From Elusimicrobiaceae bacterium (GTDB taxonomy: Bacteria > Elusimicrobiota > Elusimicrobia > Elusimicrobiales > Elusimicrobiaceae), in assembly GCA_017528825.1 (NCBI GenBank), contig JAFXOI010000001.1:62001-126000 (forward strand): a stretch of 64,000 nucleotides of DNA, read 5' to 3'. The notes below the pieces were generated by a model that had not been told where the DNA came from, did no database searches, and was given only the letters and a program-made list of their open reading frames with translations. Shown here in pieces: positions 1 to 64,000 of this stretch. The number at the start of each line of letters is the position of its first letter. Within the stretch, counting starts at the first letter, position 1. A program made the position numbers and the translations under genes.

Positions 1-6
1 AATATA

Positions 7-32
7 CCCCGCGCAAGCGGGGTTTATTTTTA
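7..32. terminator. Hairpin with T-rich tail at window edge
   Basis: CCCCGC (7-12) pairs with GCGGGG (17-22) around a GCAA loop, followed by a T-rich run on the plus strand. It best fits a rightward gene outside the window; on the minus strand it could serve the DUF3536 gene, although the T tail is poor in that direction. Confidence 0.6.
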
Positions 33-55
33 TGAGGAAGTGTTCGGGCCAAAAC

Positions 56-2425
56 TTATATTTCAATTTTTAGCTTATGAGCCAGTGCTTTCAAAATACT
101 TTTTCCGCGGGCCGCAACGCTTAGCTTTTCCAGCCCTTGAAATACTTTTAACTGCACTTGATAATAGTTTGGCGTAAAGCCAAAAATATCAATATAGTTT
201 AAGAACTCCACCAATTTTACCGCCGCTTCTATTTGTTGCGGTTGTTGCCAGAACTCCTGCGCAAAAGCCTCTAACTTTTGCTCCACAATCGGGTTAATCT
301 TTTTCATGTCCAGCTTTAACCCCAGCGCATGCACATCTTCCAGTAATTCTTCGATTGCATGGACATCTATTTCTTTTTGCTGGAGTTCGGTTTGCAAATC
401 AGAAGTGAGTACAAAATCCGCCACAGCCGCAAAAGCAGCCGGCAAAGGGGCTCCTACATATTTTAACCCGCGCACAGCCGGATATTGTACTTCAAAAATA
501 CGGTCAAATCCTTCTGTGGTTTGTTTTTCCACCCGGTGCAACAAACGGCTCAGCACTTCGCGCCGGACATCGGCAAACAAAGAATTAAACGGATAAATAT
601 GCTTAAAAGCGCGGGAGATTTCTTCCTGCAATTGTGCCGCCGAGCCATGCTGCATGGTATTTTTTAAGGAAGCAAAAATTTCCTGTTCATTAACTTCGTT
701 GGCAGGAGCCGTACCGCAAGTGATACAAAATTCCTGATGCGTATATCCCACCGCAAACACCACGTCTTTCTCTTCTAATGTAATGATATTTTTGATGTGC
801 ATGCCGCCTGTCATCACACTGGCCTGACTAGATTTATTTACCACACAGCGGTAATGGCTAATCTCACAGCCGTACATAGGCAAAGGATCTTTGTCCATTG
901 CTCCGTAGTGCAAGGCAATTTGCAAGGCGGTTTTTTCCAAAGACATACGAGACGGACGCACGTATTTTTCATACACGGCCGCGCCGTTTTTCAAACTCTT
1001 TACATTGCTGGGGGCCGCTTTTAACATTTGTACAAAATGTTCTTCCAGTTCCTTGCCACCCACTTGGACATGTAACTCCAAAGCACGCGAAGCATATTGT
1101 AAAATCTGTACTGTTTCCAACCCGCTGATTTCATCAAAAAACCAACCACAACTGGTGTACATCAGCAAGGCCGCCCGTTGCATTTCCAGTAATTTAAGTG
1201 CGGTACTGCGGTCCCGCCAAGCTGTTTCCGTAGCATGCCGCAAGAAAAAGCGGTGCTGGGCGTCCAAACTGCGGTCTAAAATCAGTTCTATATAATCGTT
1301 TCGTGCTGCCCACGGATCTTTGAAATATTCACGGCCTTTATTTTCAAAAGTCAGGGCCATCTCATCGCGAATAAAATCTAATGCGGCACGCAATGGAGCA
1401 CGCCATTTCTGATGCCAGCCGGCTCGACCTGAATTACATCCGCAGTCACTGCGCCAACGTTCCACTCCGTGAAAGCAACTCCACGATGTATTTTCAATAA
1501 TTTCCGCTTCATATTCAGGCGGATATTTTTCTAAAAATTCCCCATACACCGTCAGTTGAACATCCGGCATATCTTGTATGATTTCCAAACAACTGGCCAA
1601 AGCCATATCGGCAAATTTTTGATGATGTCCGTAGGTTTCTCCGTCGGTAGCAATATGTACCAACTGCGGGCCTTTGTCATCGCTATAAGTACCGATTAAA
1701 CGATTGACCAAATTTTCTCCGCTTTTAAGCGTATCGGAAAAAGCAATTCCTTGTGATACCGGCCCGTCATAAAAGAACAAAGCTATTTTTTTGCCCGACG
1801 GCAAATTGCACAAGTAAGCCCGTTTAGGATCTACCTTGGCGCCAGATACATCCGTCCATTGTTTTTGCCCTATCTTGCGCACGCGGGCACATTGACCCGG
1901 TGCCAAAATTACATATTTTAATCCGTGCGCCGCCAATACTTCCAAGGTTTCGGTATTGCAGGCTGTTTCGGCTAGCCACATAGCTTCTGCGTCTCGTCCA
2001 AAACGGGTTTTGAAATCATACAGGCCCCATTTGACCTGTGTTTCTTTATCCCGCCCGTTGGCCAGCGGCATAATGATGTGATTATATACTTGTGCAATGG
2101 CAGAACCATGTCCGCCAAAGAGTTGACGGCTTTGTTTATCCGAATCTAAAACGGCTTGGTACACTTGCGGGGCATTTTCTTGCATCCACGATAAAAGCGT
2201 CGGGCCGAAATTGAAACTGATATGCGCATAGTTATTAACCAGACGAACCAATTCTCCCTTCTCATTGAGTACGCGCGCAACCGCGTTGGGGCCATAACAC
2301 TCGGCAGTAATGCGAGCGTTCCAATCATGAAAAGGGGCCGCGCTGTCTTGGCGTTCGATAGTTTCCAGCCAAGCATTTTCGCGGGGAGGTTGATAAAAAT
2401 GTCCGTGAATGCAAAGATATTTCAT
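56..2425 (-). CDS. DUF3536 / glycoside hydrolase family 57-like protein
   Basis: Large cytoplasmic protein of 789 aa with no signal peptide. The N-terminus MKYLCIHGHFYQPPRENAW and the later ATDGETYGHH motif are typical of the GH57-related DUF3536 proteins, whose relatives act on alpha-1,4-glucans (amylase or glucanotransferase chemistry). The exact reaction is unknown. The open frame extends 12 codons upstream, but the family N-terminus begins at the Met encoded at 2425, so that start is chosen. It stands alone, divergent from phoH. A role in glycogen turnover alongside the glucan phosphorylase at 25119 is an inference. Confidence 0.85.
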   Translation of the reverse strand: MKYLCIHGHFYQPPRENAWLETIERQDSAAPFHDWNARITAECYGPNAVARVLNEKGELVRLVNNYAHISFNFGPTLLSWMQENAPQVYQAVLDSDKQSRQLFGGHGSAIAQVYNHIIMPLANGRDKETQVKWGLYDFKTRFGRDAEAMWLAETACNTETLEVLAAHGLKYVILAPGQCARVRKIGQKQWTDVSGAKVDPKRAYLCNLPSGKKIALFFYDGPVSQGIAFSDTLKSGENLVNRLIGTYSDDKGPQLVHIATDGETYGHHQKFADMALASCLEIIQDMPDVQLTVYGEFLEKYPPEYEAEIIENTSWSCFHGVERWRSDCGCNSGRAGWHQKWRAPLRAALDFIRDEMALTFENKGREYFKDPWAARNDYIELILDRSLDAQHRFFLRHATETAWRDRSTALKLLEMQRAALLMYTSCGWFFDEISGLETVQILQYASRALELHVQVGGKELEEHFVQMLKAAPSNVKSLKNGAAVYEKYVRPSRMSLEKTALQIALHYGAMDKDPLPMYGCEISHYRCVVNKSSQASVMTGGMHIKNIITLEEKDVVFAVGYTHQEFCITCGTAPANEVNEQEIFASLKNTMQHGSAAQLQEEISRAFKHIYPFNSLFADVRREVLSRLLHRVEKQTTEGFDRIFEVQYPAVRGLKYVGAPLPAAFAAVADFVLTSDLQTELQQKEIDVHAIEELLEDVHALGLKLDMKKINPIVEQKLEAFAQEFWQQPQQIEAAVKLVEFLNYIDIFGFTPNYYQVQLKVFQGLEKLSVAARGKSILKALAHKLKIEI

Positions 2426-2478
2426 AAGTATATTGTAGCGTATTGAAGGCCATCTGTGCACAGGTGTGTAAAAAAAAC

Positions 2479-2507
2479 TTGATTAAAAGCCGCACAAACT
2501 CTATACT
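2479..2507 (+). promoter_or_regulatory. Sigma70-type promoter of the PhoH-like gene
   Basis: TTGATT (2479-2484) and TATACT (2502-2507) are separated by 17 nt. A GAGGTG ribosome site at 2536-2541 then precedes the ATG at 2546. One of the few places in the window with both a clear -35 and a clear -10. Confidence 0.7.
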
Positions 2508-2545
2508 ATAGGTATCCGGCCGCGCAGGCGGCTATGAGGTGAAAT

Positions 2546-3871
2546 ATGAAAAAAACATTTATTTTAGACACCAATGTTTTGTTGCATGATGTAGATTCTA
2601 TCTACGCCTTCGAAGATAATGATATTGTTATTCCGATGGTCGTCATTGAAGAATTGGACCAGTTCAAAAGCGAAGGCGACACCCGCGGCAGGAACGCCCG
2701 CATTGTCTCCCGAGAGTTAGATGCCCTGCGTCAAAAAGGCCGGTTAAACGAAGGCGTGAAATTACCCAAGGGCGGCATGTTGAAAATTGAACTGGATAAA
2801 ACCAACATTTTACCGCAAGCATTGTCCTTAAATAAATCCGACAATTCCATTTTGAACATTGCCTACACCATGGCCAAAAAAGAGGGCTCTTATAGAAAAG
2901 CACAGGCCCCCGTTATCGTGGTGACTAAAGATATTAATATGCGCTTAAAAGCAGAGGCTTTGGGCCTTGCGGCGCAAGATTACACGTCGGACAAAGTAAA
3001 CGTAGATGAACTATACACCGGCGTAGCGGAAGTGGAAGTTCCTGCCGAAAAAATAGATGCTTTTTACCGCGACAAAAAATTATCTTTGCCCAAAGATACC
3101 TATTTTCCCAATCAGTTTTTGATTTTGAAAGCCGCCGGAGATGCCAAAAAGTCCGCTATCGGACGTGTGTCTAATCACGGCGAACTTTTGCTCAAACCGC
3201 TTTCAACTCAAGAACCGGTAGCCTGGGGCATTAAACCCTTAAACAAAGAACAGCGCTTTGCCATGGAATTATTGCTCGATGATAGTTTGGACATTGTGAC
3301 CTTGGTCGGCACCGCAGGCACCGGTAAAACGTTAATTACGTTAGCCACCGGATTGCAACGCACCATGGACGAAAATGCATATCGCCGCATGGTCGTGTGC
3401 CGCTCTATCGTACCGGTGGGAAAAGATTTGGGTTTTTTACCCGGAACGAAAGAAGAGAAATTGGAAGCATGGATGGGCGCCATTTATGACAACTTGGCAT
3501 TCCTAGCAGACCGCAAAAACCCGGAAGAAGGCGAGGAAAAAGCGCATTACCTGTTAGATAGCGGTAAGATTGAAATCGCTTCCGTAACGCATATGCGCGG
3601 ACGCTCTCTGCCGGGACAATATATGATTGTCGATGATGCCCAAAACCTCACACCGCACGAAATGAAAACTATTTTGACTCGCGCCGGAGAAGGCACCAAA
3701 ATCATCATCACGGGCGACCCGTATCAAATTGATACGCCGTACTTAGATGTGGAATCCAACGGATTGACCTATATTGTGGACCGCTTAAAAGGCCAACCCT
3801 CTTACGGGCATATCACGTTTACCAAGACAGAACGCAGCCGCCTGGCGGATATGGCCTCCAAATTGTTGTAA
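2546..3871 (+). CDS. PhoH-like PIN-domain ATPase
   Basis: Two-domain protein of 441 aa. Residues about 1-150 form a PIN nuclease-like domain (FILDTNVLLHD, IPMVVIEELDQFK, later VVTKDINMRLKA). Residues about 230-441 form a PhoH P-loop ATPase with Walker A GTAGTGKT at 255-262, a VDDAQNL Walker B-like motif and a TGDPYQID sensor motif. This architecture matches the YlaK/PhoH2 family, linked to RNA unwinding and cleavage. Monocistronic, with its own promoter and a GAGGTG ribosome site. The PIN acidic residues (DTN, EEL) look intact, so nuclease activity is plausible. Target unknown. Confidence 0.9.
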   Translation: MKKTFILDTNVLLHDVDSIYAFEDNDIVIPMVVIEELDQFKSEGDTRGRNARIVSRELDALRQKGRLNEGVKLPKGGMLKIELDKTNILPQALSLNKSDNSILNIAYTMAKKEGSYRKAQAPVIVVTKDINMRLKAEALGLAAQDYTSDKVNVDELYTGVAEVEVPAEKIDAFYRDKKLSLPKDTYFPNQFLILKAAGDAKKSAIGRVSNHGELLLKPLSTQEPVAWGIKPLNKEQRFAMELLLDDSLDIVTLVGTAGTGKTLITLATGLQRTMDENAYRRMVVCRSIVPVGKDLGFLPGTKEEKLEAWMGAIYDNLAFLADRKNPEEGEEKAHYLLDSGKIEIASVTHMRGRSLPGQYMIVDDAQNLTPHEMKTILTRAGEGTKIIITGDPYQIDTPYLDVESNGLTYIVDRLKGQPSYGHITFTKTERSRLADMASKLL

Positions 3872-3896
3872 TTTTCAATAATTGGAATCAATTCAT

Positions 3897-3923
3897 AAAT
3901 CCCCGTCGTAAAGACGGGGATTT
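3897..3923. terminator. Bidirectional terminator between phoH-like gene and pseudopilin
   Basis: AAATCCCCGTC (3897-3907) pairs perfectly with GACGGGGATTT (3913-3923) around GTAAA. T-rich on the plus side and A-rich on the other, so it can stop both convergent genes. Confidence 0.85.
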
Positions 3924-3936
3924 ATTTAATCATCTG

Positions 3937-4434
3937 TTAATTTAGCACACAGCCATTACCGCTTGGCGTATTAACTAAATGTCCTCCATAAGGAACGCAA
4001 TCTTTTGCAGTAAATCCCCAAGGAGTTGTTGCATTAGCCGCAGTTGCTCTTCTTAATTGATAGGATTGATCCGTAGCAGTGTAGACACCAGTCCAAGAAT
4101 ATATTACTCCCATAACGTCATCCTTTTTGTACGTACGTAGACTCACCTGACAAGATCGAAAAGTTGCATTTTCCGGTGCTAAACAACTAATGTCATATTT
4201 ATTCATCACATTCTGTCCAAAATTCAATACTAACCCCGAAGTGTCTGCAGGGTATTGACCTGTTTCTAAACGATATGCTTCACCCGCTTCATAGAGAGAA
4301 TGAGCTATTACTTTCATCTCAGTTATTTTTGCTTTTGTGACTGCCTTCTCATATTGCGGCAAGGCAATCGCTGACAAAATACCGATAATGAGTACTACTA
4401 CCAGTAATTCAATCAAAGTAAAACCTTTTTTCAT
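3937..4434 (-). CDS. Type IV pilin-like (pseudopilin) protein
   Basis: 165 aa. It starts MKKGFTLIELLVVVLIIGIL: a two-lysine class III leader with prepilin peptidase cleavage expected after Gly4, Glu at mature position 5, then a hydrophobic assembly helix ending in ALPQYEKAV. The rest is a variable globular head with several cysteines (SCLAPE, FRSCQ, KDCVPYGG, GNGCVLN). A good ribosome site (AGGAGC) precedes the ATG. The gene stands alone, with no pilus assembly genes nearby, like the other five pseudopilins in the window. Whether it forms a pilus, a type II secretion pseudopilus or a surface adhesin cannot be decided. Confidence 0.9.
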   Translation of the reverse strand: MKKGFTLIELLVVVLIIGILSAIALPQYEKAVTKAKITEMKVIAHSLYEAGEAYRLETGQYPADTSGLVLNFGQNVMNKYDISCLAPENATFRSCQVSLRTYKKDDVMGVIYSWTGVYTATDQSYQLRRATAANATTPWGFTAKDCVPYGGHLVNTPSGNGCVLN

Positions 4435-4568
4435 AGTTAGGCTCCTTGAAAGTTAATTCTAACACTACTTAATAATGTAATCGAAAAGAAACAATATATC
4501 AAGTCCTTTCCTTTATCGACAAAAAGACAATATCGCCCGTCTATCAGACGAGGTGTTACACCTACAAA

Positions 4569-5015
4569 TTATTTTTCTTCTGTTTCGGGTTCTTCGGCCG
4601 GCTCAATATGTAAGGAAGAAAGTAGCATTTCCACCAGCCGGATATCGCTGGGGTATTGCACCAACTCACGCGCTTTAAGTAGTGACACCCACCGAATAGA
4701 CAAAATTTCCGACGCATCATGTTTACCAATGCGTCCCAGTTTTTTCATTAAATACCACTGCACCATTTTTTTGATGTAATTACCTTGGAAGGTGAAAGCA
4801 TATTTTACGCGAATCATCGGCCGGACGATAACGGCTTTGTAGCCGGTTTCTTCCAGCACTTCGCGCAGGGCCGCCTGACGGGGAGTTTCCCCTGCCTCAA
4901 TATGGCCTTTGGGAAAAGTCCATATTTTTTTGCCCTTCATATTTTTTACTTGCACCAGTAATACTTTTCGTCCGTCCAGTATCACACCGCCGCAAGAAAA
5001 TTCAGATACTATCAT
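4569..5015 (-). CDS. NUDIX hydrolase
   Basis: 148 aa with a complete Nudix box: G37, E43, then REVLEETG at 51-58, fitting GX5EX7REUXEEXGU. Such enzymes hydrolyse a nucleoside diphosphate linked to another moiety; small stand-alone members with this N-terminus resemble Ap4A or ADP-ribose/NTP pyrophosphatases. Its ATG overlaps the gatA stop by 4 nt, so it is translationally coupled as the last gene of gatC-gatA-nudix. An acidic tail (EPAEEPETEEK) ends the protein. Substrate not predictable. Confidence 0.88.
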   Translation of the reverse strand: MIVSEFSCGGVILDGRKVLLVQVKNMKGKKIWTFPKGHIEAGETPRQAALREVLEETGYKAVIVRPMIRVKYAFTFQGNYIKKMVQWYLMKKLGRIGKHDASEILSIRWVSLLKARELVQYPSDIRLVEMLLSSLHIEPAEEPETEEK

Positions 5016-6427
5016 GCTTTCTTCTCAAAATGATACGCCGCATTTAATATTTTTTCTTCCTGCAAAATCGGCCCGTAGAATTGCAAGCCAATCGGCAATC
5101 CCCGTTTATCCTTTCCGCACGGAACACTGATACCGGCCAGTCCACCGATATTTCCCTGACAAGTATATAAGTCTGCCAAATAAACCGCCAGCGGATTATC
5201 GGCATGTTCGCCCAGCTTAAAAGCGGTCATCGGAGAAGTAGGCGTCAAGATGACATCTACCTGCTCAAATGCTTTTACGAAATCTTGTTTAATCAGCTCT
5301 CGCACTTTGACTGCCTGCAAATAACAATCCGCGTAATTTTCCGCTTTCAATGCCGTAGCTCCAATAATAATACGTTTTTTCACCTCGACGCCAAAAGGCG
5401 CGCGGGATACTTCGTAGTAATCGTTCAGATTAGAGGTAGTCTGGTCATTATAGCCATATCGGATACCGTCAAAGCGGGCTAAGTTGGAGCTCGCTTCTGC
5501 GCTGGTAATAATATAGTAGCACGGGGCCGAATATTTGGCATGTGGCACTTCAATATCTACCAATTGAGCACCCAATTGCTTCAGTTGCTCAGCCGCTTGC
5601 AAAACCGCCGTTTTAATCTGCGGATCTAAATCGTCCAAAAATCCTTTGGGCATGCCGACTTTGAGCCCTTTAATATCCTTCGTAAAATGCTGACTAAATG
5701 CAGGCACTTCATCGGGAAGAGAGGTGGAATCATTTTCATCCCGGCCGCATAACACTTCCAGCATACGCGCCGCACCGGCCACATCAGAAGCAAGCACACC
5801 AACCTGATCTGCTCCGGAAGAAAATGCCACTACTCCATAACGAGAAATACGCCCATAACCGGGTTTAATGCCCACTACGCCGCAAAAAGCCGCCGGTTGA
5901 CGCACTGATCCGCCTGTATCGGTGCCCAAAGCCGCCGGTACCATACCGGCCGCCACGGCCGCGGCACTACCCCCCGAACTACCGCCGGGTACTCGTTGAG
6001 TATCTACAGGGTTGCGGGCCGGTCCATAGACAGAGGTTTGGTTACTGCTACCCATGGCAAATTCATCCATATTGGTGCGCCCGACAATAATTGCATCGGC
6101 CGCCAACAATTTATTGACTACCGTGGAATTGTACGGCGCAACGTAACTGGCCAACATCTTGGAACAACAGGTCGCTTTGTGCCCTTTATATAAAATGTTA
6201 TCTTTAATTCCTACCGGCACTCCGGCTAACAATCCTAATTTTTCTCCGCGGGCACGGCGCGCATCTATTTCATCCGCGCGTTGCAAAGCCTCTTCCGCCC
6301 ATACCTCTACAAAAGCGTTCAAAGTAGGATTTAATTTTTCAATAGCGGCTAAGGCCTCTTCCACCGCGGCGCGGGCCGTTTGAGCTCCGGTTTGTACAGC
6401 GTGTGCAATTTCCAATACTGTTTTCAT
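5012..6427 (-). CDS. gatA: Asp/Glu-tRNA(Asn/Gln) amidotransferase subunit A
   Basis: 471 aa amidase-signature protein. The catalytic triad is visible as K75 (VGIKDN), the cis-Ser S150 in GGSSGGS and the nucleophile S174 in DTGGS. GatA releases ammonia from glutamine, and GatB uses it to convert mischarged Glu-tRNA(Gln) or Asp-tRNA(Asn). It directly follows gatC without a gap and overlaps the Nudix gene; gatB is not in this window. The length is normal for the family. Confidence 0.97.
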   Translation of the reverse strand: MKTVLEIAHAVQTGAQTARAAVEEALAAIEKLNPTLNAFVEVWAEEALQRADEIDARRARGEKLGLLAGVPVGIKDNILYKGHKATCCSKMLASYVAPYNSTVVNKLLAADAIIVGRTNMDEFAMGSSNQTSVYGPARNPVDTQRVPGGSSGGSAAAVAAGMVPAALGTDTGGSVRQPAAFCGVVGIKPGYGRISRYGVVAFSSGADQVGVLASDVAGAARMLEVLCGRDENDSTSLPDEVPAFSQHFTKDIKGLKVGMPKGFLDDLDPQIKTAVLQAAEQLKQLGAQLVDIEVPHAKYSAPCYYIITSAEASSNLARFDGIRYGYNDQTTSNLNDYYEVSRAPFGVEVKKRIIIGATALKAENYADCYLQAVKVRELIKQDFVKAFEQVDVILTPTSPMTAFKLGEHADNPLAVYLADLYTCQGNIGGLAGISVPCGKDKRGLPIGLQFYGPILQEEKILNAAYHFEKKA

Positions 6428-6709
6428 TTAGAGCACCTTTTTCACCTTGGCACAATGGCCTTCTTTGGCAGGGAATGCCGCCACCAACGCTTCCGCCAGC
6501 GGCTCATCGGTAATGGGCTCGTCCGGGCGCAAATACGCCGCGCGAGCTAAAGATGTTTCCGGCACCGCAGTAGTATCTACTTCAGCCAGCTCTTTCATCC
6601 AACCAAATAAATCTTGCAATTGTTTTTCATAGTCGGCTGTTTCTTGCTGGGTAAGACGGATTTTGGTCATACGGGCACATTGAGCCGCATTGTCTTTTTC
6701 TAATATCAT
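6428..6709 (-). CDS. gatC: Asp/Glu-tRNA(Asn/Gln) amidotransferase subunit C
   Basis: 93 aa, the usual size of GatC, the belt-like stabiliser of the GatA-GatB complex. Recognisable features are the helix with ...LFGWMKELAEVDT and the LRPDEP motif. An AGGAG ribosome site lies before the ATG at 6709, and the stop abuts the gatA ATG. First gene of the leftward gatC-gatA-nudix unit. Confidence 0.9.
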   Translation of the reverse strand: MILEKDNAAQCARMTKIRLTQQETADYEKQLQDLFGWMKELAEVDTTAVPETSLARAAYLRPDEPITDEPLAEALVAAFPAKEGHCAKVKKVL

Positions 6710-6783
6710 TTTGAGACACTCCTTTGAAAATACATTTTATATAATAATGGGGCAAGATGACTATAGGAAAAGGGGGTGTCACT

Positions 6784-6828
6784 ATGGGATGTGGATGCGG
6801 ATGCGGTGACGGCGGCAAAAAGAAATAA
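6784..6828 (+). CDS. 14-codon Cys/Gly-rich micro-ORF
   Basis: Reads MGCGCGCGDGGKKK and stops. An AGGGGG ribosome site (6771-6776) lies 7 nt before the ATG, which is strong for so short a frame. The alternating Gly-Cys pattern gives three cysteines suited to metal or redox chemistry, followed by a basic tail. It lies between the divergent gatC and a CD225-like gene that starts 32 nt further on with its own ribosome site. A tiny metal-binding peptide, a leader peptide or a chance ORF are all possible; the codon pattern and ribosome site favour translation. Confidence 0.5.
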   Translation: MGCGCGCGDGGKKK

Positions 6829-6860
6829 GCCGTTAAAATAAATAACTATGGAGGCAAAAA

Positions 6861-7211
6861 ATGAAACCCACTAAAACAGTACAGACGGATATTTCTACCC
6901 AAAATCCAACAAATCCGGGTGGCAGTAGCTGCAGAATAAATACACATTTCGTGTTGGCGGTGGTAGCGATTTGTTTGTCTTGTTTTACGGGCTTTTTTGC
7001 TATCCCGCTGGCCTTGGGTGCGCTGATTTTTTCTTTACGTGCCCAAGACCAGCTGACTCAAAATCAAGAAGAACTGGCCCGTCAAAGCGCGTGGTGGGCG
7101 GGACTATTTGGCTGGATAACGGTTTTGATTGCGATGCTTCCTATTTTGCTGATTATCTTTTTCGGCGGGGCTATTTTAGCGACGATTGGTGCGGCCCTGC
7201 ACGCGATGTGA
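6861..7211 (+). CDS. CD225/dispanin-like two-helix membrane protein
   Basis: 116 aa. The hydrophilic N-terminus (about 30 residues, Thr/Asn-rich with one Cys) is followed by two membrane segments at about 34-58 and 82-113. The loop between them (LRAQDQLTQNQEELARQSAWWAGLFGW) follows the CD225 pattern, in which a small residue-rich loop of SKVxxxxxxGDxxGA type links an intramembrane helix to a transmembrane helix. Function in bacteria is unknown. GGAGGC serves as ribosome site. It follows the micro-ORF and converges on a pseudopilin gene, with no terminator seen in the 5-nt gap. Confidence 0.65.
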   Translation: MKPTKTVQTDISTQNPTNPGGSSCRINTHFVLAVVAICLSCFTGFFAIPLALGALIFSLRAQDQLTQNQEELARQSAWWAGLFGWITVLIAMLPILLIIFFGGAILATIGAALHAM

Positions 7212-7216
7212 AAAGA

Positions 7217-7690
7217 TTAACAACAACCGCACTCGTCTGCAGTCACTTCCGGAATATTGAGTAGTTTAGCATAGTCCATCGTAGGATCATTTTCGGAACA
7301 AAAATTTCCACCCTGCGAAAGAACTAAAGTACCATTAAATCCTCTCACTGGGTCTGCTGCATCATAATAACAGATACAGACATTTTCATCTTTATACCCG
7401 GCTGTCGGGCCATAATATCCGGTATACCCATCCCCAGCATCGAACATAAAGTGATCCGTTTCCACTGGTACTTCAACTGCAAGAGACCCACTCCCAACGC
7501 TAGCACAGCCTGTTCCATTTTCTAAAGAACATACATCTTTTGCTTGTTTGAGTGATTTAAGCATAATTAAGGCTTCGGAAAAGCGTGCTTTGGCAACAGC
7601 TTTTTTATATTGTGGTAAAGCAATCGCGGACAAAATACCAATGATCAACACTACTACTAACAGTTCAATTAAGGTGAATCCTTTTTTCAT
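7217..7690 (-). CDS. Type IV pilin-like (pseudopilin) protein
   Basis: 157 aa from the MKKGFTLIELL start at 7690, with AGGAGG just upstream. The open frame extends 17 codons further, but the leader motif and ribosome site fix this start. Class III leader and hydrophobic helix as in the other copies, then a head domain ending in a CGCC motif. The variable head has a cysteine pair (DVCSLENGTGC) and VCICYYDAA, suggesting disulfides outside the cytoplasm. Single gene, no assembly genes nearby. Confidence 0.9.
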   Translation of the reverse strand: MKKGFTLIELLVVVLIIGILSAIALPQYKKAVAKARFSEALIMLKSLKQAKDVCSLENGTGCASVGSGSLAVEVPVETDHFMFDAGDGYTGYYGPTAGYKDENVCICYYDAADPVRGFNGTLVLSQGGNFCSENDPTMDYAKLLNIPEVTADECGCC

Positions 7691-7772
7691 ACAGCCTCCT
7701 TTGATAATTTTTTTAAATGATACTAAAAAAAAAAGTGTCAAGTCTTTTTTGAAAATTCCCTAAAACCCAAAC

Positions 7773-7802
7773 AAAAAAGAGCGGAACTATTCGTTCCGCT
7801 CT
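7773..7802 (-). terminator. Terminator of the gcv-to-rlmI operon
   Basis: On the minus strand AGAGCGGAAC pairs with GTTCCGCTCT around a 5-nt loop and is followed by a run of six T. It lies 20 nt after the rlmI stop. Confidence 0.9.
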
Positions 7803-7821
7803 CTGTCAAAATTACTTTCAA

Positions 7822-8994
7822 CTATTTCACTTGTATTAAGGCGAAGTGTAAATAATCTGTCTCCGGCATACCGATTAATACCGGATGGTCTTTAGCTTGG
7901 CCGCGCAGTTCCACTAGTACTGCACGTTTACCGGATTTGCTGACACCTTGGCGAATAATATCCACAAACAGTTCGCGCGAAATATGGTGCGAGCACGTAG
8001 AAAAAGCCAGATAACCGTTTTTCTCAAGCCCTTCCAAGGCCATCTTGACCAATTTAACATACAAGCCTACCGCTTGCGGTAAATTTTTGCGGCTTTTGGC
8101 AAAAGCCGGCGGATCTAACAGCACCATATCGGGTTGATCGGGCAGTTCTTTCTTTTTCATGGCAGAAAGCACGCGCTCCGCATCATCCCGGTGATACACG
8201 GCAATCTCTTTTACCCCGTTGAGCTCGGCATTTTTGTTGGCCAGTTCCACGGCCGCGGCGGAAGAATCCACTCCCCACACTTGTGCGGCCCCGTTCAAAG
8301 CCGCCACAATGCCAAAAGAACCGATGTACGAATATAAATCCACCACCAGTTTATCTTTGAAATAAGGTTTTAAGAAAGCGCGGTTTTCACGTTGGTCATA
8401 ATAATAACCGGTCTTTTGGCCTACGCGCAAAGGCACTTCAAATTTAGCTCCGTTTTCTTCAATCAGCACCGTATCCGGCACTTCCCCTACCACTTCGGGC
8501 GTATTGTTTAATCCCTCTAACCCGCGAAAAGCACTGTCCGCACGGAAATAAATGCCTTTGGGTTTAAAAATTTTCTTTAACGCGGCGATGATGGCTTCTT
8601 TTTGTTTTTCCATGCCGGCTGTTAAAATTTCCACCACCAAAATATCACCGAAACGATCTACAATCAGCCCGGGCAGTTGGTCACTTTCCCCGTAACACAT
8701 ACGGCCGTATTTTCGGACGCCGATTTCTTTACGCAAGTCATAAGCGGCGTCTAAATTTTGAAAGATAAAATCTTCCGGCAATTCTTCCGCCCCTTTTTGC
8801 ACCAAACGCACCGCAATTAAACTATGCGGATTAAAAAATCCGGTCCCCACGCAATTGCCATCGCTGTCGAGTACACGAACTAGCGTACCCGGCTCAATGG
8901 AAGTATCCAGATGGGCAATTTCATTGGAAAAAATCCAATAGTGCCCGGCTGCTATGCGGCGCTGTTCTTTGGGTTTGAGTTGTATTTCAAGCAT
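7822..8994 (-). CDS. rlmI: 23S rRNA (cytosine-5) methyltransferase, RlmI family
   Basis: 390 aa. The N-terminal PUA-like domain (about 1-75, GHYWIFSNEI) precedes a Rossmann SAM methyltransferase with VVDLYSYIGSFGI, a VLLDPPAFAKS substrate motif and FSTCSHH, where the catalytic Cys lies. The family methylates a cytosine of 23S rRNA (C1962 in E. coli). It overlaps pyrE by 8 nt and is the last gene before a strong terminator. Confidence 0.9.
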   Translation of the reverse strand: MLEIQLKPKEQRRIAAGHYWIFSNEIAHLDTSIEPGTLVRVLDSDGNCVGTGFFNPHSLIAVRLVQKGAEELPEDFIFQNLDAAYDLRKEIGVRKYGRMCYGESDQLPGLIVDRFGDILVVEILTAGMEKQKEAIIAALKKIFKPKGIYFRADSAFRGLEGLNNTPEVVGEVPDTVLIEENGAKFEVPLRVGQKTGYYYDQRENRAFLKPYFKDKLVVDLYSYIGSFGIVAALNGAAQVWGVDSSAAAVELANKNAELNGVKEIAVYHRDDAERVLSAMKKKELPDQPDMVLLDPPAFAKSRKNLPQAVGLYVKLVKMALEGLEKNGYLAFSTCSHHISRELFVDIIRQGVSKSGKRAVLVELRGQAKDHPVLIGMPETDYLHFALIQVK

Positions 8995-9580
8995 TCTCTA
9001 CGTCCTTATTAAAATCGTCAATGTTCTGTACCGGCATTCCGGATGCACATAACGGGCAATCCTTAGCGCTAAATGTCTGAATTGGATACGAGAGCAGGGC
9101 CCGTAGCGGCAAAGTCAACGGTAAAATACCCATGGAGCGGTCCACCATTACCGTAATGCCTAGCACTTTTGCGCCGGCGGATTTCACTAAGGCTTCCGCC
9201 TGCAATACTTTGCGCCCGCCCACGGTGACGTCATCTACTAATAGCACCGTTTCACCCGGTTTAATGACAAAATTATGTTTTAGAATTAATTTTCCTTTAT
9301 CATCTTTAGAAGCAAAAATGGCCCGTGCTCCGCGCACGCGCGCCACTTCTTGCGCCAACACGGAGTTGGAAGGAGTTAAAGCCATAACCACGTCGGATTT
9401 GGCTGGAAATTTGTCGCTCATGGCTTGGGCAATTTTTTGTGCCAAATGCGGATGCTGAAGCAAAAGTGATGTTTGAATATATGTCTGACTGTGAAAGCCG
9501 GAAGGCATCACAAAATGTCCTTCTACCACGGCTCCGTGTTCTTGCAAAAGTGACAACAAATCTAGATTATTTCTTGGCAT
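8987..9580 (-). CDS. pyrE: Orotate phosphoribosyltransferase
   Basis: 197 aa type I phosphoribosyltransferase. The PRPP-binding loop is VLLVDDVTVGGRK, a slight variant of the usual VEDVxTTGxS; the flexible loop contains ASKDDKGKLILKHNF. It converts orotate and PRPP to OMP in pyrimidine synthesis. The C-terminus carries a CPLCASGMP motif, a Cys pair seen in the longer archaeal/bacterial OPRT subgroup. Its start overlaps the AsmA-like gene by 14 nt. An adenine-type PRTase is less likely. Confidence 0.85.
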   Translation of the reverse strand: MPRNNLDLLSLLQEHGAVVEGHFVMPSGFHSQTYIQTSLLLQHPHLAQKIAQAMSDKFPAKSDVVMALTPSNSVLAQEVARVRGARAIFASKDDKGKLILKHNFVIKPGETVLLVDDVTVGGRKVLQAEALVKSAGAKVLGITVMVDRSMGILPLTLPLRALLSYPIQTFSAKDCPLCASGMPVQNIDDFNKDVENA

Positions 9581-11873
9581 TAAACTCTCCTTTCACAAAT
9601 TCTTTACTCTTCGTAAAATTCGTACGCAAACCACGCGCACGGGCAGCTGTGATTTGTTCATTGGTTTTTTTGGCACGCAGCATTTCCAGTTTAGGTTTTA
9701 ACATGGAAGAAGACACCTTAAAGGAAAGTGCCGGATTGCCGTTTTCATCGGTCAAATTTTCCGCCAGCACACCGCGCCGAGACGAAGGAGTAATCATCGT
9801 CCAAATCACCAGCTCAAATGTTTCACGCACCCAGTCCGTCCATCCGGACACTGCCGCCGAAATAATCGGCCCCTGCGTAAAAGCGTTGTTAATAATCATT
9901 GTACCCTTTTTGAAGTCCGTTGAAACAGCCATTTCTTCAAATGCCACATCTTTGAGCACTTCCCCCACCTTAAAACTTCCGCTGCTTTCCATCCGGTGCA
10001 ACATAATAAATGGGGTATAAGTAACGCTTAAAGCCTCTTGTTCTTCCGCTACTTTTTCCATTTGATGAATGATACCGTCTTCCAGTTTCATATCCACAGT
10101 ACCATCTAAATCTGCCGCACCCGGCAACAGCCCTGTAAACGCAAACTCTGCATTAAATCGCTTACCGGACAAGACACTGCTGCCAAAAGTATCAGCATAT
10201 AACGTACCCGAAAAACGAGGCATAAAGGTCGGCAAACGATCGCGGAAATTACGCATCCAAGCCAACTCTCCCGTCTGCAACGGAGTGGGGGCGGACGGTT
10301 TTTCCGGAATCGCTAAAATAACATCCACGAAATCCGCTACTACCCCAATAAAAGCCATCGGATCAAAATGCTTTAAGTAAATAGATGTATCAATAGTACG
10401 GTTGTCTTTTTTGATTTTATTAATAGACAGTCTTAATTTGAGCGGCACTTTGTTAAGTAACGCCGAAGAAATGTACGCATACACATCATCATTACGGTAC
10501 GATCCTGTCATTTTTAATTCGTCAAAAACAGTATCGGCTACATGTACTTGACCCGAAGTAGTCTTGGCATACAAATCCGTAAAATTCTTCTTGGCGATAA
10601 ACTGCCCGTTTACATCTTTTGCCTTAAATCCCCAAAAATCACCCGTTACATTTTTGGCGGTTAATTCCAATTGAGGCAAAACATTGCGGCCCTTATTAGA
10701 CTGATAATTACCGGATGCGGCAGTTTGACCGGCTAACTTGAATCGATTGAGTGCCGGCCAGTGCTTGCTAAGCGTATTTAAGTCCGTTGAATCTGTCTTA
10801 AACGTGATATCTGCCGTTACCGGTGCACTGGCAAAATCGATTTCTCCGCTAGCCGTAACCGAGGTTAAATTACTGTGAAGGGTGGTTTCTTCCAGTGTTA
10901 AATGGGTATAGGTATCGTTCAGATTTCCTTTCACCGATAAAGTCGTAGCAGGAACGCTAAAAACGGGTAAATCTTTTTTGAAAACGGATAAATCTTGTTG
11001 GTCAAAAGCAGGCGCTTTGGCCTGTAAGGAAAAAGTAGGTTGGCGTAAATTTTCCAAATCTATCGTCATATTTACCGGCTTACGGAAAACCGCCACATGC
11101 GTTTTGAAATTACGCAGTCCAAACTTGGTCCATCTAAAATCTGCAAAATTAATTTGTCCCACTCCGCGTATCTCTAAATCAGAAATATTATCTCCCCATT
11201 GATTGCGCAGTACGGTTTCCAAGCGAAAATCAGACCAATCATTAAATCTCAATTTCCGAAAATGCATATTGAGCCCGTAAATGGCATGGCTGACTCCGCT
11301 TTTTAAATCTTTATAACTCATTACCCCGTTGCGAATGCGCCAGTCTTCAATTTTAATTTGCCATTTCTGACCGGTTTGTTCATTGACATACGTGGGTTGC
11401 GCTTCAGACATTTTTACGGGAGGTACATTATAAATACCGTCTTCCGCACGCAAAACATTAATACGCGGTTTTTGCAGGGTGACTTCATCAATAATCAGTT
11501 CATGATCTAACAAGGGTAATAACTGATAACGAATCAATACAGATTCGGCCGACACCACCTCTTCGCCCGGTTGCACTTCACTGTCCAACACGGCAAAACC
11601 CTTCAGCTCCACGGTATTTAAGAATTTCAGATCCAAAGAAGAAATGATGACAGGCCGGTTAAATACTTTTTGCAATTGATAGGTCATGGCCTGACTGATT
11701 TGCTGGGCGTTAAACATATGGCTTATCGCCACCCACGACACCCCACCGATCAAAAATACAAGCATGACTACAAACAACAACGTGCGCAGCAGTATTGTAA
11801 ACAACCGGCCCACCCAATGCCACGCGCTAGATTTCTTTGTTTTCTTAGTTGTAGTCTGTTCTTTTTTGCTCAT
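9567..11873 (-). CDS. AsmA-like inner-membrane protein (bridge-like lipid-transfer superfamily)
   Basis: 768 aa. A basic Lys/Thr-rich cytoplasmic start (1-16) is followed by one transmembrane helix at about 24-51 (LFTILLRTLLFVVMLVFLIG) and a long periplasmic beta-rich domain. The AsmA signature of a hydrophobic N-helix followed by FNRPVIISSLDLKFLNTVELKGF is clear, and the C-terminus resembles AsmA/DUF748 tails. AsmA, TamB and YhdP relatives help move phospholipids to the outer membrane, which implies a diderm envelope here. It overlaps the upstream protease gene by 4 nt. Confidence 0.8.
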   Translation of the reverse strand: MSKKEQTTTKKTKKSSAWHWVGRLFTILLRTLLFVVMLVFLIGGVSWVAISHMFNAQQISQAMTYQLQKVFNRPVIISSLDLKFLNTVELKGFAVLDSEVQPGEEVVSAESVLIRYQLLPLLDHELIIDEVTLQKPRINVLRAEDGIYNVPPVKMSEAQPTYVNEQTGQKWQIKIEDWRIRNGVMSYKDLKSGVSHAIYGLNMHFRKLRFNDWSDFRLETVLRNQWGDNISDLEIRGVGQINFADFRWTKFGLRNFKTHVAVFRKPVNMTIDLENLRQPTFSLQAKAPAFDQQDLSVFKKDLPVFSVPATTLSVKGNLNDTYTHLTLEETTLHSNLTSVTASGEIDFASAPVTADITFKTDSTDLNTLSKHWPALNRFKLAGQTAASGNYQSNKGRNVLPQLELTAKNVTGDFWGFKAKDVNGQFIAKKNFTDLYAKTTSGQVHVADTVFDELKMTGSYRNDDVYAYISSALLNKVPLKLRLSINKIKKDNRTIDTSIYLKHFDPMAFIGVVADFVDVILAIPEKPSAPTPLQTGELAWMRNFRDRLPTFMPRFSGTLYADTFGSSVLSGKRFNAEFAFTGLLPGAADLDGTVDMKLEDGIIHQMEKVAEEQEALSVTYTPFIMLHRMESSGSFKVGEVLKDVAFEEMAVSTDFKKGTMIINNAFTQGPIISAAVSGWTDWVRETFELVIWTMITPSSRRGVLAENLTDENGNPALSFKVSSSMLKPKLEMLRAKKTNEQITAARARGLRTNFTKSKEFVKGEFNAKK

Positions 11874-12568
11874 ACTGCACTGGAAGGATTAGAGGAAAAC
11901 CATCCCGCCACAAAATGAAAAATCAGTTTCCACACGTGCCAGCTTTCTCTTCCGATAGTAGCCGCCATCTCTAATAAATGCACCCGTTGCGGAAACAGTA
12001 ATTTTAATACTAATACCAGCACCAAGGCATTACATAAAATAATCATAACCGCCGAGAACACACGTCCGCCGGCTAGTTTCAAATCAGGTTGGTCCACTTC
12101 CCACAAAGTTTGAAAGGTTTGTACAAAATGAAATGCCATGAAAAATCCTACCACAAACACGAAGGCCGAACGATAGGGAGCCGCATCTACGAACAAATCA
12201 ACTGCCAAATATAAAAACCCCGTTAAAATAGCATAGAACGGCACAAAATAAGGAGCCAATACTACCATCGTATTGTAACGGTCCATTGTGACATGTCCGT
12301 TATCTTTGTTGACCGTAATAGAATGCACGCGGTACCCACACAACAAAGCCGCCACAGCGTGCGTTGTTTCGTGCGCCCATACATACATCCGTTCAAATTT
12401 ATATCCGCCAAAATGGATCACACAATAAAGTGCCGCCCCGGCTAATAGTCCTACGGCCACCTGAAAGTCTTTTAAGACGTAGAAAAAAGCCCCCACCGTT
12501 TCTACGCCCACCCAAAACACCGTAGGCATTAATAAAATTGCAATGAGTAATTTAATCCATTTGTTCAT
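11870..12568 (-). CDS. M50-like membrane zinc metalloprotease
   Basis: 232 aa with about five or six membrane segments. Segment two is followed by WAHETTHAV, an HExxH zinc site at 66-70, placing it near site-2 protease-like M50B peptidases. A PDZ domain is absent. The start chosen is the ATG at 12568, which overlaps the lipoate ligase stop as ATGA; a frame start at 12586 is possible. Encoded between lipoate ligase and an AsmA-like protein in the gcv operon. Substrate unknown; it may act in envelope stress or be inactive. Confidence 0.7.
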   Translation of the reverse strand: MNKWIKLLIAILLMPTVFWVGVETVGAFFYVLKDFQVAVGLLAGAALYCVIHFGGYKFERMYVWAHETTHAVAALLCGYRVHSITVNKDNGHVTMDRYNTMVVLAPYFVPFYAILTGFLYLAVDLFVDAAPYRSAFVFVVGFFMAFHFVQTFQTLWEVDQPDLKLAGGRVFSAVMIILCNALVLVLVLKLLFPQRVHLLEMAATIGRESWHVWKLIFHFVAGWFSSNPSSAV

Positions 12569-13263
12569 AAAAATTTCTTGGTCCACGCATCCGTTTGATA
12601 AACTGTTCGTGCTAAATTTTTAGCAATGTCTAATGTTTCCCGAGATATCATTTTTGTTTGGAACGTACAGGCCCATATTTTTTCCAAACCTGCCACAATA
12701 GCCCGGCGAAATTGTACCTCTGTGCGCGCGCCGGTAAGTTGCAAAGAACCTTGGTATAATACCACTTTCCCAAAACGCCGTAACGCTCCCCCTAAAATTT
12801 TATGTCCGCCCTCTAACAAATCATCCTCTACCGGACGGGCAAAACAGCCGTTGGCAATCCCGTTTTGTTGTGGAGCATAAGCCGTAGCACTCACCGCACT
12901 TTGGCGAATCGGCTGGGCAATTTTTGCTTGCACAAAAGCCTGTTCGATAGCGCCATGCAACTGGGCATACATCGTTTGCGGGCGTAGTGTTTCACTTGGA
13001 AAAATCAAACTAAAGGTTAAATCCTCTCCATGAAATACAAGTCCGCCCCCCGTAGGTCGCCGGCACAAGGCGCCTGCCTGCAAAGGCACTTGTTTACGCA
13101 CCAAATCATAGAACTGCGCATAGCCAAACGTCACTGCCGGGCCGTCCGTCCAATGGTAAAACCGCAGTACCGGTTCTGCCAAAGGCTCCCGCGCCAAGGT
13201 TTCGTCCAAAGCCATGTGCTCATAGACAGTTAGCGCAGGAGTTAATAATTGAACAGCCGCCAT
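12565..13263 (-). CDS. Lipoate-protein ligase A family protein
   Basis: 232 aa with the biotin/lipoyl transferase fold: RRPTGGGLVFHGEDLTFSL carries the substrate-binding glycine loop, and GGHKILGGALRRFG holds the conserved catalytic Lys region. It attaches lipoate or octanoate to lipoyl domains. The separate LplA accessory C-terminal domain is missing, so it may be an LipM/LipL-type octanoyl transferase. The gene starts 1 nt after gcvPB, so GcvH, encoded upstream, is the obvious acceptor. Confidence 0.85.
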   Translation of the reverse strand: MAAVQLLTPALTVYEHMALDETLAREPLAEPVLRFYHWTDGPAVTFGYAQFYDLVRKQVPLQAGALCRRPTGGGLVFHGEDLTFSLIFPSETLRPQTMYAQLHGAIEQAFVQAKIAQPIRQSAVSATAYAPQQNGIANGCFARPVEDDLLEGGHKILGGALRRFGKVVLYQGSLQLTGARTEVQFRRAIVAGLEKIWACTFQTKMISRETLDIAKNLARTVYQTDAWTKKFL

Positions 13264-13264
13264 A

Positions 13265-14716
13265 TTACCAATGTAAATTCGGCTCGCGGGCGGCGCCTAC
13301 TTCGTCGATACGCGCCACAGGCTGCGTATGCGGAGCCTGCTTCACCGCTTCCGGTGCATTCTGAGCTTCTTCAAAGATCTTTTTCAAGGCTTCGGCAAAA
13401 GCCTCCAACATATCCCGGCTCTCTGTTTCGGTCGGCTCAATCATCAAGGCTTCCGGAACAATGAGCGGGAAATAAATCGTCGGAGCATAAAAGCCGTAAT
13501 CCAACAACCGCTTGGCTACATCACTGGTATGTACCCCATTCATTTTTTCCTTTTGAATCGTCAGCACACACTCGTGCATACACGCACTGTCAAAGAAGGC
13601 CGGGAAAGCCTCTTTGAGCAGTACCCGCATGTAATTGGCACTTAATACCGCATCTTCTGAAATCGTTTTTAATGTTTTTCCGTCAAACTGACGCAAATAA
13701 CAATAGGCACGGATACATACCGCGATATTTCCATAAAAAGATTTCATTTTCCCCAAACTTTTCGGCATTTTCCCACTTAGCGTGTAGCTGCCTTTGGCGG
13801 TTTTGGTTACCATCGGTTTAGGTAAATACGGAGCTAATTTTTCCGTAGCCCCCACAGGGCCAGCCCCCGGGCCGCCGCCGCCATGAGGAGCCGCAAAAGT
13901 CTTATGCAAATTCAAGTGCATGATATCAATGCCAAAGTCTGCCGGTTTAGCAGAACCGATCAGTGCATTAAAATTGGCTCCGTCCATGTATAACAAGGCA
14001 CCGGCGTCATGTACTAACTGGGCAATTTGACGTATTTCTTTTTCAAAAAGACCTACTGTATTGGGCACCGTTAACATAACCACAGCGGTCCGCTCTGACA
14101 AAGCATTTTTTAAGGCCTGTAAATCCACACGTCCATCCGCGCCGGATTTTATATTTATCACCTGATAGCCCGCCATATGAGAAGTGGCCGGATTGGTACC
14201 ATGCGCCGTGTCGGGCACAATTACTTCCGTACGCTTTTTGTCTTTTAAGGCATCAAAATAAGCACGCGCCGTCAAAATACCGGTTAGTTCTCCATGAGCT
14301 CCGGCTGCCGGCTGCAACGTAAAGGCCGCTAGTCCGGTAATTTCTTTGAGCATTTCTTGCAGATTATACAGCATCTCCAAAGTCCCTTGCACCGCTTGCT
14401 CCGGAGCAAAAGGATGTGCTTGCGCAAATTTATCTAAATTGCTAAGCACATCATAGGCTTTTGGATTGTATTTCATCGTGCAAGAACCCAATGGATAGAA
14501 ATGGCTGTCCAAACAATAATTCTGACGGGACAAATTGGTAAAATGCCGCACGGTATCCTGTTCTGTAAGTTCAGGCAAGCGGTCTTTGGTTTTGCGCAAA
14601 TACTTGGCCGGCACATATTTTTCCGGTCCAAATTGCGGTTTTTCAAAACGCACACCGCGCCGGCCCGCGTGGGATTTTTCAATACTGAGTTTACTGGTTT
14701 TCAAAATCTCTTGCAT
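13265..14716 (-). CDS. gcvPB: Glycine dehydrogenase (decarboxylating) subunit 2
   Basis: 483 aa. The PLP lysine is K272 in NLHKTFAAPHGGGGPG. This is the C-terminal half of the split P protein of the glycine cleavage system; it forms the active site with GcvPA, decarboxylating glycine and passing the aminomethyl group to GcvH lipoate. The DGANFNA segment and GSCTMKYNP motif are typical. Normal length. It begins 1 nt after the gcvPA stop. Confidence 0.97.
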   Translation of the reverse strand: MQEILKTSKLSIEKSHAGRRGVRFEKPQFGPEKYVPAKYLRKTKDRLPELTEQDTVRHFTNLSRQNYCLDSHFYPLGSCTMKYNPKAYDVLSNLDKFAQAHPFAPEQAVQGTLEMLYNLQEMLKEITGLAAFTLQPAAGAHGELTGILTARAYFDALKDKKRTEVIVPDTAHGTNPATSHMAGYQVINIKSGADGRVDLQALKNALSERTAVVMLTVPNTVGLFEKEIRQIAQLVHDAGALLYMDGANFNALIGSAKPADFGIDIMHLNLHKTFAAPHGGGGPGAGPVGATEKLAPYLPKPMVTKTAKGSYTLSGKMPKSLGKMKSFYGNIAVCIRAYCYLRQFDGKTLKTISEDAVLSANYMRVLLKEAFPAFFDSACMHECVLTIQKEKMNGVHTSDVAKRLLDYGFYAPTIYFPLIVPEALMIEPTETESRDMLEAFAEALKKIFEEAQNAPEAVKQAPHTQPVARIDEVGAAREPNLHW

Positions 14717-14717
14717 A

Positions 14718-16040
14718 TTAAAACCCCCTCATAGCCGTTACATAAGCATTCAAATCGGCGTCGGTTTTTGTTTCCGTTACGCATACCTGCAAACAATTTT
14801 TTAATTCCTTGCTCACTTGGCCCAAATCATAGCCGGCGGCAATTCCTTTTTTCGCCAATTTTTTAATGACTTGTTTCGCCGGAACATTGAGCCGCAACAC
14901 AAACTCATTAAAGAACGGAGTATGGAATTGAAGCGTGTGCCCGTCCGCTTGCAAGAGCTCGGCCAGTCGGTGCGCTTTTTCCAAATTAAGTTCAGCTACT
15001 TCTCTAAGTCCCTCAGGCCCCAACAAGGTCATATAAATAACCGCATTTAAGGCACACAAAGCCTGGTTGGAACAAATGTTAGAAGCAGCCCGCTCCCGGC
15101 GAATATGCTGTTCGCGTGCTTGCAAGGTCAGCACAAAACTGCGCTTGCCGTTTTTATCTTTTGCCATTCCCACAATACGACCGGGCACTTGGCGAACAAA
15201 TTCTTTTTTGCAGGTAAAAATCCCCAATCCCGGGCCACCAAAATGCATCGCATTTCCAAGCGGTTGCCCTTCGGCCACGGCAAAATCAGCTCCGTACTGG
15301 CCCGGTGTATGCACCAAAGAAAGTGCCAGTGGTTTAGCCACCGTTACAAATAAGGCCCCAGCTTTATGCACCAGTTCTCCGATATCTTCCAGCGGTTCTA
15401 ATTGCCCGAAAAAGTTCGGCCCGGCTACTAAGAACGCAGATACTTCCGGCGTCAGTTGTTTTTCCAAAGCCGCCAAATCTACCGTACCGTTTTGCAAAGG
15501 TACTTCTTCCAATTTCACGTTAGCGGTGTGTTTCAGATAAGTCTTTAACACTTCTTTGTAATGCGGATGCAAACCGGCAGAATATAAAATTTTAGTACGG
15601 TTATTGACTCGCAAACAAGCGGCCGCCGCTTCCGCCAAGGCCGTAGCTCCGTCATAATGAGAAGCACTGCATACATCCATATCAAATAACGCACAAATAC
15701 AGCTTTGAAATTCATAAATCGTTTGCAAAGTACCTTGGCTGGCTTCCGCTTGATAAGGAGTATAAGCGGTTAAAAATTCCCCGCGGCTACTTAGTGCATT
15801 TACAGCCGCCGGAATAAAATGTTCTTCACAACCGGCTCCAATAAAATTGGACAACGATTGATTTTTATCGGCCAGTTCTTTGATGTGACGAGTCAGTGCT
15901 CCTTCCGGCAAGGCTTCCGGCAAAGAAATAACCGGATGTAATAAATCCGCCGGCACTTGTGCAAACAACTCTTGCACCGTGGACGCACCGATTTTTTGAA
16001 GCATTATTTTTTTATCTTCTTGAGTATGGGGAGTAAACAT
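14718..16040 (-). CDS. gcvPA: Glycine dehydrogenase (decarboxylating) subunit 1
   Basis: 440 aa, the N-terminal-half subunit of the split P protein. Motifs are FIGAGCEEHFIPAAV, TAYTPYQAEASQGTLQ and ASHYDGATALAEAA, all standard for GcvPA. An AGAGGA ribosome site lies 5 nt before the ATG. A terminator-like hairpin sits in the 39-nt gap after gcvH, so its expression may be lower than gcvT-gcvH or may be controlled there. Confidence 0.97.
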   Translation of the reverse strand: MFTPHTQEDKKIMLQKIGASTVQELFAQVPADLLHPVISLPEALPEGALTRHIKELADKNQSLSNFIGAGCEEHFIPAAVNALSSRGEFLTAYTPYQAEASQGTLQTIYEFQSCICALFDMDVCSASHYDGATALAEAAAACLRVNNRTKILYSAGLHPHYKEVLKTYLKHTANVKLEEVPLQNGTVDLAALEKQLTPEVSAFLVAGPNFFGQLEPLEDIGELVHKAGALFVTVAKPLALSLVHTPGQYGADFAVAEGQPLGNAMHFGGPGLGIFTCKKEFVRQVPGRIVGMAKDKNGKRSFVLTLQAREQHIRRERAASNICSNQALCALNAVIYMTLLGPEGLREVAELNLEKAHRLAELLQADGHTLQFHTPFFNEFVLRLNVPAKQVIKKLAKKGIAAGYDLGQVSKELKNCLQVCVTETKTDADLNAYVTAMRGF

Positions 16041-16050
16041 AAAATCCTCT

Positions 16051-16074
16051 AAAAAACCCCGCCCACAGGCGGGG
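16051..16074 (-). terminator. Intercistronic terminator/attenuator between gcvH and gcvPA
   Basis: On the minus strand CCCCGCC (16068-16074 side) pairs with GGCGGGG around a 4-nt loop, followed by six T, directly before the gcvPA ribosome site. It has the form of an intrinsic terminator inside the operon. It might cause partial termination or define the 3' end of a gcvT-gcvH transcript. Confidence 0.75.
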
Positions 16075-16079
16075 ATTTA

Positions 16080-16460
16080 TTATTTATCTAAGGTGTCTTG
16101 GTAGGCCTTCAAATCCATTAATCCTTCATATTCTTCCGGTTTGCTGGCTTTGATTTTAAATAGCCATCCATCCCCGTGCGCAGCGCGGTTGACCAAGGCC
16201 GGATCTGCATTGACTGCCTCGTTCACTTCTACAATTTCGCCGCTGAGCGGAGCATAAATTTCGCTGGCAGATTTAACAGATTCAATTACACAGCAATTTT
16301 GTCCGGCGGTTACTTGCGTGCCAATTTTCGGCAAATCTACAAACACAATATCTCCGATTTCCTGCTGAGCATATTCGCTAATTCCCACAGTGGCCACTCC
16401 ATTTTCCAAATAAGCCCATTCATGCGTTTTTACATATTTACTATTTTCTGCCGTATGCAT
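16080..16460 (-). CDS. gcvH: Glycine cleavage system H protein
   Basis: 126 aa, the standard length. The lipoyl-lysine is K63 in the ESVKSASEIYAP motif. GcvH carries the aminomethyl intermediate from GcvPA/PB to GcvT and its dihydrolipoyl arm to Lpd (not encoded here). It sits 9 nt after gcvT, and the lipoylating enzyme lies three genes downstream. Confidence 0.97.
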   Translation of the reverse strand: MHTAENSKYVKTHEWAYLENGVATVGISEYAQQEIGDIVFVDLPKIGTQVTAGQNCCVIESVKSASEIYAPLSGEIVEVNEAVNADPALVNRAAHGDGWLFKIKASKPEEYEGLMDLKAYQDTLDK

Positions 16461-16469
16461 AATTTCTCC

Positions 16470-17549
16470 TTATACCCGATTTTGATAAAACGGTGTTTTG
16501 ACTTTCTTAGCCGGCAATTTGCGGCCGTGTATTTCTATTTCTACTGCGTCTCCTTCTTGTAAATCCGTATCGGCATATCCTACAGCAATCCCCTTAAACA
16601 ACGGAGAGAATGTACCGCTGGTGACATACCCTTTTTCTTTGCCGTCTTTAAAAATCTTGCATCCTTCGCGCGGCACACCGGGAACAGTCAACATGAACCC
16701 GGTCAATTTTCTTTTTAGACCGGCTACTTTTTGAGCAGAAAGGGCTTGTTGTCCGATAAATTTTTCTTTATCTAATTTAACCACCCACCCGCAACCTGCT
16801 TCATACGGGGTTTGTGTTCCGGTGGCATCTACGCCGTTAAGCAAATAGCCCGCTTCCAAACGTAGCACATCGCGCGCGCCCAGGCCGCAGGGTTTTACAC
16901 CGGCAGTTTTGAGGTTATCCCACAACGGCACAATCTGCGCCGGCGGCAACATAATTTCTACGCCGTCTTCGCCGGTATAACCGGTGCGGGTCACATATCC
17001 TTTGGCACCGAATAATTCGATTTCTTTAATCGTAAAACGTTCCATGTCCTGCACACCCGGTAGTAATGCAGCGGCATATTCCAAGGCCTTCGGCCCTTGT
17101 AAGGCAATCATGCCCCAGTTCTCACTATCATTGGTGATTTTGACGTCAAATCCGGCGGCATTTTTACTAAACCACGCCGCATCAATATCAATACAGGCCG
17201 CATTGACCACTACCAAATACTTCTCCGGAGAAAGCGCAAATGAAATAGCATCATCAATAATATGACCTTTTTCATCGACGAGATGTGAATAGGTCCCCTT
17301 GAACTGAGTACGTTTGATGATATTGGTATTCACATATTGCAAAAATTTCCACGCATCTTTCCCTTCTACCCATACTTGTCCCATATGAGAAACGTCGAAC
17401 ATACCCGCCGCTTCGCGCACGGCCTTATGCTCGGCTAAAATACTGTCAAACTGTACGGGCAACAACCACCCGTGAAAATCTACCATTTTTCCGCCGGCGG
17501 CCTCACAGGCAGCGCATAGCGGCGTTTTCTTCAAATTTTCTGTACTCAC
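16470..17549 (-). CDS. gcvT: Glycine cleavage system T protein (aminomethyltransferase)
   Basis: About 359 aa. The folate-binding aminomethyltransferase fold is evident from FDVSHMGQVWVEG, the ARDVLRLEAGYLLNG block and the GYVTSGTFSP tail. It transfers the methylene unit to tetrahydrofolate and releases ammonia. A GTG at 17549 is chosen because GGAGG lies 5 nt upstream of it; the GTG at 17561 would place the ribosome site inside the gene. First gene of the long leftward operon. The 95 nt before it are too short for a glycine riboswitch. Confidence 0.95.
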   Translation of the reverse strand: MSTENLKKTPLCAACEAAGGKMVDFHGWLLPVQFDSILAEHKAVREAAGMFDVSHMGQVWVEGKDAWKFLQYVNTNIIKRTQFKGTYSHLVDEKGHIIDDAISFALSPEKYLVVVNAACIDIDAAWFSKNAAGFDVKITNDSENWGMIALQGPKALEYAAALLPGVQDMERFTIKEIELFGAKGYVTRTGYTGEDGVEIMLPPAQIVPLWDNLKTAGVKPCGLGARDVLRLEAGYLLNGVDATGTQTPYEAGCGWVVKLDKEKFIGQQALSAQKVAGLKRKLTGFMLTVPGVPREGCKIFKDGKEKGYVTSGTFSPLFKGIAVGYADTDLQEGDAVEIEIHGRKLPAKKVKTPFYQNRV

Positions 17550-17629
17550 GGACTCCTCCACTATATATATGTATTGTATAAAATATAGGCCAAAAAAACA
17601 GAAGAAATACCAACGGTATTTTCCGCAAT

Positions 17630-17638
17630 TGCTATAAT
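17630..17638 (+). promoter_or_regulatory. Extended -10 promoter giving a likely leaderless transcript
   Basis: TGCTATAAT ends 6 nt before the ATG at 17645, so transcription should begin at or next to the start codon. No ribosome site is visible between them and no good -35 is seen. Confidence 0.6.
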
Positions 17639-17644
17639 AAGAAT

Positions 17645-18253
17645 ATGAGCGATACCCAAAGTGTGATTAGTGATGTAAAACTATTTATCGAACGGCTTAA
17701 AAAAGAAATGCCGGAAGTGTTCGGTTCTGCCGAGGAAAACTCCGCCGCCGAGCCGGACAAAATATTGTACGAAGGCAAATTGTATCCGGTGCGCATTCAC
17801 GTAACACCGGACCAAGAGGAAGGGGTGGATTTTAACGGAGAACTTTTTAATATCTATCTGCAAACCCCGCAAACCAATCCCAACACACTGGCCGAAACGT
17901 GGCTGCGCGAAAAAGCAACAGAGGTGTTAAAAGCCAAAACAGCTCAGTGGGCCGCTAAAATAGGGGTAGAATATAATAACGTAGTCATCAAAGATCAACA
18001 AACCTTGTGGGCCAGTTGCTCTGCTAAAAAGAATATCAATTACACCTACCGCATCATCAAAATGCCGCCTGCCATACGGGATTATTTAGTCGTGCATGAA
18101 TTGTGCCACTTAGTGCACATGAACCACGGCACCGAGTATTGGCAATTGGTAGGACAGTTCTGCCCAGATTACAAAACCTGCCGCCGATGGCTCAATGAAA
18201 ACCGCGGCGCAGTTTGTGCAAATCTGGAACTAAAATATACGCCGGAAAAATAA
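17645..18253 (+). CDS. YgjP-like zinc metallopeptidase (DUF45)
   Basis: 202 aa. The C-terminal catalytic part contains VVHELCHLVHMNHG, giving HExxH with H151, H155 and a third ligand at H161, followed by CRRWL. This is the YgjP/WLM-like M48-related family. The N-terminal about 45 residues are variable and charged. Divergent from the gcv operon and apparently leaderless. Biological role unknown; a cytoplasmic protease is likely because no signal peptide is seen. Confidence 0.85.
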   Translation: MSDTQSVISDVKLFIERLKKEMPEVFGSAEENSAAEPDKILYEGKLYPVRIHVTPDQEEGVDFNGELFNIYLQTPQTNPNTLAETWLREKATEVLKAKTAQWAAKIGVEYNNVVIKDQQTLWASCSAKKNINYTYRIIKMPPAIRDYLVVHELCHLVHMNHGTEYWQLVGQFCPDYKTCRRWLNENRGAVCANLELKYTPEK

Positions 18254-18280
18254 GCGAGTACAAAACATCTGTTAATGAAC

Positions 18281-18312
18281 AAAAAACGCGGAGCGAAATT
18301 TTTGCTCCGCGT
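18281..18312. terminator. Bidirectional terminator between YgjP-like gene and pcrA
   Basis: ACGCGGAGC (18286-18294) pairs with GCTCCGCGT (18304-18312). Six A precede it on the plus strand, giving a T run for the leftward pcrA transcript. Confidence 0.85.
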
Positions 18313-18330
18313 ATATCTTTTCACGATTTG

Positions 18331-20760
18331 CTACAAAATTTCCAGCGGAGCAAAGGCAAGCATAAAGGTGCGCATGACGCCTTTGCCAAATTGCACCGTT
18401 ATCTTGCAACTGTCCCCCGAGCCGGCCACGGCAGTAATCTGTCCCTCTCCAAAGACGCCATGTCTTACTTTTCCCCCCACCGTTACCGTCTTGCCATTAC
18501 CTGTAGTAGTGGAGGTGCCTTTTTCTTGTTTAGGGGCAGAAGTATTTGGGAAATGCCGGCGTGAATCCGAAGTGGCAAAACGACGCGGCGCGTAATCAAG
18601 ATCTACTTCTTCTATCTCGTAGCCGTGTTCATCGTATTTTTTCTGAAATTTACTGCGGCTAACAAATCCTTCAAAACCATTGTAACTATCCGCACTTCGG
18701 CCAAAACTGCCTTGATATCCACTTTTATTACGTTGCCCACCGTAAAAACCGCCGCCTTGGCCATACAATCCATACTTCGTGCGGAAATTATCATAACGCG
18801 GACGGCTTTGCTCGTACTGTTCCCGGTCTTCCTCTTTTAACAAGCCGCTTTCAAATAAAAAGCGAGAGGGGACATTGTCTTTGAGCTCGCCATATCGACG
18901 CCGTTGTGCGGCGTAAGTCATAAACAATTTTTCTTTCGCACGTGTCATAGCAACGTAGCAAAGACGGCGTTCTTCCTCCATCTCATTTTCATCATCGCTA
19001 TGAATAGGGAATAGCCCGTCCTCTAAACCGGTGACAAACACGGTGTTAAACTCAAGCCCTTTAGCCAAATGCACTGTCATCAGCGTGACGGCCCCGCTTT
19101 CACCGGCTTGGGAATCATCGGTACCAGTCATCAAAGAAACTTCCTGCAAAAAATCTGATAAAGAGGGCTCTTCTTTGCGTTCTTCATATTCCTTGACCGC
19201 ATTAATTAATTCGTCTAAGTTCTGCAAGCGGGACTCAGCTTCGGGGTCTTTTTCCAACTCCGACTCAAGCATTGCTTCGTAACCGGACGTTTTAATTATT
19301 TTATCCATCAAATTCGTCGGGGTAGAGAATAAAACAGCCGCTCGCCAACCCTCTATTAAACGCACAAATTCCAGTGCCGCGCGCCGCGCTTGCGGGGTTA
19401 AATCCGGCACGGTTTGTACCGCTTTTAAGGCGCTATATAAAGAAATATGATTGGCTTGGGCATAGGACATAAATTTCTCTTGGGCGGTTTTGCCCAGCCC
19501 GCGCGTGGGCGTATTGATAACGCGCAACAAATTAATATCATCATTGGGATTAATCAATAGCCGCGCATACGCCAATATATCTTTAATTTCTTTTCGGTCA
19601 TAGAAACGCACCGTACCGACCAAGCGATAGGGAATTTGATAACGGCGGAATTTTTCTTCAAAATTACGGCTCTGTGCATTAGTGCGGTAGAAAACCGCAA
19701 TACCATTTAATGAGTTCCCTTCCACATCGATTTGATATTTAATGGTTTTGGCGACCCAATCGGCCTCTTGGCCTTCGGTAGGAGCCTGCCGCACTTCTAT
19801 TTCATCGCCGTGCGGTTTATCGGTAAAGAGATTTTTTTCTTTACGTTGCGTGTTCTTGGTAATGAGTTTATTAGAGGCATCCAAAATCACTTTTGTGGAG
19901 CGATAATTCTGCTCCAGCGTAATAATTTTGGCATCCGGAAAATCTTTTTCAAATTCCAAAATGTTGCGGATGTTCGCCCCACGCCATGAATAAATACTTT
20001 GGTCCGGGTCGCCCACCACACACAACTTGCGGTGCTTTTCAGCCAACAAACGCGTGATGAGATACTGGGTATGGTTTGTATCCTGATACTCATCCACTAA
20101 TACATATTGGAAAAACTGCTGATAATACGTGCGTACATCCTCGTGCTCTTTGAAAAGTTGTAAGGTTTTAACGAGCAAATCTCCGAAATCCAAAGCGCCA
20201 GCTTCCTTGAGTTTTTGTTCGTAACGTCTGTAAATTTCCGCGGCGCGAATTTGATAATCCAGACCGCTTTGCATAGCGGAGGTGGTCAACATCTCCGGGG
20301 TAATTCCATCATCTTTGGCACGGGAAATGGTACCGACAATTTGCCCTGCTTCTTTCTTAGGGTCTTTAACGCCAAGCTGTTCAAGTAGTAAGGTGACTAC
20401 ACGCTTTTGCTCGCTTTCATCATAAATGGCAAAATCTTTAGACAAACCTATTTTTTCGGCATTTTGCCTCAACACACGCACGCCAAATGAGTGAAAAGTA
20501 TGTATCCACACTTGGCGGCTTTGGCCGGGGACTAATTGTTCCACACGCTCGCGCATTTCCTGTGCGGCTTTATTGGTAAAGGTAACAGCCAAAATGCGGT
20601 ACGGAGAATATCCTTCCTCAATAAGTTTAGCGATTTTGGTGGTCAGCGTTTTGGTTTTGCCCGTTCCCGCACCTGCCACAATCAGACACGGGCCGTCCTC
20701 ATATAAGGCGGCCTGTTTTTGTTGCGGATTTAAGGAATTAAGGGCCTGTTCTACGATCAT
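18331..20760 (-). CDS. pcrA: UvrD/PcrA-type 3'-5' DNA helicase
   Basis: 809 aa superfamily 1A helicase: Walker A AGAGTGKT at 29-36, TFTNKAAQEM (Ia), VDEYQDTN (II), VVGDPDQSIYSWRGA (III), LEQNYRS (IV), VTLMTVHLAKGLEF (V) and VAMTRAKEKL (VI). It acts in nucleotide excision repair, replication restart and removal of RNA polymerase. A Gly/Tyr/Phe-rich linker (about 665-700) precedes a small C-terminal PcrA tail domain (HGVFGEGQI). Its stop overlaps the rlmD start region by 4 nt. Confidence 0.93.
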   Translation of the reverse strand: MIVEQALNSLNPQQKQAALYEDGPCLIVAGAGTGKTKTLTTKIAKLIEEGYSPYRILAVTFTNKAAQEMRERVEQLVPGQSRQVWIHTFHSFGVRVLRQNAEKIGLSKDFAIYDESEQKRVVTLLLEQLGVKDPKKEAGQIVGTISRAKDDGITPEMLTTSAMQSGLDYQIRAAEIYRRYEQKLKEAGALDFGDLLVKTLQLFKEHEDVRTYYQQFFQYVLVDEYQDTNHTQYLITRLLAEKHRKLCVVGDPDQSIYSWRGANIRNILEFEKDFPDAKIITLEQNYRSTKVILDASNKLITKNTQRKEKNLFTDKPHGDEIEVRQAPTEGQEADWVAKTIKYQIDVEGNSLNGIAVFYRTNAQSRNFEEKFRRYQIPYRLVGTVRFYDRKEIKDILAYARLLINPNDDINLLRVINTPTRGLGKTAQEKFMSYAQANHISLYSALKAVQTVPDLTPQARRAALEFVRLIEGWRAAVLFSTPTNLMDKIIKTSGYEAMLESELEKDPEAESRLQNLDELINAVKEYEERKEEPSLSDFLQEVSLMTGTDDSQAGESGAVTLMTVHLAKGLEFNTVFVTGLEDGLFPIHSDDENEMEEERRLCYVAMTRAKEKLFMTYAAQRRRYGELKDNVPSRFLFESGLLKEEDREQYEQSRPRYDNFRTKYGLYGQGGGFYGGQRNKSGYQGSFGRSADSYNGFEGFVSRSKFQKKYDEHGYEIEEVDLDYAPRRFATSDSRRHFPNTSAPKQEKGTSTTTGNGKTVTVGGKVRHGVFGEGQITAVAGSGDSCKITVQFGKGVMRTFMLAFAPLEIL

Positions 20761-21977
20761 TTTAATTTCAATTGTACGAGCGTTTCGATGTGTTCGGTAT
20801 GCGGAAAGAAATCAAACGCTTCCACGTCCAGTATTTCATAAGATTGCGTTAAAATTTTCAAATCGTTGGCTAGTGTTACGGGGTTGCACGAAATGTACAA
20901 AACATTTGCCACACCCGATTCAGCCACCGCTTTGGCGGCTCTGGGATGCATACCGCTGCGCGGCGGGTCCACAATAATCAGCGCGTCTTTTTTCTCTATC
21001 GGTTGCTGTTTGACGAAATCTTCCACTTTGGCACAGAAAAATTGCACATTTTTGACCCCGTTGATTTTGGCGTTTTCAATACCATTGTAAATGGCAGGGG
21101 CAACAGACTCCACGCAAATACTTTTTTCGCACAAATCCGCGCAAGAGAGTGAAAAACTGCCCGCACCTCCATACAAATCATAAATGATTTTCGGGGATAT
21201 TTTTTTGACCAGCCCCCGCACGCGACTGTACATCTTTTGAGCGGTAAGCGTATTGGTCTGAAAGAACGCCTGTGCCGCGAGAGTAAAAGTGACTTCTCTT
21301 TCTTTTTTACCGTCGGGCCCTGTTAAAATAATTTTTTCGCAAATATGGTCTTGTCCTTTCAGCACGCGCAAGATTTCCGGCGCGGCGGTATCGGCCAGCG
21401 AGGTATTTACCGCCAGCAAGATATTGGCTTGCGGCCACACACTTTCTACCGCTTGGACAAAGGTTTTTTCAGGTACATCATCCGTTACAAATAACACCAC
21501 CATTTGCTCGCCTGTGTTTTTGCCGACACGCAACATCAAATGACGCAAAATGCCGGTATGTTTGCGGTGATCGTAATACTCTAAATTTTCTGTTTTGGCC
21601 CAGGCGCGCACGGCCCGCACCAAATCAATCATCTGCGCATCAAACGTGTGGCACTCCTCTATATCTACCGCACGGTCCCAACGGCCTTTGAGCTTAAAGC
21701 CGAAGCATTGTTCAAATTCCAGCGGCAAGGTTTTATCGCGTTTGACTTTTTTATCAAAAGGCTCTTTCCAAATTGGCTGACGGCAAAAACCAAGCTCCAC
21801 TTTATTGCGGAAAAATTCGGGATGATCTGTTTGGGTAACCGGAATATCTTGGGACCAAAAATCTTTTAAGGTTTCTTTTAGACACGCGGCCTTTTTGGAC
21901 ACTTGCTCTTCATAAGACAAGTGTAGTAGCGCACAACCGCCACATTGTTTGAAATGTTTACACGTAATACTAGGCAT
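20757..21977 (-). CDS. rlmD: 23S rRNA (uracil-5) methyltransferase, RlmD/RumA family
   Basis: About 406 aa. An iron-sulfur motif near the N-terminus (C6, C12, C15 in CKHFKQCGGC) is followed by the SAM site YDLYGGAGSFSLSCA, the VDPPRSGMHPRA loop and the catalytic Cys in LYISCNP. It methylates U1939-type positions of 23S rRNA, though RlmCD/TrmA-like specificity cannot be excluded. The ATG at 21977 gives an 8-nt overlap with ychF; an ATG at 21998 would add seven residues. Neither has a clear ribosome site. Confidence 0.88.
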   Translation of the reverse strand: MPSITCKHFKQCGGCALLHLSYEEQVSKKAACLKETLKDFWSQDIPVTQTDHPEFFRNKVELGFCRQPIWKEPFDKKVKRDKTLPLEFEQCFGFKLKGRWDRAVDIEECHTFDAQMIDLVRAVRAWAKTENLEYYDHRKHTGILRHLMLRVGKNTGEQMVVLFVTDDVPEKTFVQAVESVWPQANILLAVNTSLADTAAPEILRVLKGQDHICEKIILTGPDGKKEREVTFTLAAQAFFQTNTLTAQKMYSRVRGLVKKISPKIIYDLYGGAGSFSLSCADLCEKSICVESVAPAIYNGIENAKINGVKNVQFFCAKVEDFVKQQPIEKKDALIIVDPPRSGMHPRAAKAVAESGVANVLYISCNPVTLANDLKILTQSYEILDVEAFDFFPHTEHIETLVQLKLK

Positions 21978-23043
21978 TGATTTTAAACAGGCACACATCG
22001 CCGTCTTTTACAATATAGTCCTTCCCTTCCGAGCGAATCAGACCATGTTCGCGCAAGGCCTTTTCATCGCCGTATTTGATAAGGTCATCATAGGTGTATA
22101 CATCGGCGCGAATAAAACCTTTTTCAAAATCACTGTGGATTTTGCCCGCCGCTTGCGGAGCAGTGCAGCCGACGGGAATGAGCCAACTGCGCACTTCTAC
22201 TTCCGGCCCGGCGGTAAAGTACGTGCAAAGATTTAATAATTTCATGCCTTCGCGCACCACTTTTTCAAGGCCGGTATAATCGTTGCCGGTTTCGGCCAAA
22301 AACGCTTTCTTTTCTTCTTCGGAAAATTCGGCAATATCGGCTTCAAACTTCACGCACAATTCCACAAATCCGGCACCGGTTTCACGGGCGTATTTAGCCA
22401 CCTTTTCGGCATTTTCCACGTTGCGTTTTTCAGAATTATTGCCCACGTATAAAACGGGTTTGGCGGTCAAAAATTGATACTCTTTTAACTCCTCCGGCTC
22501 CAGCCCCAAAGACGATACCGGCTTGCCGTTTTCCAACGCGGCTTTGATTTCTTTCATCCGCTCAAAGGCGGCAATGGCGTCTTTTTTGCCCGATTTGGCA
22601 TTGGAACCTAACCGATCACAAATTTTAGTGGCACTTTCCAAATCGGCCAGCATGAGTTCAGTGTTAATTACCTCAATATCGCGCAAGGGATCTACCGAGT
22701 TCATCACGTGGGTCACGTTTTCATCTTCAAATAAACGCACGACGTGGATAATCGCATCCACTTCGCGGATATTGGCCAAAAATTTATTGCCCAGTCCCTC
22801 GCCTTGGCTAGCGCCTTTGACAATACCAGCGATATCTACAAATTTAATAAAAGCCGCGGTTTTCTTGGGTGGTTTGAACATCTCAAATAATTTATCCAAC
22901 CGCTTATCGGGAATAGGCACAATGCCGACGTTGGGTTCAATCGTACAAAAAGGATAGTTACTGGCTTCTGCGCCTGCGCAGGTAAGCGCATTAAAAAGGG
23001 TAGATTTGCCCACATTAGGCAATCCGACAATACCAATTTCCAT
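21970..23043 (-). CDS. ychF: Redox-regulated ATPase YchF (Obg family)
   Basis: 357 aa, normal length. The P-loop GLPNVGKST at 7-15 begins at the very N-terminus, with NALTCAGAEASNYPFCTIEPNVG as switch region and a C-terminal TGS domain ending in KDYIVKDGDVCLFKINA. YchF binds ribosomes and hydrolyses ATP rather than GTP. AAGGAG precedes the ATG. It starts a leftward run ychF-rlmD-pcrA. Confidence 0.96.
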   Translation of the reverse strand: MEIGIVGLPNVGKSTLFNALTCAGAEASNYPFCTIEPNVGIVPIPDKRLDKLFEMFKPPKKTAAFIKFVDIAGIVKGASQGEGLGNKFLANIREVDAIIHVVRLFEDENVTHVMNSVDPLRDIEVINTELMLADLESATKICDRLGSNAKSGKKDAIAAFERMKEIKAALENGKPVSSLGLEPEELKEYQFLTAKPVLYVGNNSEKRNVENAEKVAKYARETGAGFVELCVKFEADIAEFSEEEKKAFLAETGNDYTGLEKVVREGMKLLNLCTYFTAGPEVEVRSWLIPVGCTAPQAAGKIHSDFEKGFIRADVYTYDDLIKYGDEKALREHGLIRSEGKDYIVKDGDVCLFKINA

Positions 23044-23062
23044 GAAAATCTCCTTCGGACAT

Positions 23063-23100
23063 AAAAAATGCTAAAAATCTTATAGATATTTTAGCATTTT
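23063..23100 (-). terminator. Terminator of the pseudopilin at 23174
   Basis: AAAATGCTAAAA (23065-23076) pairs perfectly with TTTTAGCATTTT (23089-23100). On the minus strand a T run follows, after the pilin stop and before the ychF ribosome site. Confidence 0.75.
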
Positions 23101-23173
23101 AAGAAAACAGGATGAAAAGTATTATAGGATCAATTATTTCACCTCTTAGATGTATCGGTAAAAGGAAACGTTA

Positions 23174-23683
23174 TTAATAAACATCCCACCCCTGAGCCTC
23201 TAAACTTTTACAAATATGTTTACTATAGGGGTATCTATCATTAACAAAACATGATTTAAACCACCCTGAACTTTCAGAACTGTCTGTCCCTACTGCCAAT
23301 TCATATTCCGCATCATTTGCAGGATCCCCATTCTGATAACGCCACACTTCTATCTGACAAAATGTATCATTACAATAAGCCCTGAAAGCAAAATTTTTGC
23401 TACTACAATATCCCATATCTATTGTGCAATCTAATGGCACATCTACTACTAATTCTCCCTTTGCACTACTTTCAGTATCTAAAAACTCAACAGTCTCTGA
23501 AGGATATCCGTTCTCTAAAAGGTATAATTCTATAGCCTTTTGCCAACTGTTTGCAAGTGTTACAACCTCTACTGCACGAGCTTTTTCTACCGCCGTTTTA
23601 TATTGCGGTAAGGCAATGGCAGATAAAATACCAATAATCAGTACCACCACGAGTAATTCAATTAAGGTAAAACCTTTTTTCAT
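23174..23683 (-). CDS. Type IV pilin-like (pseudopilin) protein
   Basis: 169 aa from the MKKGFTLIELL start at 23683, preceded by an AGGAGC ribosome site; the frame extends 14 codons further but the leader fixes the start. Class III leader and hydrophobic helix are nearly identical to the other copies, ending ALPQYKTAVEKA. The acidic head contains several cysteines (DCTIDMGYCSSKN, YCNDTFCQIEV, KSCFVN, HICKS), suggesting disulfides. Single gene just before tRNA-Glu, which is on the other strand. Confidence 0.9.
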   Translation of the reverse strand: MKKGFTLIELLVVVLIIGILSAIALPQYKTAVEKARAVEVVTLANSWQKAIELYLLENGYPSETVEFLDTESSAKGELVVDVPLDCTIDMGYCSSKNFAFRAYCNDTFCQIEVWRYQNGDPANDAEYELAVGTDSSESSGWFKSCFVNDRYPYSKHICKSLEAQGWDVY

Positions 23684-23878
23684 ATTGTTTGGCTCCTTGT
23701 TTTTATATACCCTTTCGCGCGCCAAAAATAAGTGTATAACGCGCTAAAACGGCTACCAGTAAAAAGATACAAAAAAAAAGTAAAAATCAAGCGTAGGCAT
23801 TTTGGGGTCACCGCATACAGTCTATTTTATTTTTCCCCTTTCCCTTATGCCTCGCAATTTGATAAAATGATAGCATAA

Positions 23879-23952
23879 GTCCCGTTCGTCTAGTGGTCCA
23901 GGACGCCGCCCTCTCAAGGCGGAGATCACGAGTTCGAATCTCGTACGGGACG
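23879..23952 (+). tRNA. tRNA-Glu (CUC)
   Basis: Acceptor GTCCCGT pairs with ACGGGAC. The anticodon stem CCGCC/GGCGG encloses the loop CTCTCAA, so the anticodon is CUC. The T arm has GTTCGAATC. CCA is not encoded. TGATAAAAT just upstream is a possible extended -10. Confidence 0.97.
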
Positions 23953-23980
23953 TATTTTTTGTATAGGAAATATAAAAATC

Positions 23981-25036
23981 ATGGAATTATCAACCCTGCA
24001 AATGGTCTTACTCTCCGCACTTATTGTCGTAGTGCTGTTTCTACCGTTAACGGTACATAAAGTAGAAGAAAATTTAGAAGCGTTTTTGTTTTTGTGCGGG
24101 GCATTTGCCGTAACTGTTTCCAAGGTATGGAGCTGGCATCTAGTAGGAGCGGCCTTGGAAGACCCCATCAAAATTACCGCCGCAGTACTGATTGCCGGGT
24201 TATTATTTAAGCAATTTCACTCCCAATTACAAAAACTCACCCAATTTGCCGTCAAAAAATTTGGCCTGCGTATTACCTTATTTACCATTGTGGCAGCATT
24301 GGGATTTACCTCTAGTATTATTACCGCCATTATTGCCGCACTCATTTTGGCAGAAGTAGCTGTTATGCTGCCGCTGGACCGCAGAAGCCGCATCAAGCTG
24401 GTCATTTTTTCGTGTTATGCCATTGGTATGGGGGCTGTGTTAACCGCTATTGGAGAACCTTTAGGCACGGTAGTCATTTCCAAATTATCCGGAGCACCAC
24501 ATCATGCCGGATTTTTCTTTTTAATTCAACATTTAGGATGGTATGTGTTGGGAGGTGTATTATTCATGGCAGGGATGGCCAGCTCCCTACGCGCCGACGA
24601 AACCAAGGCTCCCGGAGCTAAAGCGGCCGATACCGCCAGCGAACACACCGTCAAAAGTATTTTTGTGCGGGCCGGCAAGGTATATTTATTTGTCATGGCT
24701 TTAACTTTGCTGGGTGACGGGCTCAAACCACTGGCCATGAAAACCATTACCTATTTAAGCGACTCTTGGCTGTATTGGATCAATATGCTTTCTGCCGTGC
24801 TGGACAATGCCACCTTGGCCGCTATAGAGGTTACCCCCGCTATTACAGACCGCTCTATTACTTTCTTATTGATGAGTTTAATTATCTCCGGAGGTATGCT
24901 AATTCCGGGTAACATTCCCAACATTATTTGTGCCTCCAAGTTAGGAATTAAGAGCAAAGAATGGGTCAAAGCAGCGTTTGGGCTGGGGCTCATTTTAATG
25001 TTTGTCTATTTCTTCATTTTATCGGCCATCCTATAA
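23981..25036 (+). CDS. DUF1646 family membrane transporter-like protein
   Basis: 351 aa with about ten hydrophobic segments. The HKVEENLEAFLFLCGAFAVT and EDPIKITAAVLIAGLLFK blocks match the DUF1646 family, a group of the ion-transporter superfamily with two inverted halves; conserved polar turns include TAIGEPLGT and PGNIPNI, which resemble those of cation antiporters or ArsB/NhaD-type carriers. Substrate unknown. It follows tRNA-Glu by 28 nt, with weak or no ribosome site, so it may be co-transcribed with the tRNA. A strong terminator follows. Confidence 0.75.
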   Translation: MELSTLQMVLLSALIVVVLFLPLTVHKVEENLEAFLFLCGAFAVTVSKVWSWHLVGAALEDPIKITAAVLIAGLLFKQFHSQLQKLTQFAVKKFGLRITLFTIVAALGFTSSIITAIIAALILAEVAVMLPLDRRSRIKLVIFSCYAIGMGAVLTAIGEPLGTVVISKLSGAPHHAGFFFLIQHLGWYVLGGVLFMAGMASSLRADETKAPGAKAADTASEHTVKSIFVRAGKVYLFVMALTLLGDGLKPLAMKTITYLSDSWLYWINMLSAVLDNATLAAIEVTPAITDRSITFLLMSLIISGGMLIPGNIPNIICASKLGIKSKEWVKAAFGLGLILMFVYFFILSAIL

Positions 25037-25053
25037 AAAATAAGCTTTTTGAG

Positions 25054-25084
25054 ATCCGCCTTCCCAATAGAAGGCGGATTTTTT
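25054..25084 (+). terminator. Terminator of the DUF1646 gene
   Basis: ATCCGCCTTC pairs perfectly with GAAGGCGGAT around CCAATA, followed by six T. Confidence 0.92.
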
Positions 25085-25118
25085 ATATAATAAAAGTATC
25101 TTAAAAAGGAGAGCTGTC

Positions 25119-27677
25119 ATGAAAATTCATTCCTTCAATGTACAACCAAATTTGCCGGAGAACATCAAATTTTTAGAAGAACTAGCCAATGATATGTGGT
25201 TCACTTGGAACTGGCCGGCTATTATGTTGTTTATGCAAATCGACTCAAAACTTTGGACAGATTCCCACCGAAATCCCAAATGGATGTTAGGATGCGTTCC
25301 GCAAAAACGCCTTGAAGAACTCAGCAAAGATGCCCAATTTGTCGCGCAAGTCAACCAAGTAAAAGACGCTTATTATGCTTATAAGAACAATCCGCACACT
25401 TGGTATCACGAACACAAACAAGAACAAGGTAATATGTTAACCGCTTATTTCTCCATGGAGTATGGTATTGGAGAAGGGTTGCCTATTTATTCCGGTGGTT
25501 TGGGAATGCTCGCCGGCGACCATATCAAATCTGCCAGTGACCTTGGAATGCCGATTATCGGGGTAGGTCTATTCTATAAGAAAGGTTATGTACAACAGGT
25601 GCTCAACCGCGAAGGCTGGCAAAATGAAGAATATCCCGATAATGACTGGGCCCACATGGCCGTAGAACGGGTACTCAATCAAGAAGGAAAAGAAATTACC
25701 GTAGATATTCCACTTGGATTTAATGAAAATGTAAAAGCGTGCATTTGGCGCGTAGATGTGGGCCGCACCCAGTTATATTTACTAGATACCAATTTGCAGG
25801 AAAATACCCCGGCCCAACGTTTAATTACGGAAAAACTGTACGGTGGTGATCGTGAAAATCGTATCCGCCAAGAAGTGGTGCTGGGCATCGGCGGTGTGAA
25901 AGCCTTAGCTGCCATGGGCCTCCACCCTACCGTATATCATATCAATGAAGGACATAGTGCTTTCTTACTGATCCAGCGCATTTTGGATATCATGCAGGCT
26001 CGACAAATGAATTTTTCTCAGGCGCGGGAAATTGTGTGGGCCTCTTCCGTATTTACCACCCACACACCGGTAATTGCCGGAAACGAACATTTTGATCCTA
26101 TGCTCGTGCGCAAATACATGGAATATTACGCCCAACAAATGGGAATTTCCTGGGAAGACTTTTTGGCGCTTGGAAAAGAAAAATCCGATTCAACTACTTT
26201 CTGCATGACCGTTTTGGCATTACGTTTAACTGCCTATGCCAACGGAGTGGCCAAATTGCACGGAAAAGTCAGCCGTGAAATGTGGCGCAACTTGTGGCCG
26301 CAACTGCCCATCAACGAAGTGCCCATTGACAGTATTACCAACGGGATACATAGTTCCTCTTGGATTTCGCATGAAATCAATGATTTATATCGCAAATATC
26401 TCTATAACAATAACCAACTCGACGAAATAGACCCGTCCAAACAAGAAATATGGAATAAAGTGGCTGACATTCCCGATGAAGATTTGTGGAGTGTGCATAA
26501 CCAACGCAAAGTCAAGCTCATCAATATGGCACGCACACGCTTAAAACAGCAGCTCAAACGTCAGGGTTTTGACGTTATGACCGTCAACAAAGCCAATCGT
26601 GTCTTAAAACCGGAAGTATTAACCATCGGTTTTGCCCGCCGCTTTGCGACTTACAAACGGGCCACCTTACTGTTTAAAGATTTAGACCGGTTGGATAAAA
26701 TCGTCAATAACCCGTTGCGCCCGGTGCAATTCGTTTTCGCCGGAAAAGCACATCCGGCCGATACGATGGGAAAAGAATTTATTAAGACCATCTACAATTT
26801 AACGCAAAACGATCCTCGCTTCAAAAATAAAATTGTATTTATGGAAGATTACAATATGAACACCGCCCGCTATATGGTGCAAGGCGTCGATGTGTGGCTT
26901 AATAACCCCATCCGCCCCATGGAAGCAAGCGGTACGTCCGGCATGAAAGCCGCCGTGAACGGAGCACTTGCCTTGTCCATTTTGGACGGCTGGTGGGACG
27001 AAGTGGGCCCGTGTGATTTCGGCTGGTCAATTGGCGGCGCGGAAAAATACGGCTCCGATGCGGAACGTGATGCGGTGGAGGCGGAATCTCTCTATAACTT
27101 ATTAGAGCAAGAAATTGCTCCCGCTTATTATGCCAAGAATGAAAAAGGATTCTCCCCCACCTGGCTTGCGTTAATGAAGAAATCTATTCAGCAAATTGCA
27201 CCTTTCTTCAATACCAACCGTATGGTCAAAGAGTATTATGAAAAATTCTATGTGGGTGCACATAATTTTGGCCAGGGTTTGGCACAAAATGATACCGCCG
27301 TACAAGTGGCTGCTTGGCGTAAGAAAATTATGGATAACTGGTATCGTGTCAATGTGACAGACATTACTCCTTCCTTTGACAAAGCCATTTTAATGGGAGA
27401 CAAATTAAATTTCAAAGCAAAAGTATTTTTGGGTAATTTAGCTCCGGAAGATGTCCAAGTAGAATTGTACTTAGGCACACGCGGTGCTTTGGGAGATATC
27501 GACAAAGAAGATGCCGTAGATATGAATTGTACCGGAAAGGACGGAGAAGCCTATATCTATGACGTGCAAATTTCTCCGTTTAACAGCGGACGACAAGATT
27601 ATGCTTTGCGTATTTTGCCCGCCTGCGATAAAGTGCCCAATGTACTCATGCCGTTCTTTATCCGTTGGGAAGAGTAA
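25119..27677 (+). CDS. glgP: Alpha-glucan phosphorylase (GT35)
   Basis: 852 aa. The N-terminal DUF3417-like segment (ELANDMWFTWNWPA) marks the short-type alpha-glucan phosphorylases. The catalytic region has GGLGMLAGDH, TNGIHSSSW and the PLP lysine K610 in SGTSGMKAAVNG. It releases glucose-1-phosphate from glycogen or maltodextrin. AAGGAG lies before the ATG. Monocistronic between two terminator-like structures; it fits the GH57-like protein at 56 as a glucan-degrading partner. Confidence 0.95.
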   Translation: MKIHSFNVQPNLPENIKFLEELANDMWFTWNWPAIMLFMQIDSKLWTDSHRNPKWMLGCVPQKRLEELSKDAQFVAQVNQVKDAYYAYKNNPHTWYHEHKQEQGNMLTAYFSMEYGIGEGLPIYSGGLGMLAGDHIKSASDLGMPIIGVGLFYKKGYVQQVLNREGWQNEEYPDNDWAHMAVERVLNQEGKEITVDIPLGFNENVKACIWRVDVGRTQLYLLDTNLQENTPAQRLITEKLYGGDRENRIRQEVVLGIGGVKALAAMGLHPTVYHINEGHSAFLLIQRILDIMQARQMNFSQAREIVWASSVFTTHTPVIAGNEHFDPMLVRKYMEYYAQQMGISWEDFLALGKEKSDSTTFCMTVLALRLTAYANGVAKLHGKVSREMWRNLWPQLPINEVPIDSITNGIHSSSWISHEINDLYRKYLYNNNQLDEIDPSKQEIWNKVADIPDEDLWSVHNQRKVKLINMARTRLKQQLKRQGFDVMTVNKANRVLKPEVLTIGFARRFATYKRATLLFKDLDRLDKIVNNPLRPVQFVFAGKAHPADTMGKEFIKTIYNLTQNDPRFKNKIVFMEDYNMNTARYMVQGVDVWLNNPIRPMEASGTSGMKAAVNGALALSILDGWWDEVGPCDFGWSIGGAEKYGSDAERDAVEAESLYNLLEQEIAPAYYAKNEKGFSPTWLALMKKSIQQIAPFFNTNRMVKEYYEKFYVGAHNFGQGLAQNDTAVQVAAWRKKIMDNWYRVNVTDITPSFDKAILMGDKLNFKAKVFLGNLAPEDVQVELYLGTRGALGDIDKEDAVDMNCTGKDGEAYIYDVQISPFNSGRQDYALRILPACDKVPNVLMPFFIRWEE

Positions 27678-27683
27678 GTAATT

Positions 27684-27847
27684 GTTACTTTTTTCATTGC
27701 AGAAAAGTAACCAAAAAGCTAGGCAATCTGAGAAATAAAAAATTGGGTTTTAAGGGAATTTTTATAACTTGCAAAGTAACCTTTGCTCAAACAATAAAAA
27801 TTATACTCCCTTAAAACTCAATTTTTTAAGCATTTCTATGATTGCCC
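27684..27847. repeat. Composite palindromic (REP/MITE-like) element
   Basis: The gap between glgP and trmL holds a perfect 9-bp hairpin (GTTACTTTT 27684-27692 with AAAAGTAAC 27703-27711). A long imperfect inverted repeat follows, with arms about 27718-27768 and 27792-27847 and a GCAAAG/CTTTGC hairpin at its centre. Blocks such as TTTTAAGGGA and its complement recur in the two arms. No ORF. It looks like a non-autonomous palindromic repeat, though a folded 3' UTR is possible. Confidence 0.65.
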
Positions 27848-27874
27848 TAAAAAACTAATTGAAATTTACAACTT

Positions 27875-28345
27875 ATGCTCAACATCGTACTCATTAACCC
27901 CGAAATCCCGTTTAATACCGGTAATATCGGCCGCTCCTGTGTGGCTACCGGTACTCGTTTGCATTTGGTAGGGAAACTAGGTTTCAAAATCGCTTCTAAA
28001 GAAATACGCCGCTCGGGCCTGGATTATTGGCCTAATTTGGATTATAAACGCTATGAAACTTGGGAAGAATTTTTGGATGTAAATAAACCGACCCGGGAGC
28101 AATTATTTTTCCTTTCCACGAAAGGGAAAACCGCTTACTGGGATGCTGAGTTTAAGGATGGCAGTTACCTCTGTTTCGGAGCGGAATCCTGCGGCTTGCC
28201 CAAAGACTTCTACGAAATTTACAAAGACCGTCTTTTCACCATTCCGATGACAGGGCCCGTACGTTCCTTAAATCTTTCTTCATCGGCCGCTATTACCTTA
28301 TTTGAAGCCCTTCGGCAAAATCAAATAACCTACTTGAAAAAATAG
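27875..28345 (+). CDS. trmL: tRNA (cytidine/uridine-34-2'-O) methyltransferase
   Basis: 156 aa SPOUT-fold enzyme, the normal TrmL size. Motifs are NPEIPFNTGNIGRSC at the start, FGAESCGLP in the middle and IPMTGPVRSLNLSSSAAI at the knot. It methylates the wobble ribose of tRNA-Leu isoacceptors. No clear ribosome site is seen before the ATG. It lies downstream of the palindromic element and before a bidirectional terminator. Confidence 0.95.
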   Translation: MLNIVLINPEIPFNTGNIGRSCVATGTRLHLVGKLGFKIASKEIRRSGLDYWPNLDYKRYETWEEFLDVNKPTREQLFFLSTKGKTAYWDAEFKDGSYLCFGAESCGLPKDFYEIYKDRLFTIPMTGPVRSLNLSSSAAITLFEALRQNQITYLKK

Positions 28346-28360
28346 TTTCCGATTAGCATA

Positions 28361-28395
28361 AAAAAACCGCCCCGCTTTTGTATAAAACGGGGCGG
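28361..28395. terminator. Bidirectional terminator between trmL and pilin-YD gene
   Basis: CCGCCCCG pairs with CGGGGCGG, preceded by a run of A that becomes T on the minus strand. The loop is long (13 nt). Confidence 0.75.
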
Positions 28396-28417
28396 CACTC
28401 AACTAAATCAACTAATA

Positions 28418-29746
28418 CTAGAACTCCGATTCGTCCTTGAGTTCTCCTTCTTCATTGTAAAGTTTTTGTCGTCCGCCGCCATCGTCTCTTACTTCAATTT
28501 GGCTCGTCAACATTCCCTTTTCATTGTAGAAATTCAGCACGGCAAATCCATAGTCTGAAGACCAAGAGATTTCGACAGAGTTGTGTAACAAGTTTTCTCC
28601 GCCCGGTACGTCCACATCTTTACAATTGCCGCTGCTGTCACATACGTTTAAAACAGTTTGTCCTTCAAAATACTCAACTCCGACACCTTTATCCAGGTCC
28701 TTATTGAAATTCCATTGATAATTGAGCTGGCCGCCATCATCGTATGTGTAAGCCTGGCACTGGCCTTCCATACAATAGTTCACCTCTTTGCCGGAACGAG
28801 TCATCCACGATTCTTCCATTCCGCCAAAACGGTCCTTACAATTTCCTTCCGTACAGGCATAGGCCAATCTATCATCGTCTCCGTATTCGTAGTAAGTATC
28901 TCCCTTTTGAGTCAAACGGCCATCCTCATCATAAATATAATCTATAGTCGTTCCAGTTTCATTATCCGTTTCCGAAATGATATTTCCTTTCTCATCGTAG
29001 GTTTTGGTCACGCCCTTTTCGCACTTATCCTCTCCTTCGCAGCGGCTGGTAGTTTCCGTTAATTTCGTGCCATCTTTACTGTATACCGTTTCTACGCAGG
29101 AGGAATAGTCATCTCTGCATTTATTCTCACTATATCCCTCTTCCGTATAGGTTCTGACACAACTGTATCCTTCAAAATGTTCTTCACACTCCGTGGTTTC
29201 CCCCAGACCGGGCTCGTCAGCTGCTGCTCCGAGGTCATCGTTATTGCCGCCGCCGCTGGTTCCGCCGCTGGTTCCACCGCTGGTCCCGCCGCTGGTTCCA
29301 CCACTGCTGGGAACGGTCTGCTGGGTAATTCCCAAAGTTTTACAGTATCGTTGTCCCATACTGCTACTGCTACTGCAGGAGCGGGCAGTAACTTCACCAT
29401 CTTTATTGGTAAAAGAAATCGTATAGCCGTTGCCACCCAAATTACTTCTCTCCGCGTTGACTTGCAATTCGCTGGCACTTTTTCTATCCACCGAGATATT
29501 GAAAAATTTGGACTTCGTTCCGGCATACAAATTGTTATCCACTGTGGCCGGATAAGCATTGTAATTTTTGATGTAAGCCACGTTGGCCGCCTCGCTCATG
29601 GCTTGTACGTTATGGAGTCCTTCCATAGCGCGGCCTTTTTCCATCGCCACTTTATATTGCGGCAAAGCAACGGTCACCATGACCGCCACAATGACCATGA
29701 CGATTAACAATTCGATAAGTGTAAAACCTTTCTTAAATATATTCAT
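28418..29746 (-). CDS. Pseudopilin fused to a YD-repeat-like C-terminal domain
   Basis: 442 aa, almost three times the size of the other pseudopilins. Residues 1-30 are a class III leader and helix of a distinct type (FKKGFTLIELLIVMVIVAVM). Residues to about 145 form a pilin head with cysteines. A (GGTS)4 linker at about 150-167 is followed by about 270 acidic residues with motifs like TKTYDEKGNIISETDN, IDYIYDEDGRLTQKGD and LYNEEGELKDES, which follow the YD/Rhs repeat pattern, plus many cysteines. The ATG at 29746 is chosen because AGGAGG lies 6 nt before it. Likely a surface or adhesion role; no toxin tail is seen. Confidence 0.8.
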   Translation of the reverse strand: MNIFKKGFTLIELLIVMVIVAVMVTVALPQYKVAMEKGRAMEGLHNVQAMSEAANVAYIKNYNAYPATVDNNLYAGTKSKFFNISVDRKSASELQVNAERSNLGGNGYTISFTNKDGEVTARSCSSSSSMGQRYCKTLGITQQTVPSSGGTSGGTSGGTSGGTSGGGNNDDLGAAADEPGLGETTECEEHFEGYSCVRTYTEEGYSENKCRDDYSSCVETVYSKDGTKLTETTSRCEGEDKCEKGVTKTYDEKGNIISETDNETGTTIDYIYDEDGRLTQKGDTYYEYGDDDRLAYACTEGNCKDRFGGMEESWMTRSGKEVNYCMEGQCQAYTYDDGGQLNYQWNFNKDLDKGVGVEYFEGQTVLNVCDSSGNCKDVDVPGGENLLHNSVEISWSSDYGFAVLNFYNEKGMLTSQIEVRDDGGGRQKLYNEEGELKDESEF

Positions 29747-29830
29747 AAACATCCTCCTTATACTTATTATATAAATTTCCCGTTAAATTTCAAGGAAATT
29801 TATAGTCGATTTTTTTATAAAATAACTACA

Positions 29831-31060
29831 ATGAACGCACGGAGATTTTTTTGGATTTTATTTTTGCTCAACCTGTTTAATTACATAGACAGGCAAGTGC
29901 TGTTTTCCGTCTTTCCGCTCATTCAAGCCGATTTACAAATCAGCGATTTTCAGCTTGGCACATTGGCCTCTATATTTATGCTGGTGTATATGTGTTATGC
30001 CCCGATAGTCGGTTTTTTTGCCGACCGGCAACCCCGCCATTACTGGATTGCCGCCAGCGCGCTGATTTGGAGCGCGGCCACTTTTTGTAGCGGACTAGTC
30101 AAAAATTATTTTTCCTTGCTGGGCACACGGGCATTTATCGGCATAGGCGAAGGCGGGTTTACTACTATTGCGCAACCTTTCCTGGCCGAACAATATCCCA
30201 AGCAAAAGCGCGCCACCATTTTGGGATATTTTGCACTTGCGCTCCCGTTGGGAGCCGCTTTGGGATATTTGACAGGCGGCCTCTTGGGCAAATACTGGGG
30301 CTGGAAAACAGCGTTTATGCTGATGGGGATACCGGGGGCCATTTTAGGCCTGCTCAGTTTTGTTTTCCTCAAAGACCGCCCGCACCGCCACCTAGCTAAC
30401 CGCGCTATGCCTTCTTCTCTACAATATTTGGCACTCCTGCGCAACAAACCGTTTCTTTTCCTATGTTTAGCCCATGCCATGCAAACGTTTGTCTTGGGTG
30501 GCTTATCCGCGTGGATGCCCACTTATTTGCACCGTTTCTTTCATTTAGATTTAGGACAGGCAGGCATGATTTTCGGTGGTATGGTTATTGGGGCGGGGGC
30601 GCTAGGTACTTTTTTAGGTGGGCACGTGGCAGACCGGTTGCTTAAAAAAACAAATTATGCCTATTTTATTGTCATCGCGGCTAGTTTGATTTTAACCATT
30701 CCTTTTGGCGGGGCCGGTATTTTAAGCCACCGGATGCCGTTTTCGCTCATTACCTTTTTTATTGCAATAACGTGTATTTTTATCCCCATGGGGCCGATTA
30801 GTGCCTCATTAGTCATTTTAAGTAGCCGCCGGATACGCTCGATGGCCTTTGCGGTCAATATATTTCTCATTCATGCGTTGGGGGATGCTATTTCCCCGAC
30901 GCTTATTGGCAAAGTGTCCGACTTGTTTGGTCTAAAAATGGCCTTTTTGGGATGTTTGGCAATGCTGTTACCGGCCTGCCTTTTCTTATACTCTTGTGTC
31001 AAAACCGCCCGAGCCGAAGGCCGCCTGATTCGTTATTATGCGGTAGATACAGCGGAATAA
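29831..31060 (+). CDS. Major facilitator superfamily transporter
   Basis: 409 aa with 12 predicted helices. Typical MFS motifs are NYIDRQVLFSVFPLIQ in helix 1, DRQPRHYWI in the helix 2-3 loop (motif A) and GIGEGGFTTIAQPFLAEQ, the last pointing to the spinster-like/hexuronate (SPNS) branch of organic-anion or sphingolipid-like carriers. Substrate unknown. TATAAAAT lies just 8 nt before the ATG and no ribosome site is seen, so the mRNA may be leaderless. Confidence 0.85.
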   Translation: MNARRFFWILFLLNLFNYIDRQVLFSVFPLIQADLQISDFQLGTLASIFMLVYMCYAPIVGFFADRQPRHYWIAASALIWSAATFCSGLVKNYFSLLGTRAFIGIGEGGFTTIAQPFLAEQYPKQKRATILGYFALALPLGAALGYLTGGLLGKYWGWKTAFMLMGIPGAILGLLSFVFLKDRPHRHLANRAMPSSLQYLALLRNKPFLFLCLAHAMQTFVLGGLSAWMPTYLHRFFHLDLGQAGMIFGGMVIGAGALGTFLGGHVADRLLKKTNYAYFIVIAASLILTIPFGGAGILSHRMPFSLITFFIAITCIFIPMGPISASLVILSSRRIRSMAFAVNIFLIHALGDAISPTLIGKVSDLFGLKMAFLGCLAMLLPACLFLYSCVKTARAEGRLIRYYAVDTAE

Positions 31061-31084
31061 ATTTGTTTTTTATCCAAAAATTAC

Positions 31085-31090
31085 TATACT
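31085..31090 (+). promoter_or_regulatory. Promoter -10 of structured RNA copy A
   Basis: TATACT at 31085-31090, with a weak -35 TTGTTT at 31063-31068 (16-nt spacer). Transcription would start near 31097, just at the 5' end of the structured RNA. Confidence 0.5.
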
Positions 31091-31097
31091 ATAAAAA

Positions 31098-31345
31098 GGA
31101 GTTATAGCAGTACCCCGGGCTGATCCCCCGGCACACAATTTAATCTGTTTTTGGAACCGTATGCAGAATACGGAGAGCTGCCAATCGGCGGCACTATTTC
31201 CCTCCAAAAATAGCCGATTGAGGCACAAAATAACGGACCTTCGAAACCCGTTGTTTTGTGCCGAATGTTTATCGTTTTTGACGGTAAACTACGGCTGTTT
31301 TGTTTTGGGTTAGGGAAATAGGCTCAAACATGACAGCCGTTTTTG
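31098..31345 (+). ncRNA. Structured RNA, copy A (unrecognised family)
   Basis: Helices, in order: P0 31115-31119/31127-31131; P1 31145-31155/31203-31213; inside P1, P2 31157-31161/31169-31173 and P3 31177-31182/31187-31192; P4 31222-31230/31254-31262; P5 31267-31274/31282-31289; P6 31291-31298/31333-31340, followed by five T. A pseudoknot pairs CTATTTCCCT (31194-31203) with AGGGAAATAG (31312-31321) in the P6 loop. An inner P6b (TTGGGT/GCTCAA) closes that loop. Every helix recurs with different bases in copies B and C. It ends 90 nt before a pseudopilin ATG. No ORF inside. Confidence 0.85.
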
Positions 31346-31380
31346 CATCTTATTTTCCAAAACAGGTAAAAGTGGAGGAG

Positions 31381-31405
31381 ATGCTGAGCAAAGACGACTC
31401 AGCAT
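31381..31405. repeat. Short palindrome (REP-like)
   Basis: ATGCTGAG (31381-31388) and CTCAGCAT (31398-31405) form a perfect 8-bp hairpin between RNA copy A and the pilin. The flanks (GGAG before, GACGACTT after) resemble dispersed REP-like hairpins seen in many bacteria. It is absent from copies B and C. Confidence 0.5.
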
Positions 31406-31434
31406 GACGACTTAATAAAGATAAGGAGAATAAG

Positions 31435-31974
31435 ATGAAAAATAAAAAACAAGGGTTTACCCTAATAGAATTATTGGTAGTGGTACTGATTATCGGTATT
31501 TTATCAGCCATTGCCTTACCGCAATATGAAAAAGCAGTCGAAAAATCTAAAATCATAAATATGCTTCCTTTATATAAAGCTGTTATTCAAGCTAATGAAA
31601 TGTATGATTTAGAACATGGGCAATCGTTAGCTCCCAATTTTGATGCTTTGGGCCATATTCTACCGGACGATTGGACTGGCACAGATACCAATATCGCTAC
31701 AAATGGCGAATGGCAATTATACTTTTCTTATGATAATAAACATGGTTGGCGCTATATTGAGCTAAGGCATTTAACAGGCAAGTATGCACAAAGTGGTTTT
31801 ATATGGTTAGTGCGAGATAGTGGGCAACAGCACGATAGATTTCCCGATAGATTACAAATTGTTTGTTTTGAAAAATCAGACATGACTACCGGTCAAGGCG
31901 GATTTTGTAAAAAGGTATTAGGTGGAAAATATATTGGAAGCAATGGAAGCTATCTTTATACTTTTCCCTATTAG
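31435..31974 (+). CDS. Type IV pilin-like (pseudopilin) protein
   Basis: 179 aa. Leader MKNKKQGFTLIELL (cleavage expected after Gly7) and helix up to IALPQYEKAVEKSK match the family. The head is aromatic-rich, with only two cysteines near the C-terminus (IVCFEKS, GGFCKK) and a GSNGSYLYTFPY end. The ribosome site is AAGGAGA. It follows structured RNA copy A and may be read through from its promoter. A bidirectional terminator follows. Confidence 0.9.
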   Translation: MKNKKQGFTLIELLVVVLIIGILSAIALPQYEKAVEKSKIINMLPLYKAVIQANEMYDLEHGQSLAPNFDALGHILPDDWTGTDTNIATNGEWQLYFSYDNKHGWRYIELRHLTGKYAQSGFIWLVRDSGQQHDRFPDRLQIVCFEKSDMTTGQGGFCKKVLGGKYIGSNGSYLYTFPY

Positions 31975-31980
31975 ATAAAT

Positions 31981-32010
31981 AAAAAGCCACAATAAAAATT
32001 GTGGCTTTTT
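31981..32010. terminator. Bidirectional terminator between pilin and korC
   Basis: AAAAAGCCACAAT (31981-31993) pairs with ATTGTGGCTTTTT (31998-32010). Suits both converging genes. Confidence 0.92.
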
Positions 32011-32032
32011 ATTTCTGTTCTAAAACTCCCTT

Positions 32033-32569
32033 TTACTTCACGCTATCAAATCCGGCTTGTAGGGCTTTGCGGTTGAGCTCCAACATTTCCGGTTTGGCGC
32101 GTTTATATACTTTTTTCATCGCGTCACATACGCTATCTAGTGTGACGGTGCCGGTTAGTTTAATAAACGCTCCGAGCGCCACCAAATTAGCCACGCGGTC
32201 CATTCCCACTTGTTGGGCCAACTCATTACACGGCACACACACGGTGGTAATATCCGTGCGTGTCGGGCGGGAATTAATCAGCGAACTGTTCAAAATTAAA
32301 AGTCCGCCTTTTTTGAGCATGGGTTCAAATTTCGGTAGTGACGGCTCATTCATCACAATCACCGTACTGGGAGCAGACACAATCGGCGTATACACTTCCC
32401 CGTCGGTTACCACCACCGAACAGTTGGCCGTGCCGCCGCGCATTTCCGGTCCGTAAGAAGGCAACCAACTTGCATTTTTCTTATCTTCCACACCGGCCTG
32501 CGCGAGCAAAATGCCCGCCGAAATAACCCCTTGTCCGCCAAATCCGGCAATTCTAATTCCTTGATACAT
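32033..32569 (-). CDS. 2-oxoacid:ferredoxin oxidoreductase, gamma subunit
   Basis: 178 aa. The N-terminal IRIAGFGGQGVISAGILLA motif and SYGPEMRGGTANC are standard for gamma subunits (KorC/VorC/PorC type). It is part of the CoA-dependent oxidation of a 2-oxoacid to acyl-CoA with reduced ferredoxin. Last of four genes in the order delta, alpha, beta, gamma, with tight or overlapping joints. The order favours a KOR/VOR (2-oxoglutarate or branched-chain) enzyme over PFOR, but the substrate cannot be fixed from sequence alone. Confidence 0.9.
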   Translation of the reverse strand: MYQGIRIAGFGGQGVISAGILLAQAGVEDKKNASWLPSYGPEMRGGTANCSVVVTDGEVYTPIVSAPSTVIVMNEPSLPKFEPMLKKGGLLILNSSLINSRPTRTDITTVCVPCNELAQQVGMDRVANLVALGAFIKLTGTVTLDSVCDAMKKVYKRAKPEMLELNRKALQAGFDSVK

Positions 32570-33315
32570 TAGTTGGCCCCCTCGTCTTTAAAGACACCTA
32601 ACGGATATTGCGGCATCATTTTAGTGCGCACAAATTCCAGCGCTTGTTCCACATTGGCATGCCAGTTGGTCGGGCATTGGGAAAGCACTTCCACCATGCT
32701 AAAACCGACGCCTTTGACTTGATTTTCAAACGCTTTTTTAATGGCTTTTTTGGCCGCCATGACGTGTTGCGGCGTATCTACCGCTACGCGCTCTAAATAC
32801 TTGGCGCCGGTAATCTGTGAAAGCATTTCGCACATATTAATCGGCCAACCTTGCAATTTCGGGTCGCGCCCTTTCGGGGCAGTGGTGGCTACTTGGCCCA
32901 CCAAAGTCGTCGGGGCCATTTGACCGCCGGTCATCCCGTAAATAGCATTGTTAATAAAAATGACGGTAATATTTTCACTACGCACCGCGGCATGCACAAT
33001 TTCCGCCATGCCGATAGAAGCCAAATCTCCGTCTCCCTGATAGGAAAACACAATCGCGCCGGGTTTACTGCGTTTAATACCGGTGGCAATCGCCGGGCCG
33101 CGGCCGTGTGCGCCCTGGACCATATCACAGGCAAAATAGTCGTCGGCAAATACCGCACATCCTACCGGCGCCACGCCAATCACACGCTCGGCAATTTTCA
33201 GCTCGTCAAACGTTTCACACATCAAACGGTGTACAATTCCATGGCCGCAACCCGGACAATAATGCATGGGTTTATCGGTTAAACTTTTGGGTCTTTGTGC
33301 TAAAATCGTGCTCAT
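32569..33315 (-). CDS. 2-oxoacid:ferredoxin oxidoreductase, beta (TPP) subunit
   Basis: 248 aa. It binds thiamine pyrophosphate: HYCPGCGHGIVHRL at the N-terminus and the GDGDLASIG plus INNAIYGMTGGQMAPTT motif for Mg/TPP. The Cys motif CPGCGH, with a further Cys in CAVF, may ligate an iron-sulfur cluster. It overlaps alpha by 4 nt and shares one base with gamma. Confidence 0.93.
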   Translation of the reverse strand: MSTILAQRPKSLTDKPMHYCPGCGHGIVHRLMCETFDELKIAERVIGVAPVGCAVFADDYFACDMVQGAHGRGPAIATGIKRSKPGAIVFSYQGDGDLASIGMAEIVHAAVRSENITVIFINNAIYGMTGGQMAPTTLVGQVATTAPKGRDPKLQGWPINMCEMLSQITGAKYLERVAVDTPQHVMAAKKAIKKAFENQVKGVGFSMVEVLSQCPTNWHANVEQALEFVRTKMMPQYPLGVFKDEGAN

Positions 33316-34478
33316 TTGTTGCCTCCTTTGCGGTCACCTTGTACCCCTAAAGCGAGGTCACGTTTACACTCGTAGGTAAATCCTTCTGCATGGCGTTGCA
33401 AGTCAAACAGTCCGTCGGTTTTTCCGTTCAAAGCCGACTCACACGCCTCTAAAATCGCCGCTCCTTCCGGCTGGCCGCCGGCGGGATAGGCCTTCAAATA
33501 AACGGGCGTTTTATCTCCCACGGCGAGTTTCACATCTTGCACCAGTTGTCCTAAACTTTGCTCTACGGTTACAATCGCCTTGCATTTTCCGGCCAGTTCC
33601 GCTAAGCGTTTAGACGGGAACGGCCACAAGGTAATCGGACGGAACAGTCCTACTTTTAAGCCCGTTTCTTTGGCGTGATTAACAGCTTCCAAACAAGCGC
33701 GGGAGGAAAGTCCGTACGCCACGAGTAACACGTCGCAATCTTCGGTGTTGCGCTCTTCATAGCGTGCTTCGGTCTTTTCAATCAGTCCATAGCGTTTGGC
33801 GCGCTCGGTCACGTCAGCAATTAAATTGTCCCCTTTGTAAGAAAACACTTTGGCTTTGGGGCGAGCCCCTTTTTCAATATCTACCGCCCAGTCAAATTTA
33901 CCCAGTTGATTGGGATCTACCGGGTCAAAATTAAACGCCATACTTTCCATCATTTGACCCAAAATACCATCGGCCAAAATCATACACGGCATACGATATT
34001 TTTCGGCTAAATCAAAAGCCAATTTAGGGAAATTGCCTAATTCTTCCACGGAATTGGGGGCCAGTACAATCACATGATAATCGCCGTTACCGCCACCGCG
34101 CGTAGCTTGGAAATAATCCCCCTGCGCACCGCCAATACTGCCCAGTCCAGGGCCGCCACGCATGACATTAACAATTAAACAAGGCAAATCGGCACTGGCT
34201 AAATAGGTAATACCTTCTTGTTTCAAACTCACTCCGGGAGAAGAAGATGATGTCATACTTCGTGTACCGGTAGCGGCCGCACCATAGACCATATTAATCG
34301 CGGCAATTTCACTTTCCGCCTGCACAAAAGCGCCGCCGGCATCGGCCATATAAGCCGCCATATATTCCGGCACTTCGTTTTGCGGGGTAATGGGGTATCC
34401 GGCAAAAAAGCGTGCCCCGGCGCGGATGGCGCCTTCGGCGAGAGCTTCATTGCCTTTTCTTAATGTTTTTTGGGTCAT
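33312..34478 (-). CDS. 2-oxoacid:ferredoxin oxidoreductase, alpha subunit
   Basis: 388 aa. The N-terminal pyrimidine-binding half (GNEALAEGAIRAGARFFAGYPITPQNE, then SSSSPGVSLKQEG) and the C-terminal VTVEQSLGQLVQDV region are typical of KorA/VorB. The alpha subunit carries the active-site pyrimidine domain. Starts 12 nt after the ferredoxin gene. Confidence 0.93.
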   Translation of the reverse strand: MTQKTLRKGNEALAEGAIRAGARFFAGYPITPQNEVPEYMAAYMADAGGAFVQAESEIAAINMVYGAAATGTRSMTSSSSPGVSLKQEGITYLASADLPCLIVNVMRGGPGLGSIGGAQGDYFQATRGGGNGDYHVIVLAPNSVEELGNFPKLAFDLAEKYRMPCMILADGILGQMMESMAFNFDPVDPNQLGKFDWAVDIEKGARPKAKVFSYKGDNLIADVTERAKRYGLIEKTEARYEERNTEDCDVLLVAYGLSSRACLEAVNHAKETGLKVGLFRPITLWPFPSKRLAELAGKCKAIVTVEQSLGQLVQDVKLAVGDKTPVYLKAYPAGGQPEGAAILEACESALNGKTDGLFDLQRHAEGFTYECKRDLALGVQGDRKGGNK

Positions 34479-34490
34479 AAATTCCTCAAA

Positions 34491-34697
34491 TCAGTCTTTA
34501 ATTACCGTAATAGCAATATCGGGGCACATCATATAACACATCGTGCAGCCAATACAATTTTCGGGGTGTTTCATCTCGGCTGGGAAATAACCTTTCTTAC
34601 TAATGGTTTCACTTTTGTCCAAACATTTTTTAGGGCAAGCGTTGACACACAAGTAACACGCTTTACAGCGATTGGCATCCACTTCAATTCTAGGCAT
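34491..34697 (-). CDS. 2x[4Fe-4S] ferredoxin (delta) subunit of the 2-oxoacid oxidoreductase
   Basis: 68 aa with two CxxCxxCxxxC motifs at C11-14-17-21 and C48-51-54-58. It passes electrons from the TPP site to free ferredoxin. First gene of the leftward four-gene unit; AGGAGG precedes the ATG. Confidence 0.93.
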   Translation of the reverse strand: MPRIEVDANRCKACYLCVNACPKKCLDKSETISKKGYFPAEMKHPENCIGCTMCYMMCPDIAITVIKD

Positions 34698-34776
34698 CGG
34701 GTATGCCTCCTTATTAATAAGTCCTACTTAAATTGTATGTCTTTTTCCTTGGGGGTGCAAGCGCTGCAAAAGGATT

Positions 34777-34785
34777 TGTTATAAT
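34777..34785 (+). promoter_or_regulatory. Extended -10 promoter giving a likely leaderless transcript
   Basis: TGTTATAAT ends 6 nt before the ATG at 34792, exactly as at 17630-17638, with the same AAG following the hexamer. No ribosome site fits. Confidence 0.6.
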
Positions 34786-34791
34786 AAGCTC

Positions 34792-35253
34792 ATGTCTAAA
34801 ACGGATTTATACCCCCTACTTAGTAAACAAGCCGGCGCTTTATTAGAGGCGCGTTTTGGTCTTGTGAGCAATATGGCTAACTTAGCTGCGCTGATTTACC
34901 ATACGTTGCCGGATATCAACTGGGCCGGATTTTATCTGCTGGATAAAAATATATTACGCTTGGGCCCCTTTCAGGGAAAACCGGCCTGTACGGAAATTCC
35001 GCTTGGCAAAGGCGTATGCGGCACGGCGGCCCTGCAACAAAAAACGCTCGTAGTGCCCGATGTGCATCAATTTACCGGACATATTGCCTGCGACAGTGCT
35101 TCTAAAAGCGAAATAGTAATCCCGTTACTTCAAGACGAAAAAGTGTGGGGCGTATTGGATATAGACTCACCGGTATTGAACCGATTTGATGAGATGGACC
35201 GCGCGGGATTGGAAGAAGTCGTGCGGGTATTTGCAAGTGTCGTGCAAATATAG
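34792..35253 (+). CDS. msrC: Free methionine-R-sulfoxide reductase (GAF domain)
   Basis: 153 aa GAF-domain protein. The three redox cysteines of fRMsr are present at C66 (KPACTEI), C76 (KGVCGTAA) and C100 (GHIACDSASKSEIVIP). It reduces free L-methionine-(R)-sulfoxide. Cytoplasmic. Single gene with a leaderless-type promoter, followed 17 nt later by tRNA-Phe. Confidence 0.93.
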   Translation: MSKTDLYPLLSKQAGALLEARFGLVSNMANLAALIYHTLPDINWAGFYLLDKNILRLGPFQGKPACTEIPLGKGVCGTAALQQKTLVVPDVHQFTGHIACDSASKSEIVIPLLQDEKVWGVLDIDSPVLNRFDEMDRAGLEEVVRVFASVVQI

Positions 35254-35270
35254 TATTATATAGAGGTAAT

Positions 35271-35342
35271 GCCGAGGTAGCTCAGTGGTAGAGCACTGGT
35301 CTGAAAAACCAGGTGTCGACAGTTCGATCCTGTCCCTCGGCA
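35271..35342 (+). tRNA. tRNA-Phe (GAA)
   Basis: Acceptor GCCGAGG pairs with CCTCGGC. The anticodon stem CTGGT/ACCAG encloses CTGAAAA, so the anticodon is GAA. T arm GACAG/CTGTC. CCA is not encoded. The last bases form the first copy of a direct repeat. Confidence 0.97.
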
Positions 35343-35515
35343 TTTCTTTTCTTCGTAAAATCCTTTACTTCTTTGTCGTTCGATTGTTCGGATACCTCCG
35401 CCCTCCGGGCGCGTTCCTACAGTATACCTCACAATCTCACTCCGCGAATTAAAATATTTTTCTTTGAAAAGCACGGTGCCCCGTTTTTCTTACTCGGCAT
35501 TTCTTTTCTTCGTAA
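35336..35515 (+). repeat. Direct repeat of the tRNA-Phe 3' end and flank (att-like)
   Basis: A perfect 23-bp repeat, starting CTCGGCATTTC, covers the end of tRNA-Phe (35336-35358) and recurs at 35493-35515. The sequences after each copy are also distantly similar (both hold ACTTC.TTGTCG and ATACCTC), so this is a diverged tandem duplication of about 157 bp. The rest of the gap before lolC contains no gene. Confidence 0.8.
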
Positions 35516-35609
35516 TTTACCCCACTTCGTTGTCGCTCAAAAACTCGAATACCTCGGCACTATCGTGCCGCTTCGCACATTGCACTCACTTTTAAAGTAC
35601 AATATACAT

Positions 35610-36833
35610 ATGAAATCTTTTCCGCGTTTTGTAGCCCTACGCTATATGCTGCACCGCAAAGGTTTGTTTGCGCTGATTACCACGCTCATCGGCGTGGCGG
35701 GCGTGAGCGTGGGCGTGGCTGCCTTAATCACCACCTTATCCGTGATGAACGGTTTTCAAAGCGATATTAAAGAAAAAATCATCGGGGCGCAAAGCCACAT
35801 TCTTATTTTCGGACGTATGAACGCGGACGTTTATCCGCAGAAAATCAGCCAATTAGAATCTTTGCCCGAAGTAGCCGGGGCCGCTCCCAACATTTACGGA
35901 CAAGCGATTATCTCCGCAAACGGACAAAGCGTCGGCGTAGTAATTCGTGGTTTAGACCCTGCACAAGAAGCTAAAATTAATAACTTGAACCAATCTCTGG
36001 TGGACGGCGCCTTTCAACCGACAGATTGGGAAGAATATGCCCCCGCCCCGCTGGTGCTGGGAACAGAACTGGCCGATAATCTCAATGCGGAAATCGGTGA
36101 TGACGTAGTGCTCATTTCCCCTCAATCTATCTCAACCAGTGCGGGGATGTTTCCTAAGATGAAAAAGTTTCGCATCAGCGGACTTTTACGCACGGGATAT
36201 TACGAATTTGACAATACTATTGCCTATGCACCGCTATCTGAAGCGAGTGATTTTTTAGGTCTCAAACAGGGTGTCACGGGCATTGCCGTTAAATTAAACG
36301 ACATGAATCAAGCCGAAAAATTGGTCCCGACCATTCAAGAGGCGGTGGGCTTTGGTTATGCGGTGCGCACCTTTGCACAAATGAACAGCACTCTCTATGC
36401 CGCTTTGAAATTGGAAAAAGCCGTGATGTTTATCATTCTCTTTTTAATTATCATCGTAGCTTCGTTAAACATTGCCTCTAATCTTATTCTTTTGGGAACG
36501 GAAAAATTGCGTGATATCGGCATTATGCGCTCCTTAGGTGCCAGCCCCAAAATGATACGCGGTATTTTCATGTGGGAAGCTATGATGACCGCTACGATCG
36601 GCATTGTATTGGGCGTAATGTTGGCGGTAGTATTGTGTTGGATCATTGCCACTTTTAATATAGTAGAACTTCCCGGTGATATTTATTATTTAACCAAGGT
36701 CCCTGTGCGTATGCAATGGGCCGATATTTTAGCTGTGATTGGCGGTAGCTATTTGGTGTGTTTTGCTGCGGGGTTATATCCGGCAGTAAAAGCGTCCCGC
36801 GTCAATCCAACGGATGCGATTCGTTATGGCTGA
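35610..36833 (+). CDS. lolC: Lipoprotein-releasing ABC transporter permease
   Basis: 407 aa from the ATG at 35610; the frame continues far upstream through the tRNA-Phe repeat region but that part is not protein-like. LolC/LolE topology: one N-terminal helix (about 20-45), a large periplasmic domain, then three helices. Signature segments are VSVGVAALITTLSVMNGF, IGIMRSLGASPKMI and the PAVKASRVNPTDAIRYG end. It extracts lipoproteins from the inner membrane with LolD, indicating an outer membrane. Overlaps lolD by 8 nt. Confidence 0.93.
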   Translation: MKSFPRFVALRYMLHRKGLFALITTLIGVAGVSVGVAALITTLSVMNGFQSDIKEKIIGAQSHILIFGRMNADVYPQKISQLESLPEVAGAAPNIYGQAIISANGQSVGVVIRGLDPAQEAKINNLNQSLVDGAFQPTDWEEYAPAPLVLGTELADNLNAEIGDDVVLISPQSISTSAGMFPKMKKFRISGLLRTGYYEFDNTIAYAPLSEASDFLGLKQGVTGIAVKLNDMNQAEKLVPTIQEAVGFGYAVRTFAQMNSTLYAALKLEKAVMFIILFLIIIVASLNIASNLILLGTEKLRDIGIMRSLGASPKMIRGIFMWEAMMTATIGIVLGVMLAVVLCWIIATFNIVELPGDIYYLTKVPVRMQWADILAVIGGSYLVCFAAGLYPAVKASRVNPTDAIRYG

Positions 36834-37497
36834 ACTGGTAGAAATTAAAAACTTAACTAAGATTTACGGCCAAGGCCAAGAAAACCTCTGTGTATTGGAA
36901 AATGCGGAGCTGACGGTGTCGCGCGGACATTTTGTAGTTTTGCTGGGCCCCAGCGGTAGCGGAAAAAGCACGCTACTTAACTTAATCGGATTACTGGACA
37001 GACCCACCTCCGGCCAAATTTTTCTTGAAGGAAAAGAGATTAGCCAAATCAAAAGCGAAAGCAAACGCTCGGCTTTGCGGCTGAAAAAAATGGGATTCGT
37101 TTTCCAATTTGACGGGCTACTACCGGAGTTTACGCTACTGGAAAATGTGGCTTTACCGGCGCTCATGCGCGGCAAAGAGGCAACGGCCCGCGCACAGAAA
37201 TTACTGGATCAATTTGGTATTGGCAACATTAGCCATAAAATGCCGGCTGATTTAAGCGGCGGGGAAAAGCAACGCGCCGCTATTGCACGGGCTTTGTGCA
37301 ATAAACCTGATTTATTACTGGCCGACGAACCCACCGGCAATTTAGATACGGCCCGCAAAGAGCAGGTATTTGCCGATTTTGCCGCCCTTGCCAAGCAGGG
37401 CTTAACCGTCTTAATGGTCACTCATGACGTGCACGCCGCCACCTTTGCTGATGCGGTATATAGATTGGAAAACCGCCGCTTGACCCGCACCCAATAA
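36826..37497 (+). CDS. lolD: Lipoprotein-releasing ABC transporter ATP-binding subunit
   Basis: 223 aa. Walker A GPSGSGKST 41-49, signature LSGGEKQR 143-150, Walker B LLLADEPTG about 163-171, H-switch in VTHDVH. The ATG at 36826 lies inside the end of lolC (overlap 8 nt), and the motif starting MAELVEIKNLTK matches the family; the in-frame ATG 12 nt earlier is less likely. Partner of LolC. Confidence 0.93.
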   Translation: MAELVEIKNLTKIYGQGQENLCVLENAELTVSRGHFVVLLGPSGSGKSTLLNLIGLLDRPTSGQIFLEGKEISQIKSESKRSALRLKKMGFVFQFDGLLPEFTLLENVALPALMRGKEATARAQKLLDQFGIGNISHKMPADLSGGEKQRAAIARALCNKPDLLLADEPTGNLDTARKEQVFADFAALAKQGLTVLMVTHDVHAATFADAVYRLENRRLTRTQ

Positions 37498-37548
37498 TCT
37501 GTAAAACTTAATAATAAATCCAACGATCAATAAAACAATATGCAAAAA

Positions 37549-37576
37549 ATACCCCGCTTATAAAGCGGTGTATTTT
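37549..37576 (+). terminator. Terminator after lolD
   Basis: ATACCCCGCTT pairs with AAGCGGTGTAT with one mismatch, followed by TTTTG. The next promoter overlaps its 3' end. Confidence 0.7.
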
Positions 37577-37584
37577 GTTATAAT
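37576..37584 (+). promoter_or_regulatory. Extended -10 promoter of structured RNA copy B
   Basis: TGTTATAAT followed by AAG, as at 17630 and 34777. Transcription would begin near 37591, 15-20 nt before the first hairpin of the RNA. Confidence 0.65.
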
Positions 37585-37590
37585 AAGAGA

Positions 37591-37855
37591 GTCGTATAGG
37601 AGCAAAAGTACCCGCGCACCAACGCGGTAAATTACAATTTCATCTGTTTTTGGAACCGTATGCAGAATACGGTGCGCTGTCGGAAATCTGACGGCACAGC
37701 TCACCTCCAAAGACAGTCGTTTTAGGCACAAGAAGAAAAGGGTCGCTCCTGATTTTTCTTGTGCCGAGTGTTTGCCGCACCTTTGGGTGCGGCAGACCAC
37801 GGCTGTTATGTGTTGGGTTAGGTGAGCTGGCTCAAGCATAACAGCCGTTTTTTTG
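37591..37855 (+). ncRNA. Structured RNA, copy B (unrecognised family)
   Basis: Same order of helices as copy A: P0 37612-37616/37623-37627; P1 37644-37654/37706-37716; P4 37725-37734/37756-37765; P5 37770-37781/37786-37797 (longer here); P6 ACGGCTGTTATG 37799-37810 with CATAACAGCCGT 37837-37848, then seven T. The pseudoknot is CAGCTCACCT (37697-37706) with AGGTGAGCTG (37820-37829), perfect and different in sequence from copy A. The final T run ends about 39 nt before the pseudopilin ATG. Confidence 0.87.
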
Positions 37856-37892
37856 CGTCCGTTTTCCAAAACAGAATTGAAAGGAGAGTCGT

Positions 37893-38819
37893 ATGCAAAA
37901 AAACAGACATGCCTTCACACTAGTAGAACTATTAGTCGTCGTACTCATTATAGGAGTTTTATCAGCTATTGCTATCCCCATGTATCAAGGAGCTGTAGAT
38001 AAAAGCCATTGGAGCACTATGCTCCCCGGAGCTAAAGCGATAAAAGACGCCGAAGAAGCTATCAAAATGAGCAATGGAGCTTATACAGATAATATGGCTA
38101 ATTTAGATGTTACTATGAATAATGCAGATTTAACCTTTGCTTTAGTAACACCTAATAATACGGCCGACCCGAATGTAATCAGAGTGACGAATAGTAAGTT
38201 AGCCAATGTACGGTTAGCCAGTTATTTAGATGATAACCCGAAATTTGCCGGGCAGTTACATTGTGAAGCCAAGACGGGTGATGAGCGCGCGGAAAGACTG
38301 TGCGGAAAATTACTTATGGGGCAAGAACTAACCTCATCAGACGGCTATACGGGCTATCTACTAGACCAAGAAATCGACAAAGCCACGTGTGATCATGCTA
38401 GTCGCAGTTGGAGTACAAGCAAAACAAAATGTTATAAGACAACGGCAGATAGATGTGAAGCATTAGGTCTGGGTGTTGTAGCAGGAATGAATGAGCAATG
38501 CGGATATGTAGATGGAGCTGAGAAAACGATCGGATCCGAAGGAATTTGCATGGGCAGTAAAAATGCCGGCTGTCACAGATCAAAATTTGAAAATGGAGGT
38601 GCTTGTGTGTCTGACGTAAAGTGGGGGTGTCTAGGCAATAGTTATACAAACGGTTCTATTTGTTACGGCGATTGGAATGATTGTGGCACTACTCATCCAA
38701 ACTATATAAATTCCTATGATGAAACTTCTTGTTGTTGTGCAAAGAATGGCACCAGCGGTTGTGGATCCGCTCCGACATGTCAGTCGCGCGGCATCGCATG
38801 TGACCCGCAATATTTATAA
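37893..38819 (+). CDS. Pseudopilin with a cysteine-rich C-terminal extension
   Basis: 308 aa. Leader MQKNRHAFTLVELL: the residue before the helix is Ala, not Gly, which is less usual for prepilin peptidase. The helix (VVVLIIGVLSAIAIP) and a pilin head follow to about residue 130. The remaining about 180 residues hold most of the 18 cysteines in pairs such as GICMGSKNAGC, GACVSDVKWGC and a SCCC triplet, a pattern like repeated disulfide loops. AAGGAG ribosome site. Directly downstream of RNA copy B. Function unknown; extracellular disulfide-stabilised tip or adhesin is a guess. Confidence 0.85.
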   Translation: MQKNRHAFTLVELLVVVLIIGVLSAIAIPMYQGAVDKSHWSTMLPGAKAIKDAEEAIKMSNGAYTDNMANLDVTMNNADLTFALVTPNNTADPNVIRVTNSKLANVRLASYLDDNPKFAGQLHCEAKTGDERAERLCGKLLMGQELTSSDGYTGYLLDQEIDKATCDHASRSWSTSKTKCYKTTADRCEALGLGVVAGMNEQCGYVDGAEKTIGSEGICMGSKNAGCHRSKFENGGACVSDVKWGCLGNSYTNGSICYGDWNDCGTTHPNYINSYDETSCCCAKNGTSGCGSAPTCQSRGIACDPQYL

Positions 38820-38841
38820 TAGAATCAACTGAGAGTGTATC

Positions 38842-38877
38842 AAAAATCCCGCGCCACACAATGGACGCGGGATTTTT
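38842..38877. terminator. Bidirectional terminator between pilin and msbA
   Basis: AAAAATCCCGCG pairs perfectly with CGCGGGATTTTT. Serves both converging genes. Confidence 0.92.
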
Positions 38878-38893
38878 AACCGAAATAAACACG

Positions 38894-40666
38894 CTATTTA
38901 TTTTCATGCGGTTTAAATTGCATGGAGTAGAGAGCCGCGTAGGCACCTGCTTTCTTAAGCAATTCGTCATGCGTTCCTTCTTCCGCAATTTTTCCATCAT
39001 TAATCACCACAATTTTGTCGGCGTTTTGAATCGTGGACAAGCGGTGGGCAATGACAATTACCGTACGGTTCTTCATCAAGTTATCCAACGCTTCTTGCAC
39101 CACTTTTTCAGATTTGTTATCCAATGCGCTGGTCGCCTCGTCCAAAATTACAATCGGCGCATTCTTTACAAATGCCCGCGCAATAGCTAAACGCTGTTTC
39201 TGTCCGCCGGAAAGTAAAATGCCGCGTTCACCAATCTCGGTGTCCAATTGCTGGGGTAATTCTTTGACAAAAGTGTCCAAACAGGCATTTTTCAAAGCCG
39301 CCCAAATGGTCTCTTCACTGGCGCCGGCGTTGCCCAATAAAATATTTTCCCGAATCGTACCGGAAAATAAGAAATTGTCCTGAAACACCATGGCAATTAA
39401 TTGACGTAAACTTTTCTGTTGTACATCACGTATATTATGCCCGTCAATTTTAATGGCCCCTTGTTTAATTTCATAGAGTCGGGGCAACAGAGCAGAAATA
39501 GTGGTCTTTCCGCCACCGGAATTACCCACCAAGGCTACCGTACTGCCTACAGGAATTTCTAAATTAATATCCTTCAAGACCTCACGACCCGGGACATATT
39601 CAAAATGCACATGTTCAAAGGTAATCTTTTTGCGTACTTCTGTTAAAACAAGAGCATTGTCCCGATCTGTAATACTGGGTTGTAAATCTAAAATTTCAAA
39701 AATACGGACAATAGCCAAGAACGAATTTTGAATGGCAATATAGTTATTCCCGACAGATTTGAGCGGTGTATATAACATCATTAATGCCGCCACAAATGCC
39801 ACAAAGTTACCACTGGTAATCTTCCCTGTAATAATCAAATGGCCTCCCCATCCGATTACAATAGCCACCCCAATAGACATCAAAAAGTGCATCAGCGGGC
39901 TAAGCCAGTTAGTTCTTTTGACCATCCGCATAGCCAAATCAAAGGTCATATCCGTTACATGATGGAAGCGGTGCTTAAATTCTTCCTCTAAGGTAAAGGA
40001 GCGAATGGTTTTATTTCCGGCAAACGTTTCGTTGTAAATGGTAATAATGTAAGATAAATTGCCGACGGTTTTTTTCATCAGATTTTTCATGTTTTTGCGC
40101 ACTACGCTCATCGGATAAACAAAAAATCCCAACACAGCCACCGCCACTAAAGCCAGCTGCCACGAGTTGTACAATAATACACAAATCAAAGAGATAGATG
40201 AAAATGTTTTCGATAAAAATTGTTTGGTATTATTGACCAATCCGGAGGATGCAGTTTCAGCATCGTTAGAATAACGCATCACAATGGTACCGGAATTATT
40301 TTTATCAAAATAGCTGGTATCCATGGCAAGTAGCTTTTTATACAAATCGCGTTTGACTCCAATCGTGATTTTTTGCGCCACCCAGGTATTAAAATAGTTA
40401 GAAGCGTAAATTAAAATCCCCTGTACCACCGTAAATCCCACAATCAAAAAGGGAATCATGGCAGAAAAATGAGGTTGTTTATCCACCATCACTTTATCCA
40501 TAAAGGGCTTAAGAAACATTGCCACGGCCCCGTCCAACGCACCCACCGGTATGGTAAGTGCCACGCCGACACAGGCCCGGAACCAATACGGCTTAATATA
40601 GGGCCACATTCGGCGAAAATTTTTAGCTAGTGTGTTTTTGTTGATAAGTTGTAATATTTTTTTCAT
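38894..40666 (-). CDS. msbA: MsbA-like ABC transporter (lipid A / lipid-linked glycan flippase)
   Basis: 590 aa half-transporter. Six transmembrane helices (about 25-300) precede an ATPase with Walker A GNSGGGKTT, Q-loop FQDNFLF, signature LSGGQKQR, Walker B IVILDEATSALD and an IAHRLSTI H-loop. It fits the MsbA subfamily of type IV exporters. The ATG at 40666 follows AAGG by 5 nt; a GTG at 40678 overlaps the preceding stop. Last gene of a leftward glycan cluster, so it may export a lipid-linked glycan rather than lipid A. Confidence 0.85.
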   Translation of the reverse strand: MKKILQLINKNTLAKNFRRMWPYIKPYWFRACVGVALTIPVGALDGAVAMFLKPFMDKVMVDKQPHFSAMIPFLIVGFTVVQGILIYASNYFNTWVAQKITIGVKRDLYKKLLAMDTSYFDKNNSGTIVMRYSNDAETASSGLVNNTKQFLSKTFSSISLICVLLYNSWQLALVAVAVLGFFVYPMSVVRKNMKNLMKKTVGNLSYIITIYNETFAGNKTIRSFTLEEEFKHRFHHVTDMTFDLAMRMVKRTNWLSPLMHFLMSIGVAIVIGWGGHLIITGKITSGNFVAFVAALMMLYTPLKSVGNNYIAIQNSFLAIVRIFEILDLQPSITDRDNALVLTEVRKKITFEHVHFEYVPGREVLKDINLEIPVGSTVALVGNSGGGKTTISALLPRLYEIKQGAIKIDGHNIRDVQQKSLRQLIAMVFQDNFLFSGTIRENILLGNAGASEETIWAALKNACLDTFVKELPQQLDTEIGERGILLSGGQKQRLAIARAFVKNAPIVILDEATSALDNKSEKVVQEALDNLMKNRTVIVIAHRLSTIQNADKIVVINDGKIAEEGTHDELLKKAGAYAALYSMQFKPHENK

Positions 40667-40674
40667 AATAACCT

Positions 40675-41634
40675 TCACTTAAAAAAATGCAAAACGGCTA
40701 ACTTAGAAGATAGGATATCATATTTACGTTGATATTTCTGACGCCACTTTCCCCATAAGAAAGTTTTGCCCCATTTATACTTTGCTAACTTGTGATACTC
40801 TTTGCAATCTTGCGGCATAAAAAATAATCCATTCATTTCAATCACACGTACATCTTTCTGTTTTTTCAGCTTCATCATAAAAAGCGACAGCGTAAATTCC
40901 CCCAAGTAGCCTAAAAACCGTTTTTTAGCTACAGAAAAACCGGTAGAATCTATTTGTGCATCGACGCTCTGCAAAACTGAAAACAGAAAATGACAATACT
41001 GATCAAATAAATCTTTACGCATGACCGACATATTACACAAATATCCATAAGTGCCGTTTGAAAATTGTTCCAGCTCTGTGAGATAATCCGGAAATAAATT
41101 TTTAACAGTAGCGGCCCAAACATCAAAAATTTCATAAGTCATTTCTTCCGAATGCAAAAAACAATCTCGCATATTTCCTTGCCCAATACGCGGAAGACTA
41201 TTATACGGTTTAAGAACCATACAATCATACTGGGTAAAGTAAGAGCGAATGATATCATCTGTTAAATAAGTTAAATACCGCTCGCAAATAGGAGGAAACA
41301 TATACACCGGTGACTGCGGTAGCCAAGTAACATCTTTATTCGGGATAGGCAGGGCCGGATTAAACAGAAAATGCCGTCTATCGTGCATCAGCCCTATAAA
41401 ATCCGGATTTCCCAACTTATCTTGGTTTTTCCATGCCCAATATAACGCAGTCAACTCATTGTATTTTAGATTTTGTTTCGAGATATTTTCCCCACTATTG
41501 TCATGCAACATGTCCGGAAATAAGTCCGGCGCCAACGCACTACCCGTCTGAACAGGGCACAACACCTCGCTATTTATCGCGGGGCAACGTTGATCATGAT
41601 GGGCAACAAGAATCTTAACTTTAGGGCTATTCAT
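40675..41634 (-). CDS. DUF4422 glycosyltransferase-like protein
   Basis: 319 aa. It starts MNSPKVKILVAHHDQRC and contains the DUF4422 core: PVQTGSAL, DNSGENIS, YNELTALYWAWKN, IGLMHDRRHFLFN. DUF4422 proteins are capsule/LPS glycosyltransferase-like. The Tyr of the usual HYRRHF motif is Asp here. Overlaps msbA and the next DUF4422 gene by about 4 nt. Acceptor and donor unknown. Confidence 0.85.
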   Translation of the reverse strand: MNSPKVKILVAHHDQRCPAINSEVLCPVQTGSALAPDLFPDMLHDNSGENISKQNLKYNELTALYWAWKNQDKLGNPDFIGLMHDRRHFLFNPALPIPNKDVTWLPQSPVYMFPPICERYLTYLTDDIIRSYFTQYDCMVLKPYNSLPRIGQGNMRDCFLHSEEMTYEIFDVWAATVKNLFPDYLTELEQFSNGTYGYLCNMSVMRKDLFDQYCHFLFSVLQSVDAQIDSTGFSVAKKRFLGYLGEFTLSLFMMKLKKQKDVRVIEMNGLFFMPQDCKEYHKLAKYKWGKTFLWGKWRQKYQRKYDILSSKLAVLHFFK

Positions 41635-42683
41635 CGTTTTTTCAACTCTTTGAAAAACAATTCTTCTTCTAAATCCGTAATTTTACTTTCCAAGACAGCT
41701 AATTGTTTTTCTTGCATCTCTAATCTTTTTACCAATAACCGTGCACGGTTATGACGTTTCAGTTTAATCTGTTTACCAAACAGAACTAATACTTTGTGGG
41801 TGGAGGTATTGATAATGGCAAAATAATCAGACAGTTTTTTAGTAAAGGAACTATTTTTCTCCGTCAAGAACAAGGCGTCTAAGTAACTTATCTTACGCGA
41901 TGATTCTTGCTGTAGTTTCATGACAAAAATGGTCAACAAATATTCCCCCAAAAATCCCAGGAAACGTTCCTCTTGTCCTTTAAACGAACTACTGTCCACC
42001 CGCTTATCTAATTCTTTTAGAACACGGAAACAGAACGAGGAATATTCAAAAAACAAATCTTTTTTCATGATAAACATATTACAAGCATGCAATGTGTGCC
42101 CGTACATAAATTGTCTAAGATACGGCACATAGTCAGGCGTTACATCACACACAACCTGGACAAATTGATTCCAAACATCCCGCCTACTACCCGGTACATA
42201 ATTGAGGAAATGATGTTTCATATATAAATCACCCGGGGCAAACTGACGGATATCATAGGGTTTAATTACGTAACAATCCGCTTGTTCCTTTAACGTCGCC
42301 AGGATTGCTTCCGGATAGAGGTTTTTTTCACACGAAGCATCCTGGGCAGCGATTTTGTAAATGGGCATTCCGGGGAACCATGAAGCTTTATTCTGTAAGG
42401 AAAAGTTTTCATCAAACACAAAATGCCGGCGATAATGCATAAAACCTACATAATCCGGATTTCCTATTTCTTCATAATGCTTCCATACCCAATATTGGGC
42501 TGAGAGTTCATTATAACGCGGATTCTCTTTAGAAACATTATCTCCGGTATCATCTCCAAGCATTCCTTCAAAAGATTTCGTGGCGATGGCACGCCCCGTT
42601 TGAATCGGAGTAATAATTTCATTTTTAAACAATTTATGTTCGTCTTTATAAGAAATAAAAATTTTCACTTTTGGTGAGTTCAT
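41631..42683 (-). CDS. DUF4422 glycosyltransferase-like protein
   Basis: 350 aa paralogue of the neighbouring gene: FISYKDEHKLF, PIQTGRAI, GDDTGDNVSKENPRYNELSAQYWVWKH, HYRRHFVFD. A coiled-coil-like C-terminus (KRLEMQEKQLAVLESKITDLEEELFFKEL) extends about 40 residues past the core, perhaps for oligomerisation. Its N-terminal segment is very close at DNA level to the same part of the next gene (42713), suggesting recent duplication or gene conversion. Confidence 0.85.
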   Translation of the reverse strand: MNSPKVKIFISYKDEHKLFKNEIITPIQTGRAIATKSFEGMLGDDTGDNVSKENPRYNELSAQYWVWKHYEEIGNPDYVGFMHYRRHFVFDENFSLQNKASWFPGMPIYKIAAQDASCEKNLYPEAILATLKEQADCYVIKPYDIRQFAPGDLYMKHHFLNYVPGSRRDVWNQFVQVVCDVTPDYVPYLRQFMYGHTLHACNMFIMKKDLFFEYSSFCFRVLKELDKRVDSSSFKGQEERFLGFLGEYLLTIFVMKLQQESSRKISYLDALFLTEKNSSFTKKLSDYFAIINTSTHKVLVLFGKQIKLKRHNRARLLVKRLEMQEKQLAVLESKITDLEEELFFKELKKR

Positions 42684-42712
42684 TTCATAATCCTATATTT
42701 TGCCTGTCAAAA

Positions 42713-44644
42713 TTAGTTATGTTGGGAAAGCCAATGACGGGCTTGAGATACTTTTTGTTTATACATTGATTTTTTATTGTTATATTTGACTCGTAGGTTT
42801 CCCCAAACAAAAGGAAGAATTATTTTATATTTATAATAATGCAACAAGTTTTTATGATAGTTAAACAACAAGTTCGTATTCGCACTTAATTGCGTAATTT
42901 CATGCTTCCATTTTCGTTCTAATATCATTTCTAATATCATTTCATAGAAAGGAGTTTTGCGGGCATATTTCCACCAAATATCTGCCATTTCATTTTCTAA
43001 ATAATACCAAGGTTTTTCACTTCCGGCAAAATGTATGATTTTTGGAGATAATCTATCTTGTTTGTATTTAACAGCAAATTCATAGGGCATCCACTCTATC
43101 ATGGATTTATACACACTATTTAAAGTAGGAAAATTCCATGCAGAGGGAATATATTTGATAGTGGATTGAAAAAATTTGTTTAATCCATCTTGCTCTAATA
43201 TTCTAAATTGCGTATGAGATACCAATTCTAATAATTTATTCGAATATCGATTTTTATTAAATTCTTCCACATTTAACAACATAACACCGGTATTAAAATA
43301 ATTATATAGATTTTCTAAGTTCAACACATCTCGTGCATATTCTCGCCAGTCTAACTTTGGATTATTTACGAATATTCCCCAAATATAATCCTGCACGGCC
43401 CCTAAGGGATATTTATCAATATTGATATCATACAATTCTGCAATATCTGCATTAAATAATAAGTCCACATCTGTAAAAACTATTTTTTTATAATGCCTAA
43501 ATATATAAGGAGAAACTAATCTAAAATAACATTCCAAGTTATAACAAGAAGGATAATGTAAATTATATTTTTCAAACAAATCAACCGGATTATAGAATCT
43601 TAAAGAAATGTTTTCTTGTTCAATTTGTTTTTTTAAAATTGCTTTATTTTCATCTGTAATATTTCGTTCAAAAACGACAATATCATAATTATGGTCTTTT
43701 GATACATGGTCCTGTAAAGATTGCAAACAAACTGATAAATAGGGCACATATTCATTACTCGAAGACATAGCAACAGCGACATTATTTTTTTGAAATACTG
43801 GAAATAATTCTTCTTGTTCTTTTGTATTTAAGAAATAAACGCCATCCAATTGTTTGATTTTAAGATTTGAATTTTTTTCTTTCAAATGCACAAATAGAGT
43901 TAATAACATCTCGCCAAAATAGCCACAGAATCGAAGTGCTTGTGAGGAATAACCTTGTATATCAATTTTTTTAGTTACATTTTCTAAAATCTTAAATAAA
44001 AAACTAGAATATTCAAAAAAGAGCTCTTTTTTCATGACAAACATATTACATAAACATTGAAAATTAGTTGTCTTAAGATAGTTGACCTCTTTTTGCAACT
44101 CAGGATATAATTGTAAAATTGACTCTATTAAAATATCAAAATTTTTTCCATTTGCTTGAGGAACATTTTGGGTATAACAATCTCTAATGTTACGAAAAGT
44201 TGGATTTATTTTCTGAATATCAATTTTTTTTAAAATCAATATATCGTTTCCCAAAACTGCATTTTGTATTGCCAAATCAGATAAATTTGTTTCTATATAA
44301 GACGTAGTTATTGACGGCTCAAAAAATATAGTATGATTCAACCATCTTTGATTTGAATGTTCATACGCCTCATTAAATAAAAAATGCCGACGATAATGCA
44401 TGAAACCCACATAGTCCGGATTGCCTATTTCTTCATAATGCTTCCACACCCAATATTGGGCAGACAGTTCATTATAACACGGATTTTCTTTGGAAATATT
44501 ATCCCCCGTATCATCACCCAACATATTTTCAAATACTTCATTAGAAATAGCTCTTCCTGTTTGAATGGGGGATATGATATTCGAGCGTAAAACTTTATTT
44601 TTTTCTTTATATGTTACAAATATTTTAATATTACTTTTCATCAT
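42713..44644 (-). CDS. DUF4422-GT8 fusion glycosyltransferase
   Basis: 643 aa with two transferase modules. Residues about 1-290 are DUF4422 (PIQTGRAIS, GDDTGDNISKENPCYNELSAQYWVWKH, HYRRHFLF). Residues about 295-600 are GT8 (VAMSSSNEYVPYLSVCLQSLQDH, DxD-type FTDVDLLFN, a late IIHFAGSEKPWYY loop). One polypeptide would thus add two linked sugars. The gene is visibly AT-richer than its neighbours, apart from the DUF4422 start. Its stop-side neighbour is another DUF4422 gene. Confidence 0.85.
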   Translation of the reverse strand: MMKSNIKIFVTYKEKNKVLRSNIISPIQTGRAISNEVFENMLGDDTGDNISKENPCYNELSAQYWVWKHYEEIGNPDYVGFMHYRRHFLFNEAYEHSNQRWLNHTIFFEPSITTSYIETNLSDLAIQNAVLGNDILILKKIDIQKINPTFRNIRDCYTQNVPQANGKNFDILIESILQLYPELQKEVNYLKTTNFQCLCNMFVMKKELFFEYSSFLFKILENVTKKIDIQGYSSQALRFCGYFGEMLLTLFVHLKEKNSNLKIKQLDGVYFLNTKEQEELFPVFQKNNVAVAMSSSNEYVPYLSVCLQSLQDHVSKDHNYDIVVFERNITDENKAILKKQIEQENISLRFYNPVDLFEKYNLHYPSCYNLECYFRLVSPYIFRHYKKIVFTDVDLLFNADIAELYDINIDKYPLGAVQDYIWGIFVNNPKLDWREYARDVLNLENLYNYFNTGVMLLNVEEFNKNRYSNKLLELVSHTQFRILEQDGLNKFFQSTIKYIPSAWNFPTLNSVYKSMIEWMPYEFAVKYKQDRLSPKIIHFAGSEKPWYYLENEMADIWWKYARKTPFYEMILEMILERKWKHEITQLSANTNLLFNYHKNLLHYYKYKIILPFVWGNLRVKYNNKKSMYKQKVSQARHWLSQHN

Positions 44645-45662
44645 GTTGATTGATAACTATTTTGAAACCTAAAATCATAATAATTTTATAACTATAAAAT
44701 TTTTTTATCGAAAACAAATATTGATACCAACGATATTTACATGTATTATACAATCTGTTTTTAATTATCTTATAGTATGGTGTTTCTTTGGCATACTGCC
44801 ACCAAATATTTGCTTTATCTTCATCAGGATCATGCCAGGGTTTGTTACCACCCAAATAATGAATAATTTTTGGGCACTGCCAACTAGCTAAATAAATTTC
44901 TTTAGTTTTCGGAGGCATCGCACTTAATAAATCTGTTATCCAATGCGTCTTAGTAGCTGTATTCCAAGAATAATCTAAAAATTCAATGTTACCATAAAAT
45001 AGGGAGTTGATTGCGCATTGTTCTTGGGTTTCAAATTTATTATTATTGATTAATACAAATAACTTTGAAATATATTTTTTCCAATCAAAATGTTGGATAT
45101 CAAACACTAACACACCCGTATTTACATATTGATAAGGATCCTCAATCTTTAAAACTTCTTTACAATATTGTTCTTTTAAATCAGGCCGTTGATTTATTAT
45201 TCCGTGCCATACTAAATCAATAGCAGCAAGAAGAGGTTTTCCGTTCATTTTGACATTATTCAAATATTGAATATCTTCATTAAAGATTAAATCAATATCT
45301 GTAAAAATTAATTTATCATAATGATTAAAAACTAATGGAGCAATAATTCGATAATAGCATTCTTCTTTAAAATAATTATGAGAAATATGTAATTTTACAT
45401 ACTGGAAATATTTTTTGGGATTAAAAAATCTTAAAGAAATATTTTTTGATTCAATGTACGATCGTAATATCTTTTTATCTTTATCTTTGATTTCAGATGT
45501 AAATACCACAATATCATAATTACATGTTGAAGAAGTATGTTCTTTTAATGAATTCAAACAAACTGCTAAATAGGGGACATAAGCCTCTGAACTACTCATT
45601 GCAATAGTTACATAATTAGAAGAAAATACGGGCTGTATTTTGTCAACATTTAGATTTATCAT
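44631..45662 (-). CDS. GT8 family glycosyltransferase
   Basis: 343 aa from the ATG at 45662, which shares its A with the upstream TGA; the frame extends 18 codons into the upstream gene. GT8 motifs are VTIAMSSSEAYVPYLAVCLNSL, FTDIDLIFNED (DxD) and IIHYLGGNKPWHD. It resembles LPS glucosyl/galactosyltransferases. AT-rich like the next gene, suggesting shared foreign origin. Confidence 0.88.
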   Translation of the reverse strand: MINLNVDKIQPVFSSNYVTIAMSSSEAYVPYLAVCLNSLKEHTSSTCNYDIVVFTSEIKDKDKKILRSYIESKNISLRFFNPKKYFQYVKLHISHNYFKEECYYRIIAPLVFNHYDKLIFTDIDLIFNEDIQYLNNVKMNGKPLLAAIDLVWHGIINQRPDLKEQYCKEVLKIEDPYQYVNTGVLVFDIQHFDWKKYISKLFVLINNNKFETQEQCAINSLFYGNIEFLDYSWNTATKTHWITDLLSAMPPKTKEIYLASWQCPKIIHYLGGNKPWHDPDEDKANIWWQYAKETPYYKIIKNRLYNTCKYRWYQYLFSIKKFYSYKIIMILGFKIVINQHDEK

Positions 45663-46924
45663 CAAATGATCTCCCGGCCGCTTTCGAAGGCTTGATGTGT
45701 CCAATAATACGCCCATTGTCCAAAGCGCCCTATACTTTCTATCCCAACAGACTTTAAATAATCTAATACGATTTGGCGGTTTTTGTAAATATCCTTATCA
45801 AAGGTAATATTGGCATATTTTTCAAACCGTATATCTTGCACCGCAATTTCTTCCGGCTTAAAAAGCCCCATACTCGAAAGTTTTTCAATGGTATTTTTAA
45901 GCACTTCTTCTTTAGTGGGAACTTTTGCTTTACAATCAAAGAAAATTTCCGCTTGCAAAGAGCTACATCCATCCGGCACATTGTCGGGTGATTTCATACT
46001 GGGCGAATAGACACGCGCCGGCAAAATATCTTCATCGTAAATATAAAACCATAAATATTTTGCCACATCGGGCCGCTTAAATCCTAATGACACCATATAC
46101 CCACACGTATTATGCAGTGCGGCTGCGGCTCTTTTTACTTCTTCCGGCATTCCCTTTACAATATGGGCCATTTCCGGCAAAGGGATCGAAGAAATTAAAC
46201 GCGTGTAAGGCGTTGTGGTGCCATCGGCAAAAGTAACGGTTTTGGCCTGCGGATCAATTGCTACCGCTTCTTTGTTGAACTGAATATCCAACCCCTCGCG
46301 GCATGTATCTAAAATAGAGCGAAATCCCCCTTTTTTAGGGTAGCGCATATATTTGGTGTAATAGAAATTTTGTTGTTGTTCTTCAAAAGCTCCCGCCAAC
46401 ACCTGTGTTAAATCCGGCGCGTGCATCCGGTTGCCCACCCACTTGGTTTCCAACTGCCGCGGCTCTAACCCCCAATATTTGCGGGTATAGCGAAACGGAA
46501 AATTTTCCGCAAAATAATTACCGTACTGCACACGAAGCCACTCTTCGTAATTTTTCAAATCTTGCACTTCTTTGTGCGGACGATTAATAAAATCTGTGAT
46601 GATTTTTACTTTTTCTTCGGTAGGTAACGGTGCTAAATTATTTTGTGCCGGGTGCTTGAGCCAGTACCCTTTATAATAGTTGCTCGATACCGGCGGATGT
46701 TCTAAAAGAGGGGAAGAAGTTTCAAAAATTCCTTTGATATAGGGATCATCTGTAAAAGTAAAATGCACAAAACGATCAAAGCGGAAACCTTTTATTGTAA
46801 AGTTTCCGCATAAACCGCCCCAGTCGTTTGTCTTTTCATAAATAACGCTGGGTTTATTTGCCTTTTTAAGATGGAAGCCGGCAGAAATGCCGGCTATCCC
46901 TGCTCCTAAAATTACTATTCCCAC
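45662..46924 (-). CDS. FAD-dependent UDP-galactopyranose mutase-like protein
   Basis: 420 aa flavoprotein. The dinucleotide fold is VILGAGIAGISAGFHLKKA, followed by NDWGGLCGNF and FDRFVHF, and the FGQWAYYWTHQAFESG end supplies a second FAD contact. It is related to UDP-galactopyranose mutases and amine-oxidase-like NAD(P)/FAD enzymes that act on sugar nucleotides. Start GTG at 46924, inside the end of rfbG (overlap 10 nt). A Glf role (galactofuranose) is plausible next to galE but unproven. Confidence 0.7.
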   Translation of the reverse strand: MGIVILGAGIAGISAGFHLKKANKPSVIYEKTNDWGGLCGNFTIKGFRFDRFVHFTFTDDPYIKGIFETSSPLLEHPPVSSNYYKGYWLKHPAQNNLAPLPTEEKVKIITDFINRPHKEVQDLKNYEEWLRVQYGNYFAENFPFRYTRKYWGLEPRQLETKWVGNRMHAPDLTQVLAGAFEEQQQNFYYTKYMRYPKKGGFRSILDTCREGLDIQFNKEAVAIDPQAKTVTFADGTTTPYTRLISSIPLPEMAHIVKGMPEEVKRAAAALHNTCGYMVSLGFKRPDVAKYLWFYIYDEDILPARVYSPSMKSPDNVPDGCSSLQAEIFFDCKAKVPTKEEVLKNTIEKLSSMGLFKPEEIAVQDIRFEKYANITFDKDIYKNRQIVLDYLKSVGIESIGRFGQWAYYWTHQAFESGREII

Positions 46925-48006
46925 AGATAACCTTTATCCATATGCGCCTGAATTTGCTTTTGGCAGAATTCAAACATATCATCTTTATGCAACGCTTCTT
47001 TATACCAATCTACTGTAAATTCAATTGCTTCATGCAAATTAAGCATCGCTTTCCATTGCAACATACGGTATGCTTTCGTTACGTCTAAACTCAGCAAAGT
47101 ATTTTCATGCACCATTTCCACGCCGGACACATCTACTACTTTGCCTTTTCCGTAGTATTTAACTAAGTATTCCACCACTTCCCATACGGTTTTATTACAT
47201 TCAATGGAAGGGCCAAAGTTAAACCCTTGGGCATACCCGACCGGGTCTTCCATTAGTTTTTGTCCTACGCGCAAATAGCCGGACAACGGTTCCAACACAT
47301 GTTCCCAAGGGCGGGTGGCATGCGGGCTACGTATTTCAATATCTTTTCCTTCTTCAATGTAGCGAATGCAATCGGGAATCAACCGGTTATCACTCCAGTC
47401 TCCACCGCCAATAACATTTCCGGCGCGCACGGATGCGATTGCTTTGCCATGCTTGGCATAATCTTTCGGATTAAAGAAAGAATTACGGTACGAAGCGATC
47501 ATTAATTCCGTACAACCTTTAGAAGAAGAATAAGGATCATAACCGCCCATACGGTCGGTTTCTTTATAGCCCCAAATTTGTTCTACATTTTCATAGCATT
47601 TATCAGAAGTAATCATGATGACCGTTTTGATAAAATCAAATTTTCGCACGGCCTCTAATAAATTTAATGAACCCATCAAATTAGTTTCATATGTATATTT
47701 AGGGTTTTGATAAGAGGCACGTACCAGAGCTTGTGCGGCCAGGTGAAAAATAATTTCCGGTTTGTATTTGGCAATAACTTCTTCCAGTCGGGCACTATCG
47801 CGCATATCTCCGCGTTCATCGGCAAATAAATGATTTTTTAAGTGAGATGCACAATAATTGCTACGTTGAGAGTACGGGTCCAAAGCATATCCTATGACCT
47901 TCGCTCCCAAAGAAGTCAGCCAAATAGACAACCAACTTCCCTTAAAACCGGTATGTCCGGTCACCAAAACTGTTTTTCCACGGTACACATCGTTAAATGC
48001 TTTCAT
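46915..48006 (-). CDS. rfbG: CDP-glucose 4,6-dehydratase
   Basis: 363 aa short-chain dehydrogenase: NAD motif VTGHTGFKGSWL, active-site Tyr/Lys in YDPYSSSKGCTELM, HLAAQALVRASY. It makes CDP-4-keto-6-deoxyglucose from CDP-glucose. AAGGAG lies 8 nt before the ATG at 48006; the frame extends 7 codons further from a TTG. ATGA overlap with the upstream reductase. Middle gene of rfbF-reductase-rfbG. Confidence 0.93.
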   Translation of the reverse strand: MKAFNDVYRGKTVLVTGHTGFKGSWLSIWLTSLGAKVIGYALDPYSQRSNYCASHLKNHLFADERGDMRDSARLEEVIAKYKPEIIFHLAAQALVRASYQNPKYTYETNLMGSLNLLEAVRKFDFIKTVIMITSDKCYENVEQIWGYKETDRMGGYDPYSSSKGCTELMIASYRNSFFNPKDYAKHGKAIASVRAGNVIGGGDWSDNRLIPDCIRYIEEGKDIEIRSPHATRPWEHVLEPLSGYLRVGQKLMEDPVGYAQGFNFGPSIECNKTVWEVVEYLVKYYGKGKVVDVSGVEMVHENTLLSLDVTKAYRMLQWKAMLNLHEAIEFTVDWYKEALHKDDMFEFCQKQIQAHMDKGYLWE

Positions 48007-48902
48007 TTTATATGCTCCTTCCACCAATCAATAGTTTGTTTTAATCCTTCTTCCAAAGTATATTTAGGTTTCCATCCCAAGGACAAAAGCTTGGCATTAT
48101 TTCCCACCACTACTTCATCCCCAAACGCTGCCGGGATAGCACCCCATAAAATTTTCCCTTTAAAGTCCGTCATTTCGGCAATTTTTTGCACAATATAGCG
48201 TAATTGCACCGGCTTACCGGAGCAAATGTTTACCGATCCATTTACGTCGGACTCAAACACCGTCACAATTCCACGAGCAGTATCTTCGACATGCAGATAA
48301 TCTTGGAACTTAAGACAATCGCTTACTTTAACATCTTCCCCTTTCAAACAAGACACCATCACCGACGGCATCAGGCGTTGAGGCTTTTCGTTAGGACCGT
48401 ATAAGTTAAAAATCCGCGGCCATTTGAAAGCGATATTATTTTGTTTGCAGAATATCTTAGCTAGATGATAGACGGAATTTTTACCATTCCCGTACATGGT
48501 ACCGGGGTCAGTAGGAGTAACATCTTCGGTAAAATAACCGTACTTATACTCATATTCCGAAATGGTACCCGCACCTAGGAAGCGTTTGCCGCCGTTTTCT
48601 TTGAAACTTTTCAGCAGGTTCAAGGTGGCTACCACCCAGTCTAAATTTAAGTCGGACCCATGGCATCCTTTCCCTACGTACCAAGCCAAATGAATCAAAC
48701 TTTCAAACTTATGTTCTGTCAGAAAAGCATTAACCGCTTGTCCATCCAGCACGTTCATTTCATGTTGAATGAGCCCTTTTTGTTCCGGTGCAAAAGGCGG
48801 ATAAACTAGGCTATGCACTTCATACCCTTTCTCCAATAATTGGCGTACTACTTGTTGCCCGATAAATCCGGTACCGCCCGTAATTAAAACACGCTTATCC
48901 AT
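48003..48902 (-). CDS. NAD-dependent epimerase/reductase of a CDP-6-deoxysugar
   Basis: 299 aa from MDKRVLITGGTGFIGQQV at 48902 (frame extends 20 codons upstream). Rossmann GxxGxxG motif, substrate region and NICSGKPVQLRYIV block place it among sugar-nucleotide short-chain enzymes. Between rfbF and rfbG it probably reduces or epimerises the 4-keto product of RfbG, as CDP-abequose or CDP-6-deoxy-gulose-type reductases do. No RfbH dehydrase is seen here, so a 3,6-dideoxy product is not demonstrated. Confidence 0.8.
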   Translation of the reverse strand: MDKRVLITGGTGFIGQQVVRQLLEKGYEVHSLVYPPFAPEQKGLIQHEMNVLDGQAVNAFLTEHKFESLIHLAWYVGKGCHGSDLNLDWVVATLNLLKSFKENGGKRFLGAGTISEYEYKYGYFTEDVTPTDPGTMYGNGKNSVYHLAKIFCKQNNIAFKWPRIFNLYGPNEKPQRLMPSVMVSCLKGEDVKVSDCLKFQDYLHVEDTARGIVTVFESDVNGSVNICSGKPVQLRYIVQKIAEMTDFKGKILWGAIPAAFGDEVVVGNNAKLLSLGWKPKYTLEEGLKQTIDWWKEHIK

Positions 48903-48912
48903 ACAAATTTCC

Positions 48913-49692
48913 CTATTTATTCCACAATTTCCAAGGGGCTTTGCCTTGTTCCCACAGGGCATTTAAGTCCATTTTGTCTTTAAGTGTATCCATCGGATGC
49001 CAAAAACCGCTGTGTTTGTAAGCATTGAGTTGGCCGGCGTTGGCTAGGTTTTGCAAAGGTTCTCTTTCCCAAATTACTTGATCTCCGTCGGGAATATAAT
49101 CAAACACTTCCGGCTGGCATACAAAAAACCCACCATTGACCCACATGCCGTCTCCTTTCGGTTTCTCTTGGAAACGCGTGATTTGACCATCATTTTCAAT
49201 GTTCAATGCACCAAAACGACCCGAAGGCTGTACCGCAGTTAATGTGGCCAATTTGCCGGATTTTTTGTGGCATTCCACCAGTTTCTTAATATCCACATCG
49301 GCCACGCCGTCTCCGTACGTGAGCATAAACGGATGTTTGCCCACATAGTGGCGGGCTTGTTTGATGCGGCTGCCGGTCATGTTATTGCGGCCGGTATAAA
49401 TCATGGTTACTTTCCAAGGCTCTGCGGAGGTGCGGTGAATGTCCACTTCATTGTTGGAGAAATTAATAGTTACGTCGGAGTTGTTGGTATAGTAGTTTAG
49501 GAAATATTCTTTGATTACTTCGCTTTTATAACCGCATAGGACAATAAATTCCGTAAATCCGTAATGCGTATAAAGTTTCATAATATGCCATAGAATAGGG
49601 TATCCGCCGATCTCTACCATTGGTTTAGGGCGCAAGGATGTTTCCTCGCCCAAACGTGTTCCGAGTCCACCTGCCAGCAACAATACTTTCAT
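48913..49692 (-). CDS. rfbF: Glucose-1-phosphate cytidylyltransferase
   Basis: 259 aa nucleotidyltransferase: MKVLLLAGGLGTRLGEET, RPKPMVEIG, GDGVADVD and the C-terminal FWHPMDTLKDK. Forms CDP-glucose from CTP and glucose-1-phosphate. The ATG at 49692 is chosen from the family N-terminus; the frame extends 24 codons more. AGGAG lies about 11 nt upstream. First gene of the leftward CDP-sugar and glycosyltransferase cluster. Confidence 0.94.
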   Translation of the reverse strand: MKVLLLAGGLGTRLGEETSLRPKPMVEIGGYPILWHIMKLYTHYGFTEFIVLCGYKSEVIKEYFLNYYTNNSDVTINFSNNEVDIHRTSAEPWKVTMIYTGRNNMTGSRIKQARHYVGKHPFMLTYGDGVADVDIKKLVECHKKSGKLATLTAVQPSGRFGALNIENDGQITRFQEKPKGDGMWVNGGFFVCQPEVFDYIPDGDQVIWEREPLQNLANAGQLNAYKHSGFWHPMDTLKDKMDLNALWEQGKAPWKLWNK

Positions 49693-49891
49693 GATATCTG
49701 CACTCTCCTTGTTAAAAACCACGACATCAGCCCACATCCTAGCTGTGCGCCGACCTCTTTTCATTTTAGCACAAGTTTTGTTTTTTGTAAATCTAAATTG
49801 CTACTTCTGTAATCCCTAATCATATTGTAGCATTTATACACGCTACCAGCCATTGCTTTTTCCTCTAGCGCACCACGAAGGAAAATAAGTT

Positions 49892-49900
49892 TGCTATAAT
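49892..49900 (+). promoter_or_regulatory. Extended -10 promoter of the PPi-PFK gene
   Basis: TGCTATAAT, with no clear -35. About 30 nt before the ATG, leaving room for the AGGAG ribosome site. Confidence 0.6.
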
Positions 49901-49929
49901 TTAGTAAATATTTTACTTTAGGAGCTGTT

Positions 49930-51609
49930 ATGGCAAATAAAAACGCTGTTTCTCCTCTGCAACAGCACCGTTGCGCTTATAAACCGGTGCTGCCGGAAAT
50001 CTTGAAAAAAGGCGCTTGCTTTATTAAACCCAAAGCAGGCAAAGCCACCCAAAGCGTGGCTGACCAAGCTGCAGTAAAGAAAATGTTCCCCCATACTTAC
50101 GGTATGCCGGAGATCACTTTTGTAAAAGGAGCCAACCCGGCTATCGGCAAAAAAGCCATTAAAGCCGCCGTTGTATTGTCCGGCGGACAAGCTCCGGGCG
50201 GTCATAACGTAATTGCCGGCCTACTGGACGGATTGAAAAAAACCAATCCCAAAAACAAATTGTATGGTTTTTTGGGTGGCCCGAGCGGCATTTTGGACAA
50301 TAAATTCAAAGAAATTACCCCCAAACTCATGGAAGGTTACCGCAATACCGGCGGTTTTGATTTAATCCAATCCGGACGCACCAAAATCGAAACCGAAGAA
50401 CAATTAGCCACCGCATTAGCTAACTTGAAGAAAAACAAATTCAATGCATTAGTAATTGTCGGCGGAGATGATTCTAATACCAATGCCGGCGTGTTGGCGG
50501 AATATTTTAAGGCCCACGGGGCAGACATTTGTGTAATTGGCGTTCCCAAGACTATTGACGGGGACCTGAAAAATGACAAGATTGAAACCTCCTTCGGTTT
50601 TGATACCGCCACCAAAATCTATGCCGAAATGGTGGGCAATATCTGCCGCGATGTCAATTCGGCCCGCAAATACTGGCACTTCATTCGCTTAATGGGGCGC
50701 AGTGCTTCTCACATTACGCTGGAAGTAGCACACAAAACCCAGCCCAATGTCACCTTAATCGGCGAAGAAGTTTTAGCCAAAAAAATGACCTTGAAACAAA
50801 TCATTGATTACTTGGCCGGCATTATTGCGGCACGGGCCAAACAAGGCAAAAACTTTGGTGTAGTGCTGGTACCGGAAGGGTTAATTGAATTTATTCCGGA
50901 AATGAAGGCTTTAATTGCCGCGTTAAATGACCTACTGGCAGACCATGAAGCCGCACTAAGCAAAATGAACACGGTTGCGGAAAAGAAAGCCTTCATCATT
51001 TCCAAATTGCCGAAAAAATTGGCCGATTTGATGAGTTCTCTACCGGAAGGAATTGCCGCACAACTGATGTTGGACCGCGATCCGCACGGCAATGTACAGG
51101 TTTCTTTGATTGAAACGGAAAAACTGTTAATTGATATGTTGCGCACCAAATTAGCCGCTCTCAAAAAAGCCGGCAAGTATAATGGCAAATTTTCCACCAT
51201 TACGCATTTCTTCGGTTACGAAGGTCGCTGCGGAGTACCGTCCACCTTTGATGCCAATTATACGTACGCTTTAGGTTTTAATGCGGCCGCGTTGGCTCTC
51301 AATAACTGCACGGGCTATTTATCCTCCGTACGCAAATTGACCAAAAAAGCCACTCAATGGGAATGCGGTGGTGTACCTTTGACCATGATGATGAATATGG
51401 AACGCCGCAAAGGCAAAGAAAAACCGGTTATCCGCAAAGCCTTAGTAGAACTCAACGGGCCGGTCTTTAAGGCCTTTGCCAAACAACGTGATTTATGGGC
51501 GATGAGCGAATCCTATTTGTTCCCGGGACCGATCCAATACTTCGGGCCGGCCGAAATCACGGATATGACTACTTATACGCTGGCCTTTGAACGCGGCGGT
51601 AAGAAATAA
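49930..51609 (+). CDS. pfp: Diphosphate-fructose-6-phosphate 1-phosphotransferase
   Basis: 559 aa, the long-type PPi-PFK (plant beta/spirochaete clade). VLSGGQAPGGHNVIAGLL is the start of the catalytic fold, GGDDSNTNAGVLAEYF carries the Asp that disfavours ATP, and IGVPKTIDGDLKN is the active-site Asp loop. Uses PPi for reversible fructose-6-P phosphorylation, saving ATP in fermentation. Single gene with its own promoter and a strong terminator. Confidence 0.95.
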   Translation: MANKNAVSPLQQHRCAYKPVLPEILKKGACFIKPKAGKATQSVADQAAVKKMFPHTYGMPEITFVKGANPAIGKKAIKAAVVLSGGQAPGGHNVIAGLLDGLKKTNPKNKLYGFLGGPSGILDNKFKEITPKLMEGYRNTGGFDLIQSGRTKIETEEQLATALANLKKNKFNALVIVGGDDSNTNAGVLAEYFKAHGADICVIGVPKTIDGDLKNDKIETSFGFDTATKIYAEMVGNICRDVNSARKYWHFIRLMGRSASHITLEVAHKTQPNVTLIGEEVLAKKMTLKQIIDYLAGIIAARAKQGKNFGVVLVPEGLIEFIPEMKALIAALNDLLADHEAALSKMNTVAEKKAFIISKLPKKLADLMSSLPEGIAAQLMLDRDPHGNVQVSLIETEKLLIDMLRTKLAALKKAGKYNGKFSTITHFFGYEGRCGVPSTFDANYTYALGFNAAALALNNCTGYLSSVRKLTKKATQWECGGVPLTMMMNMERRKGKEKPVIRKALVELNGPVFKAFAKQRDLWAMSESYLFPGPIQYFGPAEITDMTTYTLAFERGGKK

Positions 51610-51624
51610 TCTGTAGGACATCAC

Positions 51625-51655
51625 AAAACCCCCGCTTACCAAAGCGGGGGTTTTT
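51625..51655. terminator. Bidirectional terminator between pfp and galE
   Basis: AAAACCCCCGCTT pairs with AAGCGGGGGTTTT around ACCA. Converging genes. Confidence 0.93.
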
Positions 51656-51671
51656 AACGGATTCTTAAAGC

Positions 51672-52643
51672 TCAATACTTTTTATGCTCTTCCCAATTCC
51701 ACGCTGTGGCAATAATATCCTTGAGCATATATTTTGGCTTCCAACCCAGCACTTCTTCGGCCTTGCCATTAGCGGCATATAATTCCGCCGGGTCTCCGGC
51801 ACGACGAGCAGCCGTGCGCACCGGACATTTTTTGCCGGTTTCCGCTTCCACGGCGGCAATAATATCCTTAACGGAAGTCTTAACACCGGTACCTAAATTA
51901 ATATATCCGCTATAACTATCTAATTTTTCTAATGCCAACCGGTGGGCTACTGCCAAATCTTCCACGTGAATATAATCGCGCAAACAGGTACCGTCCGGGG
52001 TGGGATAATCCGTACCGAAAATCTGGATGCAATCCCGCTTTCCCTGCACCGCACGCAATACCAGCGGAATCAAATGCGTTTCCGGATCATGAGACTCTCC
52101 GATAGATCCGTCACTGGAACACCCTGCCGCATTAAAATACCGTAGTGCTATGTATTTTAGGCCGTATGCTTTTGCATAATCGGCAAAGATATTTTCTACT
52201 ACCAGTTTAGTGCGTCCATACGGATTAATCGGATGTTGTGGATGTTTCTCATCTATGGGAGTATATTGCGGCTCGCCATAGGTGGCACACGTGCTGGAAA
52301 AAACGATTTTCTTCACTCCGTGCCTAAGCATGGCTTGTAACAAATTCCAAGTTCCGATTACATTGTTTTGATAATATTTTTGCGGGTCTTGCACACTCTC
52401 GCCCACGCTGGCAAATGCCGCAAAATGTAACACTGCTTCAAAATCGTATTTTGAAAAAACCGCCTCCAAAGAAACCGGATCTAATAAATCCGCTTCTTCA
52501 AAAGCAGCCTGAGGATGCACAGCTTCCCGGTGGCCGCTGGACAAATTATCCGCCACCACGCAGTGATAGCCTTGTTCCACCAAATGTTTAACGGTATGAG
52601 AGCCGATATAACCCGCTCCGCCCATGACTAAAATAGATTTCAT
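51672..52643 (-). CDS. galE: UDP-glucose 4-epimerase
   Basis: 323 aa. NAD motif VMGGAGYIGSHTVKHL, catalytic region with SSTCATYGEP and NPYGRTKLVVE (YxxxK), DYIHVEDLA. Interconverts UDP-glucose and UDP-galactose; it could supply the GT8 gene upstream and the mutase-like protein. ATG at 52643 follows AGGA; a longer frame reaches 52676. Confidence 0.95.
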   Translation of the reverse strand: MKSILVMGGAGYIGSHTVKHLVEQGYHCVVADNLSSGHREAVHPQAAFEEADLLDPVSLEAVFSKYDFEAVLHFAAFASVGESVQDPQKYYQNNVIGTWNLLQAMLRHGVKKIVFSSTCATYGEPQYTPIDEKHPQHPINPYGRTKLVVENIFADYAKAYGLKYIALRYFNAAGCSSDGSIGESHDPETHLIPLVLRAVQGKRDCIQIFGTDYPTPDGTCLRDYIHVEDLAVAHRLALEKLDSYSGYINLGTGVKTSVKDIIAAVEAETGKKCPVRTAARRAGDPAELYAANGKAEEVLGWKPKYMLKDIIATAWNWEEHKKY

Positions 52644-52650
52644 ATTTTCC

Positions 52651-53619
52651 TCACTTACAACATTTACGGCGTACATATTTATACGGCCAAGTTACGATGT
52701 ATTTTAAGAAACGCGCCGGATGCATTTGCGGGTCCGGAGAGCGTTCAAAGAAATCAAAACGTTGTAAGTCATACTTTTTAATAAATTTAAGCCACGCATG
52801 TTCTTTATCGGTATGGGGTTTACCGCCCATGGCTAAATACTCTTGGTAATACTTTTGCCACGGAGCATTATAGGTATAGGTCCAAAAACGCACCCCGCCG
52901 CCCGCACAATGATAGATTAGCACATCGTGGCAGTCTTTATCCAAGTATTTAGGGTTGGAAGGGAGGCAGTTGCAAATGTCCGGCAACACTTCTACCGGCA
53001 CTTTGAACTCTTGGAACATCACGTTTACTACCCCTTGGTCCGGGCAGACTAAATTTTCCAACCACTCGGCTGTCTTATTATAACACCACATACGAAGTTC
53101 TTTGCGATGCGGGATTTGGTCTGTAAATAATGTCACCCCTGCATTGTAACACGGCACGGTCATATCATATTGCGGCAAGGGTTTGATAAAATTTTTGGTA
53201 ATCAGCGTGAGACCCTTTTGCGTATCTTTGCACATGGCAACCCCGCCCTTAGAACCGAAATTGTCAAAAATATAAGATAAATCTCCGCCTATCATCACAT
53301 CTACATCTACATAAAGCACTTTGGCATAGGTATCTAGCAAATCAAAAATTTCGTAGCGCGCAAAAGTGAGCTGAGTAAAATGCTTAAAATTGATATTCTC
53401 AAAATCGGTTTCTACCGCAAATTTATAGTCGGTAAATTTACATGGCAAAATGCGGTTCAAAAAGGCTTTATCTTCTTCGGTAAAACCTTGGTGGAAAATG
53501 AGTACGTCCGTATTTTCTAATAGTTTAGCGTTATGCTCTTTCAAACTCAGCAATGCCACACACAACGTAAATAAAAAGCGTTGATTACACGAAAAGAAAA
53601 TCGCATTCTTTTTTGCCAT
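52651..53619 (-). CDS. GT8 family glycosyltransferase
   Basis: 322 aa. AIFFSCNQRFLFTLCVALLSL at the start, KVLYVDVDVMIGGD as DxD metal site, DVLIYHCAGGGVRFW at the end. It resembles LPS galactosyl/glucosyltransferases (RfaJ/LgtC type), using a UDP-sugar. It lies 7 nt before galE in the same direction, so UDP-galactose as donor is a reasonable inference. Confidence 0.88.
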   Translation of the reverse strand: MAKKNAIFFSCNQRFLFTLCVALLSLKEHNAKLLENTDVLIFHQGFTEEDKAFLNRILPCKFTDYKFAVETDFENINFKHFTQLTFARYEIFDLLDTYAKVLYVDVDVMIGGDLSYIFDNFGSKGGVAMCKDTQKGLTLITKNFIKPLPQYDMTVPCYNAGVTLFTDQIPHRKELRMWCYNKTAEWLENLVCPDQGVVNVMFQEFKVPVEVLPDICNCLPSNPKYLDKDCHDVLIYHCAGGGVRFWTYTYNAPWQKYYQEYLAMGGKPHTDKEHAWLKFIKKYDLQRFDFFERSPDPQMHPARFLKYIVTWPYKYVRRKCCK

Positions 53620-53679
53620 AGTGTCTCCCTTTACTGAATATGATACAATTGTAGCATAAATTGATCAGGAGCCTGCTAT

Positions 53680-54879
53680 ATGGCTATTACAGAACCGGAA
53701 TTTCAATTAGCATTACGTCAGCTGGAAGAACTTGCCAATTTATATGGCAAGAAAAGCGCATTGGTGCGCACGGCCCAAAAATTGCATCAACAACGCAAAA
53801 TATGGAAACAAAAATTCAAATTATTCTGTTACCGGCTGACACACAAACCGGTACAGAAACCGGCCAGTCAATTAAAGATTTTAATTCATGTACGGGGCGG
53901 GATTGGAGATGTATGCATGACCCGTCTGTTTGTGGCGCACTTGCGTGAGTTGTTGCCAACAGCACAACTCTATTTTTGCTATGACCATCAAGCCGCAGTA
54001 GACATGGTATTTGCCGACGGGCTCATCAACGGATATGTTGCCCAACCGTATGACCCGCGCGACTATGATTTGGTAATAGCCGGTTGCCATGCTTTCCATT
54101 TTGATCATATGGATAAAACCCGTCTGCAACAATTGGCCCCCGAGTGGATTCCCGCTTTGGAGAAAGCCCAAAAATTGCAAGAGAAACTCGCCATTGTTAC
54201 CAACAATACCCCGCACTTGGACGGACTGTGGGCACAAATTTCTATGAAGTACGGCTCGGCCCGCATTCCCAATATGGGGCTCACGGCTGGTGTTTTGGTG
54301 GGGCAAAATGATCGCGTCCCTTTGGAAATTAATTTAGATAAACTGGCCAAAACGCTTACGTCTTTTGGACTGTCTAATAAAAAATACATTACCATCCATG
54401 ACGGAACCAATACAAATACCGATTTGCACGGACGCGCCGCCACACGCTGTTGGCCGCGCGCCAATTGGGAACAATTCGGACGCTTATTTAAGCAACAATT
54501 TCCCGATATCCAAATCGTGCAATTAGGAGCTTCCAATAGTGTTCCGTTTGATTTTGCAGATGTCTGTTTAGTAGGCAAGACCCAAGTGGCGGATTTACCT
54601 TACATATTGGAAGGAGCGCTACTACATGTAGATGGCGAAAGCGGTATGACACAACTGGCCAACTTAACCAGCACGCAAGCAGTCGTAATGTTTGGCCCGA
54701 CCCCCGTCAAATACTTTGGGTACGAGCGCAATATCAATTTGCGGGCGGGTAAATGCCGTGAATGTATGTGTATCACGCCGGATTGGATGAGCAAATGTGC
54801 ACTCTTTGAAACCAACCGCTGCATGCATGCGATCACTCCGCAAAAAGTGTTGGAAGCGGTAAAACAAGCATTGGGCTAA
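53680..54879 (+). CDS. Glycosyltransferase family 9 (heptosyltransferase-like)
   Basis: 399 aa. An N-terminal helical extension (about 1-65) precedes a GT-B fold: LIHVRGGIGDVCMTRLFVAHL is the acceptor-site start and LLHVDGESGMTQLANL plus VVMFGPTPVKYFGY the donor-binding end of ADP-heptose transferases. A CRECMCITPDWMSKC motif is also typical. It has AGGAG and a promoter-like TGATACAAT upstream. Divergent from the GT8-galE unit. True heptose use is unproven. Confidence 0.85.
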   Translation: MAITEPEFQLALRQLEELANLYGKKSALVRTAQKLHQQRKIWKQKFKLFCYRLTHKPVQKPASQLKILIHVRGGIGDVCMTRLFVAHLRELLPTAQLYFCYDHQAAVDMVFADGLINGYVAQPYDPRDYDLVIAGCHAFHFDHMDKTRLQQLAPEWIPALEKAQKLQEKLAIVTNNTPHLDGLWAQISMKYGSARIPNMGLTAGVLVGQNDRVPLEINLDKLAKTLTSFGLSNKKYITIHDGTNTNTDLHGRAATRCWPRANWEQFGRLFKQQFPDIQIVQLGASNSVPFDFADVCLVGKTQVADLPYILEGALLHVDGESGMTQLANLTSTQAVVMFGPTPVKYFGYERNINLRAGKCRECMCITPDWMSKCALFETNRCMHAITPQKVLEAVKQALG

Positions 54880-54921
54880 GCGGAACATCTGAAAAGAAAA
54901 TTTGGCAAACGAAAAAAAAAT

Positions 54922-54930
54922 TGCTATACT
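54922..54930 (+). promoter_or_regulatory. Extended -10 promoter of tRNA-Ala
   Basis: TGCTATACT lies 28 nt before the tRNA start, following an A-rich tract (GAAAAAAAAA) that may act as an UP element. Confidence 0.55.
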
Positions 54931-54958
54931 ATATGGGTAGTAAGTAATCCCGTTTTAC

Positions 54959-55034
54959 GGGCCCGTAGCTCAGCTGGGAGAGCGCCTGCATGGCATGCAG
55001 GAGGTCGCAAGTTCGATCCTTGTCGGGTCCACCA
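54959..55034 (+). tRNA. tRNA-Ala (GGC)
   Basis: Acceptor GGGCCCG pairs with CGGGTCC. The anticodon stem CCTGC/GCAGG encloses ATGGCAT, so the anticodon is GGC. T arm GCAAG/CTTGT. CCA is encoded, unlike tRNA-Glu and tRNA-Phe. Confidence 0.97.
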
Positions 55035-55039
55035 TTTCA

Positions 55040-55067
55040 AGCCCTGCGCGTAAGCGTGGGGCTTTTA
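55040..55067 (+). terminator. Terminator of tRNA-Ala
   Basis: AGCCCTGCGC pairs with GCGTGGGGCT around a short loop, then TTTT. Confidence 0.75.
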
Positions 55068-55127
55068 ATTTGAGCCGAACAGGGTGCATTATAAGCAGGC
55101 GCTATTTCGCTTCCTAAAATGGCGCAC

Positions 55128-55166
55128 AGGTCGCAAGTGTGGTCTTTGTCGGGTCCACCATTTCAA
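55128..55166 (+). repeat. Remnant duplicate of the tRNA-Ala 3' half (att-like)
   Basis: AGGTCGCAAGT (55128-55138) and TGTCGGGTCCACCATTTCAA (55147-55166) repeat 55002-55012 and 55021-55040 exactly, with a few changes between. The 5' half of a tRNA is missing, so it cannot be functional. It looks like an attachment-site or tRNA-fragment duplication. A second terminator follows at 55170-55198. Confidence 0.8.
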
Positions 55167-55169
55167 AGA

Positions 55170-55198
55170 AAAACCTGCTCGCAAGAGTAGGTTTTTTA
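55170..55198 (+). terminator. Terminator after the tRNA-Ala remnant
   Basis: AACCTGCTC pairs with GAGTAGGTT around GCAA, with six T. Confidence 0.85.
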
Positions 55199-55212
55199 TT
55201 GGTAAGCAATTT

Positions 55213-55956
55213 TTACAATCCCAGTCCTAAACTTTCTATCAATGGTTCAGGCAGACCGGCCGCTTTCATTTTGTCTTGGGTTTTTTCGTAGGGGTAAGAT
55301 TGGCGTAAAAAGTGGAATTCTTGCCGCTCGCTGTCCCAAATGCCAAAGGCAGCGCGGGTATCATTGTCGCGGGGCTTTCCTACAGAGCCCGGGTTAATCA
55401 CATAACGTGCATTTTTATCTAATAGAAGCGTTTGTTGTTGGGTAACGGTGTGGACGTGGCACACTTGTTCATTGCCCAACATAAAAAAAGGAACGTGCGT
55501 GTGGCCCACAAACAAAATTTGCCCTTCCCACTTTTGATACATACTGTGAAACTGCATACTGCTAAAAAAGTATTCCTTAATAGGATCACGCGGCGTACCG
55601 TGTACAACTGCAAAATTTTCTTGCTGAATAATTCCCGGCAGATAAGAAATCGTGCGGATTGATTTTTTGCTTAATTGTTGAGCACTCCAATCCAGGGCTA
55701 AAAGTGCGTCTGTATTAAAGTATTCCTGCAGTTCCGGGTGGACAAAAATAGCATCGTGATTGCCCAATACTCCGATGGCTTTTCCGGCGGAAGATAATTC
55801 TAAATATTTTTGCACGCAGGCTTCCGGATCCGGGCCGTATCCCACCAAATCTCCGCAAAAAATATATTGGTCCACGCCGGCTTGTTGTAAACAACCCAAC
55901 ACCGCTTCAAAGGCTTCTAAATTACCGTGAATATCTGATAGGACTCCGTATTTCAT
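55213..55956 (-). CDS. Calcineurin-like metallophosphoesterase
   Basis: 247 aa. Metal-binding motifs are GVLSDIHGNLEAF, FCGDLVGYGPDP, GVLGNHDAI, FVGHTHVPF and a late NPGSVGKPRD. It resembles YfcE/DUF2156-like cytoplasmic phosphodiesterases. Its ATG shares a base with the smc stop (TGATG), so the two are coupled. Substrate unknown. Confidence 0.88.
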   Translation of the reverse strand: MKYGVLSDIHGNLEAFEAVLGCLQQAGVDQYIFCGDLVGYGPDPEACVQKYLELSSAGKAIGVLGNHDAIFVHPELQEYFNTDALLALDWSAQQLSKKSIRTISYLPGIIQQENFAVVHGTPRDPIKEYFFSSMQFHSMYQKWEGQILFVGHTHVPFFMLGNEQVCHVHTVTQQQTLLLDKNARYVINPGSVGKPRDNDTRAAFGIWDSERQEFHFLRQSYPYEKTQDKMKAAGLPEPLIESLGLGL

Positions 55957-58900
55957 CAGCGTGTTGCCAGGGCTTCCAGCTCTTCTTTTTTTGCCGTATC
56001 GGCTCTGTCGGCCAAATTGACAGACATTACTTTAGATACACCGCTTTCTTCCATGGTAATTCCATAGAGGCGGCGAGCCGATTCCATGGTACGTTTATTG
56101 TGCGTAACCACAATAAACTGGGTCGTGCTGGAGAATTCTTTAATCAAATGAACAAAGCGTTCCACATTGGCTTCGTCCAAAGCCGCATCCGCTTCGTCCA
56201 TAATACAGAACGGGGCCGGATTATGGGTAAAGAAAGCAAACAACAAAGACAGCGCCGTCAAGGTTTTCTCACCGCCGGACATAGAAGAAATATTTAACAG
56301 TTTTTTGCCGGGCGGCTGGGCATAAATTTCAATACCGGTCTCTAATAAATTTTCCGGATCGGTTAACACCAGGTCACATTCTCCCCCGCGGAACAAGGTT
56401 TGATAAATGTTCTTAAAATGCATTTTAACCTGTTCAAAAGTATATTTGAAATTGTCCCGCGTGGTTACATTAATCTTATGAATAGCGGAACGCAAATCTT
56501 TTTTCGCTTCTTCCAAATCATTAATCTGACTCTTGAGGAAATTGTGCCGCTCGGACAGTGCGTCATACTCTTCCGGAGCGGTCATATTCACCGCGCCCAT
56601 ATTTTCAATACGTTTGCGCATCATTTTCACGCGCTCATAATCTACCTGCTTGTCCCCAAAATTAAGTTGCGCTTCTTCCGGCGTAATGTTCCAACTCTCA
56701 AACAAATGATTTACCACCGTCGTGCGTTGGCGGCGAGCATTAGCCAAAGCATTTTCCAAATCATTCTGTTTAATTTGTTGTTCCGAATATTGCTTCTTGT
56801 TGGCGTTTAACGCCGTCATTTTATCGTTATATTCTTTTTTCATCACTTCTACGGATTGGCGCAATTTATATTCGTCGGTCTCTAAAGCAGCTAACGCGTC
56901 TCTCTCCGTAGATAACTGCGCTTGGGTAGATAATTTTTCGGCGGCTAATGCTTGCAAGCGGGCATTGGCGGCTTGAGCCGCTTCGGCGCGTTTGCCTTCA
57001 TTTTGCAACAGGGTATTATATTCAAATTCCGTTGATTTCAAATCTACTTCCACATTGTTACGGCGCAATTTAGCTTCATACAATTTTCCGTTGAGCTCAT
57101 TTAATTGCACTTTGGTTTTTTCGGTCTGTTGTTGCAAATCCGCTTTTTGCGTTTTCAATGTTTCGGCTTTTTGCTTTAATTCTTCTTGTTGTTGGAGTAA
57201 ATTATTCAAATCTTTTTCCAACTGTTGTAACTGTTGTTTGCGTTTTTCCACGCGTAGCAACAAATCCTCTTTTTGAGCGGCCTCGCGGGCTAATACTTCT
57301 TGTGCTTGTTTAAGTTCGCGCTCTTTAGATTGCAATTCCCCTTGCACGGCCCCCGCCGCCACCGCGGCTTCCTGCGCTTGCGCGCGCAACGTTTGAAGGG
57401 ACTGTTCAGCCAGCGTCATGGCTTCATAACCTTTGATCATTTCTTTAGAAAGAGTTTCTTCTTGAGTTGTTTTCTCGGCCAATGTTTCTTTTACACTTTC
57501 CTCTTCACCCCAATAGGCTTCCGGCGCAGAAACAGCCGCACCGGCACTGAGGAAAAATTCTCCTTCCAGTCCGCCCTCGCCGTCGGTTTGATAAGAGCCG
57601 ATTAACAGGGAAATTAAATTTTCCAGTTCAGCCGCATATTTCAATTCTTTTTGCAAAGACCCGGCGGCTTTCTTAACAGAAGGAACTTGATCTAAAATGA
57701 TAAATTTGCAACGCGCCTTGTCCTGCGCCTGCAAGACTTTCACCGCCGCTTGCACGGCCGCGCGGTTATCACACAGCACCGCATCTAAATACTTTCCAAA
57801 TGCTTCCTCTACCGCTGTAGACAATGCTTTTTTGTATTTCAATGCCTTGCGCAAAGTGCCTCTTACGCCGGCAATATGTGCTTTGTCAACAGCCTGCACC
57901 CCCAACCAATACGGATCATTGGCCCCGGCGGTACGTATCATTTCCAGTTTAGCGTTTAGAGCCGCTTTTTCTGATTTAATGGCCGAAAGTTGATCACTCA
58001 TCGTGCTGCGTTTTTGGCGCAACTGAGAAAGGGATTGTTCGGCTTGCGTAATTTTTTCACGGGCTTGCTGAGCTTGCTGTTGTTTGCTTTCCAAGCGTTG
58101 GCGGATTTCAGACAAGGCCTGTTCGATAGCGTCCACACCGCTGCTGGCTTGGCTACGTTTTTCTAAAGTAATTAAATCTTCATTTTCGCGTTGTACATTG
58201 GCCTGTTCTAAGGAAATTTTATTCTGGCATTCCATTTGGCTCTGCACCAGACGCATCAAATCATTGCTCGCCCGCTGGATTTGTAAATCGGTATCACGCA
58301 AGGTTTGATCCTGCCGTTGGGAAGCGGCAAAAGCCTCGTTATACTCTTTCTGTAAAGGAGCCAATTGCTCATCGGCATGAGCCAGTTGCTCTTTTAATTT
58401 GGCAATTGCCGGCGCAATCTCTTTCAAGCGGTTTTGCCCGCGTTCGGCCTCACTGCCGGAGGCGGCCAACTGCGCAGTAAATTCTGCTGTTAGATTGTCG
58501 CAGTTTTTAATTGCTCCTTCCAAAAGCCCCACCTTATATTTACTGGCGGCAATTTTTTCGTTAAACGTAGTCACTTCTTGTTGTTTATGCGTTAAATTCA
58601 AATCCATGGCGGCCGTTTGACCTTCTTGGGCAGAGATTTGATTTTCCAAATCCGCCATGCGTTTGACAATCGGCTCTAATTCTGCGGTATGTTTAGCAAT
58701 CAGCCCGTCGGCCTCTTTAATAGAACATAAGGAAATAGCGATTTCACTTTCTTTTAATTCTTCGCGGTATTTTTGATAAAGGCGGGCTTTGCGCGCTTCT
58801 CCGTCTAACTTTTTAATTTGTTCTTCAATCAGTACCACGGTATCTGATAAGCGCGCCAAATCTAAATCCACACGCTCCAAACGACGGATACATTCTTCTC

Positions 58901-59420
58901 GTTTCGCTTTATACTTAGATACACCCGCCACTTCTTCAAACATTTCCCGGCGTTGCTCCGGCGAAGCAGACAAGACACTTTCCACACCGCCCTGGTCGAT
59001 AATAGCATATCCTTCTCCGCCGATACCGGTATCTAAAAACAAATCGCGTATGTCGCGCAAGCGGCATTGCACTTTATTCAAATAATATTCACTTTCTCCG
59101 GAGCGGAAAATTTTACGCGTGACGGTAATTTCATTAAAATCAAGCGGTAGATTGCGCGTGGAGTTATCAAAAATCATACTCACTTGCGCCATGTTCAGCG
59201 GAGCGCGTTTGGCTGTTCCGTTAAAAATAATATCCACCATAGAAGCAGAGCGCAATGCCTTCCAACTCATTTCTCCGATAGTCCACCGCACGGAATCAAT
59301 CACGTTTGATTTACCGCAACCGTTGGGGCCCACCACACAGGTAATGCCCGGCTCAAAGTCCAGCCGCATACGGTCTGCAAATGATTTAAATCCGACAATT
59401 TCAATCGCTTTTAAATACAT
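55956..59420 (-). CDS. smc: Chromosome segregation protein SMC
   Basis: 1154 aa from the family start MYLKAIEIVGFKSFADRM at 59420 (AGAGGA 6 nt upstream); the frame continues 72 codons upstream as non-protein-like sequence. Walker A GPNGCGKSN at 31-39, a long coiled coil, a hinge at about 510-620, a second coil, then SGGEKTLTALSLLFAF and the DEADAALDEAN Walker B. Forms the core ATPase of bacterial condensin; scpA and scpB are not here. Confidence 0.95.
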   Translation of the reverse strand: MYLKAIEIVGFKSFADRMRLDFEPGITCVVGPNGCGKSNVIDSVRWTIGEMSWKALRSASMVDIIFNGTAKRAPLNMAQVSMIFDNSTRNLPLDFNEITVTRKIFRSGESEYYLNKVQCRLRDIRDLFLDTGIGGEGYAIIDQGGVESVLSASPEQRREMFEEVAGVSKYKAKREECIRRLERVDLDLARLSDTVVLIEEQIKKLDGEARKARLYQKYREELKESEIAISLCSIKEADGLIAKHTAELEPIVKRMADLENQISAQEGQTAAMDLNLTHKQQEVTTFNEKIAASKYKVGLLEGAIKNCDNLTAEFTAQLAASGSEAERGQNRLKEIAPAIAKLKEQLAHADEQLAPLQKEYNEAFAASQRQDQTLRDTDLQIQRASNDLMRLVQSQMECQNKISLEQANVQRENEDLITLEKRSQASSGVDAIEQALSEIRQRLESKQQQAQQAREKITQAEQSLSQLRQKRSTMSDQLSAIKSEKAALNAKLEMIRTAGANDPYWLGVQAVDKAHIAGVRGTLRKALKYKKALSTAVEEAFGKYLDAVLCDNRAAVQAAVKVLQAQDKARCKFIILDQVPSVKKAAGSLQKELKYAAELENLISLLIGSYQTDGEGGLEGEFFLSAGAAVSAPEAYWGEEESVKETLAEKTTQEETLSKEMIKGYEAMTLAEQSLQTLRAQAQEAAVAAGAVQGELQSKERELKQAQEVLAREAAQKEDLLLRVEKRKQQLQQLEKDLNNLLQQQEELKQKAETLKTQKADLQQQTEKTKVQLNELNGKLYEAKLRRNNVEVDLKSTEFEYNTLLQNEGKRAEAAQAANARLQALAAEKLSTQAQLSTERDALAALETDEYKLRQSVEVMKKEYNDKMTALNANKKQYSEQQIKQNDLENALANARRQRTTVVNHLFESWNITPEEAQLNFGDKQVDYERVKMMRKRIENMGAVNMTAPEEYDALSERHNFLKSQINDLEEAKKDLRSAIHKINVTTRDNFKYTFEQVKMHFKNIYQTLFRGGECDLVLTDPENLLETGIEIYAQPPGKKLLNISSMSGGEKTLTALSLLFAFFTHNPAPFCIMDEADAALDEANVERFVHLIKEFSSTTQFIVVTHNKRTMESARRLYGITMEESGVSKVMSVNLADRADTAKKEELEALATR

Positions 59421-59454
59421 AAAACGTCCTCTGCTTAAACGGGGATATATAGGT

Positions 59455-59463
59455 ATTATAACA
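59455..59463 (-). promoter_or_regulatory. Extended -10 promoter of smc
   Basis: TGTTATAAT on the minus strand, about 35 nt before the smc ATG. Confidence 0.55.
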
Positions 59464-59516
59464 TTTAGCAGGGATTTCTCGTGAGATAACCCCTTCCTTA
59501 TATATACTACGCGTAC

Positions 59517-59671
59517 GACGTAAAAACGTCTCCGAGGAACGTTCGAGGAAAAATAACACTTGCAAAATGCAAGAATATTTATTAGACTTTTCTCGTAAGG
59601 GTCTTTGGACTCAACTGTTTGTGTGTAGGATTGCAAACAGCAAACCTTTTGATTAATTCAACCCAGACCCT
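59517..59671 (+). other. Structured 5' leader of the 74-aa repeat protein
   Basis: Three hairpins precede the gene at 59705: GACGT/ACGTC (59517-59530); CTTGCA/TGCAAG near 59559-59573; and an outer AGGGTCT (59598-59604)/AGACCCT (59665-59671) enclosing CTGTTTG (59615-59621)/CAAACAG (59634-59640). TATACT near 59502 could be the -10. A regulated leader is likely, but only one copy is available. Confidence 0.5.
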
Positions 59672-59704
59672 GAAAGTAGTGCACTAAATAAGGAGGAAGT
59701 TAAA

Positions 59705-59929
59705 ATGGCTGAAAAAGTAATGAAAATCGGCGTAGAACGCGAAGATGGTTTCTTGTACTATATTGATAAAGACGGCGATGTGGCCCGTGTACAAATGGCC
59801 CGCGGCGGCAAAAAAGGCGGAAAGCCCAAAAAAGTAGAAAAAACCGGCATTAAAAAAGAAAAAGGATATTTGTATTTCTTAGACAAGAAAGGCGATATCT
59901 CTCGTGCCAAAATGGTAAACGCCAAATAA
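59705..59929 (+). CDS. Small protein of two tandem DKxGDxxR repeats
   Basis: 74 aa built of two similar units: IGVEREDGFLYYIDKDGDVA at about 7-26, and GIKKEKGYLYFLDKKGDISR at about 48-67, separated by a Lys/Gly linker (ARGGKKGGKPKKVEK). Basic, no signal peptide. The unit looks like a beta-hairpin; small conserved proteins of this type occur in several phyla without known function. AGGAGG lies 7 nt before the ATG. It has a long structured leader and its own terminator, suggesting strong or regulated expression. Confidence 0.8.
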   Translation: MAEKVMKIGVEREDGFLYYIDKDGDVARVQMARGGKKGGKPKKVEKTGIKKEKGYLYFLDKKGDISRAKMVNAK

Positions 59930-59944
59930 GTTTGCGTTTTACAG

Positions 59945-59986
59945 AACACCCCGCAAAGTGTCGAATAGACGCGGCGGGGTGTTTTT
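59945..59986 (+). terminator. Terminator of the 74-aa protein gene
   Basis: AACACCCCGC pairs with GCGGGGTGTT, followed by TTTT; long loop. Confidence 0.75.
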
Positions 59987-60006
59987 ACGTATAAATTGGT
60001 ACATTT

Positions 60007-61917
60007 TTATCTCATTCCGTATATCTGACGTAATTCGTCTCTCATTTCCTGTATTTTTTGTTTATAATATTTACGTTTTTTCCCCCACGATAAGTATCTC
60101 TTAATACAGTAACGTTTATATTTCCAATATAATTTCCGATAATTGCACAATTGCTTCAGTTTATAATCTAAGGTTTGATTATATAAACGTTGCAAGAGAA
60201 TCTCGTAATAAGGCGTTTTACGAGCATATTGCCACCAAATATGGGCATTAAAAGAAGTAGGGTCCTGCCAAGGTTTTATTCCGCCAGCGTAATGTAAGTA
60301 TCCCGCAGATTGCAAAGCATTTCTATACCGCAGACGTAGTCGGTAGGGCATTTCATTAGCCCAGTTTTTATGATAAATAGGAATTAGGTTTTCTACATTC
60401 CATTTATCTTCTAAAAACCTTATTTTCCCTTTACATACTACGTTTAAAACATCTTGGTCTAAATACCGGGGAGTCTTCAAGCGACGCAACGTGGACAAAC
60501 ATTTGGCAGTCATATCAAATTGTTTCATTTGTTCAATATTGCACACCAACAAGCCAGCTTGAAAATATTCAGAAGGATTGGTTAAGTGTAATACTTTTTC
60601 ATACGTTTGGTCGCCCGACAACCACTGACGTTCTGCCTCTATATCCCGGGCGGCTCCAAATAAAAAACCTTTCAAATCTGTATGAAAAACATCAGCCACA
60701 TCTTGTAAAAATATTGCATCACAATCACAATAAACTATTTTTTCAAAATGAGCAAAAATATGCGGGATGAAAAAACGCGCATAGGTCGCTTTTGAAAACC
60801 AACCATAGGTATAAAATAATTCTTGCGGATACTGCGCCAAATAGCGAGATATATCCATATAACGAAATTGAACATTGGAGGTCTGTATAGAATTTAAAAC
60901 CCGCTTGGTATCAGCCGTCAATCCATCGTCTAGTATATACGCCGTGTACGATAAAGAGGCAGAGGCATGGTCTATTAGAGATTGCAACGTAACAGCCAAA
61001 TACGGCGCAAAAGCTTCGCTACTAGACATGCAGACCGAAATCTCTCCTTTTACCCGCGGTTTGATATCCAAAATCAGACGCATATCCCCCACTAATGTTC
61101 TTTTTAATTCTCTAATTTTGGCTACTTTATGCTGGTATTGATATGTCAAATAAATTCCTTGCAATCTTTCGCCTAAATGTCCTAAGAGCCTTATTTGTTG
61201 CTCTGTTTGTGTAGTAGGATTAGGCAGACACTCTGCTTCTTTTAGAAGGGGAAATAACCATTCACAATAATCAAAAAACCATTTTTTACTAGCTACAAAA
61301 ATATTGGTAAAATATCCCTCCGCACCATGCAGATATTCTTGAGTAGCCCCTTTATATTCAGGTCTTTTTCGACATATGATACCCACCATATTATCCATAT
61401 CTTGAATATTTAAATCGGGACTAACAGTTTTATACTGTTGGTAAGGAGAACCAGGCCCTAATTTATGCATATCGAGTTTTTGGCCTACCAGCACATCATA
61501 TCCCTTTAAAGCATTTAGAATAGATTTTTCTTGTAATTGGTATTTTTGTATATAATTTGCATCCAATTGCGAACTATACAATAAGCCATATTTATCCGGT
61601 TCTTCCATATTATTCAGATCAAAACATAAATGCCTTCTGTAATGCATTAACCCAATATAATCCGGATTTCCTAATTTATCATAATTTTTCCACGCCCAAT
61701 ACATGACGCATAACTCATTGTAATACGAATTTTTGCTAGAAATATTATCTCCCGTGTTATCGCTGATGCAATTTTTGTGCAGCCACTCCTTGTCTTGGGC
61801 AGATAATGCTGTTTCATCTTCTATGGCACGGCCACTCTGGACCGGAACAAATATGTCACTTTTTAATAAAGTAGCCGGTTTATGGTAGGCAACTAATATT
61901 TTGATTTTTGGATTCAT
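60007..61917 (-). CDS. DUF4422-GT8 fusion glycosyltransferase
   Basis: 636 aa from the ATG at 61917 (GGGAGA upstream). The first about 300 residues are DUF4422 (ILVAYHKPATLL, PVQSGRAI, DNTGDNISSKNSYYNELCVMYWAWKN, HYRRHLCFD). The rest is GT8: VCMSSSEAFAPYLAVTLQSLIDH, YCDCDAIFLQD (DxD) and LHYAGGIKPWQD. Same fusion as the gene at 42713 but in a separate place, downstream of RNA copy C, and of normal base composition. Presumably adds two linked sugars to a surface glycan. Confidence 0.87.
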   Translation of the reverse strand: MNPKIKILVAYHKPATLLKSDIFVPVQSGRAIEDETALSAQDKEWLHKNCISDNTGDNISSKNSYYNELCVMYWAWKNYDKLGNPDYIGLMHYRRHLCFDLNNMEEPDKYGLLYSSQLDANYIQKYQLQEKSILNALKGYDVLVGQKLDMHKLGPGSPYQQYKTVSPDLNIQDMDNMVGIICRKRPEYKGATQEYLHGAEGYFTNIFVASKKWFFDYCEWLFPLLKEAECLPNPTTQTEQQIRLLGHLGERLQGIYLTYQYQHKVAKIRELKRTLVGDMRLILDIKPRVKGEISVCMSSSEAFAPYLAVTLQSLIDHASASLSYTAYILDDGLTADTKRVLNSIQTSNVQFRYMDISRYLAQYPQELFYTYGWFSKATYARFFIPHIFAHFEKIVYCDCDAIFLQDVADVFHTDLKGFLFGAARDIEAERQWLSGDQTYEKVLHLTNPSEYFQAGLLVCNIEQMKQFDMTAKCLSTLRRLKTPRYLDQDVLNVVCKGKIRFLEDKWNVENLIPIYHKNWANEMPYRLRLRYRNALQSAGYLHYAGGIKPWQDPTSFNAHIWWQYARKTPYYEILLQRLYNQTLDYKLKQLCNYRKLYWKYKRYCIKRYLSWGKKRKYYKQKIQEMRDELRQIYGMR

Positions 61918-61967
61918 ATAAATCTCCCAATCTACGATTTCGGAATCCACAAACAAACAATCTAGCC

Positions 61968-62205
61968 AACAAAAACGGCTGTTTGCCTAGAGACCATTCA
62001 CGCCCTCTAAAACAAACAGCCGTGGTTTGCCGTCACGATTGACGGCAAACACTCGGCACCACACTTCCAAGGGATCAGCTCGGACGTGTAGTGCCTAAAA
62101 CGACTGTTTTTGGTGTGAATGGGCTGCCTTTCGACAGCGCCCCCTACGGGATTCCAAAAACAGATAAATTTAAGTAAGCCGGATTAGGGCTTTGTTAACT
62201 CTTTT
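61968..62205 (-). ncRNA. Structured RNA, copy C (unrecognised family)
   Basis: Minus strand, plus-strand positions given. P0 62188-62192/62176-62180; P1 62163-62153/62113-62104; P4 62095-62086/62064-62055; P5 62050-62041/62034-62025; P6 62023-62013/61985-61975, then five T. The pseudoknot is CCATTCAC (62122-62115) with GTGAATGG (62001-61994), again different from A and B. P3 has a GAAA loop. P6b is TAGAG/CTCTA. The end lies about 50 nt before the DUF4422-GT8 ATG. The hpf gene is divergent. Confidence 0.85.
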
Positions 62206-62366
62206 CTCCTGTTACTACCCCACTATATTACCAAATTTTATGCATCCTTGTTTTTTACGGATTTTTTCCTATACTACTTAATAGGTTCTACTTACCCCGC
62301 GGCAAGGAGGCTTATCAAATTTATCTAATTCTGCTTTTATAACTATTCTTTTCCGTCAATTACGCG

Positions 62367-62396
62367 TTGACACAAATAGACAATTAATGATTAAAT
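62367..62396 (+). promoter_or_regulatory. Promoter of hpf-hprK-rapZ
   Basis: A consensus TTGACA (62367-62372) with TTAAAT (62391-62396) at an 18-nt spacing. Transcription would start near 62403, at the palindrome below. TAGACA/TGTCTA is also repeated in inverted form at 62378-62402, overlapping the -10. Confidence 0.6.
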
Positions 62397-62402
62397 GTCT
62401 AT

Positions 62403-62416
62403 ACGGGATATCCCGT
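62403..62416 (+). promoter_or_regulatory. 14-bp perfect palindrome, possible operator
   Basis: ACGGGATATCCCGT is fully self-complementary and lies at the predicted transcription start, 21 nt before the hpf ATG. Could be a repressor site. Confidence 0.45.
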
Positions 62417-62437
62417 TGAAATTATGTGGAGGAAGTT

Positions 62438-62989
62438 ATGGAAATTAAAATCACCGCGAAAAACATTAAATTAACGCCTGCTATCAAACAATTCGTACAA
62501 GCTCGCGTCAACAAAATTGAAAATTATTTTGACAATGTGGTATGGGCACAAGTTTTGTTGTCCGTAGAGAAAAAAATCAACCAACGAGCCGAAATCATTA
62601 TTCACACCGGTGGGAAAGGCACCGTATCTGCTTCTGCCGTGGAAGGAGATTTGTATAAAGCCATTGATTCAGCCGTTACCAAAGCCGAAGCCCAGATGAA
62701 GAAAGCCAAAGGCAAATCCAAAGCAAAACGTGCGGCTAAAAGAGCTCCTGTTGTGGAAGAAATGGCCACCTTCAATGACCATATTTTGTTGCCGGCCAAC
62801 GATGTGAAGTTTTCCGTCATTAAACAAGTAGAAGTAACCCCGATGAACCCGGAAGATGCCGCCTACGAAATGGAACGTTTAGGATATTCTTTCTGGATGT
62901 TCTTAGACGAAGATTCCAAACAAATCAACTTGATTTTCAAACGCTTGGACGGCACTTACGGTTTAATTAAACCTATTAAAAAGAAATAA
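62438..62989 (+). CDS. hpf: Ribosome hibernation promoting factor, long form
   Basis: 183 aa. The N-terminal HPF/RaiA domain (MEIKITAKNIKLTPAIKQFV) is joined by a basic linker to the C-terminal dimerisation domain (SVIKQVEVTPMNPEDAAYEM, then FWMFLDEDSKQINLIFKRLDG), which makes 100S ribosome dimers. GGAGG precedes the ATG at 62438; a GTG 12 nt earlier is in frame but lies within the ribosome site. Starts the hpf-hprK-rapZ unit. Confidence 0.95.
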   Translation: MEIKITAKNIKLTPAIKQFVQARVNKIENYFDNVVWAQVLLSVEKKINQRAEIIIHTGGKGTVSASAVEGDLYKAIDSAVTKAEAQMKKAKGKSKAKRAAKRAPVVEEMATFNDHILLPANDVKFSVIKQVEVTPMNPEDAAYEMERLGYSFWMFLDEDSKQINLIFKRLDGTYGLIKPIKKK

Positions 62990-62999
62990 GAAGGAAGCG

Positions 63000-63959
63000 G
63001 TGCAAAAATTCACAAAATCCATAACCGTTAAAGACTTGCTCCAGATGAAACGCCTTCGTCTGGAGCTGGTCTGTGGTAGACGCTATATTCACCGCAACAT
63101 TTCCACGCCCAACATCAACCGGCCGGGGCTGGCTTTGTGCGGACATATGGATCATTTTTTGCCCAACGCAATTCAGTTATTCGGACCGGAAGAGTACGGC
63201 TTCTGCCGTAAAACGAAACCTAAAATTTTGCAAACCAGCATCGCCCATATGTTGGAAAAAGGGAAAGTGCCTTGCATTATTATGGTGGAAAATCTAAAAA
63301 CAGCTCCCGCCTTGCGCAAGGCCTGTTTGGAAGCGGAAGTCCCCGTATTGAAAACCTCGTTGGATTTGGCTGATTTCGCGGCTGAGATTCGTCGTTTTCT
63401 AGATGAAGAATTAGCGCCTGTTACCCATGTGCACGGTGTACTATTAAATGTAAGCGGAAGCGGTATTTTACTGCGCGGGGAAGCCGGTATCGGCAAAAGC
63501 GAATGTGCCTTGGAACTAATTAAGCGCGGACATATTTTGATTGCAGATGACGTAGTAGAAGTGCAGAAAAGATGGGGACGGTTTTTAATCGGTTCCTGTC
63601 CTGAAATGCTCAAGCACTACATGGAAGTGCGGGGCTTGGGGATTTTAGATATAGATTTACTGTTCGGTATCGGTGCCACCAAAGACGAGGGCGCCATCGA
63701 TATGGAAATTGAACTGGTCCCCCCCACCGAAACAATTGACCGTTTGGGGGTTGAACAGCGCACCACCGAGCTGTTGGGAGTGGAAATTCCCTCGCTGGCC
63801 TTGCCGGTTACTCCGGGGCGCAACTTAGCCGTTTTAATCGAAGTGGCCGCATTAAATCAGCAACTTAAATCCCAAGGCATTTTATCAGCCAAACAGTTTA
63901 GCCAAAAAATGCTAAACCGTATGAAAAAGAAAACGAGGACTCATGCACCAGAAGCGTAA
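63000..63959 (+). CDS. hprK: HPr kinase/phosphorylase
   Basis: 319 aa with a GTG start after AAGGAAG. The kinase domain has Walker A GEAGIGKS at 160-167, ILIADDVVEVQKR and the MEVRGLGILDIDLLFG capping motif. Phosphorylates HPr on Ser, typical of catabolite control in Firmicutes and of PtsN-like regulation in diderms. It overlaps rapZ by 17 nt. Confidence 0.94.
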   Translation: MQKFTKSITVKDLLQMKRLRLELVCGRRYIHRNISTPNINRPGLALCGHMDHFLPNAIQLFGPEEYGFCRKTKPKILQTSIAHMLEKGKVPCIIMVENLKTAPALRKACLEAEVPVLKTSLDLADFAAEIRRFLDEELAPVTHVHGVLLNVSGSGILLRGEAGIGKSECALELIKRGHILIADDVVEVQKRWGRFLIGSCPEMLKHYMEVRGLGILDIDLLFGIGATKDEGAIDMEIELVPPTETIDRLGVEQRTTELLGVEIPSLALPVTPGRNLAVLIEVAALNQQLKSQGILSAKQFSQKMLNRMKKKTRTHAPEA

Positions 63960-64000
63960 ACTATTTATTATTACCGGTATGAGCGGAGCCGGCAAATCCC
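63943..64000 (+). CDS. rapZ: RapZ-like P-loop nucleotide-binding protein (partial)
   Basis: Only about 19 codons lie in the window, reading MHQKRKLFIITGMSGAGKS. The P-loop GMSGAGKS at the N-terminus and the position after hprK match the RapZ/YvcJ family, an adaptor of RNase E or nucleotide-sensing regulator. GAGGA lies before the ATG. The rest is past the window edge. Confidence 0.8.
   Translation, partial: MHQKRKLFIITGMSGAGKS

Follow-up and report, generated by a model that had tools for sequence, protein, structure and literature searches.

A widespread structured leader RNA with two mutually exclusive folds upstream of prepilin and surface genes in Elusimicrobiota, most likely a transcription attenuator

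The window, a stretch of 64,000 nucleotides from an Elusimicrobiaceae genome, holds three copies (A, B and C) of a structured RNA, all of them recovered, with position and strand, when the earlier claim of a repeated element was checked against the sequence (Table 1). From 5' to 3' the RNA consists of a short leader, strand X (CUGUUUUUGG), P2, P3, a variable 10-mer, strand Y (CCAAAAACAG), a linker beginning UCG, P4, a GARU linker, P5, strand Z (ACGGCUGUU), a terminator apex that contains the complement of the variable 10-mer, strand W (AACAGCCGU) and a U-tract. Divergent from copy C, positions 62426-63959 (+) carry a ribosome hibernation factor (S30AE) gene with HPr kinase directly after it. 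A short palindromic repeat (ATGCTGAG...CTCAGCAT, 31381-31405) separates leader A from its gene, and the pilin ORFs behind several copies (L010, L013, L021 and L033) have 20-60 extra in-frame residues before the prepilin motif, e.g. SFCSASQPLNKDEALNKDAFRATR, which apparently derive from the repeat. AGGAG Shine-Dalgarno-like sites are present at 31097-31101 (+), 37598-37602 (+) and 62206-62210 (-). Among copies with a distant promoter such a site often lies near the presumed RNA 5' end, mostly with no start codon after it, and is possibly a ribosome-binding mRNA stabiliser.

Table 1. Positions of the leader segments and downstream genes in the window (P1 = X:Y, terminator = Z:W; CM, covariance model)
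Feature	Position	Strand	Basis or remark
Copy A, conserved core	31135-31344	+	CM match, 195.7 bits; upstream of prepilin ORF 31435-31974
Copy A, strand X (CTGTTTTTGG), P1 5' strand	31145-31154	+	CM alignment segmentation
Copy A, CTATTTCCCT, 'pseudoknot' 5' strand = outer antiterminator helix	31194-31203	+	Sequence, strand pairing, covariation
Copy A, strand Y (CCAAAAATAG), P1 3' strand	31204-31213	+	Alternative: 3' part of Y and next CCG pair with Z
Copy A, P4 hairpin	31222-31262	+	Apical-loop palindrome TTCGAA at 31240-31245
Copy A, P5 hairpin	31267-31289	+	CM alignment, covariation
Copy A, strand Z (ACGGCTGTT), terminator 5' strand	31291-31299	+	Alternative partner is Y
Copy A, AGGGAAATAG, outer antiterminator helix 3' strand	31312-31321	+	Sits in terminator apical part
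Copy A, strand W (CATGACAGCCGT) and U-tract, intrinsic terminator 3' half	31329-31344	+	Sequence, terminator analysis, covariation
Prepilin-like gene behind copy A	31435-31974	+	PF07963 N_methyl
Copy B, core	37634-37852	+	CM match
Copy B, X	37644-37653	+	CM alignment
Copy B, outer antiterminator helix	37697-37706 with 37820-37829	+	CM alignment
Copy B, Y	37707-37716	+	CM alignment
Copy B, P4	37725-37765	+	Loop GTCGCTC, one of the non-palindromic exceptions
Copy B, P5; Z; W	37770-37797; 37799-37807; 37837-37848	+	CM alignment
Prepilin-like gene behind copy B	37893-38819	+	PF07963
Copy C, core	61971-62173	-	CM match
Copy C, X; Y	62163-62154; 62113-62104	-	
Copy C, outer antiterminator helix	62122-62115 with 62001-61994	-	
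Copy C, P4	62095-62055	-	Loop CTGATCC
Copy C, Z; W; U-tract	62023-62015; 61983-61975; to 61971	-	
Two-domain glycosyltransferase gene behind copy C	60007-61956	-	Fusion of PF14393 DUF4422 and PF01501 Glyco_transf_8

The helices that the sequence-only reading had quoted, such as CTATTTCCCT/AGGGAAATAG in copy A and CAGCTCACCT/AGGTGAGCTG in copy B, are correct and far beyond chance, and its proposal of a selected structured RNA was borne out by strong covariation: with more homologues aligned, the counts again favour a selected RNA, and P1, P2, P4, P5 and the terminator covary as well as the variable helix described below. The P0 hairpin that it had listed as a shared helix lies outside the conserved core, varies, and is absent where the promoter is closer. 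It had also recognised no known family; in agreement with this, cmscan of the window against Rfam at gathering thresholds gave no match to the RNA, the matches within the window being three tRNAs only, and six copies compared with Rfam in the permissive E-value mode gave sub-threshold matches only, none near the gathering score. Among the papers searched, none dealt with the RNA family or with similar riboswitches in Elusimicrobiota. The RNA family is real, selected and absent from Rfam.

The family had been thought to comprise three copies, which is the content of the window only. Using copy A as a blastn query we obtained 40 matches in the same 1.53-Mb genome, and a covariance model built from 41 copies of that genome gave 57 matches there and another 57 in a sister-genus genome; some of the matches in each count are weak, partial or on the opposite strand. 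In the window's genome, one shared partial copy forms the end of contigs C15 and C16 (bases 1-139), and since the assembly breaks at the element the copy number is inexact. At least one model match is found in 63 of 199 Elusimicrobiota genomes, spanning two families of the phylum, with P4 missing and P1, P5 and the terminator kept in the most distant positives (L079, L089 and L097). Most of the named records with a match belong to Elusimicrobiaceae/Elusimicrobium or to metagenome-assembled genomes of Elusimicrobiota, with rumen and gut as frequent sources, and a few are titled merely 'uncultured bacterium'. A phage origin was dropped, as the six exact-pattern matches in viral contigs were unaccompanied by a model match there; likewise, the pattern matches outside the phylum (Gammaproteobacteria, Lachnospiraceae and other named records) had no model match.

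So many matches in one small genome, together with a copy number that varies widely among relatives, would suit a dispersed repetitive or mobile element (REP- or MITE-like) whose copies had landed between genes. However, we regard this explanation as very improbable: the copies share a single orientation, with a promoter-like site on one side and a gene start on the other; their helices are compensated pair by pair at sequence identities of about 70-78% and recur in two families of the phylum; and in the window's genome nearly all copies precede one gene type. There, an ORF with a type III prepilin motif follows at short distance behind 38 of the 41 full copies examined (L033 by Pfam), the three exceptions being a lipoprotein-like ORF, a HAD hydrolase and the DUF4422 and GT8 glycosyltransferase of copy C. 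The same genome has 112 prepilin-motif (TIGR02532) matches in its 1.53 Mb, far above most of the phylum outside its own family, and about 38 of them carry the leader. Over all homologues, the downstream sequence was long enough to judge in 258 copies, and a conservative pattern places about 144 of these before prepilin-like ORFs. For 40 proteins encoded behind copies without that pattern, Pfam identified GT2, GT8, GT9, polysaccharide pyruvyl transferase, LicD and a CapD-like enzyme, an HsdR N-terminus, EcoRI-type and type III methylases, PLD/helicase restriction proteins and GmrSD, as well as sulfatase-fold and MptE-like proteins, outer-membrane barrels, SNase and TPR proteins; lipoprotein genes also stand behind copies in other genomes. 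In most copies the gene start is close behind the leader.

An extended -10 motif is found upstream of 160 of 257 copies, as against 37 control windows. At the other end, the terminator hairpin has a mean energy of -23.7 kcal/mol (253 copies) and is followed within 8 nt by at least five T in 247 of 253 copies. The 3' end of the leader is an intrinsic terminator, located between promoter and coding sequence. Several further elements were considered along the leader. A leader-peptide attenuator was rejected, as just 19 of 257 leaders have a Shine-Dalgarno site arranged with a start codon, and a CCAA:TTGG pairing in the antiterminator was dropped because TTGGG pairs mainly with the terminator 3' arm. 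In many copies of the window's genome TTTTCCAAAACAG, which is complementary to X, lies 3' of the U-tract (e.g. 31353-31365) and precedes the ribosome-binding site; as a conserved partner of X it was set aside, being barely above shuffles in that genome. Other copies have, 3' of the U-tract, a strand complementary to the terminator 3' arm, with a helix of at least 8 in 24% as compared to 6% of shuffles.

The sequence-only reading had described a pseudoknotted RNA with at least eight helices in the same order. The helices themselves hold, while the single compatible fold is not borne out as drawn, since it merges two that are mutually exclusive. In one, which we call fold T, P1 (X:Y) and the terminator (Z:W) are formed; in the other, fold R, a 10-bp variable helix and the Y:Z pairing enclose P4 and P5. 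The 5' strand of the 'pseudoknot' abuts Y, the P1 3' strand, and the 'pseudoknot' helix nests with the pairing of Y to the terminator 5' strand Z; the two together are best read as an antiterminator, of which the former pseudoknot is the outer helix. This outer helix shows both-sided changes at all 10 pairs (41 copies, one genome), and the structure that holds it has a covariation score of 0.573, compared to 0.211 for shuffles (0 of 500) and at most 0.144 when slid. Its strands comprise 223 distinct 10-mers among 261 homologues, in which own strands pair over a mean of 10.1 bp and swapped strands over 5.2 bp. The Y:Z pairing is present in 99% of cells (41 copies, one genome). Within the window's genome it shows one-sided exchanges only, mostly G-U/G-C, and its stronger support is one compensatory position in the wider set, several cases of which are paralogues of one genome: where Z has A instead of G, Y has T in 10 of 10 well-aligned cases. 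In three of these ten W has C or G and does not pair, and X frequently retains its G, the expected mark of a Y:Z pairing that is independent of P1 and the terminator. Both folds are backed by covariation and are mutually exclusive.

One could instead keep a compact pseudoknotted RNA in which P1, the terminator and the pseudoknot coexist and it is this one fold that functions, given that the pseudoknot 3' strand lies in the apical part of the terminator and covaries with the strand preceding the P1 3' strand. We consider this unlikely. In 223 of 253 copies the terminator stem and the pseudoknot 3' strand overlap, which keeps the two from being complete at the same time. The pseudoknot helix also nests with Y:Z, a pairing incompatible with P1 as well as with the terminator. 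A true pseudoknot, at least a partial one, may nevertheless exist in the terminated state, because our folding predictions were made with ViennaRNA, which is unable to score pseudoknots.

The order of the two folds along the transcript was followed with minimum-energy folds of growing transcripts from 253 homologues, which are equilibrium predictions. When the transcript ends after Y, P1 is predicted in 92% of them; when it ends after the antiterminator 3' strand, the outer helix is predicted in 98% and Y:Z in 92%; and when it extends to the U-tract, P1 is predicted in 84% and the terminator in 92%. Swapping the apical segment between copies lowers Y:Z at the middle point to 64% and restores P1 in 32%. 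About 40 of the 253 copies do not favour P1 and the terminator in the full-length prediction. Computation establishes the family, its place before genes, its terminator, the two alternative folds and their order along the transcript.

The RNA is probably a 5' leader that acts in cis and regulates the gene behind it through transcription attenuation. While RNA polymerase advances, X would first pair with Y to form P1. Once Z and the strand behind it emerge, Y would switch to Z and the adjoining 10-bp helix would close, giving the antiterminator around P4 and P5; with the emergence of W, Z would switch to W and P1 re-form, and the intrinsic terminator would halt transcription, usually 30-90 nt before the start codon. 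Which step wins would decide whether the gene gets read. We infer that cells use this switch and that its outcome is biased by a factor or by the transcription rate. The terminator and the leader position, the link to prepilin and surface genes, the copy number and the self-complementary P4 loop described below were all outside the sequence-only reading. Altogether, this is a new and widespread family, and transcription attenuation is its most likely mode of action.

A metabolite or second-messenger riboswitch is one way in which the switch could be set, with P1-P2-P3 as the aptamer and a ligand that locks P1 and thereby frees Z for the terminator. The layout is that of many terminating riboswitches, the copies are many and form a single regulon rich in surface genes, and three GGDEF proteins are encoded in the window's genome; c-di-GMP would be the obvious ligand candidate because c-di-GMP riboswitches control pili in other bacteria. 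Yet no Rfam riboswitch family matched in either the gathering or the E-value mode, conservation is concentrated in X, Y, Z and W, the strands that switch, the sequences and loops of P2 and P3 vary from family to family, and an invariant unpaired core was not seen, which makes a ligand-binding leader of this kind rather doubtful. The conserved unpaired stretches observed are short linkers (GARU and YCGNUUU). The leaders yielded neither a leader peptide nor a known aptamer, a conserved unpaired core and a partner protein were likewise not found, and a specialised NusG paralogue was rejected as partner, the genome having only one NusG-domain protein. The attenuator could be set by a riboswitch whose pocket is small or spread out, by an RNA-binding protein, by the transcription rate, or by pairing between leaders.

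The last of these is raised by the apical loop of P4, which is self-complementary in most copies while its sequence changes. Its palindromes include TAATTA, TTATAA, GATC, AGCT, TCATGA, TTCGAA, TTGCAA, GGCC, GTAC, TCTAGA, CTCGAG, CTATAG and CACGTG, nine copies have a GACG tetraloop, and the commonest loop, AC-UAAUUA-C, holds a 6-nt palindrome within 9 nt. Among 58 distinct P4 loops, 84% contain a palindrome of at least 4 nt, compared to 38% under a shuffled null, and 53% one of at least 6 nt, compared to 6% (maximum of 500 shuffles, 16%); for distinct loops of 6-11 nt the values rise to 93% and 67%. The corresponding figures are 35% and 0% for P5 loops, and 16% and 0% for P2-P3 loops. A complement of the P4 loop was sought within the same leader and in the 80 nt downstream; none was found, and there was no excess over swapped copies. 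An anticodon-like loop, with an invariant U before variable bases, was dropped once the palindromes had been seen, and no clear link emerged between loop class and gene type.

Self-complementarity that is kept without sequence conservation points to pairing between two like RNAs. It suggests that the P4 loop is a contact between two leader RNAs, a kissing dimer, which might also act on the switch, and hints that leader RNAs with a self-pairing loop, as in most copies, act in pairs. A further proposal, which we advance only tentatively, is that homotypic or class-restricted heterotypic P4 kissing dimers bias the attenuator, such that terminated leaders or neighbouring nascent transcripts switch genes with the same loop. 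If so, P4 dimers would constitute an RNA-only network over dozens of contingency-type surface and defence genes.

The transcription attenuator is a known kind of regulator; what is unusual here is the copy number, the target set and the self-complementary loop. Like other transcription attenuators and terminating riboswitches, the leader lies 5' of a gene, carries an intrinsic terminator before it, and has a mutually exclusive antiterminator that shares a strand with an upstream helix. Unlike them, it has no leader peptide, known aptamer or protein-binding site, its antiterminator encloses two hairpins, and up to 57 model matches occur in a small genome. GEMM c-di-GMP riboswitch arrays also have many copies per genome that act on surface genes (pilin, adhesin), a likeness that does not extend to Rfam membership or architecture, the leader having no Rfam match and being built differently.

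That evolution has kept only the self-complementarity of the loop speaks for RNA-RNA pairing of like transcripts, something that is, to our knowledge, rarely seen in bacterial mRNA leaders. The HIV-1 DIS is a palindromic kissing-loop dimer, and GACG is a self-complementary loop of Moloney murine leukaemia virus (PMC7357161). The DIS has a six-nucleotide palindrome in its apical loop, as does the commonest P4 loop, and the viral GACG has its counterpart in the GACG tetraloops of the leaders; in contrast to the viral elements, these are bacterial mRNA leaders with many palindromes within one genome, and their dimers are predicted from sequence. GOLLD, ROOL and OLE are bacterial structured RNAs that form homo-oligomers (PMC12286853). 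Those RNAs are described as large and ornate; the leader has no match in Rfam.

Other bacteria phase-vary pilins, glycan transferases, LicD, outer-membrane proteins, type III modification methylases and other restriction-modification genes, and the same kinds of gene stand behind the leaders. Such phase-variable contingency genes are the subject of a review (PMC11868660). In contrast to those genes, no feature of DNA rearrangement or repeat slippage was seen in the leader, and the candidate switch lies in the RNA. In small gut and rumen genomes, tens of surface, glycan and DNA-modification genes seem to be under the control of one undescribed RNA design. As other bacteria phase-vary these kinds of gene through changes in DNA, an RNA switch in that place would solve the same problem in another way.
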